Shown one piece after another: positions 1 through 64,000 of a DNA stretch of 64,000 bases. The notes beneath the pieces were generated by a model. It was not told the DNA's origin and did no database searches. It was given only the letters and a program-made list of their open reading frames with translations. Position 1 is the first letter of the stretch. Each line of letters opens with the position of its first letter. Source of the DNA: Lineus longissimus (Eukaryota; Nemertea; Pilidiophora; Heteronemertea; Lineidae); assembly GCF_910592395.1 (NCBI RefSeq), contig NC_088319.1:15996001-16060000 (forward strand), written 5' to 3'. The position numbers and the translations under genes were made by a program.

Positions 1-892
1 ATCAGATATGGCGGATATCATCGCTACCAACAGCAACAACGGTGAATAAAATCCGCTTTTATCTCGCTTGTGGACAGCAATCAACCTCCTTTAAAGGTGT
101 ATGATATTGATGCGAATGAATAACGAATCGTGTGGTAGTTGTGTGAGCCTGACGGTACGGGACTTTGCATGGCGCACGTCAGGGCTTCTCATGGGGCTGT
201 GAAGCAGCACATTACTCAAATCTTTGGGGATTTAAAGAAAATGCATCGGGTAGAAGGTTGAGATAAGAGCGGAAATGACCAGTTGCGGACGCCGGCAAGG
301 CGCTGTACCTAACACCCTTTACCACACGGCGGCAGTAACGTGGCGCGTAGGGGTGCAATAGCATACATCTTCTGACTTCATGCAATTAACAGCCATGCTT
401 TGTCAAATTTGACCATGATTAAAAAGATTGACTTTGAAACCTCTTAGAATCATTTTGTCCTAAAAAAATATCATCTGAAACGGACTACAACTTAACATTT
501 TTAAGTCTAGGTTTTAACGATATGACCAGTATCTCAGAATACTTTTATCTCTTTCACCAACTTTTCACTGTCAATAGCGGTAAGAGATAGCTTATCTCTA
601 AATGACCCTTCTTTATAGAGTTTCGTGGACTTACCCATTAACAGATTACGGTGCGGTATCTCAACGCCAAAATGCCCCTGGGGAAAGATTGGCCAAAGGT
701 CGTTAGCATTTAAAGGTTCCTAAGAAAAGAGGAACACGTCATTTTCAGCATCATGCATGTCGTAATGAACGCCTTGACGAATCTCGATGTCAGAATAACA
801 ATGAAATGTAAATTCAGGATAGAGGCCCGTTGGCGGTGATTCGGCTGACCACTGTACTGGGACTTCACAGTGTCATTCCCGGCAATGACGTA

Positions 893-940
893 ATGACGTG
901 CAATGCATCATGTATCGTAGTACATTGCATCTGACGTCAT
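893..940. repeat. Short hairpin carrying a CRE palindrome
   Basis: Arms 893-905 and 923-940 are inverted copies (ATGACGTGCAATG against CATTGCATCTGACGTCAT) around a short loop. The right arm contains a perfect TGACGTCA at 932-939, the CREB/ATF consensus. It lies about 2.3 kb upstream of the transporter start codon. It may be a chance hairpin or a small element remnant; a regulatory role is inference. Confidence 0.45.
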
Positions 941-2249
941 CAGACCAAAATTCCGGTCTACAGTTTCGTGAGTCTTTGCACATCGGACCGAAATTTCGGG
1001 CTACAGTAGTGAAGTGCAGGTTAAATCAAGTATATCGCCAGATAATTCAACGTTATCCAACATCGCCGGAAAAGTCGGATACGAGTATCTCTAATATCGA
1101 ATGACTCCCCCTCTGCAATAACTTCTGCATCACATCCGTATAATGAATATTGGTACCCAAAGCTGTGCATGCACCATGACCCGATAGCCGATATTATTCA
1201 TGTGATGACGCCGACCCGATGCGGATTACAAAAATCGCCTGATCTATGTGAAATGGTGTGTGAAGGAATACTTCAGTATGGCTGACTCTGACTGTTGTAA
1301 CAAATAATATTATGAGTGCTCCTGATTTATTATGCATGCTGGCTCGTAATTTTACCGTGGGACCGTTCATTCTAAATTGTCAGCGTTATACAGCTGTCCT
1401 TGGAAAACCTTCAGAAATAGGCCTAGAACCTCCGTATTCTGTTGTGAGATTGAATGGGCCCACGCAAACATGACTCGCCAGTATATAGTTCAAAGGTTGC
1501 AGCAGTCAGTGCACCTCTGGCTCCCCTGGTGGTGGACACGCGAAACGTTGACACTACTTCTGGAAACATTATACAACATAATGTTGAAGGTCTTTTAATG
1601 CATTTTTCATTAATGTACCATTCGTGCATGGTAATGAAGCATCGGACCACTCAGAATTGACGATGAAGGATAGGCAGGCATAAGCGCCAGCGGTCGCCAT
1701 TACGTAAATTTGATTATGGCCGATTTAATTGCCCAACGGGAGATTCTGTTGCGACATCTGCGGGTAGCATTACATTTGCGGTACATGCATTTGATTCTTC
1801 AATCTGTAGTCATTTTCATGCAGATGAGACAAGCCAATTTGAGCAGATGCACACTTGAGTGACATCACTGAGAGTTGTATCGGTAGGCATTTTCTATGGG
1901 CCTGCGCAGGGATATGTACATGTATATTGGTGTGGTGACAAGCAGAATACATTAAGAGAAGAAAGGCTTGTTTTAGTGTCGGGAATTTGGTACCTTTTAG
2001 CACTTACGAAAACACGCATTTTGGATATATTTGTTGGTAAGTTCTTACTTACTGTTGGTGAATTTTACTTCATTTGCAGCTTCTAGTAAGGTTCAAACTT
2101 CATTCATTTCATGGGAGTTCATCAATTCCCGCTGCTTCTATCTGAGAGTTCTCGTTTGAGACACTCATTCGATTTCGTATACAATTCTTACAAGGTTCTT
2201 GTAAGATTCTGGATGAAGAAATGGTTTTCAAGAGATATCTTTTAGGTTT

Positions 2250-2480
2250 AAGGTGGACCATAGGCACCACGAGTCCATTTTGGCTAGAACTTGAAATCCT
2301 AAAGCAATTCAAACTCCTTCAAAAAGAAGCAAATGCCAATTTCAATGGTGGAAGTCAGTTCTTTATTTTCCAAAGAACAGCCGCCAAGGTTTCAAATGGG
2401 CGTTGACTTCATCAGAGAGGAGTTCTGATTGCTTTAGGATTTCAAGTTCCAGCCAAAACGGTGGTGTCTATGGTAAACCC
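2250..2480. repeat. Imperfect foldback (inverted repeat) element
   Basis: The segment around 2252-2320 recurs in reverse complement at 2417-2480, for example TTTTGGCTAGAACTTGAAATC against its counterpart with one substitution. Roughly 65-70 bp arms flank a loop of about 95 bp. The pattern fits a non-autonomous hairpin element or an inverted local duplication. I could not define a target-site duplication. Confidence 0.6.
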
Positions 2481-3290
2481 GTGATTGAATTTTAACAACG
2501 AACATGTCACATGACTAATAATAGTAGTAAATCTCATCGTGATTTGTAAACATTATATATCGATATTGAATTTATGAATTTATTGACAATGGTTTGAAGG
2601 TTGGTAAATGAATATACTGTAATGCACATGGCCAACTTACACTGGCTAGTCGAATATAAGAAGAACACACCTGTACCACTCGAGCCAATCGAAGATGCAA
2701 ATAGCCTACCCATCGGGTGTTTGTGCGATCTGAACTGACAGGCTTATCCAACCCATGTAGGAAGTGGAAGAAATGTACAAGCTAGTCTTTGCTAATTTCT
2801 TGCTAATTTTCTATCGCACTGCAGCTACATGCTAACATAAAAATGCAGTTATACACAATTTGCTTTAATTTCTCCGAAAAGCCCTTTGGAGTAATGCATT
2901 GTGCCCTACACAGGAAAAAAACACGGTTTTTCAAAAGCGCAAAATTGTGGTTGCGATGGGTTAAACGTATGCATCGTTACGAGGAATCCTGCAATGCCGA
3001 CATATTAATCAAATGCAAGGAACAACGGGTGTTTTGTGGACCAGCAGAAACATGGTCGTTTCATAAGAGGATGACAGCTGCCGTTCCATCTCGCTTCGCT
3101 GCATCTTACATGTGTCTTGGTCGCTTCTCTTATTGTCACCAACTTGCGAACTCTTGGGGAGTCTAGTGTTTTTCCATATGGACAATATGTCCGTGCCAAA
3201 TCAATACATCGGGTTTTAGCTTCTTTATGATGTTACCTGCATGAAGTGCAGCGATATTGTTTTCTTTCAGGGCATTCTCTCTGATCCACA

Positions 3291-6200
3291 ATGAGCGAAG
3301 ACGCCACGGGTGTCCGGGCGGAGTCTGATATCAAGATGGTGGCCAGGCAAATCAAAACTGAGTGCAGTCAATTCAAACGAACCTTCCTTCGCCGAAAGCT
3401 GATGACCAGAGATGATCAGAAGGAAGGGGACGAGCTAAATAGGTGCTTAACCGTCGTGGACCTCGTCTCCTTGGGGATTGGGAGTTGCTGTGGTTCAGGC
3501 ATGTACATTGTGACCGGTTTCTTGGCGAAAAGTGTGGCCGGGCCTGCTGTGATTCTCAGTTTCCTATTCGGAGGCTTCGCCTCCATTCTTTCAGGTATGA
3601 AAACCATTTCTTAAAGACCAGGTGCGTTTGTAAACAATTCGATTTTTTTTTAATTTTCAGGTTCTCAGGTACATCCCCGTACCCTGCTGCCCTCTCAGGT
3701 TCTCAGGTACATCCCTGTACCCTGCTTCGCTCTCAGGTTCTCAGGTACATCCCCGTACCCTGCTGCCCTCTCAGGTTCTCAGGTACATCCCCGTACCCTG
3801 CTTCCCTCTCAGGTTCTCAGGTACATCCCCGTACCCTGCTGCCCCCTCAGGTTCTCAGGTACATCCCTGTACCCTGCTGCCCTCTCAGGTTCTCAGGTAC
3901 ATCCCTGTACCCTGCTGCCCTGTCCGACCTGTCCGCCTTCTCCTTACACGTCCCCTTCCACTTGCTCAGTCAATAGACTTGACTGGGTATAATCCAGTGG
4001 TCAATGTGGGATACTAGCTGTTGTACAGGAAGACATAGACCATTGACTACGTTCTTCGCTTTATAGAGGTAGCGTTTGCATATACTAATGCAGCAGAGAT
4101 ACAGCATATGTATAACATTATGGAAGTGACTACTTGGCAAGCCCGGCTTACCAAACAGCGACTTTTTCTTGTCCTGAATGGAGAGCCGAACTCATTAATA
4201 TAACAGTAAAGTCTCCAGCTCGCCAAACAGGGTAGATTTTTTACCTGTTTGGCAAGCCCGGCTGGCCGAACAGGGTGGCTTTTTAGTGCTGTTTGGCAAG
4301 CGGCTCTCCAAACAGGACAAAAAAAGATGCCTGTTCGGCGAGCGGCTTGCCAAATAGACCCGGCCTAACATTATTGAGGGCGGACATCTTCCAGGCCGAG
4401 TGGAATATTGGCCACCCTAAATACTAGAGAAGATGCTCACTGGACTCTTCTTCGTTTTCGCGTTCACCAATGTGTGTTAAGATTCGCAATGCCGTGATTA
4501 GGCGCCATGATTTCATGGCACGGGATTTCCGTCTTCGGCAATTTTGATGTCATTAGATGATAAAGTGATTCTTTGCAGGTTTATGTTATGGCGAATTCGG
4601 CGAGCGCGTGCCGCGAACGTCAGGTTCGTCATACGTCTACAGCTACATCACGATAGGCGAGATTGTAGCCTTCATCACCGGATGGAACCTCATCCTGGAA
4701 TACATCATCGGTACAGCTTCCGGGGCGGTTGCTATTAGCGCATGCGTGGACACCATCAGTCATCACGCCATCAGCGGATACATGACAAACAATAGTTTTC
4801 CTGTCATAGGTAAGTGGAGTTAATTCGACCATTTCCCTGATGCTAAAACATACAACAAGAAAAGAAGCCTCCGGCCTAGGTCAATATCACATTCCCCAGG
4901 CCAACAATATCCATATTGCCCTAGATCCGTTTCCGTCATGCCCCTTAATTCACCATCCCAAACAATAGGATGGGTCATATTTCCAAAATGACAAATTGCA
5001 TGAAGTATTAAAAAAGCTATCAAGGCTATAATCTTTTACTGTCTCAACTCGGGATACGACAATTTTCAACTGACCGATTGTAAACTCAAAAAGTTATGTT
5101 GTCTTTCAGAGCGTGAATACCCAGATGCTCTTGGATTCGGCATAAGTGTACTCATGACAACCCTTCTAGCTGTGGGCGTCAAAGAATCTGTCATCTTCAA
5201 CAATGCCCTAAACGCCATTAGTTTGGCAGTTTGGGTGTTCTTGGTCGGTGCGGGGTGTTTCTATGCACAGCCATCACTTTGGGAGCAGTATGGATTCATG
5301 CCTTATGGATGGTCCGGGGTAAGACTTCTTTTCAGTTACCTCGCACGTTCCACCAAAGTAAATTCGCCACGACTCACCCTGAAGAAAAGCTGTTGGGCCT
5401 CTCCGAAGGATGGTTTGAATCGCATGGAGATCGAGGCTTATCTTCAGATTGTGGGAGTGACCATCAACGACCTCTCGGAGGCGAAAATTGACTTCTCCTC
5501 TCACTTGCAGGTATTCTCCGGCGCTGCTACCTGCTTCTACGCCTTCATCGGCTTCGACATCATAGCCACGACGGGGGAGGAGGCAAAGAACCCAAGCCGC
5601 GCCATCCCTCTCTCCATCTGTCTCAGCCTCGTCATCTGCCTCATCGTCTACGTCTCCAGCTCCACTATCCTCACCATGATGGTACCATTCATGGCCATTC
5701 AACCAAACTCCGCCCTGATAAGCATGTTCGCCCAACGGGGATTTCCACAGGCGCAATACGTTGTCATGGTGGGCGCTTTGGCCGGGCTGACTGTGGCCAT
5801 GCTGGGCTCGAATTTCCCAATGCCTCGTGTGATATACGCAATGGCCAAGGATGGGTTGTTGTTCAAGTAAGGCTCTTTCCATCAATGTTCCTATATGAGT
5901 TTGAACATTTGGATCAGCTTCCCAGATATTTAATGGGGTCAGAAATGTATCAATTGTATCTATAGGTTAGACAGCAAGACGGTCAAAATGTCCTGTCGCA
6001 GAATTTGCATTGACAGACCAGTATACTCTTACACTTAAAGCCATGATCAGTTTTTCCCACTGAGTTCCGACTTAAGCTTTGATGTGAAATTGATATCAAA
6101 TCTGTTGATTTTTGCGGCACGAACGACACGGCTTTTGTTTCATGAAACATGCTTTATCTTCCCTTCATTAGGTTTCTATCGTACGTGAATCCGTGGACCA

Positions 6201-8781
6201 AGACAGCTCTATGGGCAACAATTTTATCGGGATCGGTGGCAGCATTGTTGGCATTCTTCGTAGGACTACAGGCGCTCATTGAAATGATGTCTATAGGTAC
6301 GATAATTGCTAGGGTAGAAAGTTTCAACAGAAAATATCAGCATTAGAAACTTGAAAATTCGCAACTCGACTCAACAATTTTAAAGTTTTTCTTCGACTGC
6401 AAAGGCGGTAAGAGTTCTTCGACTGCGAAGTCGGGAAGTGCTAGACTCGCTGCTCAAGCGGGGAGCACACGGCAATATCACGTTGTAGTAGGTTATCCAA
6501 GTCGCAAGGGTTCACTGGAAGGCACAAGGCCACAAAATGAAACCCCTCGGACTTCATCGTTCGTCGTTCGTGCGTAGGTAGGGGTTTCGAAATCTCCCCA
6601 ATGTTCTGAAACCTGTCTGATAACCACGTAGAATTGAGCTAGGATTGCTAGAAGAAGCTTGTTCTCACATCATAGCATCATAATATCATCATTCCAGGTA
6701 CCCTCCTTGCCTATACCATGGTCTCAGTCTCCGTGCTCTCGCTTCGGTATCGCCCCACAGCCGAAGACGAAGAATACCAAGAACTTATTCAATCGGGATC
6801 TGCCGGAGAAAATCCAGAACAAGCCGAGGGCACTTCGGAACCTCTCGAATCAAATATACTCACGAAACGTTCAAAACAGTACGGGGCTGTTGGCCACCAA
6901 GGCCAGGCTACGGACGAACGGAGTTGCATGGATAGAATTCGCTTGAGAATGAACATCAGTACTGTGGCTACTGAAAAGACTTCGAGAAATGTGACGGGCA
7001 TCGTGTGGTATCTTATTGTGATAAACGTTATTCTTTGTTCTATCTTGGCTTGGGGAGAGAACTACATTGCCGCGAAGGCACCTTGGGCGATTACTTCAGC
7101 TGCACTGTTCGCATTCATGTCACTTCTAGGGGTAACTGCCATTTCGTGTTATCCTCAGAGTCGGTGAGTGCCGTTCAACGTTTGTCTCCTTCCTCCCACA
7201 ATAGTTAATCTAAGCTAAGCGTGTCCGATGTGTCTGCGAAACATTTACTGAGAGGACGAATCCTGCTTTAAAATACTGGTAACCATGCAGTGAGCTTCAA
7301 GTAAAGGTTGCCATCCCATGATCAGACGTATCACGGCAGACGGCAGAAGGAAGAAACACATGTAACACCACAATGACGGGCCAAGTTCCCCCAAACGTGG
7401 TTCTTAAATGTTTCTGAACTCATGAGGGGTTGCAAGGCTTTTAGTAGAACCCCATGCCCTCATACACACATCCAACGCCTAATCCCAACTTCCAAAGAAA
7501 CACTGATGTCACAAAGACGTCAGCAATCGCTTAGGGTGTTTATCTCCCGTTCGACCACCAAATTCCGGTGATGCCATAATACCGGAGCTAGCCAGCAGTT
7601 CATTGGAATGCACCTATAGACCTGCAGTATAACAAATTCTTTTTTTTCTCATTATTCACTATTTCAGGAAGAAACTAAACTTCATGGCTCCGTTGGTGCC
7701 TTGGCTCCCTTGTCTGGCTCTATTCCTTAACATGTATCTCATGATGAAGTTATCGCTTATAACTTGGGCCAGATTCGCCGTTTGGTTGGCGTTAGGTGAG
7801 TCAAAATTCAGGAGAAAACATATTATTGTATACCTTTTGAGTCAAAATTCACAGGAGAATAAAACGTACCACGTTCAATGTTGTTGTAACTGGTGGAGAA
7901 TCGAATTATAAACTGAGCCAAAAGAAGAGAACGTGTAAGGAAAAAGAAGACGTTTACGCCTATATCTGCGAAGGCGATGGCGTGCTCCTTGTCGCATTTA
8001 TGACCAGGGCCTGGTTAGTGACAAGATTAGGTCTTGAACATCCAGGCCGTGTTGGGTGAGAGTGGATTGTCAGCCTCCCTATCGTTGCATCGTCCCTTCG
8101 GACGTAATGTGTAGAAAACGATGCGGTGGGCTGGCCCGACCAAATTTGACCAACCTACAGGTAATGTGTTGTTGAGCCCGAGAAAGACAACATCCGCCAT
8201 CCGTCATGTAAATAAGATAGCGCGGCAGTGCTTTGTCGATTCACACCATACTGCACTCAACGAAGCAAAAACCGCTAGCGTGAGGTTGAGATCAGGAACT
8301 TATCACGGATCCTTATACGTATACGTAAAGAAATAACACAAAATTCGTCATCCGCAGAGTTTTATCCGTATACGTGTAAGGCGACTTGATAAGTCGCTGT
8401 TCACAACCTCCTCAATATCGCGTGAAATACCTACCCTTTGTCGTAGCGATCGTAAAAATCCCGTTTTATTTTAGCTTTTGATCGTTCTCTTCTTTCGTAG
8501 GTTCGGCCATATACTTCTTCTACGGAATCAAAGCGGCCGGCGACGTCCAGAAAAGGATAATACTGGAGAATCCAGGGAGCATCGTTTCCATATCAAAAAG
8601 TGAGGCGGATAACCAATACATTCAGGAGCAGGTTGCAAGCGCTTATGAAGAGGCGATGAACGCGAGCAAAGAACAAATAGATAACCCGACGGACTCGGAG
8701 AGACAAGAAATAACCCTGCGCCAACGGGCCGCGGGACATAGCACGTCAGGGGTAGGTTTGGACGTTGACGGGCCCAGTTGA
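3291..8781 (+). CDS. SLC7A14: SLC7A14-like cationic amino acid transporter family protein
   Basis: APC-superfamily SLC7/CAT-type membrane carrier. Coding exons: 3291-3594, 4579-4809, 5110-5318, 5511-5866, 6172-6296, 6698-7163, 7668-7795, 8501-8781. All junctions are GT/AG and phases match throughout, giving 699 aa. A 5'UTR acceptor lies at 3270/3271. Signatures: [19 protein letters not shown] (TM1), [80 protein letters not shown], and a C-terminal four-helix block with [11 protein letters not shown] and ITWARFAVW. From memory these fit vertebrate SLC7A14 better than SLC7A1-3 or SLC7A4; vertebrate SLC7A14 is about 771 aa and lysosomal. A cytosolic loop at about residues 425-495 and the last 75 residues are poorly conserved. 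SLC7A4 is the main alternative. It is convergent with kazrin. Confidence 0.9.
3660..3935. repeat. 38-bp minisatellite in SLC7A14 intron 1
   Basis: Seven near-identical 38-bp units start at 3660, 3698, 3736, 3774, 3812, 3850 and 3888; the last is incomplete. Each unit contains the inverted pair GGTAC...GTACC and the splice-like string CTCTCAGGT. The array begins 65 bp after the exon 1 donor. An open frame crosses it but is a by-product of the repeat. Confidence 0.93.
4137..4366. repeat. Nested inverted-repeat element in SLC7A14 intron 1
   Basis: The word CTGTTTGGCAAGC and its reverse complement alternate several times (CCAAACAG near 4152, 4223 and 4307; CTGTTTGGCAAGC near 4245 and 4289; CTGTTCGGCGAGCGGC near 4333). 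The block could fold into several alternative hairpins. It resembles a small non-autonomous hairpin transposon. No target duplication was resolved. Confidence 0.65.
5319..5510 (+). other. Stop-free, in-frame 192-nt intron of the SLC7A14-like gene
   Basis: Intron between coding exons 3 and 4, with donor GTAAGA at 5319 and acceptor TCACTTGCAG ending at 5510. Its length is 64 codons and it has no stop in the transporter frame, so splicing and retention both keep the reading frame. Splicing joins GWSG directly to VFSGAATC, which is the conserved family sequence, so I treat this as an intron. Retention would insert 64 polar residues just before a conserved membrane helix. Confidence 0.75.
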
Positions 8782-9083
8782 GGATGGTGAAATACGTTGA
8801 ACAAATGAGACAACGGGTTAATGGGAAAGGAGGTTCCGGTGAAGTTCCGTTGAAGGTCGAGCTTTTGGAGACGAGCGATTGCTTTCGCGGCGACCTGCGA
8901 CGTAGCCATGACAGTATGACAATGAGAGCGCGAGTCAATCGGAGGCCGCGTTTCAATAGCAATCGTCATGTTGCCATGATGGCAACCTCCCAGGCCGCAG
9001 CGCAAGTACGTCACCAGGGTACCCATCGGCTTGGCCATATTTTCTCGCATGATATACCAAAATATAATAATTCTGAGTTGATC

Positions 9084-9089
9084 AATAAA
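9084..9089 (+). promoter_or_regulatory. Candidate polyadenylation signal, SLC7A14-like gene
   Basis: AATAAA lies about 300 nt after the stop codon at 8779-8781 and is the first canonical signal downstream. It is followed by T-rich and TG-containing sequence (9100-9121) suited to a downstream element. It implies a short 3'UTR. Confidence 0.5.
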
Positions 9090-9324
9090 TTATCTATAGT
9101 TCATTTCTTCCTGTTGCTTGTTTGACGTCAGAACCTGGCGTGGCTTAGCCGACGGCCACAATCCAGGAAGAACATAAAGATATCAGAGCATTGTCACATC
9201 CATGGAGAATATGTTCGAGCTTCTTACGATATTGAGTCTGGTCAGTTAGGCCAGGATGGTTGGGAACCTTACAGACCACGACGTCGAATAAACCTGATGG
9301 TGTAAATTGGGAGTTCTCTCAACC

Positions 9325-9835
9325 ACCCGGACAAGTCCTGATGCTGTCGGAGGGGAATGAGCTCGTCCAAGTCTTATTTGGACAAATAGGCTACTTGTGC
9401 CTGTCTTCAAGAGCACAGCGAGGTTGAAGCTCCACCAAAGACAGACGAGCCCTGTTGCTGTCTGAAGTGAATGAGCTGGTCCAAGTCCAAATAAAGTATG
9501 GTATGTGTGGTACTTGGGCCGGTCTTCAAGGGCACAGCAAGATAGAAGCTCCACCGAAGACAGAGGAGTCCTGATGCTGTCTGATATGCACGAGTGGCCC
9601 AAGTCTAAATGAATTAGAGTACTTGGGCCAGCTGTCTTCAAGCGCACAGCAAGATAGAAGCTCTGCCAAAGACAGACATATCCCGATGGTGTATGAGGTG
9701 AATGAGCTTGTCCAAATCTTAAAGAAGTGTACTTGGAGCATCTGTGTTCAACAGCACACTGATGATGGAAGCTCCACTAAAGAGAGATGGGTCTGTACTG
9801 TCTCAGGCACATGAGCTTGTCCAAGTCACACAGTG
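9325..9835. repeat. Degenerate ~112-118 bp tandem repeat in a tail-to-tail gap
   Basis: The anchor GAAGCTCCACCAAAGACAG recurs with changes near 9428, 9546, 9657 and 9769, and phrases like CTGATGCTGTCTG...ATGAGCT.GTCCAAGTC recur with the same spacing. About four to five diverged copies fill most of the gap between the convergent SLC7A14-like and kazrin genes. Short open frames here are produced by the repeat. Confidence 0.8.
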
Positions 9836-9910
9836 GCACTCATAGGACAATAGCCACCTGCACTTTTTTAAATGGAACAAAACAAAAACAAATTGGTTAC
9901 ATTTAAAGGA

Positions 9911-9916
9911 TTTATT
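9911..9916 (-). promoter_or_regulatory. Candidate polyadenylation signal, kazrin
   Basis: TTTATT on the + strand reads AATAAA on the - strand. It lies about 2.9 kb past the kazrin stop (12790-12792), in AT-rich sequence with no other gene. If used, it gives a long 3'UTR of about 2.9 kb ending close to the neighbouring transporter's 3' end. Other, earlier signals are possible. Confidence 0.35.
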
Positions 9917-12789
9917 GAGATACAAATACGTCTTCCAACAAAACTGCAATCATAATCAGTTCTAAACTAAAATTTTCTGCTCTGGGAATTTGCACCATAA
10001 GCGACTCTTTCTGTCACTGACATCCCACAACAGTAATATTGCACTCTGAACATGACGGAAATCATGTTCAATTAGATTTAAGAGAAGTCATTCTTACCCG
10101 CCAGGGGGAAAGTTTGTTGGTGAATAAAACATTGCTTGCGGTTACTTCCACCACATACTGTGCAGTGCATATTGGTGTATATACAAAGATGACAAGATAA
10201 ATAAGTTAAAATATATATATGGCAGACATTTATACAGATTATGTATTTCATATTACTGGACCCATTCAATTAATGGAAGGAAGAAAACCTTATGCGCCCT
10301 ACCATGATAATCTAGACTTGAATCAGGGTTTGAGGTGTTTAAACAGATTCGGCTATTATATCGAAAGTTATGCAGACATTAAACAATATGATAGGCATAA
10401 CAAAACAGGTTACCAGAGCAACAGCTGACGTATACATAGCTACAACAACAGTTGCCATGGCAACAGCAATGGTTGCCTTGGTAAAGTGTTGGTTACAAGA
10501 AACAGATGTAGCTAAAATAACTGATGTTGTTGCTTGGGCTTTCAAGACAAACTAAATATGCAATGTCAAGGCTCATTTTAGTGAAAAGCATGATCTTATT
10601 TACAACAAAACAATATTTTAGATATGACATTGTAACCATTTTCTTGCATCGTTATAGTTCCATAATGCTCGCAACAACATTTTTAAAACGTCACATGGAA
10701 ACACCTTTAAGGAAAACACACCACTGAACTCAAATTTAGGCAGAATAAATTACTAGATCGACATAATGTATGTGTGATCCACAGCTTGATGAACTCGATG
10801 GTGCTTATGGTTTATTCACAACTACACAAGACTGACTAATTTGTCTGACATGTACAATCAGCACCACCATTTGGCCAACCACTGAACTATTTATGATACA
10901 GAGACATTCAAACTACAAGCAGGCGCACACTGACGACAGAGTTCAGAGATTACAAAGCCAAACACTAAAAGAGAATTGGGCCAAAACAACGTTACTGTAC
11001 CACAAGAAATCTCACTTAATGTTGGTTTGGAGAAATGGAGAGCTTGTCCCAAAACGAGATATACTCAAATACCAGTGTTTTGACTTAACCATAAAATAAC
11101 TATTTTATGCTGAATTACCATTCTGATCTTATGTAAAGACCTTCAAAATGCAGTTTTTAAATACTGTCTCATCTGAAATGCTGGGCAAATGACCCACACC
11201 ATTCTTCAGCTGTTTATTTCTGGTTGGTAAATGCCCCCCTCCCCCTGCCCCCCGCCCCCCTGAAAACATGCTAGTGCCCGTAGGTAAAGAGAGTGCTCTT
11301 TAAGCGAAATACAGTCTAATGATACGTGCTTCTCCTAGCCAGTGCATTAATGCAATTTTATGTTTACCGTACGTAATATTAGGGCAAAGGTCATGATGAC
11401 TCCTTGAGTGCTTAATTATGCTAACTTTGAGCAGGAAGATCAAGAACTTAAAGAGTAACATCAACTTTGCCCAAGCTAATCAGTACCCCGTACCAAGTCA
11501 AGCGCTGGGAAAAACCGATGACATGTTACCTTTCGTCATGATTGCATTTCATGCACTGGGCCACTAAAACTGAGAGAGTGAGACTCGAAACTAGAGCATA
11601 ATTGACAGATTCATATTAACGCTTTAATCAGAAGGAGTCATGAAATTCATGTTCGCCATTCCAACCTGGTCATGAGAGTATGTAAGGTAAAGTGGTGCAA
11701 TTATAGCCCTATGTCGAAAGCAGATGGCAGTATCCACACTATGCACACAGGGGCAATATATTGTACCTACCAGCCTTACATACAAAATGCACCACAAAAG
11801 GTTCAATATCAAAATCGGTCAGTTTTAAACTTTACACAGGCCTAACCCTGTTTGTTAAAATTCTAATCCTACCCCAATGTAACCCATGTGAGCTAAAATG
11901 AGAAATAAAATGACGTTACGTGCACAAAAGGAAACAACTCACTCGAAGGAAAGGACACAAAGGACAACATGAATCACAATAAAACCAAATCAGAAATAAA
12001 CAGCGTACACAATGGTTTACTCGTCACCGAACAACATGGCAGTACAGATCCAATGACACCGTTAAAGCTTCGATATGTTTACAGCACGCCATCATTTGGA
12101 CGGAAAAAGAACTGAAGACAACATAAGAGTCCGTAACTTTATACAAAGATCTTTTTTAACGTCACTTATCATTAGAATTGGCTCGGTGAGTTAAAAATTA
12201 TTAGACTTTGAGTACAACTACACATGTAATTGATTCACAATCAAGCCACCTTGTGGCGCCACAATACTCATGCACTATATGGTACTGTACACAATTTTTT
12301 TGCTAATTTAAATGCAGACTTTCTAGGTGGCGATTACTCTTTGAGAAGATCATCCACTTTTGTATCATTTGCATAAATCTTAATACACACTAGTGAAAAT
12401 GATTAATACCAATGGTAAACAATAGACATGCCACTGAAACAGGAAATGGTCATTCACAAAAAAACCAACAAAACGAATTTTAAAATCACTGGGAAAACAG
12501 TAAGTTTGGGTAAAGCAAGGTTTTGAAATGTGTGGTTATAAAGTATCTCTGGCAAATAGAAACTCAATCTCATGATCTTAAAATTTAGTTTATCCCCTTA
12601 ATTTATCCCCTCCTTCAAAATCTTGTCATAGAGAACCTTTCACCACACATTTTAAAGCTACTTGCCTAAATAAGTACAAAACAAAATGATTGTCAGGTGA
12701 AGTATTGTAACCACAAGGCATTCGAAATTGAAGTCAAATCAAGTTTCAGACTGGGTATGGCAATGACAGGGTTAATATGAGTACATAAA
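9917..12789 (-). other. Probable kazrin 3'UTR / downstream non-coding region
   Basis: AT-rich sequence without a supported reading frame. It contains a C-rich tract at about 11236-11262. Assignment as 3'UTR rests only on position after the kazrin stop and on the AATAAA near 9911. Confidence 0.35.
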
Positions 12790-15700
12790 TTAGACAGCTG
12801 TTCCGATGGCTTCGTGGCTATGCGATCGTTTCTCCAGGACCAGGGGTTCTTCCTGCATTTCTGGCAAGCCTACAGCCAGGTCACGTTTCACTTTCCGGCC
12901 AAATGCACGTCCCAGGGAACCCTGAAAAGGCAACAGTTAAGCTTCAAGTAACAAAAAACAATGATTCGGTTGGCAACACCCACTGAAAACAATGCAGGAA
13001 TCATTGCTAGCACATGGTTTGTTCAAATCATTTCAACCAGATTACAAATTCTGTGCGGTCTACATACCCTGAAGCTGAGTTTTTTCTTGCCATCATCTTT
13101 CTCACCGGGACCTCTGAACGACCGCTCAAACGACTTGCCAAGGGAACCACTCATGTTTCTGAAACAAAAGACATCAGTTTTAAAGGTCGGCAACATCTTT
13201 GTTGACATCATGACCCAAGCATGATTACAATGTAGAATTCTGCATGTCAGTTGTGCAATTATGTACTACTCCAACAATATGGAATTGGAAGATCCAGTAC
13301 TTCTGTATAATCTATGTTTACAAAGCATCCCGACCATGTCACCTGCAGTTATGAAATATACTTGCACATTGGAATTAGAAATGTATATCTTTTCATTGCG
13401 GTACAAATTCTACTGACTATATCACTTTCCAGCTACACGCTATCTTTTATGCTGCATGGCACCAATGTTTAGCATTTCAGTCTCAGACATACAATGTGAT
13501 CGCATGTCTTCACATTCGAGACCATTGCCTGTGAAAAGCTTATTTTGAACCTTCTCGTAGGATAGAAAGAGGTCAGGAGTCCAAGGTCGTAAGCATTCCC
13601 GGTGTTGAACAGTCCCCAAGCAAGCACTACAGGACTGGGACCAAAGCTGCAGGTCCATCAGGTGAGACGAAAGCAATTTAACTGAGCTATTGAACTGAGT
13701 GTGAATCTTCCTCTCACATCATCCACTAAGCAAATATTCAAGGGGATAAAAGGCAATTCAAGTTTGCAGTTTGACGGACCAAGGTTAGCTGTAGCACTGA
13801 GCTCATTTGAGCAGACCTGCAGAAGCAATGGTTAGGAGCAATTTGAAACAGCGGCTGGAGGGATTTGTGGTGGATGTTTAACAGATACAAAGAAAGCAGA
13901 GCATTGGGAAAATGTTGACCTTTTCTATTTCAAGACACTGGCAGATTTTTAAAGGAGAGCACACCAAAACAGTGTCTGGATAAAACAAAACTTCCAGGTT
14001 AAAAAGTAGTCCAACAAAAAGGTTTCATTGGAAGGATTCACATAATCTTTCATAGTTTACAACACAGAAAACATGCAAGTTCATCTATGATAAATTGCAT
14101 GCAGTCCTAGAGGCACTAGAGCAAGGCGTCTCCAGCAGACAAGGGCAATAATTACTTATTTATCTGACAACAGTAGACGACTTGGAGGACTAAGGCGTTT
14201 TTCTGGCGATTCAGTAAAACACTTTATTTCAACACAGCATAGGCTTCAGTTGGAATCTAATGCTCACCAACGGGAAAACCTTGTTACCTTGCCACAAAAT
14301 ACTGCTTTACTTTTAAGAAATTTCAGTTTAGAATCATGTAGCTGTCTCAAAAGACTGGGATGCCTTAGTCCTAAGTCATGACAAGCCATGCTCATACACT
14401 TTTACCTTTTCTTCGTTTTGACCTTTGCTGCAATTCTAATACAAAAGAAGGGTGATAGTCAATGTAGATGTAGATGTACGATGTGTGCAAGATGGTATTA
14501 TGTATTGTGATTTTTATCAACAAACAAATTTGAACAGCTTGTTGACACCTGAAGAAATACCTTGGCCCGTTTGCTCAATCATACCAGCAGTAACATTGGG
14601 ATAAGTCCTAATCCAACTATCGTACATGAAAAGGCAATCAGGCCTAGTTGAGTACGGCCGGTGTTTCTCTCTTATGCCGATTGAGCATCCGTGACCATTT
14701 CCGCAGCAACAGAGAGATTCCACTGAGATTATCGCAATCACTGAGTCAAACAAGGCTTCCAGTGCATGAAACAGTACTCCAGAATGGAAGTGACATGGCG
14801 CACATAAGCCTCATTCCCAAAAACCTGCCCAAAAAGAAAATGGGAAGAGACAGTTGAGATGAGTGGTGACACCTTTAGTTCAACTAGGAAACTTACCTTG
14901 CTGGTTTTAAAAGTGCTTCCACCTCCGATGTTAGGTGGCGCCGGATGTAGGACTTTGATGGTGGAATGGCGAGGGCCGCTGCCATGGTTTCTCCATTGAA
15001 TGATGGCTCTAGGACTAGTACGCCACCGTGAACACCACTTTCAAGAAGATTGGGAGCATATTCCTGAAAACACCAAAAACTTGATTTTACTGTTTTGTAG
15101 AAGAACACTGAAAATTAACTAGAATCCTACATGATTTGACGCCTTCAGTTCAAATATAATCATTTAGATGAAAGTTGGGTACATTTTGTGCAGCTCTATA
15201 TCTCGAGACGTAACCAGATCTATCATGCATACCTGTAAATCTATGCTGTTCACCCATTGTATTAATCTCTCATTGGTCCAGACTAGCGGGTCGCAGTTGA
15301 ACGCGTCACACTGAGACCGTCGTTGTGATAATGCCTGGAAGAAACATACTAAACATTATAACATCATCAACGCCAATTACTATGCTCCAACTACGATGGG
15401 GGGGTACTGTTATCCAGCCTATGAGACATTCAGAAGTGGAACTCCCAAACTAGTTTTAAAGTTGGTGACATCAAGGCTGTCTCAATGTTTTCATGGCTAT
15501 AAAGCTCACTGAGAAGGACAGGCATATCACAGGAGAACGACAGGCATATCACAGGAACAGTAGGAGTGGTTATTTGGAGGTTCCCTGCATCACCAAGATG
15601 AAAATGACTGCAAGCCACTGCAAACCAATCAAACCTACCTCTCGATTGAAGTTAACTCTCCGTAAAAGTTCCACCCCGTTTAAAATGCTGGCCTGGTGGA

Positions 15701-18700
15701 ACTTTCGCGTAATCTGCATGCACCGTTCCATTTCTTTCTTGGAGAGTGTACTTAGCACCCGCCCGTCGACATGATGGGCCTCGAACGCCGCACTGTATTG
15801 TGGGAGTCCGATATCTCGCATCCAGACTTGTGCGACCCAGACGTGATCGATCGTACCCGCGTCTGGATATCGTCTGAAAGGAAAGTCGGAGAACAAGTCA
15901 AGTCAAAGGCAGAGTATCAATATAAGACAATTATATCCTCAAAACTAACGATTTTTGTAAGTGCTGATCTATGTCAAGTTAGGAAATTCTTCAAAGTTTA
16001 CAGTATAGTTTTAGCTCGGGTATTGACTTACACTTGTGCTGGATCTCTGAGATCATCTATTGCAAGTCGTAACTTCTTCCGATGGAGATAGTTAGTGACG
16101 CCCAATGCCGACTCCAGTTCAGAGTCGCTCATTTCCGATAAAATCTGAAATAGATAAGAAGGATATCTGCAATGAAGGCCAATGAAAGTACAGAAAAGCC
16201 TACTTTTTACATTTTCACCACATCATTTCAGGCATAAAACGTCCCTTCAGGCACAAATCGTCAACTTTCCTAGACTCTACATGCCAAAGCTCAGAAGATT
16301 AGTCTATGACCTACCTTGCCACTTTTGATATTCTCTGCACACTGCCTCCCGTATCGTGGCATGTTCATGACGATCTCCAGCCAGGCTAAGACATGATGTG
16401 CCTTCCACTGGTGGAGAGGGAAGTCCTTGAGCTGATTGACAGCCTGGAGTTTTTCATTATAGTTGTCTTCGTTGAGGGTTGAAACACGCGGTGAGGCACC
16501 TTCATCTAGAGAAGGAACAAAGTAATATATTATTTACAGATTTTATGGAGGTGGCTGGGGGCAGTTGCCCTCCCCCACTAAGCACTGTAGAATACTGTAA
16601 TCTAACATACCTTCCAAACCCATGTGCTCCCCATATAGCACAGATTTTCTTTTACTCGACCGCCCAAATATCCGTGACAACGAACTGAATCCCGTCATCA
16701 TCTTTTTCTTCTTCTTTTGATGTTCGCCGCTACCTGACAAAGTTCCCGCGCAAACGTCCATAACATCTTCGGCTGACCTTGACCTCTCGCCAAGGCCACG
16801 AAGATTTTCTGAACTATGACTGCTGGTGATTCTAGTACTCAGATTCGTTATGACTGAAAAACAAAAAAAATGCTTTCAGAAAAATGTCAGATATTGAGTG
16901 CTTTCTGAATCCAAGTATCCAACACAAATACATCCTCAGAGATTAACCGATGTTTGCAATGATGTAGATTCATGAATTCTACAAGCAGCTCTCAAAATGT
17001 TACGTCACAAGTTCTAAGATAAACGTCGCCAACATAAAGATAAAGACAGAATGAAAGTATTCACCCGTACACATATCACTCTTGACGCTTCGTGCAGACT
17101 GTGGAGGTGACTCGTAATAGGTCGCCATCGTCATTGTGGGTAACTGCTCTTCGCTGGGGGTCTGTACGTCCGTTCCAGATGAGATACCGGTGTCTGACGT
17201 GCTGGCCGTTTTCTGCTTGTGAGCAATGTCTTTTAGTTCTCGGATCTGGGCCCTAGCCTAGAAAGTTGATACATGAATGTTGGTTACCTATTCAACTTAT
17301 GGCCACATAGTGATACTGACTCACAGTTCACAAACTGCACAAACTATTGCCAACTGTGTCTAAAATCAGCTTGCAGCCTAATTCCCTCAACAAATATGGA
17401 CAGGACCACAGTGTTCTTTTCTCATCTAGAAATGTGAATGTTTGGGAAAACACCGGGGAAATAGCTACTTCAAGCATACTCTATATAGTCAAATTTCCTG
17501 GCAGAACGCTACGTGTCAAGTGACTTAGCCAAGACCACAAACCGGCATGTATATACCTCTGCTAATTCATCCTCAAGATGCTGTATCTCTGTATTTTTTT
17601 CATCGACTTCCGATTTTAGAATGACCACTCGTTCCGCGGCGTCCCGTGCCCGTTTAAGCACCTCCCATTTCTCTCGCTCTGCGTCGTCTTTTTCTAACGC
17701 TAACTATAACAGAGGAATCGGCAGGAAAAAAAACGTAAGAACCACAGGAAGTTAACAAAGGATTATCGACATTCGGGTTGCAAGGGTATTGGTAGATCAT
17801 TTGGATGTTTTTAGATGGACACCGTAAATAAATACACCTTCTGCAAATGCACATTTTAGTTTGTTGACACCGGAGAGGAATGTTTAAAGGACAGCAGACG
17901 AGATGCAATGGGGAAAAAAACCATTCAAAACTGTTGGGTTGAAAACAGCGGAAAATAAAACAGCATTGTCTTAATAATAACTCAGTAGGCCTCTTTCATT
18001 TCAAATAACTACATCAAATTTCTCGTACACAAGAGTGTCGCTCAAACTGTATCCGCACATGCGCTCTTACCCAAAGACACACGAGGTCAGTTCAAAGTGA
18101 CCTGCCCGAGGTCACACAGTCACTCACCTGCTTTATACTCTCATCGCTCTCTCGCATCCGAAGCTCGTAATTCCGGATGAACTCACGCAGCTCTCCTTCC
18201 TTTTCTTCGAGGGTCAGATAGAGTTGTTTCATCTGACTCAGGAGGTCGACCTTTTCCGCTTTCAATCGTTTCCGATCCGATTTCATCGCTGGAAATGAAG
18301 ACCAATAAGAAAACATGACATTGTCCTTCTTCAGAAGACAACAAAGTAACCAGGGGTAGATGACTTCCACTGGTTTTAAACAAACCCTAGTTCCCTGGGA
18401 CAAGGACAGGAAGAAGAAGAAGAAGACAGTGTTATTGTTACCTTGTAGTGCTTCCTTCGCCCTGACTAGTTCCTGTTGGTACTGGATAAGTTCCAGCTTC
18501 AGATCGCCCAGACTTGGCTGTTCGTTCAAGATCGCCTTAGTACATTTCAACTCCTTGATCTCCGTCATGAGCTTGTGTATTTGGTGCTCGAGTTTGGAAT
18601 TGTCGTTTTGTAACTTGGAGATTTCTAGCTCGGCCTCACTGAGTCGTCGTCCCTTTGTGTTACCTGAAAGGAGATGTTGAGTTCCTGAATTCTAAAACAA

Positions 18701-21700
18701 GGGTCAAGGTGTCAGCAATGCACTTGAGGGCCTCTGGACTAAAATCCAAGAGAATGGTAGAGCTAAAATGTCTGCTCATTATTGAGGCACATATGCCAAG
18801 GGCTTGGAGTTGAATTCATAGCATTTATTCATATATATTCAGAATTATTCAGTTTTCAGAAACAGCTGTTTTATACACTTTCTAACCATTCTGAAACTCT
18901 TGTTTGACATTCTTTCCGCTGGGGGATTGTACTCCGAGCTGATTCAGCCTCTTGTTGGTGTCCTGAAGTTCCTGTCGTAGTTCCTGCATCTCTTGATTCG
19001 CTGTTAGAATCGACCCATCAATACGCGTCGCCAGTTGGCGGTTGTCATCGACCATTTTCCGAAACTTGACCTGGAGGAAGAGATTTAAAAGAAGGTCAAT
19101 ATCAGCTGGTGAAGTTCCCAGCCGTTCCAGATGAGATACCGGTATCTGACGTGCTGGCCGTTTTCTGCTTGTGGGCGATGTCCTTCAGTTCTCGGATCTG
19201 GGCCCTAGCCTAGAAAGTTGAAACATGAATGTTGGTTACCTATTCAACTTATGGCCACATATTTGCCTTTGAGTGATATTGACTCACAATTCACAAACTG
19301 AACAACTATTTCCAACTGTGTCTAAAATCAGCTTGCAGCCTAATTCCCTCAACAGATATGGACAGTACCACAGTGTTCTTTTCTCATGGACAGAAATCAC
19401 CAATATTTATTTGTGAGTGCCGTGTGTTGGCCTGAGGTTCAGGATGTGGGCCTGAAGGTTTGCAACAACCACCGAAAAAACTTACTTGTGCATCCACCAG
19501 GAGTCGTCTCATAATCGCCATGGATGACTTGAGGGCCTCCCGATCTTTCGGGGAGAACTCATTGTCGATGTTGAACTCCACAGACTTTGCAGGCGAGAAG
19601 ATGAACTGGACGATTTGTTCATTGAGGCTGTCTAAGGATTGGATAGCTACAACGAGAGATTTGGAAAAAGATTCTTAAATCTACAATCACTCATTAAGGC
19701 AACCTTCTTTGTCGGACTTTTCCAAGATGGCCTCATTTAATAGAAGACCATTGTTCACCAAGTTTACCCTTTGGAACACTTTCTCTGCCCTACACATGAT
19801 AAGCGATATTACAATCGCAATAGAGAACGTTCTGAAAAATGATATTCGAGAAAAAAATTTGTATTTATAGAATAAATGACATGGACTTTTTGATCGAGGA
19901 GGTCAGGCCAGCGTCAAGGGTCTTGTGATAACAGTTACGATAAAAGAAAAAATTCATAAACTTTTCTTTAATTTCTTTATTTTTTTTTTTTTTTTTTTTA
20001 TTTTTATGCATGACCAGGTTGTCTCAAATAGACAAGAGGACAAGAATATAATGATGCCAGCTTCTTTTTGATACAAAGGGTTAATGAAATACAAGATATC
20101 CTGATGGCCTGGATGAATTTATGATACAGAACATTTTTGATTGCATACTTTCTCTAAGTCCACAAGTAGAACTAGTAGCACAAGCAGCCACACATTCCCA
20201 AACATATGATTTAATGAATATTTATATGCTGGCTTGGTCAATATTGCATATTGGAAAATTGAATAACATCACATTAAAGTAGAATTTGAAGTCACTGACT
20301 GATGATGGAACTTGAAAAGCTGGTACAGTCAGGGTACTGGTAGTATGAGAACTAAAGTGTGAGTCAAAGAATAAGAGCTAAAACACAGGAACTTATCATT
20401 TACAAGCGAGTGCCAATTTTCTGGCGATATTCTGCACGATATTGTATCAATAACTAAACCGACCTGATTGGCTATTTACACTAATTAGTTCAGCTTCATC
20501 AAAAATCAATTAAATCTACCAAATGACCTCAAATGACTAATTGAACCTCGTTGAATGTTACGATTACCTAAAAATAACTTTTGAGAAATCTGGGAAAGGA
20601 GAGAATTTTCCATTATCGGAAAAGTAGGTCATGTGGACCTTGTAGTGTATACAAGTACATGGAGGTACTTTCTGATTTCTAATCTACCCAAGCTCTAAGA
20701 TATCATCAGTGCCCGCCCCCCCCCCCCCCCCCTGAAGACTTTAGTAAACCTTTTTCAACATTATCACATTTTGATTGACAAAATGGTGCAAATCTACGCA
20801 TAACGATATGGCTCATTAGATGCCTAATTGTACAATAATTAGCTATTTTTATCTCATTTATTGATAATTTATAGCATCTTTTCGCCTTGAATTGATATGG
20901 CCATCAAATGTGGCAGAAATTAGCGATGAATGACCCTACCACTATCTCAATGCAACCAATAACTTATGAGGCATGTTAGAGTCTGGGTTGTGAATCTCAT
21001 TTTCTCGATGTCACGGTTTACAGTATACGAACCACCTTGGAGAACAACCAGGAACACCCTTTAGTATTGGCACCTTGGAGAACAACCAGGAACACCCTTT
21101 AGTATTGGCACCTTGGAGAACAACCAGGAACACCCTTTAGTATTGGCACCTTGGAGAACAACCAGGAACACCCTTTAGTATTGGCACCTTGGAGAACAAC
21201 CAGGAACACCCTTTAGTACTGGCGGAAGTTCTGTACTCAGGTAAATCGGCAATAACACCACGGGTGTACTCCTTTCAGGTGCAACGATAACACAACAGAC
21301 AGAGAAACAAAGTGGATAGGTCGTTTATAAAGCTAATCAAACCATTCATTAAGATACCCGCTACTTTCCCACATGTTGCCTATTCGGCCAATCAGGGTCA
21401 CCCCTGCATTCTTCTGTGCTCAAGATCAATATTTCAGAGTAGCTGAGTCAGTGATTGAAAACTTCCTTGCATAGAGAGGTGCCAACCTTGGCAAGTTTTC
21501 TGATGAAGAAATTTCAATTGAGTTCTCTTGATCACTTCTCAAAGCTTAGGGTTTTTGAGTTGTTCAATCTTCAAATGACCCATCACAGCAAAACAGGCGC
21601 ATGTCGTACAGAGGATAATGGAAGACATTGATGTACATGTACTTATATTTCACAAATGACAGACAGTAGTGAAATGAACAAACAGTCCATCTCAACATGC

Positions 21701-24700
21701 CAAACAGAGCGACATGCGCCTGGTTTTGCTGTGACAGGTCACAAATGGTTAAAGCACAGGTCCCAGGTCACTGACACTGAAGTCCTTGATGGCCGATTCA
21801 CGACTCCTCTTCACCCGAGCCGTAAAAATAGATCCAGTGACCAGTGGCCATACATAGTCCATTGATTGAATTAATACCAATGATTGGCAGCCTATGTGGT
21901 TATAATTAGATCACATCTAATTTGGGCAGTAATCATACGGTCGGGCGCAAGTGCAGTTCATTTGTATGCATAAGTAATAATTAATGCTAAGACAATCTAC
22001 ATCATCTTGACCACCAAGGACATTGCATAAAGGGAACTTCCAAAAGTACATCGATCCTCAAGTTATTTATTGATAAGAGCTTACATCTTACACGAAAAAG
22101 GCCCACCTTCAGAACAGGCAGGTTTAAAGGAACAACTTCGTGATCTTGAAGCCTTGTCCGTCAAGATCAAGAGCTCATTGCTCAGGGACCTCACTTGCAG
22201 AGAGATATAATACATGAAGCCAAGCTGTATTTCGGTTAATTTAGTGGAGAACTGAACCCCAACCTCATGGTTATGAGCCCGGCCCTGCAACCACTACGAC
22301 ACTGACTGTTGTGATTCTGAAGATCAAATGTATTTTTGGTGGCAATTACATGGTTGAGGTACGAGGCACTGAGCGATCACATCGGTACGTTACAGCGACG
22401 GTGCGAAAACTATTTTACAAGGACTGTGATCATTATCCATAAAATCCATAATAACAGAAGTAGTACCATCAGTAGTGTAGATCAAGGGTTTGTAACAGGT
22501 TGAAAATATCTCACAAAACTGTCCAAACTCCTTCAAAATGAAGGGGGATAGGATAGGAGTCACAGTACAGAGGCAGAAGATGGATTCCTAAACAGGTCAG
22601 CCAACTGTTGAATAAGTGGAACGGTGTAACAGACAACAAAGTGATTATGACATGAAATGTAACTACTTGTTAACATCAACTGGAATAAAAATCATCTAAT
22701 TGCTACTGTATTGATCATTGCATTGGGTACTGTAAGGTCAAAATCTCATGATATAGAAATCACAGAAAAACACAGAGATTGAAACCGACATTGGAAATTT
22801 GTAATAATCCCCGGCCCCCCTGGCACCCCCCTTCACTTTTAAGTCATTAGGTTCAAACAAGTTTCTACCCAAAACCAAACCACCCCCGACAAATTTCTGC
22901 ATCTCCTGGTGAAGACAAGGCTGTTCATTTCAGAGCTTCTAAACGCACACTAGAGGTACCTCGGTAGCCATAAGAGGGGAAAAACAGAAAGCGCATAAAT
23001 ACGCCCACCCAAAACATTGAGGAAATCGGATCCTACCGTCATCGAAAACACAAGAAACGGTTGCCATGATTCTCCCCAGTATCCCACGCTGCCTCTTGAG
23101 CCACTCCTGAGCGCAACTAACCGAGTCCGCCAACTGGAGCAACACACTAATGAGGGTGATACCCCATCGGGATGATCGAACGACTTTACTCAATATTATG
23201 ATCAACTCAATTAACATGTGGTTTCGGGTAATAGCATGTTTGATGTACAGTGCATTCAAAAATTTGTAGACCAAAAACAGATTTATATAGTATCGTTTTG
23301 ATTGAGATGAACAGCTTTCAGTTCCACTTCAAAACTATAGATGGACCTACTAGAAAAGTGATGCTTCCCGAAGACCACAATTAAGTGTTTGCACAAGGGT
23401 GCACTTCTGCTCTACGAGGAGCCACAGCCAAACAAAAATTGACCCCGATTTTGTAACATGCAATCTGATATGCTAAATGTATGCGTTCAGCTGCTCCTTA
23501 GAACACATCACATGCAGCATTTGACGGTGTTTTACACAATTCCCTCCAAAAATAATGAAAATTCATTCTTACCGTGCAAAAGACTTTTCTCAAATTTCTC
23601 TCCAGGGGAAGGAATAGTCGGCTTCCATTCTTCGCCACCATCATCGCAGGAGTAGTAACTTGACCTCTCCAAACTTTCCGATCCTGACTCGGAGAATAAT
23701 AAATCCCGAGATTTCTGTCGAAAGTCGAAACCCGAATCCTGCGTTGTGGCAGGGCTTGGTTCAGCACTGTCACTTACATTGGCGCGGTCTAGAACCTGAC
23801 TGATTTCCACAGACATGGTGACTGGCGCACTTGAATGTCCGTTAAGAAGTTGTTTGGTCCGGCTTTGTAGAATTTCTAAATCACGCGGCGAAATTCCTGA
23901 AGAGTCTGAGTTTTGAGGCGAGGCTTCGCCTGATTCTTCCAAAATGAGTTTCGGGACGAATGTTGATTGTTTTGAGGCATCGTCTTGTTTTGAGTCTGTG
24001 TTATCACAACTGGAACGGGCAGGAACTTCAAGATATGAAAAACTCGAAGCAAGATCACGGGCGGTTTCCTCGACAGAATGGACGGCGATATCAAGAGTTT
24101 CTGCGGCTAGACTTAGAGAATGTCTGGAATGATACTCATCATTTTTTGCAACAGTGCTGTGGCAAATGCAACCACTAACACCCTCCTCATCTGCAACATG
24201 TTCCACTGGAATGACAGTACCATCAAACACATCAACGCCCTCTGTCTCTTCCAGTTCCGGCTCGGCCCCCGCCAAACTTTCATCCGACGTCTCCATGATA
24301 CTCGGCAGACGAGAACCAAGATTCTTCCGTGCCATCTCGTCTTCAGAAAGACACTCACAAAATTCAGCTTCAGGATATCTCTCGGCTTCAAGCAAACACT
24401 CGTTAAAGTCCTTAATCACATCATAATCCGAGTCCCAAATCAGATCTGTAGCATCCTCAACCGACTGTGGTGACGCACTATTTGATTTCTCCACTTGCGC
24501 ACAAACAAGACCATTCTTCATGACCAACTCCGGAATACCTCCCCCATTACGGTTATTGACATCGTTGGTACAGATCTTTGCACTGTTATCCAAAGAAGCC
24601 TCTTTCTGAATTAAGTTTTCATCGAGCTGCACAGGGCCATTTTCAACGAACTCAGACCGGGGTATGCACGCTCCACCTACCCCACTATTGGTGCATTTTT

Positions 24701-25664
24701 GCCCCAAATCGAAATCTTCCTTCCCTCCGTAAGATTTGATATGGCAAGTGCACTGTGCCGAGCACTCACTTAGCCTTTCCCTGTTCCCATTTGACTCAGG
24801 AACTATTATCCCATTTCGTTCATGTGAGTTCACACAGCAAAAATGAAAATCACCTGCAACTTCTGATGCTGAGGTGAGATGCTCCGATTTCGAATCAAAG
24901 TTTGTAATTTTGAGAGATGGAAGCTGTGTATCTGGATCCGATTCCTGATGATCGCCAGACAAGTTCTGATGACCAGGACAACCTGATTCACAACAAGATC
25001 CATCCATATTTATAGCCGCAATATGAGAGTTTTTATTCCTATCAAATTCGTCAAGAGTTTTCAATGATCTCTTATGCAGTGAGAGTAACGGGACAAGTGG
25101 ATCATCACCGCGTTCCGATTTACTCCCAGCCTTCCCAACCATGTGCTCATGAGTTGTATCATCCTCACTGTTAGTCCTGCCGACCCGAGATTGAACTATA
25201 ATCCCAGGATCAGAATCTCTGCAATGATGTATCGAACACTCCCAGTTGTTAGAATGGCAAACATGTTCCATCACTCTTCCCATACACTCCTCAATAATCC
25301 CGCCAATAAACGGTCCGAGTTCACCGACACCATCGGCACCCCTACGATTCACCTGCAGATCCGATTCCCGCTGATCGTTTATTAACATCTCGCCGCCAGA
25401 CACCTGGCTAACCGATATACCATCTGACCTTCTAATTGCAGGCCGATCAGGATTTTCCATAAAACCACCAACCACGTTTTCGATGAACCCAGGGCTCCAG
25501 AGACAGAACCCAAAGTCGTGTAGAATTGCAAACTCCTGATCTTCGATAAAACTACTTTCAGTTTCCTTTCCGCTCAGAACTTCGTTGAAACCATTTTTAA
25601 TGATTTCGCCCTCCATGTTCTGGTACACATGAGAAGACGACAAGGTAGAAGGCTGTTTTACCAT
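12790..25664 (-). CDS. KAZN: Kazrin: coiled-coil scaffold with three SAM domains
   Basis: Cytoplasmic scaffold of the kazrin/liprin group, linked in vertebrates to desmosomes, actin regulation and endosomal traffic. Coding exons, 5' to 3' on the - strand: 25664-23573, 19646-19486, 19070-18887, 18663-18442, 18288-18128, 17703-17557, 17257-17071, 16853-16611, 16505-16315, 16144-16032, 15873-15639, 15334-15233, 15063-14897, 13158-13068, 12921-12790. All have GT/AG junctions and compatible phases: 1475 aa plus stop. Coiled coil about 755-1010, with kazrin hallmarks (DNRQLATRIDG, MKSDRKRLKAEKVDLLSQMK, LREFIRNYE). Basic linker KMMTGFSSLSRIFGR near 1110. SAM1 about 1150-1230; SAM2 (DHVWVAQVWMRDIGLPQYS) about 1240-1310; SAM3 (LVWTNERLIQWVNSIDL) about 1325-1395. 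Vertebrate kazrin is about 775 aa; the excess is the first exon, listed separately. Confidence 0.93.
13068..13158 (-). other. Kazrin exon 14, related to exon 15
   Basis: This 91-nt exon reads NMSGSLGKSFERSFRG..., a basic, glycine-rich tail segment. The last exon (12921-12790) starts with GSLGRAFGRKVKRDLA. The shared GSLG-[KR]-x-F core at nearly the same place in two consecutive exons suggests an exon duplication. The two exons join in phase 0, so including or skipping exon 14 can be tested directly. Skipping it would put the AG left by exon 13 out of register with exon 15. Confidence 0.6.
17170..17425 (-). repeat. Source copy of a kazrin intron-exon segmental duplication
   Basis: This 256-bp block covers the end of the intron before kazrin exon 7, its splice acceptor, and the first ~88 nt of exon 7 (ARAQIRELKDIAHKQKTAST...). 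A near-identical copy lies at 19122-19387. This copy is the functional one: the exon continues in frame into TDVQTPSEEQLP and on to its donor at 17070. Confidence 0.9.
19122..19387 (-). pseudogene. Duplicated partial kazrin exon 7 (pseudo-exon) inside intron 2
   Basis: Copy of 17170-17425 with few substitutions and an ~11-bp insertion, placed between kazrin exon 2 (donor 19485) and exon 3 (starts 19070). It keeps the acceptor (AG at 19211-19210) and the first 29 codons of exon 7 starting at 19209, in the phase left by exon 2. Read on, the frame adds AGNFTS and stops at 19104-19102. It therefore looks like a decayed exon, or an alternative terminal/poison exon giving a kazrin cut off before the coiled coil. 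Confidence 0.8.
19979..20000. repeat. Poly-T tract
   Basis: A run of about 19 T, with flanking T-rich sequence, in kazrin intron 1. It could be the A-tail of an old minus-strand retroposon. A poly-C run of about 16-18 lies at 20715-20732 in the same intron. Confidence 0.7.
21033..21222. repeat. 38-bp minisatellite, five copies, kazrin intron 1
   Basis: Units start at 21033, 21071, 21109, 21147 and 21185 (CACCTTGGAGAACAACCAGG...). The first four are identical and the fifth differs by one base near its end (TACTGG for TATTGG). The lack of divergence points to very recent expansion. Confidence 0.95.
23573..25664 (-). CDS. Giant first coding exon of kazrin, unfamiliar N-terminal extension
   Basis: A single 2092-nt open exon encodes about 697 residues, starting at the ATG at 25664 and ending at donor CACG|GTAAG (23573/23572) in phase 1. 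That phase matches the acceptor at 19646, giving HAIQSLDSLNEQ before the coiled-coil exons. The protein is acidic, serine- and glutamate-rich, with scattered Cys/His (for example SECSAQCTCHIKS, CLLEAERYPEAEFCECLSE). I see no transmembrane segment, repeat or known domain; it is probably mostly disordered. It is absent from the vertebrate kazrin I remember. It could instead end a separate upstream gene's transcript, but it has no stop before its donor and the phases match. Confidence 0.75.
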
Positions 25665-25665
25665 T

Positions 25666-25709
25666 TGACCTTGACCTGCTGTCCTTCTAAGTTTCTACAA
25701 TGACCTTGA
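25666..25709. promoter_or_regulatory. Paired TCAAGGTCA nuclear-receptor sites at the kazrin start
   Basis: TGACCTTGA occurs at 25666-25674 and 25701-25709, with a third at 25830-25838. On the - strand these read TCAAGGTCA, the extended half-site bound by ERR and SF-1 class receptors. The first lies 1 bp upstream of the kazrin ATG. They sit in a locally repetitive stretch, so function is uncertain. Confidence 0.35.
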
Positions 25710-25799
25710 CCTTTAAACGTTGTTCTTTCAAAGTCTGATTATTTGTCTGGAAATCTCTTAGCCATATTAGTCTAAATGATCTATTGTCCTCAATTGACC

Positions 25800-25940
25800 T
25801 CCAGTTTTAAGTCTTTGTCTATCAGTCCTTGACCTTGAAATGTCCTTGACCTTCACTAGAAAAGTCTTTATCTATTATTCCTCGACAGCAAAATGTCCTT
25901 AACCTTCAGTAGGAGAGTCTTCGCGTATCAGTCTTTGACC
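25800..25940. repeat. Degenerate 53-bp tandem repeat upstream of kazrin
   Basis: The motif AAGTCTTTGTCTATCAGTCC recurs in diverged form near 25810, 25863 and 25916, each copy with a nearby CCTTGACCTT-like string. About three copies with a 53-bp period. Confidence 0.65.
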
Positions 25941-28889
25941 ATTTACTCATCAAGGCTGCATCATTCTAATAAAATAATAGATTATAAGATCTCTGATGTC
26001 AGAAAGCTAGTCCCCATAGACCTTGAACTTGCACTTTTTCAAGTATTTTCCATGGCCAACAAGCAGTAATCATCCACCACTACATCCAAGAAATCAAATA
26101 CTGATGCAAACGGATATTAAAAGCAATCACTCTGAAAGCGATTCCACAGAGGATTGGAGGATGATCACAAGTGGTTTTCAAAATTGGGAATCACGTCTGC
26201 ATGAACTGACACTATCATCAGAACAAAATGAGTATATTCCTTGCATAAGAGCAGTGGAAACACAATATCCCTCAGAAATACACACATGAAACCACATCTG
26301 CAATGACACAACACACTGCCATACCATCCTAATGAAGGAACGCTTCATTAGGACGCCGTTCTTTCCAGCGACACGCTCCACTTTCAGATACATGATGCGG
26401 AGTAATAGGAGCATACATCACTACACTACACCCACGCCAACAGCTTATTCAGATAAATCCAATAAACCCACAACAATCGGTAGAAAATCGAAAATGAATC
26501 ACAGGCGTGTGAAGATACCATAAGCAATCAATTCAAATCATAAATCAAAGCAAATGATCTGCCTCCATGTTAGCGATAGTGCTACTCCCACGGAGTGCTG
26601 TTAACATCTGGGTGTAGCATTATCATGGATTTGGAGTTGAGAGATATTGATCTATTGATTGATTGATTCTGGTATCTTCAAGCGCCTGTGATTAAATCTC
26701 AACCGCCACTGCTTTATCAATCATCAGAATACATGTGACAATCACATGATCGAGTAAATCATTGTACTATGCCTACAGGAGGAGATCGAATGAATCCAAC
26801 AGAAACAACCGTGATCAGAAAAAGGCTTAGTCACACCTGTATTGACACTACACAGCATCAGAATCCATTACCAGTGTGTCCTTGTGGCACGCAACCGTGA
26901 GTAATGGGATAGGCCTATGTGGAAATCGCACAGCTTATTCATAGCTATCCAATGAAGGCATAGATAACCGTGATAAGTCCTCATGACTGCAACTGCATCG
27001 CAGATCATTGTCCAAAGATGTCCTAAGCTTGACGATGACCAAAGTGTGAGTGTTTCGATAACACAGGAACCACATACCAGTACCCATACCACAATATTAT
27101 TCGAGATATAACACCAGCCTGACCAAATATGGAAATCAAGATAGTCACAAAGACAAAGATGCTTCAAGGGAAAAAATCTGCCCTTTGACACGGAATGCAG
27201 CTTCTGAGCATTATCATACCCCACACGTAGGCCAACACTTGGATAACATTCCGCTTCAACTAAGCAAACTAAGCAAGTTAATACGAATGTCAGCCGCGTA
27301 CACTACATTGTATTCCAGAAATATCCAATAAGGCCACAATCAGTATTGAAAGTCCTCCTCAACTGACACCATGATTCATAAAGCCAATGTTGACAAGGCT
27401 GTGCTTTGTAGCAAGAATTGTTTGAGGTAGATCTCAGCAGCTATGACGAATGGATACAACCATACCACATCACAATGACATTCAGAATACTAGGAGAAAA
27501 CACACATGGAAAATCTGATCCAAAATATACATCCTAATCCAAACAGAGTGTATACCAAGGCTTCATATCTTCAAAACAAGGCAAGAAATTCAAACAGGGA
27601 CCCACATCCTACACATCCAACTGTCCTCTGTCTCTGATTGTGTGGACTGCACAGGTACACAATGACAACATACCCGATCTCACAATCTCGCAGTTTACAC
27701 ATGTGAGGAATCTCCGGAGGCAGTGACAATAGATTTATGCATAATTTACACACAATCGATTGATAATGCCATTGGAGAGTAGCGTGTATGCCCAACCATT
27801 TTATCATATATTATTGAGAACTTGCAAAAAATAAAAAAAACAATTGTGTTTATTTTTTAAACATTGTACACAAAAGTGTGATAAGGAGTTCAATTTGATT
27901 AAGCATGGTGTATGCAAATTTGATCTGTGTTTTTGTGCCAAAGACTTTCGTCAGATAACAATCTCCTGCATGAGTCATAAAATGCCAAAAGCAGAATCCG
28001 TCCAAGAATCACACCACTGATGGCTGGTGGTCCGAGTTTACAAACTGTGTCAAGTGAAATTGAATTTGAATGGCACAGGCAAAATATTGGGTGGATCTGC
28101 ATCCTGTCTGGTAACATTGTATAAACCCACCACCTGTATCTGTGCTGTCCGCAGACCATATTATCGTTTATTTGTTCCGCAGTACCCGTGCCTTGACAGA
28201 TGCGTCTCAAATAGAGTGCTTCAGAGCTGTCGGTAATCGGCTGATGTGCAGAGCAACACAGGCTGCCATACCGCCCTGGTTTAATTATACAAATTATGAC
28301 AGACCTCGGGTTGAACAGACCATCGCTGGTGACTCTACTTAAGATTTGGCATCAAAAAGGGACATTTTGGCATTGTGACTCATATTTCTAAGAATTGCAG
28401 TGAATGGCCTTGTGACCCTGTCTTTGACCATTGATCAGGAGCAAAGGTCGGTTTCCAACTAATTCATGTTTCATTCACCAGAACGGGTGGGGTCTTTTGC
28501 GTGTTTTGAAGCAGGAGGAGATCCTAACTTTTACATATCTCAATGGACACTACAGTGTTTCAAGCCACTGCCCAAGGGCACAAGTGTTGCATTCGTGTTA
28601 AGTATCGAACTGGCAACCCATAATGTGCAGATTATGAGTCTGATACCTATAAATAGACCGTATTTCCCATCTATAGCTATCTTGTGGGATTCTCCTTCAA
28701 TTTTACCACAACTTGTCTTAAATGAGAACTATTTTGAGACACCCTGAACAACAGTTGTCATATGGACAACATGCTAATGAGATATCAATCGAGCTGTCCC
28801 AGATTCACCTTATGACTGATTTGATCAGCAGGTGTATGCAAATATTAACTGAGCGATTGATCAGCACATGTCTGCTTCCACAAAAGAAT

Positions 28890-28990
28890 GCAGTGGTGTA
28901 GTGCACAGCTAGGACACCAAACTTCAGATCAAGAGCTCATGGGTTTGATTCTCTTCTGTCTAGTTTTCCTATGTAGAGTATTATGTAGAG
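28890..28990 (+). repeat. tRNA-derived SINE-like sequence
   Basis: An A-box-like stretch (GTGGTGTAGTGC, about 28892-28903) is followed at tRNA-like spacing by a B-box-like GGGTTTGATTCTC (28941-28953). Surrounding sequence does not fold into a clean tRNA, so a diverged SINE head is the likelier reading. Confidence 0.5.
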
Positions 28991-31900
28991 ATATGCCAGC
29001 TCACATAATGAACTAGAGTTCTTGAAACTCCTAAGACTTCACAGTGAAAGTTTTTACTGCCTCAGGATTTGACCGGGCTGTTCAAAGCTCCCCATTTTTA
29101 AAGTGAATGTTGAGAGGTTTCCTTTAGGCAAACTATGGGACTTAGTTCTGCTGGAAATTTGTAACCGCACTGACTTTTCCCTTGCACAAGCACTGTTAAG
29201 CCACTTGAAAGCTGAGTAATACCTCAAGTTGGATGTAGACAACCTTGATAGTTTTATGTAGGCCTGGGCTTACATATCTATTTGCTTTGGCAAGAGGCCC
29301 GTGTTAAACAAGACATCGAAACATTGTTCAAATTTACCATGCATTGTATCTTTGTATCTTTTGAAGAAGTCCATAAATTGTTGTTAACCCCATGGGCTCA
29401 ATTATTTCGTGAATAAAGTATATAATCATTGTAATGGTATCATAGACCAAGTATATGAGACAACTTTCATGATCAAAGGAGCCTCTTAGCTTTTTGACAT
29501 CATGAATAACTGGGACATTTCGATATCAATGCAATGATTGAAAGGCCACAAATCTTTGCATTCAAACCTCAATTAAAATTCTAGACTACCAAACACTGTC
29601 GGTTGACCTTTTAAAAGATATTCAACTCAAAAGTAGGCCTGTAATCAAGCGGATTTGAACAGACCCTCACGTCAAGAGAGCATTGCTTGTGCAACTTGAA
29701 ATTATGTTCCTCCAAAGAGGACTTCACCTGGTACGAGACATTGACAGGATATTGCAAAACGACAGCACTGAGCAAAAGAAATCGATCAATATTCCTGCAA
29801 GATGGAGATATGACACGTGATTAGAGATTGCTGCATCTAGGAATGCTTCATATAAAGTAATCCACCAAGAATGGTAGCACAGGGCACTTTGACTCATGCC
29901 ATGTCAGAATTAGTCACACATGATAATCCTTGATGCAAAACAGTGTCAATATTTTATCCGAAGATGCAAACATTGCCACCACATCTGCGCTCTGTTCAAA
30001 CCTATATATCCAGTATTAAAGAATCACTTTTATAAGATGTACTCCACAAATCCATGAAATATTCTCAAAAAAACTTCCTCAAGCACACATGAATATACAT
30101 AGGTATTGACTGCTCATAGCCATTTGACCACCAATCAGTCAGGTCATAGTGTTCCACACACTTAGCTCCACCACAAAAGAGGTGACAAATTCTCCCCCAT
30201 TGAACCACTGAACAAGAGGCCAGCCAAGCGTAGAGAATAACAGGGCTTAACCCATTGGCACAACTTCCAATAAAACTACATGCAAGTCCTGTAATCCTCA
30301 TTTAGACCTTGACCCTCCATAGAGATTTTTTTAAGACGATGATTTATGTGTCTGGCATAACACTGGAAACTGTTTTTTAGATCATAACATTATCATGATC
30401 TGATCATATTATGTTAAAATTATGTCAAGTCATTGACCTGAGGCCTCTAGAACCAAGAAGGCCCAATTGAGATATGTCCTGTTTTTCGGGGAATAGCAGG
30501 ATACTTTTTTTAGTTAAGTTGGTGCGAGGGTGTACCATATTTACTTGGCCTAAAGGTTTTTGCCTACTTCAGGCATACACATGGAACCTACGGAGAAAAG
30601 TGATCAGTGAAAGAGTTAATGAAAAAAAATACTCGTTAAATTTCTAAATGGGTATAATAATACCATCAGCGCTAATTAAATCACATTCCCATGCTAAACA
30701 TAGCGACGGTGTTATGTGACTCCTTGATTGCAGCTAAATATAATTGCTTGGTCCACCCTAATTAAATTTCTTAATCACAAATTAACCCCACATCACCTGG
30801 TCTGAGTGTTAACCCATTATTGCAAGTTGGAGTCTGGAAGTTTGCTTCTTAGCATTCTGTCTATTATAAAGGACAGACAAGGCCTTTAAATAGATCTTAA
30901 ACGTGATGGGCATCGCTACAATTAAGCACCTGTAGACCTGGCTAATGGAGAGGCAAATCAACTTCACCCCGATAAAAAAAGTTGTATATGCTGGTTATCT
31001 TTTGATATCGGGTGTTCATCTCGTCTATCACCAGGTGAGAATTGAACCTCCAATATCGCCACAGAGTATCGTATTATTGAACTGAGATGGTCAGGAGGAT
31101 GATCAGAAGGTAGTTCTTTAAATTGTCAGTTTTCATTTCACAGCAAGCCAGTTTCTGGCTTTGATTCTCACTTGGTCTTCTTAAAGGGGGGCTATAGTAT
31201 AGGCAGGAACTGGGGGTCAAATTGGTCATCTTCAGGTGACCAAAAGGGGGGGACTGGGTCATGTTGATTCAGCATATATTTCTCATTCAAGCGTGAATAA
31301 GTTTTGTTATGATGAGTAATTGCTAATCGCAGCGACTAAAATCGCTTAGTTGTGTGGTACCTAATAGGCCTTTACATGCAACTCCAGCACTGCCTGTCTG
31401 CCACGAGTCTATCAGGTGTGTTTTATAGGCCTCATACCAGGTGTAATCAGGCCTAATATGACCTGGTCAGATGTCAATTTAGGTACAGAAAGGGTTATTA
31501 GTATAACATGGATAAGTTGGCCTTCATGTAGGCCTTAAAACATTTGTAGTACTTCCACCATATACACACACACAAGCTACCAATCTGGTAACCAGAAATT
31601 TCGCTGCCCCAGCCCAGATGTCAGATCTGAGAATGCTGCAGTGTTGCCATCTACGTTCAAAACGTTCAACTAAACCACCAAGGACAACTTTAAAGAACAC
31701 CAATATTTTCTACTGTATTCCTCATGTCATTAAACTCAGCAGCTACCTAAAAGCTAGCAGCCAGTAGCTACCTCAGTAGCAGTCCCCCCCCCTGATTTGT
31801 GTATTACCCTGTGGAAGAATGGATAATTGTGACCTCTTGCCTATGATATCTCGGGATGCATCGCCAATATCAAGGGCAAAAGGGCACCAAGAGATTGACA

Positions 31901-32834
31901 TCAAGATTGAAACATGAGCCATCAATCAGCAATGAGATCAGTCCAATTGTCACCATATTGCATAATAGACTGATTGATTGCTGGTGGACAAATGGCTGCT
32001 GACTGACCACTGATCCCGCCGAGGATTGGATTCCACACTCACTGTCCAACATCAGAACTCCTCCAAGGGGATGTTATGCAGAGAGGATTCCGCACAGAGA
32101 CAATCTCCTGCCCAATTTTCAGACTCCATTAACGAGAAGACCTGATTATCGATTACAAACTGGTCAACCGGTACCTCGTCTAGAAGACGCCCACGTTAGA
32201 TATCGAATTCTGCAAAGTTTCCTCGGTTGCCATGGCAACAGATCTGACACATCATCCTGGTGGAGTTTTGTCATCCACCCTTGGCAGGCAAATGATTGCA
32301 AAGAACAAGAAAAGATGCGTCTCAGATTCTTCTGCTTCCCTGGACAGATCTCGAGTAAACATTTCATTGCCTCTGTTAACAATTGGTGCACACACAGCAT
32401 TGCCGTGAACCCAGGATACAACCGTTGCCATTGTATTTCACGGTTTCACGGAATATCTCGGCCTTTGTTTTAATTTGTAGTAATTTACCAACCAATCTTG
32501 AGAATAGAGCATTTCATTGCATGTGATACATATCACATGTTTAGTTCTCTTCAATGAAGTTTATTCCCAGACAAAAGGAATGGCATACGCCTACAAATAA
32601 CAAATATTGACAAAACCTCATATTTCGGTGTTGAACATCAATGGTTAGCTAGGAGTGGCATGGTTGCTTAGTCACACCATCTCTAAGGATTCCTGCCCCA
32701 GGGTGTCAAATTATCAATAACATGGCTGTGTATCATTTGTGATCTACAAAGACTGTCCAAACTACATGTGGTTTATATCATACATTCAGCAACCACAATA
32801 CCAGACATCGCCAGTGACAATTCAGGAGAAAGAA

Positions 32835-32946
32835 TTTTTTTTTTTTTTTTTTCATTTTCAGTCATTTGGACGTCGGTGGATCCGAGAAATTGAATGAAAT
32901 TGTTTTTTTTCATTTTAAGTAATTTGGACGTCGGCGGATCTGAGAA
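32835..32946 (-). repeat. Dimeric A-rich-tail repeat (copy 1)
   Basis: Two 58-bp units share TTTGGACGTCGG.GGATC.GAGAA preceded by T-runs and TTTTCATTTTCAG. The same dimer occurs at 34101-34216. On the - strand the units end in A-runs, as expected of a retroposon 3' tail. Not linked to a named family. Confidence 0.7.
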
Positions 32947-34100
32947 CAAACACAAATAACGTCTAATCTCGCGTTATTTTAACATTTTCTATAAAAGATG
33001 TACTTGTGCCATATCCACCACAACATGAATTAACTAAACATCCCTGATGACTTGCCATGCAGAAAAAAGTTAATTCTGCCTAGGATATGATAACTTCTAT
33101 GATGTAAGTCTTATATGATAACTCTCCTGGGTATGCCATGTAGCAAATAAAGCAGCTAACATCAATTTCATCCACAAAGCCTTAACCCTTTGAGCACTAG
33201 ATGCCCTGGGCAGAATATGGCATATGATCGCAAAATGCTCTTTCTTGGGGCATCAGGCACTGAGGACTTGATTTGTGAATCCCTCTCATTGGGTCTTTAA
33301 TCCGAATAATTCAACTGCCCTTGAACAAACTACAGTGAACCACATGGAACTGCAGTAATTGGTTTTGTGGCAACATCATCTGTCAATCAAATCAATCAGC
33401 AAATGAGTCAATCAGTCGATCAACACTTTGTAATTATTGGTGGTATTGACGGCTGATCACCTATAAAGATCAGGACTGGTATTGATTGGAAACTGTTCAG
33501 AATTGATTAAGAACAGAACAAACAGGTGAACTAAAGCCAAAAGTGTCCTCTTCTGAACTTTCCTCTGTACGCTTCAGCCACACTGTATACTCACAGGCAT
33601 TTGACTTTAGGAAACTTGATAATGATTGAATTAAGCAAACTTACCACAACCGTATTTTGAGATATCATGACCACCGATATATCACTTTTTGTACTCACCT
33701 GTAAGAAGGAATGAAATAGAATATAAATGACATGATTACAGGGTTAAAAAGTACTAGTTCATGAATACATGGCTGAAATATAAAGGTGAAGATGTGTGGT
33801 CCCAAATGTGCCCTTCTCTCTGCAGAAAACAGGCCAATATTTTATCACTAAAGGAAGGCACTAAATCTTCTTAATGAGAATGCTGAATGCTGCCTGAAAG
33901 TGTCTTATCGTTGCCGTCACTGATCAATATCGAGGACCGCGATGACACTACTGTGATGATTCACCTATGGAGGAGCAACCTTGTCATGGCGGTCTCACCC
34001 CGATTGGCTTCACCACTATGCTGCATATGCACACAAGCTTGCCGCAGGCAATGCCAGTCGTCTTGATGCTGAGAACCTCAATTTTCCTGGGTCCCAGGTT

Positions 34101-34216
34101 CGATTAGTTTTTTTTCATTTTCAGTAATTTGGACGTCGGTTGATCCAAGAAATTGAAAGAATTTTTTTTTTCTTTTTCATTTTTAGTCATTTGGACGTCG
34201 GCGGATCTGAGAAATT
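34101..34216 (-). mobile_element. Short retroposon-like insertion (copy 2) with 13-bp target duplication
   Basis: Related dimer with a 62-bp period here. It is bounded by TGGGTCCCAGGTT at 34088-34100 and again at 34216-34228, a 13-bp direct repeat that reads as a target-site duplication. The site itself resembles a tRNA B box (GGTCCCAGGTTCGATT), so the insertion probably hit an older SINE. Confidence 0.65.
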
Positions 34217-35179
34217 GGGTCCCAGGTTAGATTTGGTGCAGGTGCTTGCCATATCTTAACGACCTGACACTGAACAAGAAATATCAGCAATTGCAATTTG
34301 ATATTAATGGAATAGGGTCTCGTAAGACAGGCAACAGTCAGAACACCTGAGCAACTAAGACATTAGAAGCGATATTTATAATAAAATCTCTTCTGTCATG
34401 AGCTTTCAGCTGTTTACTTCTTGACCTACTTCCCATTTGGTGATTTTGAATCTAAATGGCTTCATCTGATCAGGACAGGAATTCTGGAATATTTTCTGCC
34501 GGTCCCCTATTATGCCGCTGGCAATATTGATGTCAGACGAGACCAATATCTTGATGAATTTATGGAAAAGATTTTCACTCTTTCGTTCCTGGCGATTCTT
34601 CCCTGGGGCCAGTCGTCTGAGGTTAGAAATAATATACGTAGCTGACAAACATGTTTGTTCTGTTAAGTGCCTTTTTGTAGTCTAGTCTTACTTATCATTG
34701 GGTTGCCAGCAGTGTCAATTTGTTGGATGGCACTTTGACCAAGACTGCCAGCTACACCACGACTCTGCAGGGCCACGTAAACAAGTGATTTTAGTCGCTG
34801 CGATAGAGCCTTGACAACATGGCAGCGACAGCAAATCGCTTGTTTAAGGAGCGCTTAACAAAAGACACCCTAACTCTGTAAGAACAACAATTCATTGCGA
34901 TAAGTGCCTCATTTCCATTTATGACCTATCAATTCTATTGATGGGGTTGTAGAGCTATCATTTCAGTTAATCCCACTTCCACAAATGGAGACTGTTTTTT
35001 ATCGTGTATGCTCAGATCAGGAGAATCGCGAAGCACAGAGCTTGGAATTAAAAAGATCTGAATGACGCTATCATATATTGACGAGACCAGCTCATGCCTG
35101 ACGACTGACGTAAGCAGAAATCTCAAGAGAGCTTTGTGCTAGTGCAAGAAGTCACAAATGAAGCAAGATATATTGAAGG

Positions 35180-35300
35180 TCTGGAGACCAGTTGCAGTGT
35201 GGTAAGCGCAGCAGGCCTGTTATCAGGAGGTTGTGGGTTCAACTCTTTGATCATTGCTGTTTTGTATCTGTGGCCTTGAGCAAGACACCAAGCTGCCTCT
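35180..35300 (+). repeat. tRNA-derived SINE
   Basis: A-box-like GTGTGGTAAGCGC near 35196-35208 and B-box GGTTCAACTCT at 35236-35246 are followed by the body phrase GGCCTTGAGCAAGACACC. That phrase, or its reverse complement, is a common core of invertebrate and fish tRNA-derived SINEs. No intact tRNA fold, so this is not a tRNA gene. Confidence 0.7.
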
Positions 35301-37466
35301 TCCTGTGAATGAGGCAAAAACAGATGTTCCTTGAACATTTACCTTTGCCAGAGCAGCACCACATAAGCCGCAAACCAGCGTAAGAAATCAAAGTCTGTTT
35401 CTTTGGTCAATTAACTGCCAACACATCAGGACAAAGAAATGAAAGAAATATCACAACCAGGATCAGCGTTTTATGCAATACATCACGTTTTTACAAGACA
35501 AAGACGCGTCTGGGCTTACCCAGGCAAATGTCCCAGGGGTCCTCGTGATATAATTAAACGTCTGAAGCTATCTATTGTCTGTCGAGAATTTTTAACAAGA
35601 TTTGAGTCTGAATTAGTTTCGTGTGCCATGCAAGGTACAGCGCCGGTCATAAATAACGTGACTATTCGCCTGTAACCATATCGGGCATGAAGTATGTTTC
35701 TTAAGAACTGCACATACAATTGTTTCCCACAGGTCGGTTTCCTCCTACATGTCCTTCTTTACATTACAATTGCCTCAGATTGTTTTGAGAGCTATATATA
35801 GATGATGCTCAGCTCTCCACTCAAAATGCTTTCATAACAATTTTTATCAAAAACTCATCAGCATCATTGTGAGATCGTCCTCCTGCTTTTGTGACTCTGT
35901 TATCTAAAACATTGGGTTTGTACATGTAGTTATTGTGTACATACTGTCTGCCCGCAGGCATCATGATTTTCTGATAAAGGTCTGCTCATTACTGAACAAC
36001 AGAACAATGATAAGAAGTTGGCCTATCCCAAGTTTATTGGAAAACCATCGATCACAATGAAATAAGCCTAAGGCAATGCATTTGCACTGCAGCATCAAAT
36101 AAAGAGTGCATTTCATTACAAGAGACTTCATATCAAATCGAGCAATTATACACTTTTAGGTCATTTTAGATAGTTACGTTTTGTTCACAATGACTGTCTT
36201 CTCACCAGAGCAGAACAGAGTACGAAATACTGTGAAAGTTGCATTGAGTGGGAGCCGCCGGTGATGAAGACGGAACAAGCAACGAGAAAGACGAAGGAAC
36301 GACCCATGCACCTCAAAAAATACATCGTAAAGCTATTAAAGTGCGCACTATAAGCTAAATGACAAGAAAAAAAAAGTGTTTTGTGCCGTGATCACCCGCA
36401 CGGAACTCTTTCTAAAGATACTGGAACATCTGGGCATCCAACCGCTGCGACGAAAGCCCGACATAACAGACAATGAAATATCCCTCTGACGAGAACACAA
36501 CTGGCCAAAATAAAACCTGAGTGGGGCTATATTGGTCTTGTGAACAGCTGTGTGTGAGTGTTGACAGGTTTTTGAAACAGGTTTTGTGAGTTCCCACTAT
36601 GAAAAACGACTTTTTTCGACGTGTCTGCCAAATATCCATTGTGTGAAAATGAAAGTTTTAAAAAATATTCGTCTCATAAAGGCGTTTGTTTGAGGGCGGC
36701 ATATTTAGAATGAATGACACCGAAAACTTATCATAACTTTTTAGTGATATCGATCGACTCTCTAGATGCTTGTTATGGCCTACATGTAGTAGACACCAAT
36801 GTCACATCTACTTTCTTACTAAGGAATGATAGAAACGCTAGGAAAGTATGAGCGTGGTTACCAGGACGTGTTGTCCTTGATGTTGAGTCCTAACGGCGAC
36901 ATGGTGCGCAGACGGTGGATCCAAAAAGACTCTCTAGAGAGTCTGGTGGCCTTGGCTTGGGCGCCATCTGGTGGGATGTGCATGAACTCAAGGATAGAGA
37001 CAATCCAAGACGTAAGGACGTAAGGACAATCCAACGATATTTTTTCTGATTTGACGTCCCAGTCAGTCACAACGGTCTTACCATTGGACACAGCAGCATC
37101 ACAAAACTACGTTTCCAAATTATTTCTTACTAAGGAAGTAAAGCACGCCCTCAAAGAACTCAACCGGCGTCCAGACCACATGAATCGGACTAAGTGTCAT
37201 GTCTTAGTCCATAATTGCTAGGGAACAACATTCATTTCTTTGCCTGCGACTGATTAAAGCAAAATATCGATGTCCTGGCATCATGTTTTCTCGATAACTG
37301 TCCTCATCGTGACACTGATGGTTATCCTTTGTATGGATATATCGATCAATGGATGTTAGAAAAGAATGTCTATTAATCTTGTTCCACAAAGGTCATTTTT
37401 GTAAGAGGTGGATAGATGTCCTCAGTCACAATGTGTAGACAATGAGGGGATATGATAAGGTAGCCA

Positions 37467-37596
37467 CACATTGGGTGATATGAATAAAGGCTAGCAAATG
37501 CTTTTACTTCAATTTTGTACAGAAAGGCCAAGTGTAAATGTACATGGAGTTTTAGATAAAAGCATTTACTACTCTTTATTCATATCACCCAATGTG
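37467..37596. mobile_element. 130-bp MITE, copy A
   Basis: Terminal inverted repeats of more than 20 bp: it begins CACATTGGGTGATATGAATA at 37467 and ends with its exact reverse complement at 37596. The interior also pairs (GCAAATGCTTTTA against TAAAAGCATTTAC). A second copy in opposite orientation lies in a CFAP74 intron at 58397-58519. Non-coding and non-autonomous. Confidence 0.9.
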
Positions 37597-39944
37597 AAAT
37601 GGGTGTAAAACAACCAAAAAAGTTAAACAAAGATTCTGCAATGATTGAGCTAACCTCAGATGGGTTCCAAATGAAAACCAGGACTTGTGACCACTATTTT
37701 ATGCCCTCCTATCTTAGTGACTTGGGAATTGTTACTCACAGGGCATTGTCCAATCAATCATATTTAGATTGACGTCTGCAATACATTTCAGTTTATCCAT
37801 TTGGATTGATCCATGTTATTATTCCCAGACGTGCTATGGTATGATAGTCTGGCATTATATCCTAAGCCGACAAGAGGGTTTGCATGTAAACTGTAATATC
37901 GATAATATAAACGCATTTTTTTACGTTTTCTATATGAAATTCTCATTCATAGACGCCGGGGTCGATGACATGTTACAGAAAGGTATAAGCCGATGAAATG
38001 GCCTCTTTTGAAAATTCACAGCCGACAGGAGTGGGGACAAGTTTTCTCTTTTCATTTAAAAAGGCATTCGCAAGAAGACGTGGCTTGAAGTAATCCGACC
38101 TGGCACTCAAAATTCAAATGACATTTCAAGAGTCGTTGACATGATTTGAAAACTGCTCCAAATCTGCTTCATCTAAACCTACCTTCACCCATCATGACAT
38201 TCTGCCGTTCGAACACACGGTGGAAGACCATCCCCCTCTCTAAGGATGCTGTAGCCATCATCTTCAATACCCGACGTATCCAATCACTGACTGTATCAGA
38301 CAATCACCATGCAGCATCATTCTCAATATTTCCGAATCACCGTATGTAAATGGTGAAAATAATCCAATCCGACCAATACATGTTGGATTAGAATGTGATC
38401 ATGTTCACTTGGTTATGAATTATGTCCATTTTTGTAGAAAATCCAATAGTGACTGTCAAATATTCCGCACACAGCTGATGAAAATGTCAACCCGTCTGCT
38501 ACAGTGTTTACGTTTTGTAAATCTTGCTTGTGACATCACACGTCACTGACTACTGCAACACACGACATAATAGTTCATGCGATCGCCCTCTATGGGCTAA
38601 ATATAGCATCGCTGGTGCGGGGAGTTTTGTAGACGCCGCATGTTACAATGGCTAATTGGCGGAGAGGACAAAAGAATACAGAATACAGGGCATATAAATA
38701 GATACGGGGTGTCACATAAAACTCTGATTTTAACCACGAAGCTACATTAACACGTCCCAAACATGTCCGCTCAAGACCAGAATATAAGCCATAGGGAGAG
38801 AGACTCAATCTGTCTAGAGGAGAATCCAGGCTCTCTTATCCAAAGAACACGAAACATTCTTGCCATATGACTGTAACATTCCAGAACACATCATTGGTAC
38901 TGTTATTGGAATAAAACATATCCAACTCTGCAGTACAGAATACAGCTGCAGACCAGGCCACTTGTAAATTTTACAAACAGACCCAAGTCGCTTGCTTTAT
39001 CCACAAAAACTGTATCCAACTTCCTGTTACCGTTAGGTACATTCATAATTTTTCCGCACAGACCCAAGGTCTGTTTAATAATCTCTTCATCTGCAATAAG
39101 AGCATTTTTCACCAACCTGTTGCTACAAGATGAGATCGTTGCAACCCTGATCAGCATCCATTCATAAACTGTTTCAGCGTGCCAAAACTTCATCAATAAA
39201 TCCTGCTCTTCTAAACAGATGCTGTGTGCGTTTCATGCCTACTTTACTGTAATAACCTAAACATCACTGGATGCAATAATGCAGGTAAGGTAACCCTCCA
39301 CGAAATGCTTATAACCATGGGTAATTTTGTGGGATAGCATTCACTGAGAGCCTTGGGAGTCTCAAGAACTCCACAGGTAGTTAATAATGTGACCTCGGAC
39401 ATTTTGGAATCAAGCTTGATTTGGGATTAGCAGCAGATTGTATCAGGATTTGGCTGAAATCGTGTGAATTAGGTAGAAAAATAAAGAAATACTGCAAAAT
39501 TACTCACCTTTAGGTTGGTTTTCAATTAGAAGTACTGGTTGATATCCTGATGGTAAATGCACTGACATATGAATCTGAATATGAGATCTTCAAAATTCAT
39601 CATCAAGAAACTTATTCAGTTCTTGTCTCCTTCAGGAATTCATTTCCAAATGAAACATCGCATCATGCAGTGCACTAGTGAGACATCATTAGTTACATTT
39701 GATGATGTCAACTCAGAACTTGAACATTGTCGGTACTTAGGACTTTCCAATTGGAACTTGACTGTAAATATTTAGACAATGATATAAGAGGGGGCATCTC
39801 TACATCATCATGATTCAGTTTATCTCTTTCATTTCTTCTTTTATAGGAAAAGTGCATATCACTGCGGTTTCAAAGGACTGGCTTGTTAGGGAACAGCTCA
39901 TTAGACGAGAGCTTATCACAGACTCTCTAACACAGTGACGAGAG

Positions 39945-40056
39945 AAGACCCATCTCTCCTAGGGATGGGATGCTGGCTGACCTGTAGGTTAACCTCCCAG
40001 TCAAGACTGATAGCTCCTTGGTGCAGAGAAGCAATTCAGAGTTAGGTGTCTTGCAC
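39945..40056 (+). repeat. Left part of a SINE split by a foldback transposon
   Basis: The sequence ends GGTGTCTTGCAC and resumes after the foldback element as GTCTTGCACAAGGACACAC. Removing the element and one target copy restores GGTGTCTTGCACAAGGACAC, the characteristic SINE core also seen in reverse near 35275. The right part runs from about 40904 to 41030. Confidence 0.65.
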
Positions 40057-40903
40057 GGCTCTAGGAAAATTCGTCCCCGGAAAATTCGTCCCCTAGGAAA
40101 ATTCGTCCCCGGAAAATTTGTCCCCGAGGAAAATTCGTCCCCGGATAATTCGTCCCCGAGGATAATTCGTCCCTGGAGAATTCGTCCCCGAGGATAATTC
40201 GTCCCTGGAAAATTCGTCCCCGAGGAAAATTTCATCCCCAGAAAATATGTCCACTAGGATAATTCATCCCTGGGAAATTCGTCCTCGAAGATAATTCGTC
40301 CTCGGAAAATTAAACAAAAGTTGAAAGTTTCTGACATTAGTTTCTAGTAATAACTACTACTTACTACTTTCGACTTTTCTCATTCATTATATCTCTCTTT
40401 ACTACCCTACTAGCTAGTTACCTACTCCACTCTTTTCGTAGTAGGTAGAGGTAGGCAGGCGAAATAATTTTTTTTTCGAATAAGTATTTTTACTGGTCAG
40501 AATGAAAGAAAAGCTCTAAATTCTCAATAAAATATTTCGCCTGCCTACTTCCACCTACTATAAAAATAGTGGGGTAGGTAACTGGCTAGTATGGTAGTAA
40601 AGAGGGATGTTACACTGAATGAGAAAAATCGAAAGTATTAGTTATTACTACAGTCCATTCGACAAGACTTAAGAGTCCTAGAAAGTAAAGTCAGAAACTT
40701 TCAACTTTTGTAAAATATTCTGGGGACGAATTATCCTCCTCGGGGACGAACTTTCCAGGGACGAATTATCCTCGGGGACAAATTTTCCGGGGACGAATTA
40801 TCCTCGGGGACGAATTATCCTCGGGGACGAATTTTCCGGGGACGAATTTGCGGGGACGAATTTTCCGGGGACGAATTATCCGGGGACGAATTTTCCTGTA
40901 ACC
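40057..40903. mobile_element. Foldback (FB/MULE-like) transposon with 9-bp target duplication
   Basis: An 847-bp element bounded by GTCTTGCAC at 40048-40056 and 40904-40912. Termini begin GGCTCTAGGAAAATTCGTCC and, on the other strand, GGTTACAGGAAAATTCGTCC. The outer arms are tandem arrays of a ~15-17 bp word (GGGGACGAATTATCC and variants). Inside is a second inverted pair, for example the exact 21-bp match of 40315-40335 with 40690-40710. It encodes no protein. Long sub-repeated inverted termini with 9-bp target duplications characterise Drosophila FB elements and MULE-related foldbacks. Confidence 0.9.
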
Positions 40904-41680
40904 GTCTTGCACAAGGACACACAGATGAAACAGAGACAGGGCTCAAATTGAACCACAGTCAACGCTGCCATGGTAGTCTGGCTTGGCCAACATTCTCTGG
41001 TTCCAAGGTTTGTCATTCAACATCCCCTGGGTGCTAGGTTTAAGATACAACGCATGACAAGACAGAAATATGGAAAAAATTGAGGAACGTCCTGAAGTGG
41101 CACTTCACTAACAATAAGCAAGGAAAAACGTCACAAGACCACAAGTAGGAAGAACGTGTTCCAATGCACGTCAGACATAGAAAGTTTATTAATCAAACAT
41201 ATGGTCTTGAAATGAGCTCGAAATGACTTTGTAATTGGTCAGACATTTTGAAGTGAACAGAAAATGAAAGTCAGTTTGATATTTGAGAGAAAGTGGAACA
41301 GTTGAGCGGTTTCGAGAAACTGATTTCACAGCAGTGCATGCTTAACTACTCTTGCATCAAATGATTGCCAACTGTCATCGTCCCTAGATGTCGGGGAAAC
41401 AAGGAGACCCTGGATGTGGCATCTGATTCAGCGACATGACTCAGATGGTGGAGAACCTGAGGGGCCATCTCAGTGCTCAGGGTTGGCGCTTTGGTTCAGA
41501 TAAAGAGGGGCATCCCGGTATGTGGTCCAAATCCTGGTCAATTTCAATATATTTCTGAAATAAGATGGAGTGAGTGGAACGTGTCCACATCTTAACCCAG
41601 TGATGATGATTCGGCTGCTTCAATTGACTCTGCGTATACAAATGTAGCCTCAAGACTCTGGCATGAAAGAGAGGACAAGG

Positions 41681-41747
41681 GGTGGCGGATCTAGTGGTTT
41701 TGCTGCCGAACTCATGATCTGAAGACTGTGGGTTCCCGAAGAGATCC
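41681..41747 (+). repeat. tRNA-like SINE head
   Basis: About 67 nt resembling a tRNA, with A-box-like ATCTAGTGGTTTTGC and B-box-like GGGTTCCCGAAGA. Pairing of the acceptor and anticodon stems is poor, so I read it as a SINE or tRNA pseudogene rather than a working tRNA. Confidence 0.45.
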
Positions 41748-44700
41748 ATGTGGTAGAACCTAAAGACTGGAGAAAACACCAGCAAATTAACAAACGAAAC
41801 AAATTGATCATTTGAGATGCACCCTCTTATCCAAGCAGAACTGATTGGAATGATAAAGAGAATGTCACCTCCGTACACACACCGAGCTTTTGTACTCGAT
41901 GTAATCTATCAATTCCTGTGGGCGCTCATTATTGAAGGAAATGATGAGTGCCGCTTAGTTTTGTTACAATACAGGGGTTAACGTCTTTTATCGATTTCAG
42001 ATGCGACAGAGTAGGACGAAAGAAAGGCCATCAGCTCACCCAAAAGGGAAAGGCCAAGTCATTACTACAGGAAGGACATCTGATGCCAAAAGGCAGAACC
42101 TCAGATCCACCTTTTCCATGTTTCAGCATTTCAATGATTTGATTGATCGGTGTCTGTCTACCTACGAGCCAGGTTCAGTTATCTCTGAACAGATTCCACG
42201 GTTCACCTCAGGTCTGAACTCAAGGGCTGAAACAGCAAACATTACAGACACAGCATCACTTATCCACAATTCGCTATGTTCAGGCAAAAATGTCTAGGCC
42301 TATCAAGAAAATGCTTGAGGGAAGCTCAGCAATGACTTGTTGTACATCTGAAGATGCATGTACACTTTGCTAATGCCTAAAGTCTCTGTATGATATAGTG
42401 ATATTGATACAGGCCTTAGTGGTCATTAGTCCATAAGAAATAACAGATTTGTTGACGTTGCACATCATACGCATTCTTTCATGTCTGATCAGCACGGCAA
42501 TTACAAAATGGTCAGGGCCATTGTGCATCAGATAGCCTGAAAGACATTCGAAAATTCGACTAGACTTCTGAAGAGAATCGACTGACTAGTCCCCTTTGTC
42601 GTCGATGGAGTCCGCATTGCTATGCAGAAGTGATTCAGGCCATTAGTGAGACATTCTTAAATAACACTGCTGATCACTTCTATTCAGCGATTGGGAATAA
42701 TTCGGTGTAGTTGGTTGCACGCCAAAACCATATTTAGCCAGACGGAGCAACACCAGCCACAGTTCCACACATGTTTGTTAACCATTTACGGTAGCGTACG
42801 ATTGTCACTGAAGCGGCAATCCGTACACAACATTAAATCCCGTTTATTCTATTTTCCTGAGTCACCAGTAAATTCAAACGGCAAGACGCGCATGACCATG
42901 ATCACACTGAAAAGCTGAAAATCTCTAGAAACTTTTGCAACTGAAAATCATGATTTTTTTCATGAGGACCTGCCTTTGAGCCGTGAGTCATTCGGTATCT
43001 TGCTATAAACAGATACATTCAGCTTCATGTAACGTTTATAACCTTGCTAAACACCTGGGAAATTTAATTTCAAAGGGATGGGGAACATGTTTGCAAAGGA
43101 TGTGAGGCCTAGAGTTTGTAAACAGATTAAAAAGAATGTTCAAGTTGTAAGCATGTGAGTAAACTGGCCACCAGAACAAAAGTAAACAAAGTTACATTTA
43201 GGCACGATTTATTCACTCATGTGCGATCATGTAGGCTGCTATTTGATGATTCATGGAAAATGGCAATTCAGATTTTTAGTTTTCGACAGGAACATTTCAG
43301 GAAATAAAATTTAGAAGGTATTTATAATCATGAATCTAGATAGTAACATTATAGACCGTCCAACAGTACAGTTTTTCAGTTTTATACATGTATTAGGCAA
43401 ACACTAATCTTGAGATATCTAACGGTATTCTCATTGGAAAGTAAATTTTTTGCAGTCTGAATCTGACTTTGGCATATATCTCAATAACATACAAACTGTA
43501 CACTGAGAAATTTTCGCATGCATTATCATTTCGTAAAAAACTTCGCAAAGAACAAAATTTAATTGAAAACTATGCAAATATGCAAATTCACTGCAAACTA
43601 TAAAAGCAATAAATAATTCCCGATTACAGCAGCTGGCAAATAACTAGAGCCACAAAAAATGGATTTACAGTTGCATTAGGCCTACTGAAAATGCACAACA
43701 TTTTATACATTTCAAATCAAGTGGATGATAGCATGACATACATTTATACATATACTCACTTTATTTCCCTGCAGGTTGAGACGCTGCGAAACCAAGATAT
43801 TGAAGAAGTCTGTGGAGTTTTATCCAATTCCCAAGGAAACCGCCTCCCCAATGGTGGTATACAGTGATATAAGGATGCTACCGCTATGCTTACGATTGCA
43901 TTGCTATTAGCGCTTGGTATGCCATTCACTCACACCACTCTCCAATACTGGAGTCAAGGTGATCCAAACGCTGCTAGATAAACACGTTGAAATTCCAGGT
44001 TGAGTGTAAAAAGACGCAATCATCGTCGTTATTCGTAACAGGTGATCTATTGTTATCTTTCAAGTGTTTGGTAATTGACTGATGAGAATTCAAAGCCCTT
44101 TTGCACAACAGATTTTGGGGGTTCCATAATGCACATATCGTTAGCTAGCAGAACTGACCGAGGGGAAAATGAAATGATCCTCTCAAAAAAATGTACTCGT
44201 AACATTATTCTCTCACAAAAAACTCATAGGAAGACCTTGGAGCTAATCCGTTTGTAGAGATAATGCAATCAGTGAATGCAGGTTGTGAGTCAGACACTTT
44301 CATCCTTGGATCAGTTGGTTCCCAATCCTATGAAGTGCAAGATCACAGTTCAGAGTTCTATGATGAGAGCAATATCCTCTTCAATCCAACTGAAGAAAAG
44401 GAAGTACTCTCCTTTCACATATATAAGGTCTGCTGAAAAATGTCTTGCTTATTATTGCCAAGGTCTAAGGACTGATTATGAATGAACTTATTATTCCAGT
44501 GGCTTCGACCAATACAGTACATACTTGTTATGCCTGAAACTCAACTGATCTTATAAACTTGAATATAGAGTATTGATAAACACCTGACACCAGGGCGATT
44601 CCAGGTATATCACATTTTAAACTAGGAACAACTTGCTGATTAGTACCAGTCATCTAGGCACACACAGCTGAGTATAAAGTAAGCTACATGTATTGTATCT

Positions 44701-45176
44701 CACCTGACATACTGGTAAACCATCAGCTAGGATTGTTTTCATCAATAAAAAAAGGCCCTTAAAACTGAATTCTAGCTATCAGCTTCACCCTTGCTACGCC
44801 AAGTTTACAATAGACAGATGAACTGTGATCTGATGCCAACCCTACACATAGCTTTTAGCATCATGTTAGCATTTGTGAAGCATTCAGCATCATGTTACCA
44901 AGGATACCTAAACAATGACTGATCGAAGAGATAACGGCAGACTCTAGTCTCGGAGAGTGGAAATGAAGTGAGAGTGATGATGATGCGCCAAGGATTTATT
45001 TCAGCCAAGGGGAAGGGAGTGATACGTCATGATAATAGTTGAGACGAATGATGGAATAGGGCCATGGTGCAGGGTCACTGTCAGCCAACTCTCAAATCAC
45101 AGGATATTCTGGTGCCAAACAGGATATTCTGGGTTTGACCTGAGGTCACTTGCACGGCCAAATTACCAAATAACAA

Positions 45177-45588
45177 TAGCCGCACTTACACCACCTGAAA
45201 ATGGACCACCAATCTTGGTTCGGGAACCAATGCCGCACCATCGAAAATCCACCAAGCGCTTACACCAGCGCTGTAGCTAGTTATAAAATCCGGCCACAGA
45301 TGGCGCGCAAACAATAAGCAGAACGCAGAAAGCCTAGGCAGAAAGCGCCATTTCGAAAGCGCCGCCTGGAGCCGAACCATCTAACTAGCTAATTGCCGAT
45401 CCATTTGCGCTTACACCACGACAAAGCCGAGCTTTTAACAAGCCGGGCGAATTTGGACCATCAAGCTTGGTGGGACAAATTCGCTCGGCAATTTGTATCG
45501 GCAATGGATTGCCGAACCAATTTGTCGCGGCAATGTGGTGGTGTAAGTGCAATTGGTCCACCAATATTTCGTGGTGTAAGCGCAGCTA
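45177..45588. mobile_element. Hairpin MITE with GCTTACACCAC termini
   Basis: The left end TAGCCGCACTTACACCAC matches the reverse complement of the right end (TAGCTGCGCTTACACCAC). Further CGCTTACACCA or GGTGTAAG copies lie inside near 45258, 45411 and 45540, and the right half folds on itself (CGAATTTGG...CCAAGCTTGG, AAATTGG...CCAATTT). About 412 bp, non-coding. A clear target duplication was not resolved. Confidence 0.7.
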
Positions 45589-45784
45589 ATAATAGCAACG
45601 GAACGCATTCACCCATTTATAATTTACTTGTAAATTATAGGATTATCTGCAGCTATTTTGAAACACTAATAATATCACCGATTTAACCACAACAGTGTAA
45701 ATATAAATAATCCGCTTTATGGAAACATGCGCCACGACATGAATAGTCTCCTTTGACAAAGTAGCGTTGAGCCTGTCAGTCTGT

Positions 45785-45880
45785 TGATGAAATGGCGATG
45801 CTTCAATAGGGATGTTTGAATAGCAGTGTTATAAATCTCAACAGGGGACATTCAAAGCATCGTCGCACCATTTCATCTCG
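45785..45880. repeat. Short inverted repeat
   Basis: GATGAAATGGCGATGCTT near 45787 pairs with AAGCATCGTCGCACCATTTCATC near 45857, allowing a 5-base offset. About 50 bp of loop also partly pairs. Probably a small hairpin element. Confidence 0.5.
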
Positions 45881-46829
45881 GATGGACCACTGATTGTGAG
45901 AGGAATGTTCATTTGATCTGACCCCCCCCCCCCCAGGCTCTCTTGCTCTATATTCGGATGAATCCCAGTGTTATTATGAGTATACTGGAAAACGACAACT
46001 CAAACGAGAGTGAAGAAAAGCAATGGCTATGTACATCCTCTACTGTATAGTCATAGTAATAAAATATATAGGCCTGCAGTGATAAAGTGTTGTCAATACA
46101 TCAATAAGGAGATACAATGTTTCTGTATGTAGTGAAACTGATATGTGATAAGTGATAGGAACACCAATGCAGAGGTTTTTCCCACCTCAGATAAATACGA
46201 GAAAAAAGCTTCAAAGATCGTTACAGCATACACGAATTATAAAGTACAGTTATATGTATAAGATAAGCCCCTACCTTTGCTAATTGCATCTTTTTCCCGG
46301 CCGAAATTGAAACTTTGGCACCGGCGTTTCCTAAATCCATTCATTATATTTCTTGCTTTGGGGAATCCCTTTAGAAAGGAATCCCAAGCCTCGTATTGGG
46401 TCCTCCACGTGCTTCTATTTACGTTTAGCGTGTTCGATTACTAGCGCCGCGCTTATGCGAGTAAGCGCCAGTGCGTTCTTTGGGCACTGACGCCTCATCT
46501 CGCGCCAGGCCGCGCCAGCCCGTTGTCAGTCCTTGTTTGCATTTGAATGGGGCGTGGCGCCAGAGCGTTCGGGCTCGATTCATCCTGGGCATGCGCTTCA
46601 AGGCCCAAGATCCGGTGCTTACCGAAGCGCGGCGCCAGAAATCGAACGCGCTAATTGTGCACGTGGGTTGTCTTCATCTGTGCTGGATGTGACAGTGTCC
46701 CACAGGCTCATTGTCCTCGCAAGGAACTCGAATACAACAGTTCCCAACTTGTACTTGTTCTCGAGGGGGCCTCAGACAGTTAGTTTGGATGAAATTAACT
46801 CAAGACAGATACACTTCTTGTCTTCTCCG

Positions 46830-47566
46830 GGATGTGAACCAAGGGTGAACCTGGGACAACTCTTCTGACTTCTCCAAGCTGAACTAAGCTAAGACAAGTA
46901 TCGATCCTCTCCAGGGTGAACCTGGGACAACTCCTCCGACTTCTCCAAGCTGAACTAAGCTAAGACAAGTATTGATCCTCTCCAGGGTGAACCTAGGACA
47001 ACTCCTCTGACTTCTCCAAGCTGAACTAAGCTAAGACAAGTATTGGTCCTCTCCAGGGTGAACCTGGGACAACTCTTCGGACTTCTCCAAGCTGAACTAA
47101 GCTAAGACAAGTATTGATCCTCTCCAGGGTGAACCTGGGACAACTCCTCCGACTTCTCCAAGCTGAACTAAGCTAAGACAAGTATTGATCCTCTCCAGGG
47201 TGAACCTGGGACAACTCCTCCGACTTCTCCAAGCTGAACTAAGCTAAGACAAGTATTGGTCCTCTCCAGGGTGAACCTGGGACAACTCTTCGGACTTCTC
47301 CAAGCTGAACTAAGCTAAGACAAGTATTGATCCTCTCCAGGGTGAACCTGGGACAACTCCTCCGACTTCTCCAAGCTGAACTAAGCTAAGACAAGTATTG
47401 ATCCTCTCCAGGGTGAACCTGGGACAACTCCTCCGACTTCTCCAAGCTGAACTAAGCTAAGACAAGTATTGATCCTCTCCAGGGTGAACCTGGGACTCCT
47501 CCGACTTCTCCAAGCTGAACTAAGCTAAGACAAGTATTGATCCTCTCCAGGGTGAACCTGGGACGT
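46830..47566. repeat. 71-bp minisatellite downstream of the pseudo-helicase gene
   Basis: Units begin TCTCCAAGCTGAACTAAGC at 46871, 46942, 47013, 47084, 47155, 47226, 47297, 47368 and 47439 (all 71 bp), then 47507 (68 bp). Degenerate flanks extend the array on both sides. Units at 47013 and 47226 share private variants (TATTGGTCC, CTCTTCGGAC), showing a three-unit, 213-bp higher-order repeat. It lies about 0.5 kb past the gene's stop codon. Confidence 0.95.
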
Positions 47567-48085
47567 CTCTCTTCTCCAGGACAACAACTGCTGCGTGAGC
47601 CAAAGTACTTGTCTCCTGGAGGTACTAGTTTATAGCATAACAACAATGATTCTTTCAAATAACTTCTATTATTGTCCAAAACATTACAACAATTAACACA
47701 AACATTAATCAGAGACAGTTTCCTTTTTCTGCATAGAGTATTTCATGCTGCTTAATTTGACAACTGTAACCTCTGTCACAAAAGTTGCAAAAATAAAGGA
47801 GTTTACAGTAATACAAGATATATTATGATGGAAATGCTAATCAATCATGCTGCATTATCAGGTGATTACAAGACCTGTTTAAATGGGGACGCCTTGAGGT
47901 TTTTGTAACAGCCCCTAACATTTGATATTCTGGCGTAAAGCCCGAAGGGGGATACACTATTAGGCTGTGACTTTACATATTATTCTGGCAGAGGTTGCAA
48001 TACAGATTTGCCTGCCAAGCTCAACCTCTAAGAACCCTGAGAAGCCTACAACACCCTGAGAAGCCTACAACATGTACAAGCATGT

Positions 48086-51000
48086 TCACAGTCCTTTTAG
48101 TTTTTCGGCAGCCTTCACAAGATTTTTCTCGCTTTTCTTCAAAGTCCTTATGGCCTTAATCTCCTGAATAGTCCGGCAGAGCATCATGTGACGGCAGCCA
48201 AGATGCACCATACGTGAAGGAGGTGTTAGCTGTATCACAAGCTCCAACTCTGGTATCGCCAGGTCAACATCTTCAGGGGTCATCACCAAAATCTATAGAA
48301 GAGAAATAGAATCAATAGGGGTTAGCAAAATGTCCTTGTAATTGCAAAAGGATTCCTATAGCAGCTTCAGAATTATACCAGTACACGCATGAAGACTTTT
48401 CTAATACCCTGTTTGACTCCTTTATAATGGTCAGCTCCTTTTTAAAGAAGTGCATAATGTCTAGCCTTAATCACTCCAAACAAAAGTAAGTTCAGTAATG
48501 CAATATTGCCACTGCACACAAACATCTCAAGTGTCTTTATCCCACGAAAATACGTACATACCTGCACAGAGTGCTGGTGTAGTCTCTGCATAAGGCCTTG
48601 ACGATCCTGTCCTGAAACGCATGCAGGCTTCAAGTTCAGCATTCTTAAGAAGTCGGATCTCTCTAACAAATGATTCCAGATTCGTCCCATGATTGGCGAC
48701 TGAACAACAACGGCAACGATCGGATGCTTCCCGCAGAGACGAACAGACCAGTCTACTTCAACAAGTTCCTTGACAACAAGATGGATGGCACTCATATTTG
48801 GTAGCAGCTCATCGATACATTTTCGTGATTTGAATAGCTGAAGCGTATTGAAGTTCTTGATTTGTGCTAACAGTTCTGAGCGGGGCACTACACTCCCAAT
48901 TCTGGTGAACCTGAAGGAACACAATTCCTTGTTTAGCTCATTCAACAAGTGCGCAGCAACCCCAGTGCTGCCGTACAAAAGTCCCAAGAACGAAGTACAA
49001 ATGTGGTGGAAATGCTGAAGAAATGAAATCGTCATTTCATCCAACTTCAAGAGGTCTCGACAAGAGATCGCAACATGAAGGCCATCTTGGATTCGTTCAA
49101 TGGTTCCACTGTCAAACTCTTCAGTAGCTATGCCATCGCTGCATTCCCACTTTTCTGAACCGCCTAACTCAAGTATCAAACGGTGCAGTAACTGGTTGCG
49201 AGATTTCATCAACGTCTTATATAACTCTGTGATGTACAATGATATCTCTGACATGAAATCCGACTCGGCCTCGTTTAACTTCGAATGCCTCAAGAGCAGA
49301 CAGGATCCATCTTTTGAATCAGTCATCTTCTTTAGATGTCGAACATAGATTTCGGCGCCACCAATCTTTTTGAGAACACCATTCAAGATTTTCTCCATGT
49401 CATTGACCTTGTTGTCGTGCATTGTTGGAGTCAAAAACCCAAGGATCTTCGGCCGACCAGGAAGTGCTGGGAATCCATTGCAGGAAAATGCACAGCGTGC
49501 GTCAGGGAGCACGAAAAGGCTGAAGTCGCTCCATTTTAACAAACGCTTATCTAGCATCTGGGGGAAATAATCTGAAACACAATAAGAATCTAGATAAAAT
49601 GTGATCCGACATTGCGAAAAACAGGTGACTAGTGGAAGGCTTGCCCTTTCTAGGTCTATGTGGGGTTGAAGTATAAGAACTAATATCCACAACCGACTTT
49701 GTGTGATGATGGTGAATATAATATATCTCTTAGTCTTCTTTTTGTGGATGATCGTGAATGTCTCTTCAGGGCCAAGCCAACTCTCTCTCTCTCTTTTTTA
49801 CAACCAACCACCCTTGGTAACCAACCATACGTCATCCCCTCTTCCCCAAAATACCCAATCAGGACTTGGCTCTGACCAACATATAATATGGCGTGATACG
49901 ACCAGACGTACTCCTTTTTTAACCCCTGTGGCAAGTTGCCACAAACCAAATTTAGTAATACTCCCTTACTTATTTATAAACTGAATGGTCAAATAGGTCC
50001 ACGGCCTTACACTAGTATCAATAATGACAAGGTGCAAACAGGTCGAGTTGAATTCAATTGTCTGACATTCATTAAGGTATGGTGACTTTCAACACTATCA
50101 GTAACCCAACTTCTGCTCAGACAGTATCGAAGGCAGTCATTTTCTGAAGCACACAAATGTTGCCTGCAGGCATTACCTAAGTATGGCTGACGGACCAGAC
50201 TTACCCGATGTTACAACAATGATATCCAAATAGGCCAGTGAATGATCTTGTGACTCAACCAATTCCTCACAGAAGCAGCCAATCCGAGTCTTCCGCTGCA
50301 TTTTGAAACCACTTCCGCGATCAGTCCTGAAAATAGAGATAAATCACAGTTTGACAGAGGAAACCTACATCCCCATTTGTTCAAGAAAATGATAGGAAAG
50401 GCCACCAACCATGATCAATTAAGTAAAAGTTCCCAAAATAATTTCTAATGATGAACCTTAGCCCTGTCTAAACAGAGTTTCTATGATACAGTAACCTACC
50501 TGATGAGCACATTTTGACCAATCTGAGTCATCAGACTGGAGGAGATTCGCAACATTTCTGATAGCTTCTCAACAAGGACAAGGACTGGTTGACTTGGGTT
50601 CAGATGCAACATGTGGTCGATCACCATGGCAGATACTAGACATTCCTTGGTGCCTGAAGATAAAAGGATTGATGAATGTGACATTCAGGTGTCAGAAGCA
50701 TCACCTTAACCCAATCTTGAAAGACTAGACATGTAGACCATTACACCCAGAAAGAAAGGTTTGGCATACATTATACTCCATTCCATTATACATCTCTTAG
50801 ATCTGAGGAATGGATCAGAGCATGGATAACGTGATAAATGACTGATCTAATGACTACACGCTACAGGCCCTCTATGTTGTATTGCTAAAGCCGAGTTTAT
50901 TTCTTACCTTCAGGCATTACACAGACACTATCATCATGAATGGCAGCCTTGTACATCTCCAATTGGTAGTCTTGGGGTTGTGTCATGGTTCTCGGAAGGT

Positions 51001-53530
51001 GTCTTTCCCCAGATGGTAGACTTGCAGACTTGCCAGATATAGTTTGATTCAGCTCCCTGGTAGTGCCATCACAGTGATTCTGTTTGAGCTTTTCTTTACC
51101 ACATCCTAATTCACCGCTGGCCATTTTCTCTGAAGCTCGGGAAGACTGCCTGATTTGCTTCCGTCTTTCCTTTTCTTTTATTCTTCTAGCCGGTCTCCTT
51201 CGTTTGTCCTTGATGGCTTTCTTTACTTTTGATAAGAGAAGGTGAGGTATAGGAGTCCAGGCCAATTGCCCAGCATGTCGATACTGAAACATAGTTCCCC
51301 TCCTTGCAACACTATTCACCCCTGCAGTTGACTTGTACCTGATCAGCTTGGAAGTAACACGCACTCCAACATCCTTCAAATGCGGACACCATGATTTCAA
51401 TTTCTCGATCAACAGGTCATTTGGCATTTCTGACCGCTTCAGTTTGAGCTGACCCTCCTTACATGTACCAAGAACCGACAGATGATCATCCAAAGAAACC
51501 GAGATCCATTTTCCAACGGCGCCACGATTAAGGTCCTGAGGTTTATGTTTTGAAAATGCAGCAATATTGACAATATGACGTCTGCTACCCTCATGGTTAC
51601 GTTTTTCTACATTACTGGAAAAGTGCTCGTCACAGGAGAAGCAATGAATGAGACAGTTGTCAAGTTCCTCGGGGCATTCACCGAAGTATTTTACAAGGTC
51701 GTTTTCCGCGTCTTGCCCCTTCACGGTTGTGACTGTCATGTCATCAGGGACTTGGATGGTGGACTGCTCATCACCGAAAGTCTTGACACATGAATTCTGA
51801 ACAGGGCCTACCAATGGGTTTAAAGACAATGATCGTAGGTGTTGTTCTTTCTTGTCCATGATTTGAGAGAAAACTTCTTGAGCACTCGTCAGCAATTCTG
51901 CTTTTAGTTTGCAAGGGGGTGAATTGATAGGTAAATTCTGATCATCAGAGCATATCCCGGTGATGGTGGACACTGAACATGTATCAAAATCCTGTGCATC
52001 GGAGTCAAAACTGTCCTCCAAAGTCAAGTTTAAATTGTCTAATACAGGGCGAACTTCTGCAGTTGTTGATTGAGAACAAGTGCTAAAAGAACCTTGCAAT
52101 TCTGATTTCAGCTCATCACAAGTGTGGCGATCTTGAGTGTACAGGCTCATATCAGCTTTTCTGTTCAAGCCCAATTCTTCCATCCTCGGACGGATCTCAG
52201 CAGTTGTGGACTGAGAAAGTGTGTCGGTATTATCCAGGGCCATCTCCCCCATCACTGGACAGATCTCTGCAGTGGTCGATTGAGAAAGTGTGTCGATATT
52301 ATCCAGGGCCATCTCCCCCATCACTGGACAGATCTCTGCAGTGGTCGATTGAGAAAGTGTGTCGATATTATCCAGGGCCATCTCCCCCATCACTGGACAG
52401 ATCTCTGCAGTGGTCGATTGAGAAAGTGCGTCTGTATTATCCAGGGCCATCTCCCCCATCACTGGACAGATCTCTGCAGTGGTGGATTGAGAAAGTGTGT
52501 CGATATTATCCAGGGCCATCTCCCCCATCACTGGACAGATCTCTGCAGTGGTGGATTGAGAAAGTGTGTCGATATTATCCAGGGCCATCTCCCCCATCAC
52601 TGGACAGATCTCTGCAGTGGTCGATTGAGAAAGTGTGTCTGTATTATCCAGGGCCATCTCCCCCATCACTGGACAGATCTCTGCAGTGGTCGATTGAGAA
52701 AGTGTGTCTGTATTATCCAGGGCCATCTCCCCCATCACTGGACAGATCTCTGCAGTGGTCGATTGAGAAAGTGTGTCGGTATTATCCAGGGCCATATCCC
52801 CCATCACTGGACAGATCTCTGCAGTGGTCGATTGAGAAAGTGTGTCGGTATTATCCAGGGCCATATCCCCCATCACTGGACAGATCTCTGCAGTGGTGGA
52901 TTGAGAATGTGTGTTGGTATTATCCAGGGCTCTCTCCCTCATCTCTGGACAGATCTCTGCAGTGGTCAATTGAGAAAGTGTGTCAAAATTATCCGAAACC
53001 ACTTCCTCTTTTACCGGACAGTTTTCAGCAGTCAACGATTGAGAACGTACATCTAACTGTTTCTTTGTTAAATTCTTCCGTTTGGTAATCCTCTCATTAT
53101 CTTTATCTCGACACATTTTCAAACATCGTTTTCCTCGTTCTGAGGGCAAACGTCGTGTATTCTCACCACAAGCTGCTGTCATTCTACTAAAAGTCTGATT
53201 TAACCGGTGATGACCGCGTGGGAAAGCAAACACGGAACTATGAGGCTGCAACTTTTGCCCCGAATTTCGAGAGGCCACTCTTTCCTCCTTTTTTAACAAA
53301 TCTAACTGTTCAGAGAGCGTCAGCCTTGGACGTTTGAACGGTACATCTTCTTGATTTGGCCAACTACCCATGTGTACTTGAGGTTGTGGATATCGCCCAC
53401 GGAACAACCAAGAAGACCTCTCACTCTCAGCAAGCTGTCTACAATTTCTCTCTTGCCAAGATGAGGCACCAGGGCGACCAAGGAGAGATTCATTTCTTCT
53501 TTGCTCCATTCTGTCTGTCAGCCTCGTCAT
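48086..53530 (-). CDS. Dicer/RIG-I-like pseudo-helicase with U1-type zinc finger and 23-aa repeats
   Basis: Coding exons on the - strand: 53530-50908, 50653-50500, 50326-50205, 49571-48562, 48292-48086. Splice phases match and give 1371 aa. A 5'UTR acceptor sits at 53547, and an in-frame TAG just before the ATG fixes the start. N-terminus: basic, about 1-162. Then 23-residue repeats 163-440 with decayed copies to about 530, a C-x2-C-x12-H-x5-H finger near 626-650, and a Lys/Arg-rich region about 760-790. The rest follows a Dicer/RLR SF2 helicase order: QDYQLEMYKAA (Q-motif-like), CVMPEGTKE for the P-loop, LFVLPDAR for DExH, KILGFLTPT for motif III, a long insert, then ILVMTPEDVDLAIPELELVIQL for motif V. 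Catalytic residues are lost and no PAZ, RNase III or dsRBD follows. Homology is remote; an inactive RNA-binding scaffold is inference. Confidence 0.75.
50908..53530 (-). other. Giant exon 1 of the pseudo-helicase gene (repeats and zinc finger)
   Basis: A single 2623-nt exon covers residues 1-874. It ends inside the degenerate P-loop (GAAG|GTAAG at 50908/50907, phase 1); the next exon supplies GTKECLV. The C2H2 finger is encoded around 51590-51655, with spacing typical of U1/JAZ/matrin-type RNA-binding fingers. C-terminal to it is a globular-looking region (GKWISVSLDDHLSVL, WCPHLKDVGVRVTSKLI) that I do not recognise. Only the helicase part has a recognisable fold family. Confidence 0.7.
52197..53045 (-). 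repeat. Coding 69-bp minisatellite (23-residue units)
   Basis: Twelve full units of 69 bp (core STTAEICPVMGEMALDN, then TDTLSQ), of which ten are almost identical, plus decayed units on the C-terminal side (TTAEIRPRMEE, TTAEVRPVLDN, ITGICSDDQN). Variation is mostly N[TI]D[TA]L and G[DE]M. The period is a multiple of three, so expansion keeps frame. Because no stop arises in other frames, long antisense frames appear at 52124-53056 and 52204-53088; these are artefacts. Confidence 0.95.
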
Positions 53531-53734
53531 CTAAACAAACGAGGACCTGCAAAGAAAATAAGTAACTCCTCGTTTGAGACGGAGGGAAACAACCAACCAA
53601 GTTACGGCCAGCCTGTGATAATACCTCAAGAATTTTATCATGTGGTTCACCATTAATGTTTCTGAAGAGCTGAGCTGCCCTTCCATTGGCCCACTGCAGA
53701 ATACCCGGGACACTGTGCTAAACTGATAGGCATG

Positions 53735-53782
53735 TGTACATAATGTACACAGCCTACTGGGACAGAGTGTACATAATGTACA
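53735..53782. promoter_or_regulatory. Twin TGTACATAATGTACA palindromes upstream of the pseudo-helicase gene
   Basis: The same 15-mer, a 7-bp inverted repeat around a central A, occurs at 53735-53749 and 53768-53782, 33 bp apart (about three helical turns). It lies 190-240 bp upstream of the first identified exon boundary at 53546. It could be a dimeric factor site in the promoter or first intron, or a small local duplication. No factor is assigned. Confidence 0.4.
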
Positions 53783-54632
53783 GAGCTACTACTTTCCCGC
53801 CTATTCTGTAGTTAGGCCGTGTACTGAAACAGACGAAGAACATACATAATCACATCGATGATAGCTTCATTCATCTCCGGCTTCTTCTGGTCTTTCTCGG
53901 GACCCCCATCAACGTTGAAAACTTCGTAAACTTGTTAGCTATTGTTAGCGTCGAATGAAACTCTCCTCAATAAACTCACAACAACGTGCACAAAATGTGC
54001 GAAGAAGTAAAACAGCGTCAATATTTTCCACATTTGCCGGTATACTATTTATAGGTGGCAGCATAGACAGTTGACCTGCAACGTACCTGAAACGTATGGC
54101 CTATGGGGTCAACCACTGGACCACTGGAAAGATTATTTGAATAAAAGTGATAATGGCAACAATAATCCGATCTGATACTGATCAGAGCAATGCAGGTTTA
54201 TAGGCTGAACCAGACCCGAGGGGGCAGAATTGATGACCCCTGCACAAACAGCCAATCCTTAACAGGTTAACTTCAGGGGAACAATGAGGACAGGTAGGGG
54301 CCTAAAAGCCCAATGAACTCTGATAATCACTCCTGGACAGGTGTGTTCCAAAATTTCATGAGTGGTAAATTAAAAACGCTAAATTCATTATCAGTGATGA
54401 GCATTTAGTTTGTAACTACAGTGATGAGCAGGCGGATAGTTTCAAATTACATATCATCTTTCTGGTCGCCTAAATCCCACACCCACACTTCCGACTCCAA
54501 AAGAATCGACTGGAATCTTAATTCAAATTCGCCATTGCTGACATCATTGGCGCCAAAGACTTAGTTTGTAACTACAGTGATGAGCAGGCGGAAATAAGAA
54601 ATAAAGAAAACAATATCAACTCTTAATGAACT
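53783..54632. other. Intergenic gap between CFAP74 and the pseudo-helicase gene
   Basis: No coding frame is supported. The gap contains a 32-bp direct repeat (54405-54436 and 54561-54592) and probably the pseudo-helicase promoter and first non-coding exon. Both neighbours are transcribed leftward. Confidence 0.6.
54405..54592. repeat. 32-bp direct repeat pair
   Basis: TTAGTTTGTAACTACAGTGA plus the next 12 bases at 54405-54436 recur exactly at 54561-54592, 156 bp apart. This could be a tandem duplication with later divergence of the middle, or flanking duplications of an insertion. Confidence 0.8.
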
Positions 54633-54638
54633 TTTATT
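54633..54638 (-). promoter_or_regulatory. Candidate polyadenylation signal, CFAP74
   Basis: TTTATT on the + strand reads AATAAA on the - strand, about 335 nt past the CFAP74 stop codon at 54973-54975. It would give a short 3'UTR that includes the A28-type tract at 54852-54880. Confidence 0.45.
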
Positions 54639-54849
54639 CAATAAAGATATCACAGAAGAGACAAAATTCTGTAAACATGCAGTAAGGTCAAAACATTGAT
54701 GGACGGATGCATGAACAAAAACGTTGAAACTTTTACTAAAACTTTGGATGGAATTGATCGGCAAAGCAGCCAACATCTTTCCACCTCACTGGAACAGTCA
54801 CTGTATGGAGGCCATATTTTCATTGTCCTTATAAAAAAATTTCATTATC

Positions 54850-54851
<2 letters not shown>

Positions 54852-54880
<29 letters not shown>
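54852..54880. repeat. Poly-A tract
   Basis: About 28-29 consecutive A on the + strand in the presumed CFAP74 3'UTR, followed by AAATA-type repeats. It could be a retroposon tail or a simple homopolymer. The tract appears as poly-U in the CFAP74 transcript. Confidence 0.85.
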
Positions 54881-54883
<3 letters not shown>

Positions 54884-54972
54884 AAATAAATTAAATAAAT
54901 AAATAGCAGTTGCGAATTGGTATTCCTTGTAGCAGTTTCGAATCTGATATAACCTCAAATCTGTTGTGGAAT

Positions 54973-57900
54973 TTATCCAGAGACAACCAGAGCTCTCAGC
55001 ATAATCTTGTACTGCTGTGTCACATCTCCTTTCACCGTACACAATATGCTTGCTTCTAGAAGTCGGTTTGGCTGAAAGATGTACAGGAAATCATCAGAAA
55101 ATCAGACAAAACATTCATGAAATACTAAGTACCACCAAACGATAATCTTGCTGCTCAAAATTCCTCGACATCGCAATGTGAACTATGCTCGATGCACTCA
55201 TTCCCTTCATAAGCAGAATCACATGCTACAGAATATGGACGTCATACGATGCCAGCGTACTAGATAACTTTAGGAGCGCCCGGGAGAATCGGAATCAAGA
55301 CAAGAAAAACTAACTCAAGCAGCCTCAGCCCTGGAAGTTCCTGGTACAGAGTGTCTCCTTTAAGATGCAACTGGATTAGAGACAATTCAACTTACATCGT
55401 GACCTGGAGGTGGCGTCCAAGTAAATACAAGGGGTTTCTTAGAGCCCGCCTCCATCATGCCCTTCTGCGGCTCCACATTGAATCCCATGCCGTTTATCAC
55501 ATTGGTATTTTCAAAGAAGAACTCTCCATTCTGAAAAATGAAAGTTCAGAGAAATTAGAAGAAAATAAGAAGATCACAGCAAAACTACTGAAGAAAGGAA
55601 AGAGGAAAGGAGAACATCTCCCTTCTCTACACTTTTCACTCGCATTCATCGATTTCGTGTTTTACCAAGGAAGTATTCTTTGGGTCATTTATACTTAGAA
55701 GCACCAACTTTCACCTTCTTGTGAATTGCCATTAATAAGACAAGCTGGTCTTGGATAGGACATTGGAAAAACTGCCTTTATGGCATTAGTTAGCTTGACA
55801 AATATCGATATTCAAGAATATTCAGACATGCAAGACAAATTACAGAAGATTGAAATAGAACAAGACATGATGACGACAGTCTTTGGTGAGCAAACACGGC
55901 ATCTTCATGCATCTTCAACGTGCAACGAAATCAATGTAGGTTATCATTGGGAGTGGCTAAGACAAGTGATTTTTAGTCATGTGACAAAAATCACTGTTTG
56001 CTGCCACCAATATGGTGATCGTCTGCTGGAGATGACAGGGTCAAAACAGAAAGGGACAAACGAAAGATGGGAACAATTCATCTGGGAGTGTGAAGGGTGA
56101 TATTTGCAAACTGAAAAAAGAGGTCCCCATTGGGCCCTTTTTAGCTTGACAACCGTTTACAGCTTGTCCAGTCAGCCCTTACGTGAGAAGATCCAACCAA
56201 TGAAACTGCTCAATTCTTCAAAACATTGGAGTGCAAAATATCAACCCTTTACAAACATAAACATGAACAAATACATGTCAAATTAACCAATGGCTTTTCA
56301 ACATATCCAATATCACTGGACACCGATATCAATAACATGACAGAAGAGAGGAGAACTTGAACATATCTCTATTAAAGGGAACTGAAACCGCCAAGCCAGT
56401 TCGTATGACCTCGTTTTCATTTCCCGCATATCGGGTGATCAGAACGAGGCATGAATGAAACATGGCGCCTAGCTGTCAATCATTGAGTGACGTCACTACT
56501 ATGGAATTTACTACGAAAACTCATGAATGAAAGATTGCATGACTCACGTGATTCTCACATGATTCTCAATAATAACAAATTGAACTGCGCGTGCTCGGGC
56601 ACTGGGGGCGGAGCTACAAATCTGAACTCCAATAGGAAGTTTGAAGTTTGACTTTCTCGGGCGGTGAAAGTCGAAAAGTTGAATAAATCGCTCGGCGGTT
56701 CCAGTTCCCTTTAAGCTACTAACTTTAATACAACAACATGCAAAGCAATAAAACTTCATACCTGCTTCCCACCCTGTGAATAATCAGTGCAAAAAACAAT
56801 AAAGGAAAACGATGGTGGGTTAAGGAAGGAACTGCATGTACTGTAAAACTGCAACAATTTTGCAGCACGTTATTTTTGCGATTGGCAAAAAAAAAAATTT
56901 TATTCTTTTTCACGATTTTTATTTGGCGGATTATAAAATTTCTTTCTGGTTTTCAAATTAAAAACAAAATATTTTTTCACGATTTTTACATTTTTGTTTT
57001 TGCACATGAAAATCTTTCAAGGAATCCACAAAAATATAATGCCCATGAAAATTTAGCAGTTCACAGTACCAGGGAGAGATTACTTAGGGACTATTAACAA
57101 AAGAATGATGAAACCAACAGCAGGCGTGATGGGGCACTGTCAGTAATGAGATTCTCTTTAATACTGTGTAATATAATTGTTAAAGTCATATGGAGGTAGT
57201 TCATAACAATTTCTAGTGCCAAAATTACCATCAAAATTATACTAAAATTTTGCATTTGATCACAGAAATCATTTCAAATTTTCAAACTCTGTGCGGTTCA
57301 GGTGGTTGAAATACAAAATGAAGTCTTGACTTTCAATCTCACTAGTTTACCTCGAAGTAAAAGTGATGATTTGTCTAAAAGCATTGGAAGGAATTGCAGA
57401 ACTTAGCATGGTAATAATCATGACAACCAAGGGGTTAAATTTTTTTTAAATTTATACAACACTAGACATAAGCTTTATACAATATTTATATTTGGGTTAG
57501 TGGAGCAATCCAAATGAATCAAGCTGAGGTGATAAAACAACTCTCATTGTTAAGGGAAAGATGTTCAAAATGTTTTAACATATTTGATGTTCTTTAGTTT
57601 AGTAGTTAGGAAAATGCCATTCTAAATTGGAGTTAAAAAATTCCCAACCACCACCAATCGGTTATTATTGTCAAACTAATATTGGTCAATAGATGGCTTT
57701 ACTCCACAGAATGCTCACCTTTTTTTGACTGACCGCCATCGTCCTAACGCAGCCGGCGTAGATTTCCCTCGTTGCCGTGACGAACTCGTCGTCCTTGGCA
57801 ACAGATTCAAAGGTGAGGAGGAGCGATTGTGGAGGAAGTTTACCATCTGGAAAACAAAGCAAATGACATCAACAATGAAAAGAATTTGATGCCATCGTTT

Positions 57901-60900
57901 TAGAAGATTGACCCTGGATTGGGAAGAAACTAAATGGCAGTGATTTACTCATGAATACCTGTGTCCTCAGTATTTTTTGTGATGATAATTATCAAACTGG
58001 AAGATTCGCTGCAATTCTGCAGTGTTACCATTGGGCTACACACCAATTGAACCCACAGAGGAGGTAATATGCCACTGGTTGTGGACTGAACTCTCACATC
58101 CCCGGCTGAAATCGTACCATTCAACCATAATGGTTGTTGCCAAAGACACTGCTGAAGAACCTACCCTCTTCCTCTTCGGTGACTGGCAAAACTGCTAACG
58201 ATTCCACGTTTGGTGTCAACTCATCACCACCCGACATGTACATGATGTGGTCCTTTGCAACGCCGACAATTTGGAAGAAATGGGACTCCTCTTGACTGAA
58301 GAGCTCCAAGCGTAATCCGTCACTGAAATAATCACTTTCGTGATCCGGTGCAAAGGTGACCATTATCTCTTTTGAAGTACCTAGAAAGAGATATCAATGG
58401 GTGATATGAATAGAGACTAGTAAATGCTTTTATCTAAAACTCCATGTACATTTACACTTGGCCTTTCTGTACAAAATTGAAGTAAAAGCATTTGCTAGCC
58501 TTTATTCATATCAGCCATTATTTCTTGATAGAGAAACACATGCAGAAGATGCATAACAATCGTTAAATTTTTAGAAATAAATAGTATGACTTCTGTTTTG
58601 TTGTTACAAATTTTCTATACTTTTTACATTTTACCATTACATACGCGTACATGTACTTCCAAAGTCTGTAAATTAATTTTCCATTTTTTCTTGAGTCATA
58701 ATTTTAACAAAATAATCTATTTACCTGCAGGAATGGTTCCTTCGCTCGGCACGCAATCAAACACAGACTTCCCGGAGAGATTCTGTGTCCCAACATAACA
58801 CTTCTTATCCTTTTGTTTTTTAATAAAATCGGGCACATCTTGCGACTTGATGTGCCGCAGTAGCGATGTGCTGTCCAGCTTGACACAGTAGTCAACAGCT
58901 AGGGTGGATGTGTTACCAATCTTGAAAGGCCGCTCGATGTATTCGCCAGTTATGGTCGCACCCATGTCCATGACGCCTTCAACGGATAAGTTGACAACTG
59001 GCGTCACTCCACGGCCAATGAATGTTATATGGAGTGAGGAAGTGCCTGTGTTGACGTGAAGGACTTCATAATACTGCAAGTAGAAATGTTTATTCAAATG
59101 AAAACTTCATGCAATCATGGAACAAAGTATTTAAAAACATACTATTGCAGACTACTGGCATTGTCTTTTAGAAATCGGGGTTTAACCTTTTTAGGTGGGT
59201 CCTACTTTTCTCGAGGTCTTTAGTCTCAGGTCTTAGTTTTCCTAACCAATACTTACCTGTTTACTCGATGTAGGAGTAAAAGAAACCAGAATAGTGTGAG
59301 TGCCATCTGGCGGTAGTGGGCGTAATGAATTCAACATCAAGAACGGACCACTTGTGTCGAGGACAGATGATTTAAGCTGTGACACAAGTTAAGGAAATAG
59401 TAGTAAGCAGATGATTTAAACAAACTGAATACATATTTCACTCCCCGTGCACTACTATACACAGAGAGCTTGTGAGCTAATGAGTGAATGAACCATTATA
59501 AGCAGAATTACAGGATTCGTAAACAAACTCATGTGACTTTACCTGGCCACAACAGACGCACAGCCAAAATGTCGCAAATGCTAATACAAGATTAGAAAGG
59601 ATACATCCAGATTCTTGCCGGAGATGTTCTGTATCGTGATGGACTTGATGATACTCTGGCCCTTTGAGATCTCGCCAAAGTTAGTCGTCGTGCGCCCGCT
59701 GTCGGAGATGACCATGAGTTCAGGCTTGACAGCAGGACAGTGGACAACAAGGTAGAGTGTGTTGTGGAGGCTGAAATCGTATCAAAATTGATGTTTGAAA
59801 AGAATCTTAGAAAAGAGACACACCATACGCTTCATGGCCACTTTTACAAAGAAATTCTGTATATTCATCACCAGATTAGCAGCGCTATTCGATCAGCGGA
59901 TCATTTTATACCTGTTAGCTCGTAGCCATGATGGGCGAGCAATAATAGGGCCTGCACATGCCTTCAAGGTCTGAAACTCTCATCAAGGGTCTGAAAATGA
60001 ATATAACCCTTGCTTACCTGTAGTCAAGTTCCCCAGGATTTCCACATTTTCCTGACGTTACGTAACAAGGGACGACGAACGTCTTAAAATCACCGGTAAA
60101 GTGTCGTAGAAGGGAGCCATGGGCGGCAGCGAAATCATCCGAGTCTTGCTTGATTGATTCAGCCTCTGGAAGGTCTCGCATCTCGGACCGCTTGAAGGTG
60201 ATCTCAGCATCCAGAGGTTTGGGACGATTCTTGGGAGATGTTGGCTTTGTCTTCTTAGCAGCTCCTTTTTTCTGGAGAGTAGAGTAATACTTAGATGTAG
60301 TTACTCCAATTAATACTAAAACATCAATTAATCCTGGTAAATGTACATTTCTCTTAGGTAGTATGTTAGTCAATGTCGTTTCTCTAGCAATGAAGCAGGC
60401 CTGTTCCTTGCCTTTGGCTGGTCAATTATAAACTATTCTGAAAGATTCAGTCGATATTTCTACCATACTTAACCTGATCTTTTGACGAGTCAAATAAGAT
60501 GTTTACATGTAGTTACCTCTTGGTAGACCAACAATTCCTATCAAGAACAACTGAAGACTGACAACTTGAAACCGTGGCCTCAGTGGTTTTCTTTATTGCA
60601 ACATTTTGAATTGCGTTTTTACTTCCAAAGCAAGAAAGTGGAAATGAATGAATTGAACTGTTTTATTACATACCCCAGCCGCTGCTTTAGCCTCTTTCTG
60701 CATGGAGATGGACAACCACGCACAGGGTGAGAGTGAAGTGTGGAGGTGGACAGATATGAAAAGAAAATGTGAAACTCTCGTAAAAATAATTTGTTCGTGT
60801 GACTTGGAGTGAGTGGAGTCTGGTCTGGAAGCCTTGGTCCTTTGGCAAGGTCCTTTTGCACTGCATATCAAACAGAGACAGAGTCAAATCTTGAAAGAGA

Positions 60901-63900
60901 CCTTGTGCCTGAAGGTGGTTGTAAAACGCCGGTCTGAAGATTGGCCTCAAGAGAGCATATGTGCCTTATAAGCAACAGCCAGCCCTCATTTTCTTCCAAC
61001 GGTAGAATTCTGGACAGTTTTAAAGGAGAAGTGCAGGACACCAACAAGATAGAAGGCACAAGCTGAAAACTGTAGCAACACACATCACAACGACAAGCAA
61101 AATGACAAGAATTTTGCCCAATAAATCTAAATTAACAAAATAAAGGTTAACCATGTTCAAATTTGAAAACCATAACACCTCAAGTCAACAAAATGAGATT
61201 GACCAATGTTGACACACAAAGCACAAATTTGGATCAGTCCATTGCAGATAGGGGTGCTCTCCCACTTACTGTAGACCTGGGACTCTGAATGCGCAGTGAA
61301 CGCGGACAACTGCTTTTAGGGCGGAGCCCAGCCGGACTCAAAGCATGCAGACTTCTTTTAAAGTGACGCCACTACATCGATATTCAGGAAACGCCACTTA
61401 GATTTGTTTGTAAAGTGAATGTGTGAAGAACTGAGTGCTACATGCAAAAGGGTCAGCTTCAACATTTAGTCTAAAGGCCTGATGTGGTCCACACTAGCAT
61501 TATCAAATATAGAATCTAAATTTGCCATTACAAAGCATGTCAAGGTACTTTAGCCTCAACTTTGGCTCACACGCTCATTGGTGCAGCCCGAATTTGAAAC
61601 TGCTAATGAAGGAAACCTTATTAGGCCTGAGAGAATGTCACGCAAACATCCTTGGATTAGATGCACTTTGATCAGGAATAGCTAGATTCGATCACCTTTG
61701 ACCCTGACCTCTTTATAGTAGACCTTGACCTTGAGACTTACCGCGGCCTCTTGTTCCTTTTCCTTCTCGCGCTGCAGCACCTGACGATGTTCCTCCTCGG
61801 CCCGTGCCTCCATCGCCTTCTTGATGATGCGGATGGCCTCACCCTGGACATCACCTTGTGGCAACATCGGACTGAAGCGCACTTGAATCCGTTGTTTCTG
61901 GAAAAGGAACAATAACGATTATCTCTTTCAGTTCTCACATGACCCTCCCCTATCATCATCATCATCATCATCCCAGAATTAGGCCTTTGCCTCTGTGAGT
62001 GGTCAGCAAATGGGTTTTGCAAACCGACACAGAAAAATCTTTGAAACTGACCATGAAGTTCAGAAATATCGACAAAAACTCTTGAAATTGACTTGACTTT
62101 TGAGTGTGAAGTGCTATGACATCCGATCTTTTCAGAGTCCAGACTCCACTAAAAAAAGTATTCGTTCCTTATGACCGAAGTTGGAAAAAAGTATTCTTAC
62201 CTGTCCTGGCTCAACAGTGCCGACTGCTGGAGAGATGTTCAGTGGAGCGTTCTCCGGTACTACAAACTCAAACGACGTCGGCCCGACAGGAGCAATCTCG
62301 CCCTTGCCAATTCTAGGGACAGGATGAGTGAACTCGTTCATACTTGTGTGTGAATTGACGATGTAGACTGACTCAGCTGAGAAGTCACACAGGGAGGTCG
62401 CATTGAAGTGGACCACTTGATGTGATAGTTCAAGTGGTGGGTGGACACCGACACCCTTGCATTGGATTTTGAACTGCCTGTAGAGGAGAATTCAGAATAG
62501 ATTTCACCATGGTCTGAACTGCACTGTACTACATGTACTTCTCTAGAATCACGGACATCATGCATGTTTTATTGACTTGATCTTGTTGAAGGGCAAAGCT
62601 AGTCAAACCCAGCAAGTACTGGTTTTACCTGCAGACAAGCAATAATTGTCGCAGATTGCCGTTACAAAATTTGTGAGTGCTCGACCTACCTATTAATCAG
62701 AGACTTGCAGGTCAGTTCGAAGGAATAATTCCTCGCCTTTTTAGGGTTGAATATAATGTCGAGTTCGATCTTCTCTTGTGGTAGAAGGGTACCAAAGCCA
62801 TCGTTCGGCTGAACATCAACATACTACATGTAAAATAAATACAATTCTTTGAACTTTTGGAAAGGGAGGAGAGGGGTGAAAGCAAGAGTTGTCTGATGTG
62901 GAAATGTGCACCAGTGCACGATTTGGAAAAGCTGTTGGAATATTTTAAGTTCCCCAAGTGCAACTGCCATAAAAAAGAATACAATGACTCCTTTCGTGCT
63001 GAGAAGGACCAACCCCAAAAGGATGGGGGTAGCCCAAACCAGAAATGGTTTTCATCCTCATGCTCTGGATCGACTTACATCTGGTATTCCAACAAACCCA
63101 AACTTCTGCGGCAAGATGGAATGATTTGTCAGCTGGACTGTCGTCTTAACAGATTCATAGATTGTTGCATGACCAAAATCGATGTCCGTCTTATCGAACT
63201 CAAGATCGGAGCTGGTCACCACTGCATGGACGGTAAATGGCACTGGCCTCGTCTGAAATAATACAACAAGATTTTCCCAGGATCAAGTCATCTCTGCAGT
63301 TCAGTACATGAACTTGTAGTAGACGAGATTAACATATAAATTTGGAAGCTCTGTAATTCTGTAAAAAAAGCCTATCATACTCCCTACCTGATCAGCTACT
63401 GTTATTATCATGGGTGCTTCTAAGACACCCGTGTCTGGGTCGAAGTATCTGCCTCCCTCTTCTGTCAGGCTTTTCAGTGGTAGGAATTTGAGCTGTGCTG
63501 AGAACTGTGACTGTGCTTGGATGTAGCCGGTCTTAGGGAGCAGTTCAATGTGGTTGCGTAACTCTTTACAGACTTCAAACTTTAGACGGAGTGCGGTGGT
63601 AGCCCTTTAATTATAGAAGTAATCTCAGGCCATAAATTTTTGTGAGCGAGCAACAGCAGTCAATGCAGAGTTATCATGTTTCAACCGGGGTATAGAACCC
63701 AAACCATAAATCTTTCAGAGTTGAGCCAGAAGACGTCTATTCAGGACAAGGTATGAACGTCTGTGCACCACCATTGTTGTCAGAGCAGATTCTCTTCACT
63801 GCATGGGTAAGTAGTAGAATTGGTGTCAGTCTGTTATGGACACACCCCCTCAAAACATTGACCAATTGAAGCAACAAGGTTTCATGTTCCATTCTCGCAA

Positions 63901-64000
63901 CAAAGTCTTGTGCATTGTTTCCTCACCTGTTGTTTACGATGATCGTATCTTGGTAAAGGCGATCAAACATGCAGATCTTGAGATCAACACCCTGTCTCTC
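54973..64000 (-). CDS. CFAP74: CFAP74, cilia- and flagella-associated protein (3' part)
   Basis: Axonemal protein of the central apparatus with tandem ASH/Ig-like domains. Exons on the - strand: 64000-63927 (cut by the window edge), 63604-63388, 63252-63079, 62823-62690, 62477-62201, 61897-61742, 60697-60674, 60271-60018, 59770-59605, 59376-59257, 59073-58725, 58380-58165, 57846-57719, 55530-55396, 55071-54973. All phases match, giving 840 residues and a TAA stop. The match to remembered vertebrate CFAP74 runs end to end: VDLKICMFDRLYQD, LRLKFEVCKELRNHIELLP, PVPFTVHAVVTSSDLEF, DVQPNDGFGTLLP, HPPLELSHQVV, VGPTSFEFVVP, YVGTQNLSGKSVF, and the end KGDVTQQYKIMLRALVVSG. Human CFAP74 is about 1580 aa, so about half is missing to the right. 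HYDIN and CFAP65/47 share the fold but not these segments. Confidence 0.95.
56372..56714. mobile_element. TTAA-flanked MITE in a CFAP74 intron
   Basis: A 343-bp segment starts TTAAAGGGAACTGAAACCGCC and ends with GGCGGTTCCAGTTCCCTTTAA, its reverse complement except for one base. TTAA at both ends matches the target preference of piggyBac-type transposases. No coding capacity. It lies in the intron between exons 57846-57719 and 55530-55396. Confidence 0.8.
58397..58519. mobile_element. MITE copy B, beside a CFAP74 splice acceptor
   Basis: Same family as 37467-37596 but inverted: AATGGGTGATATGAATA at the left, the tail GCCTTTATTCATATCAGCCATT at the right. Slightly shorter and diverged. Its left edge lies 16 bp upstream, in transcript direction, of the CFAP74 exon starting at 58380, so it supplies most of the branch-point region. 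Confidence 0.88.
60674..60697 (-). other. 24-nt CFAP74 micro-exon
   Basis: Acceptor TCCATGCAG before 60697 and donor GTATGT after 60674 define eight codons, KEAKAAAG, between a glutamate/lysine-rich helix exon and KKGAAKKTKPTSPK. It is phase 0 on both sides, so it can be skipped without frame change. Length and phase support it, but with eight codons chance cannot be fully excluded. Confidence 0.7.
61949..61971. repeat. (CAT)n microsatellite
   Basis: About seven CAT units in the CFAP74 intron between exons 62201 and 61897. Confidence 0.85.

Follow-up and report, generated by a model that had tools for sequence, protein, structure and literature searches.

A Lineus longissimus protein with a degenerate Dicer/RIG-I/FANCM-clade helicase module and its motif-complete zinc-finger sister

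The window analysed here is a stretch of 64,000 nucleotides of Lineus longissimus contig NC_088319.1, and it contains a five-exon gene on the minus strand whose spliced product we call P0001 (Table 1). All four introns are GT-AG, and the joined frame of 1371 aa that had been proposed in an earlier note on this DNA was recovered in full. NCBI carries an identical 1371-aa protein of L. longissimus under LOC135497117 (uncharacterized), and the gene model has thus been arrived at independently. In the literature searched the term LOC135497117 was absent, and the NCBI model is the sole member sequence of its cluster. Exon 4 has no stops in 336 codons while its five other frames have 8-25, and the chance of its staying open at its own base composition is ~4e-9. 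The introns are kept and neither stops nor frameshifts were found, which agrees with the earlier statement that the frame is intact and the gene not a processed or decayed pseudogene. Rfam returned 0 families.

Table 1. Exons, repeats and former helicase motifs of the P0001 gene (positions in the window)
Feature	Position	Strand	Remarks
Whole gene, five exons	48086-53530	minus	Product 1371 aa, frame open
Exon 1	50908..53530	minus	Residues 1-874 plus one base; GT donor, phase 1; N-terminal part, 23-aa repeats, zinc finger, basic stretch, helicase start up to motif I
69-bp tandem array	52180..52984	minus	TRF: 11.7 copies, 95% matches; in-frame 23-aa repeat of type SQSTTAEICPVMGEMALDNTDTL
C2H2 zinc finger CFSCDEHFSSNVEKRNHEGSRRH	51575..51643	minus	Residues 630-652, C-x2-C-x12-H-x5-H
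Exon 2	50500..50653	minus	RecA1 start; 154 bp, same length in sister L035
Former motif I	50640..50653 (second part); 50908-50914 (first part)	minus	PEG/TKEC; sister PTG/TGKT (slash, exon junction)
Exon 3	50205..50326	minus	End phases 2 and 1, matching sister L035
Exon 4	48562..49571	minus	RecA1 remainder, HEL2i-position stretch, RecA2 start (domain names by homology)
Former motif II	49495..49506	minus	PDAR; sister DEVH, Dicer DECH
Exon 5 with stop	48086..48292	minus	RecA2 end; motif V altered, motif VI missing
Former motif V	48254..48280	minus	TPEDVDLAI; sister TSVAEEGLDL
Motif VI gap site	48197..48202	minus	Between L1334 and G1335; ~9-11 residues missing in alignments (sister QIRGRAR)

In the N-terminal part, 14 repeat-like units of 23 aa were listed. 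The single C2H2 finger, which ties P0001 to its family, had been overlooked before. Residues 608-652 match the last-finger region of the sister protein L035, described below, with 41% identity (E 1e-8). With Pfam, zf-C2H2_jaz gave no match on P0001 and a match only below the cut-off on L035.

The C-terminal ~525 aa of P0001 are a diverged SF2 helicase module in which motifs I, II, III and VI are destroyed. The earlier description of two helicase lobes with ruined catalytic motifs held up, for the lobes at the level of homology, and every motif piece quoted in it was found. Where an active SF2 enzyme has GxGKT in motif I and L035 reads PTGTGKT, P0001 reads PEGTKEC; the second Gly, the Lys and the Thr of the P-loop are lost in register with no gap relative to the sister (Lys to Glu and Thr to Cys). 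The intron that interrupts this former motif has a counterpart in L035 at the identical alignment column and in equal phase. For motif II (DExH/D in active enzymes), P0001 has PDAR against DEVH, so that of the two acids claimed to be lost the first is indeed gone, while the second is a Glu to Asp change in the in-register P-D-A-R. Both arginines of motif VI (QxxGRxxR) are absent as had been said, but through an alignment gap of ~9-11 residues over the motif relative to the sister, not through mere mutation.

L035, the closest relative found, lies in the same genome (contig C8:5624555-5629822) and combines eight C2H2 fingers with an intact helicase of the Dicer/RIG-I/FANCM clade (PTGTGKT, DEVHH, TAS and QIRGRAR), matching RIG-I at E 1.3e-27 and ancestral Dicer at E 3.5e-33. 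Residues 843-1371 of P0001 align to it with 28.4% identity (E 3e-51) and three gaps of ~10 residues. The best conserved segment, LVSAMVIDHMLHLNPSQPVLVLVEK of exon 2, showed 55% identity over 47 aa by tblastn. When the worm's own genome was searched with P0001, the C8 gene gave the sole non-self match in the helicase region (E 1.7e-10). Intron phases are 1, 2, 1 and 0 in both genes. Three of the four introns coincide in alignment column, and the remaining one is displaced by 3 columns only through an adjoining 3-residue gap; exon 2 measures 154 bp in each gene. In a tree of 9 sequences the two proteins were grouped with support 1.000, the branch of P0001 being three times longer. Both have C2H2 finger(s) followed by the homologous SF2 module, share the exon-intron layout and stop after the helicase. 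They differ in that L035 has eight fingers, complete motifs I-VI, a shorter branch and no 23-aa repeat array that we noticed, whereas P0001 has a single finger and the repeat array, keeps part of the structural core and has none of motifs I, II, III and VI intact. We conclude that P0001 is almost certainly a paralog of L035 that has lost its motifs. A full-text literature search found no paper on an architecture of zinc finger plus Dicer/RIG-I-clade helicase such as that of L035, and the terms zinc finger, znf and c2h2 occur nowhere in the text of a lophotrochozoan survey of RIG-I-like receptors (PMC8998645).

The losses are not spread evenly over the module. Compared with L035, P0001 retains 1 of 17 conserved columns in motifs I, II, III and VI and 20 of 45 other conserved columns (Fisher p 0.003), with the motif-column sets chosen after the alignment had been viewed and 6 of the 16 core-column losses due to one single deletion. 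Without motif VI, 1 of 11 core columns is retained (p 0.03); when all motifs are counted the contrast is weaker (8 of 34 versus 13 of 28, p 0.05). Since core motifs have been lost in excess of other conserved columns, a pseudoenzyme fits better than uniform decay. Over 489 aligned codons pN was 0.505 and pS 0.825 (saturated), and over the first 80 aligned codons 0.353 and 0.73, a signal of pN below pS that comes from a pairwise comparison and is common to the branches of both genes.

A profile of Dicers and RIG-I-like receptors scored 21.1 bits against the spliced P0001 in hmmsearch, compared with at most 7.9 bits in 5000 shuffles, and hhalign gave 93% with none of 300 shuffles as good. Profiles of Dicers alone gave a weaker result, with 14.2 bits where the shuffles reached at most 10.3, and 11.5 bits where they reached at most 7.3. 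Among 1253 single open segments of the window, the exon frames of P0001 were absent from the best 8 for each of three Dicer/RLR profiles, and all of these best rows had E 0.4 or worse; the Dicer signal thus requires the spliced frame. P0001 is therefore similar to the Dicer helicase clade, although very divergent, and the earlier label "Dicer-type" applies at the level of the clade but not of the immediate family, since no relative found is nearer than the zinc-finger helicase L035, and since the Dicer of the worm is another, complete-looking gene on contig C3 with different helicase introns. The reported lack of PAZ, RNase III and dsRBD was borne out: three full-length vertebrate Dicers gave nothing better than E 1 against the window, Pfam found no PAZ or RNase III match on P0001, and the gene, like L035, ends after the helicase.

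With the helicase part of P0001, phmmer against the PDB gave 0 matches at E<=10. In the protein collection, residues 620-1371 matched only P0001 itself at E<=1 among 7992 candidates scored, a word-filtered and weak test, and exon 4 matched none of 1568 candidates at E<=10 in a word-filtered search with P0001 outside the length range. Only 3 of 748 five-letter words of residues 620-1371, and none of exon 4, are common to P0001 and L035, so that even a paralog at 28% identity can escape such a search. AF2 produced no usable fold of P0001 without relatives (pLDDT 34; Foldseek top matches unrelated, E 0.06 and worse). With Dicer rows, RecA1 was mostly at pLDDT 50-73 and the top PDB match was mammalian Dicer (E 1.9e-4), at a TM-score of 0.21 and 28 Å rmsd over the whole module; since Dicer sequences went into this better model, its match to Dicer is in part circular.

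How does P0001 compare with known members of the clade? The Dicer helicase module (HEL1-HEL2i-HEL2) resembles it in profile similarity across the module and as the top structural match of the model guided by Dicer rows; P0001 differs in lacking PAZ, RNase III and dsRBD and in its destroyed motifs. RIG-I, MDA5, LGP2 and C. elegans DRH-1 belong to the same helicase clade as P0001 and L035. P0001 has a zinc finger instead, its ATPase motifs are destroyed, Pfam found on it no CARDs and no RIG-I C-terminal RNA-binding domain, and it ends 55 residues past the motif V position. The worm carries a separate FANCM-like piece (L038, named from reading its sequence), and no nuclease part as in FANCM/Hef was found in P0001. 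The helicase of Drosophila Dcr-1 (PDB chain 8dfv) has lost its canonical motifs (GHRSSKEF/EDCHD) and is still in use, and so are the DICER1 proteins of molluscs and annelids for which altered DECH boxes (DDCH, ENCH, DHCQ and ECSN) are described in PMC11114477. These proteins are full Dicers, whereas in P0001 the dead module makes up the C-terminal portion of a zinc-finger protein and motif VI is missing.

We believe, with a probability of roughly 0.6, that P0001, catalytically dead and paralogous to a zinc-finger helicase of the Dicer/RIG-I/FANCM clade, has been retained as an ATP-independent binder or regulator. An ancestral gene would have been duplicated and one copy would then have lost its active site, its fold being kept as an ATP-independent clamp or scaffold for a partner protein or for duplex RNA, in the way that other clade members with weak or no hydrolysis have structural roles. 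The finger and the basic linker may contribute binding to nucleic acids and the repeats multivalent contacts, and P0001 might regulate or compete with its active sister or the worm's Dicer or RIG-I-like helicases. For the regulatory role as such, through binding of RNA or a partner, we would give about even odds.

The main competitor, a somewhat unlikely one, is that the gene is on its way out, a functionless, fast-evolving duplicate whose frame is open through youth or luck. The tripled branch length, the reduction from eight fingers to one, the three gaps, the tandem array, the solitary NCBI cluster and the weak tests without relatives in the protein collection are all consistent with decay. 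It is harder to reconcile with four intact introns and 523 stop-free helicase codons at ~28% identity to the sister, with the minute chance of an open exon 4, and with losses concentrated in the core catalytic motifs while the segment adjoining the P-loop is little changed. A non-canonical active NTPase, in which Lys877, immediately preceding the position of the P-loop Lys, and Asp990, at the place of motif II, substitute for the lost residues, could draw on the one acid left in motif II; we consider it very improbable given the gapless loss of three P-loop residues and the absence of motif VI with both arginines. Slightly less probable again is descent from Dicer itself as a helicase-only remnant, which the alignments of the earlier note had suggested and which the L035 introns and finger contradict. 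Least credible of all is a gene-model artefact joining exons of different transcripts: no single exon frame was prominent in the helicase-profile scan, but the NCBI model is identical and each junction recurs in L035 with equal phase.

Returning to a retained dead paralog, one extension that we regard as doubtful is that P0001 and L035 are a two-part unit for sensing or processing duplex RNA that is peculiar to ribbon worms or to some larger group of spiralians. The multi-finger L035 would move on the RNA and the dead twin, with its repeats for multivalent assembly, would be the non-hydrolysing subunit; if true, the arrangement would resemble that of LGP2 or of a Dicer partner.

A dead helicase and, in the same genome, its sister with complete motifs and matching introns form a natural before-and-after pair for asking what a Dicer/RIG-I-type module keeps once ATP hydrolysis is abandoned. 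According to PMC11114477, nemerteans have siRNA-type Argonautes and no Dicer-2, and one nemertean shows no endo-siRNA signature; on that account, unusual helicases of this clade in these worms bear on the handling of duplex RNA.

The five-exon minus-strand gene read by the earlier note was borne out, with GT-AG borders and 1371 codons, and the protein-collection search returned the identical 1371-aa 'uncharacterized protein LOC135497117 [Lineus longissimus]'. When 901 bases of exon 4 were searched as DNA against the 391,118,348-base assembly, the sole match was the exon itself; the published genome is given as 391 Mb (PMC8593623). Coordinates are collected in the table.

Coordinates of the gene, its surroundings and related loci (bare numbers are window positions)
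Feature	Position	Strand	Remarks
Window	G000:C12:15996001-16060000		391,118,348-base assembly
Exon 1	50908-53530	-	GT-AG borders, open frame
Exon 2	50500-50653	-	GT-AG borders, open frame
Exon 3	50205-50326	-	GT-AG borders, open frame
Exon 4	48562-49571	-	GT-AG borders, open frame
Exon 5, incl. stop	48086-48292	-	GT-AG borders, open frame
69-bp tandem array	52180-52984		95% matches; in frame, encodes most of the 23-aa repeat
Second tandem array, directly downstream of gene	46842-47564		71-bp unit, 10.2 copies, 96%
Amino-acid permease coding piece	5004-5867	+	Pfam 1.6e-16
SAM-domain coding piece	15573-15902	-	Pfam 2e-14
Open frame, 720 aa	23535-25694	-	No convincing Pfam match; top SYNE1, E 0.0095, below cut-off
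Sister gene L035	L035:56-5323 (G000 C8:5624555-5629822)	+	Open, five exons
Dicer, L030	G000 C3:28014000-28023990	-	
L046-L049, L051-L052	C3:1033160-1034615		Repeat-region matches
L045	C2:21123139-21123783		Repeat-region match

The protein, P0001, carries 14 units resembling a 23-aa repeat, starting near residue 157 with the last at 489. Judged from the 95% matches between copies, the underlying 69-bp array is probably a recent expansion. The repeat unit ends in TLSQST, which we take to resemble dynein-light-chain binding motifs. A C2H2 finger (residues 630-652, C-x2-C-x12-H-x5-H) and a basic stretch (782-792) lie upstream of the helicase module (~849-1371). The only Pfam call on the whole protein was HMBD, on the repeat and probably due to its CPxM letters. 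All matches to the C-terminal part were sub-threshold: in Pfam the DEAD model at E 0.011 and one for arenavirus cap snatching at E 0.23, and in NCBIfam Hef as the top hit (residues 849-901, E 0.048).

In its own genome P0001 gave 35 matches, of which 29 were confined to the repeat region (residues 88-482), five were its own gene and one (E 1.7e-10) was L035 on contig C8, so that the family has at least two members as searched with P0001. Repeat-region matches at L045-L049 and L051-L052 had ~25% identity and E values down to 3e-18; their likeness perhaps reflects shared composition only. L035 encodes eight C2H2 fingers and a DEVH helicase of the Dicer/RIG-I/FANCM clade, an architecture for which we know of no family name. 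It aligned with residues 843-1371 of P0001 at 28.4% identity (E 3e-51), and the region of its last finger with residues 608-652 at 41% (E 1e-8). Both genes have four introns of phases 1, 2, 1 and 0. Introns 1 (within motif I), 3 and 4 occupy identical alignment columns, while intron 2 is offset by three columns owing to a 3-residue gap that the aligner introduced next to it; with the gap closed it aligns, and exon 2 is 154 bp in both. A nine-sequence tree made the two sisters (support 1.000), with a threefold longer branch for P0001 (1.68 versus 0.56); their position relative to FANCM and the RLRs had a support of just 0.295. From these comparisons we take it as settled that a zinc-finger helicase duplicated and that one copy lost its active site. 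The protein-collection search, which operates on five-letter words, is poor at finding orthologs of P0001, since even L035 shares only 3 of 748 words with it.

In register, L035 and P0001 read PTGTGKT and PEGTKEC at motif I, DEVH and PDAR at motif II, TASP and LTPT at motif III, and TSVAEEGLD and TPEDVDLAI, with at least one residue missing, at motif V; QIRGRAR of motif VI falls in a gap of P0001. The residues of motifs I, II, III and VI in SF2 helicases bind and hydrolyse ATP, and these motifs were therefore chosen as the core set. Of 62 columns in which five or more of seven clade members match L035, assigned to motifs post hoc once the alignment had been viewed, P0001 keeps 1/17 in the core motifs versus 20/45 elsewhere (Fisher p 0.003). 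Since the six motif VI columns represent a single deletion, they were also excluded (1/11, p 0.03); with all motifs Q-VI counted, 8/34 are kept versus 13/28 elsewhere (p 0.05).

The main rival to a regulatory role is that the gene is in decay, which we consider rather unlikely. Codon comparison with L035 (489 codons; pN 0.505, pS 0.825, saturated; first 80 codons, 0.353 and 0.73) is not a measure of selection on P0001 alone, because the divergence is common to both branches.

The worm also has other loci matching helicases of the clade. Its Dicer, with pieces matching residues 48-1915 of vertebrate Dicer, looks complete in sequence and its ATPase site (GTGTGKT, DECH) is apparently intact, whereas altered DECH boxes are described for lophotrochozoan DICER1s, many mollusc and annelid Dicers among them, in a survey (PMC11114477). 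Five loci on C6 (L031-L034 and L037) match RIG-I and MDA5 helicases, three of them near 2.6 and 6.55 Mb. For Nemertea, the same survey reports Argonautes of the siRNA type without a Dicer-2, and in Notospermus it found no signature of endo-siRNAs (PMC11114477).

According to a review, the mammalian Dicer helicase lost ATPase function and took on a structural role independent of ATP, and TARBP2, a protein that binds duplex RNA, is bound by Dicer's HEL2i (PMC10328071; PMC9645528). However, another paper reports that the human Dicer helicase domain can hydrolyse ATP (PMC11658451). In mammalian cells, LGP2 is reported to act as an inhibitor of Dicer-dependent processing (PMC5813259). By analogy with clade members used without canonical catalysis, P0001 may, with a probability of about 0.5, be an ATP-independent binder or scaffold that would regulate L035 or another member of the clade.
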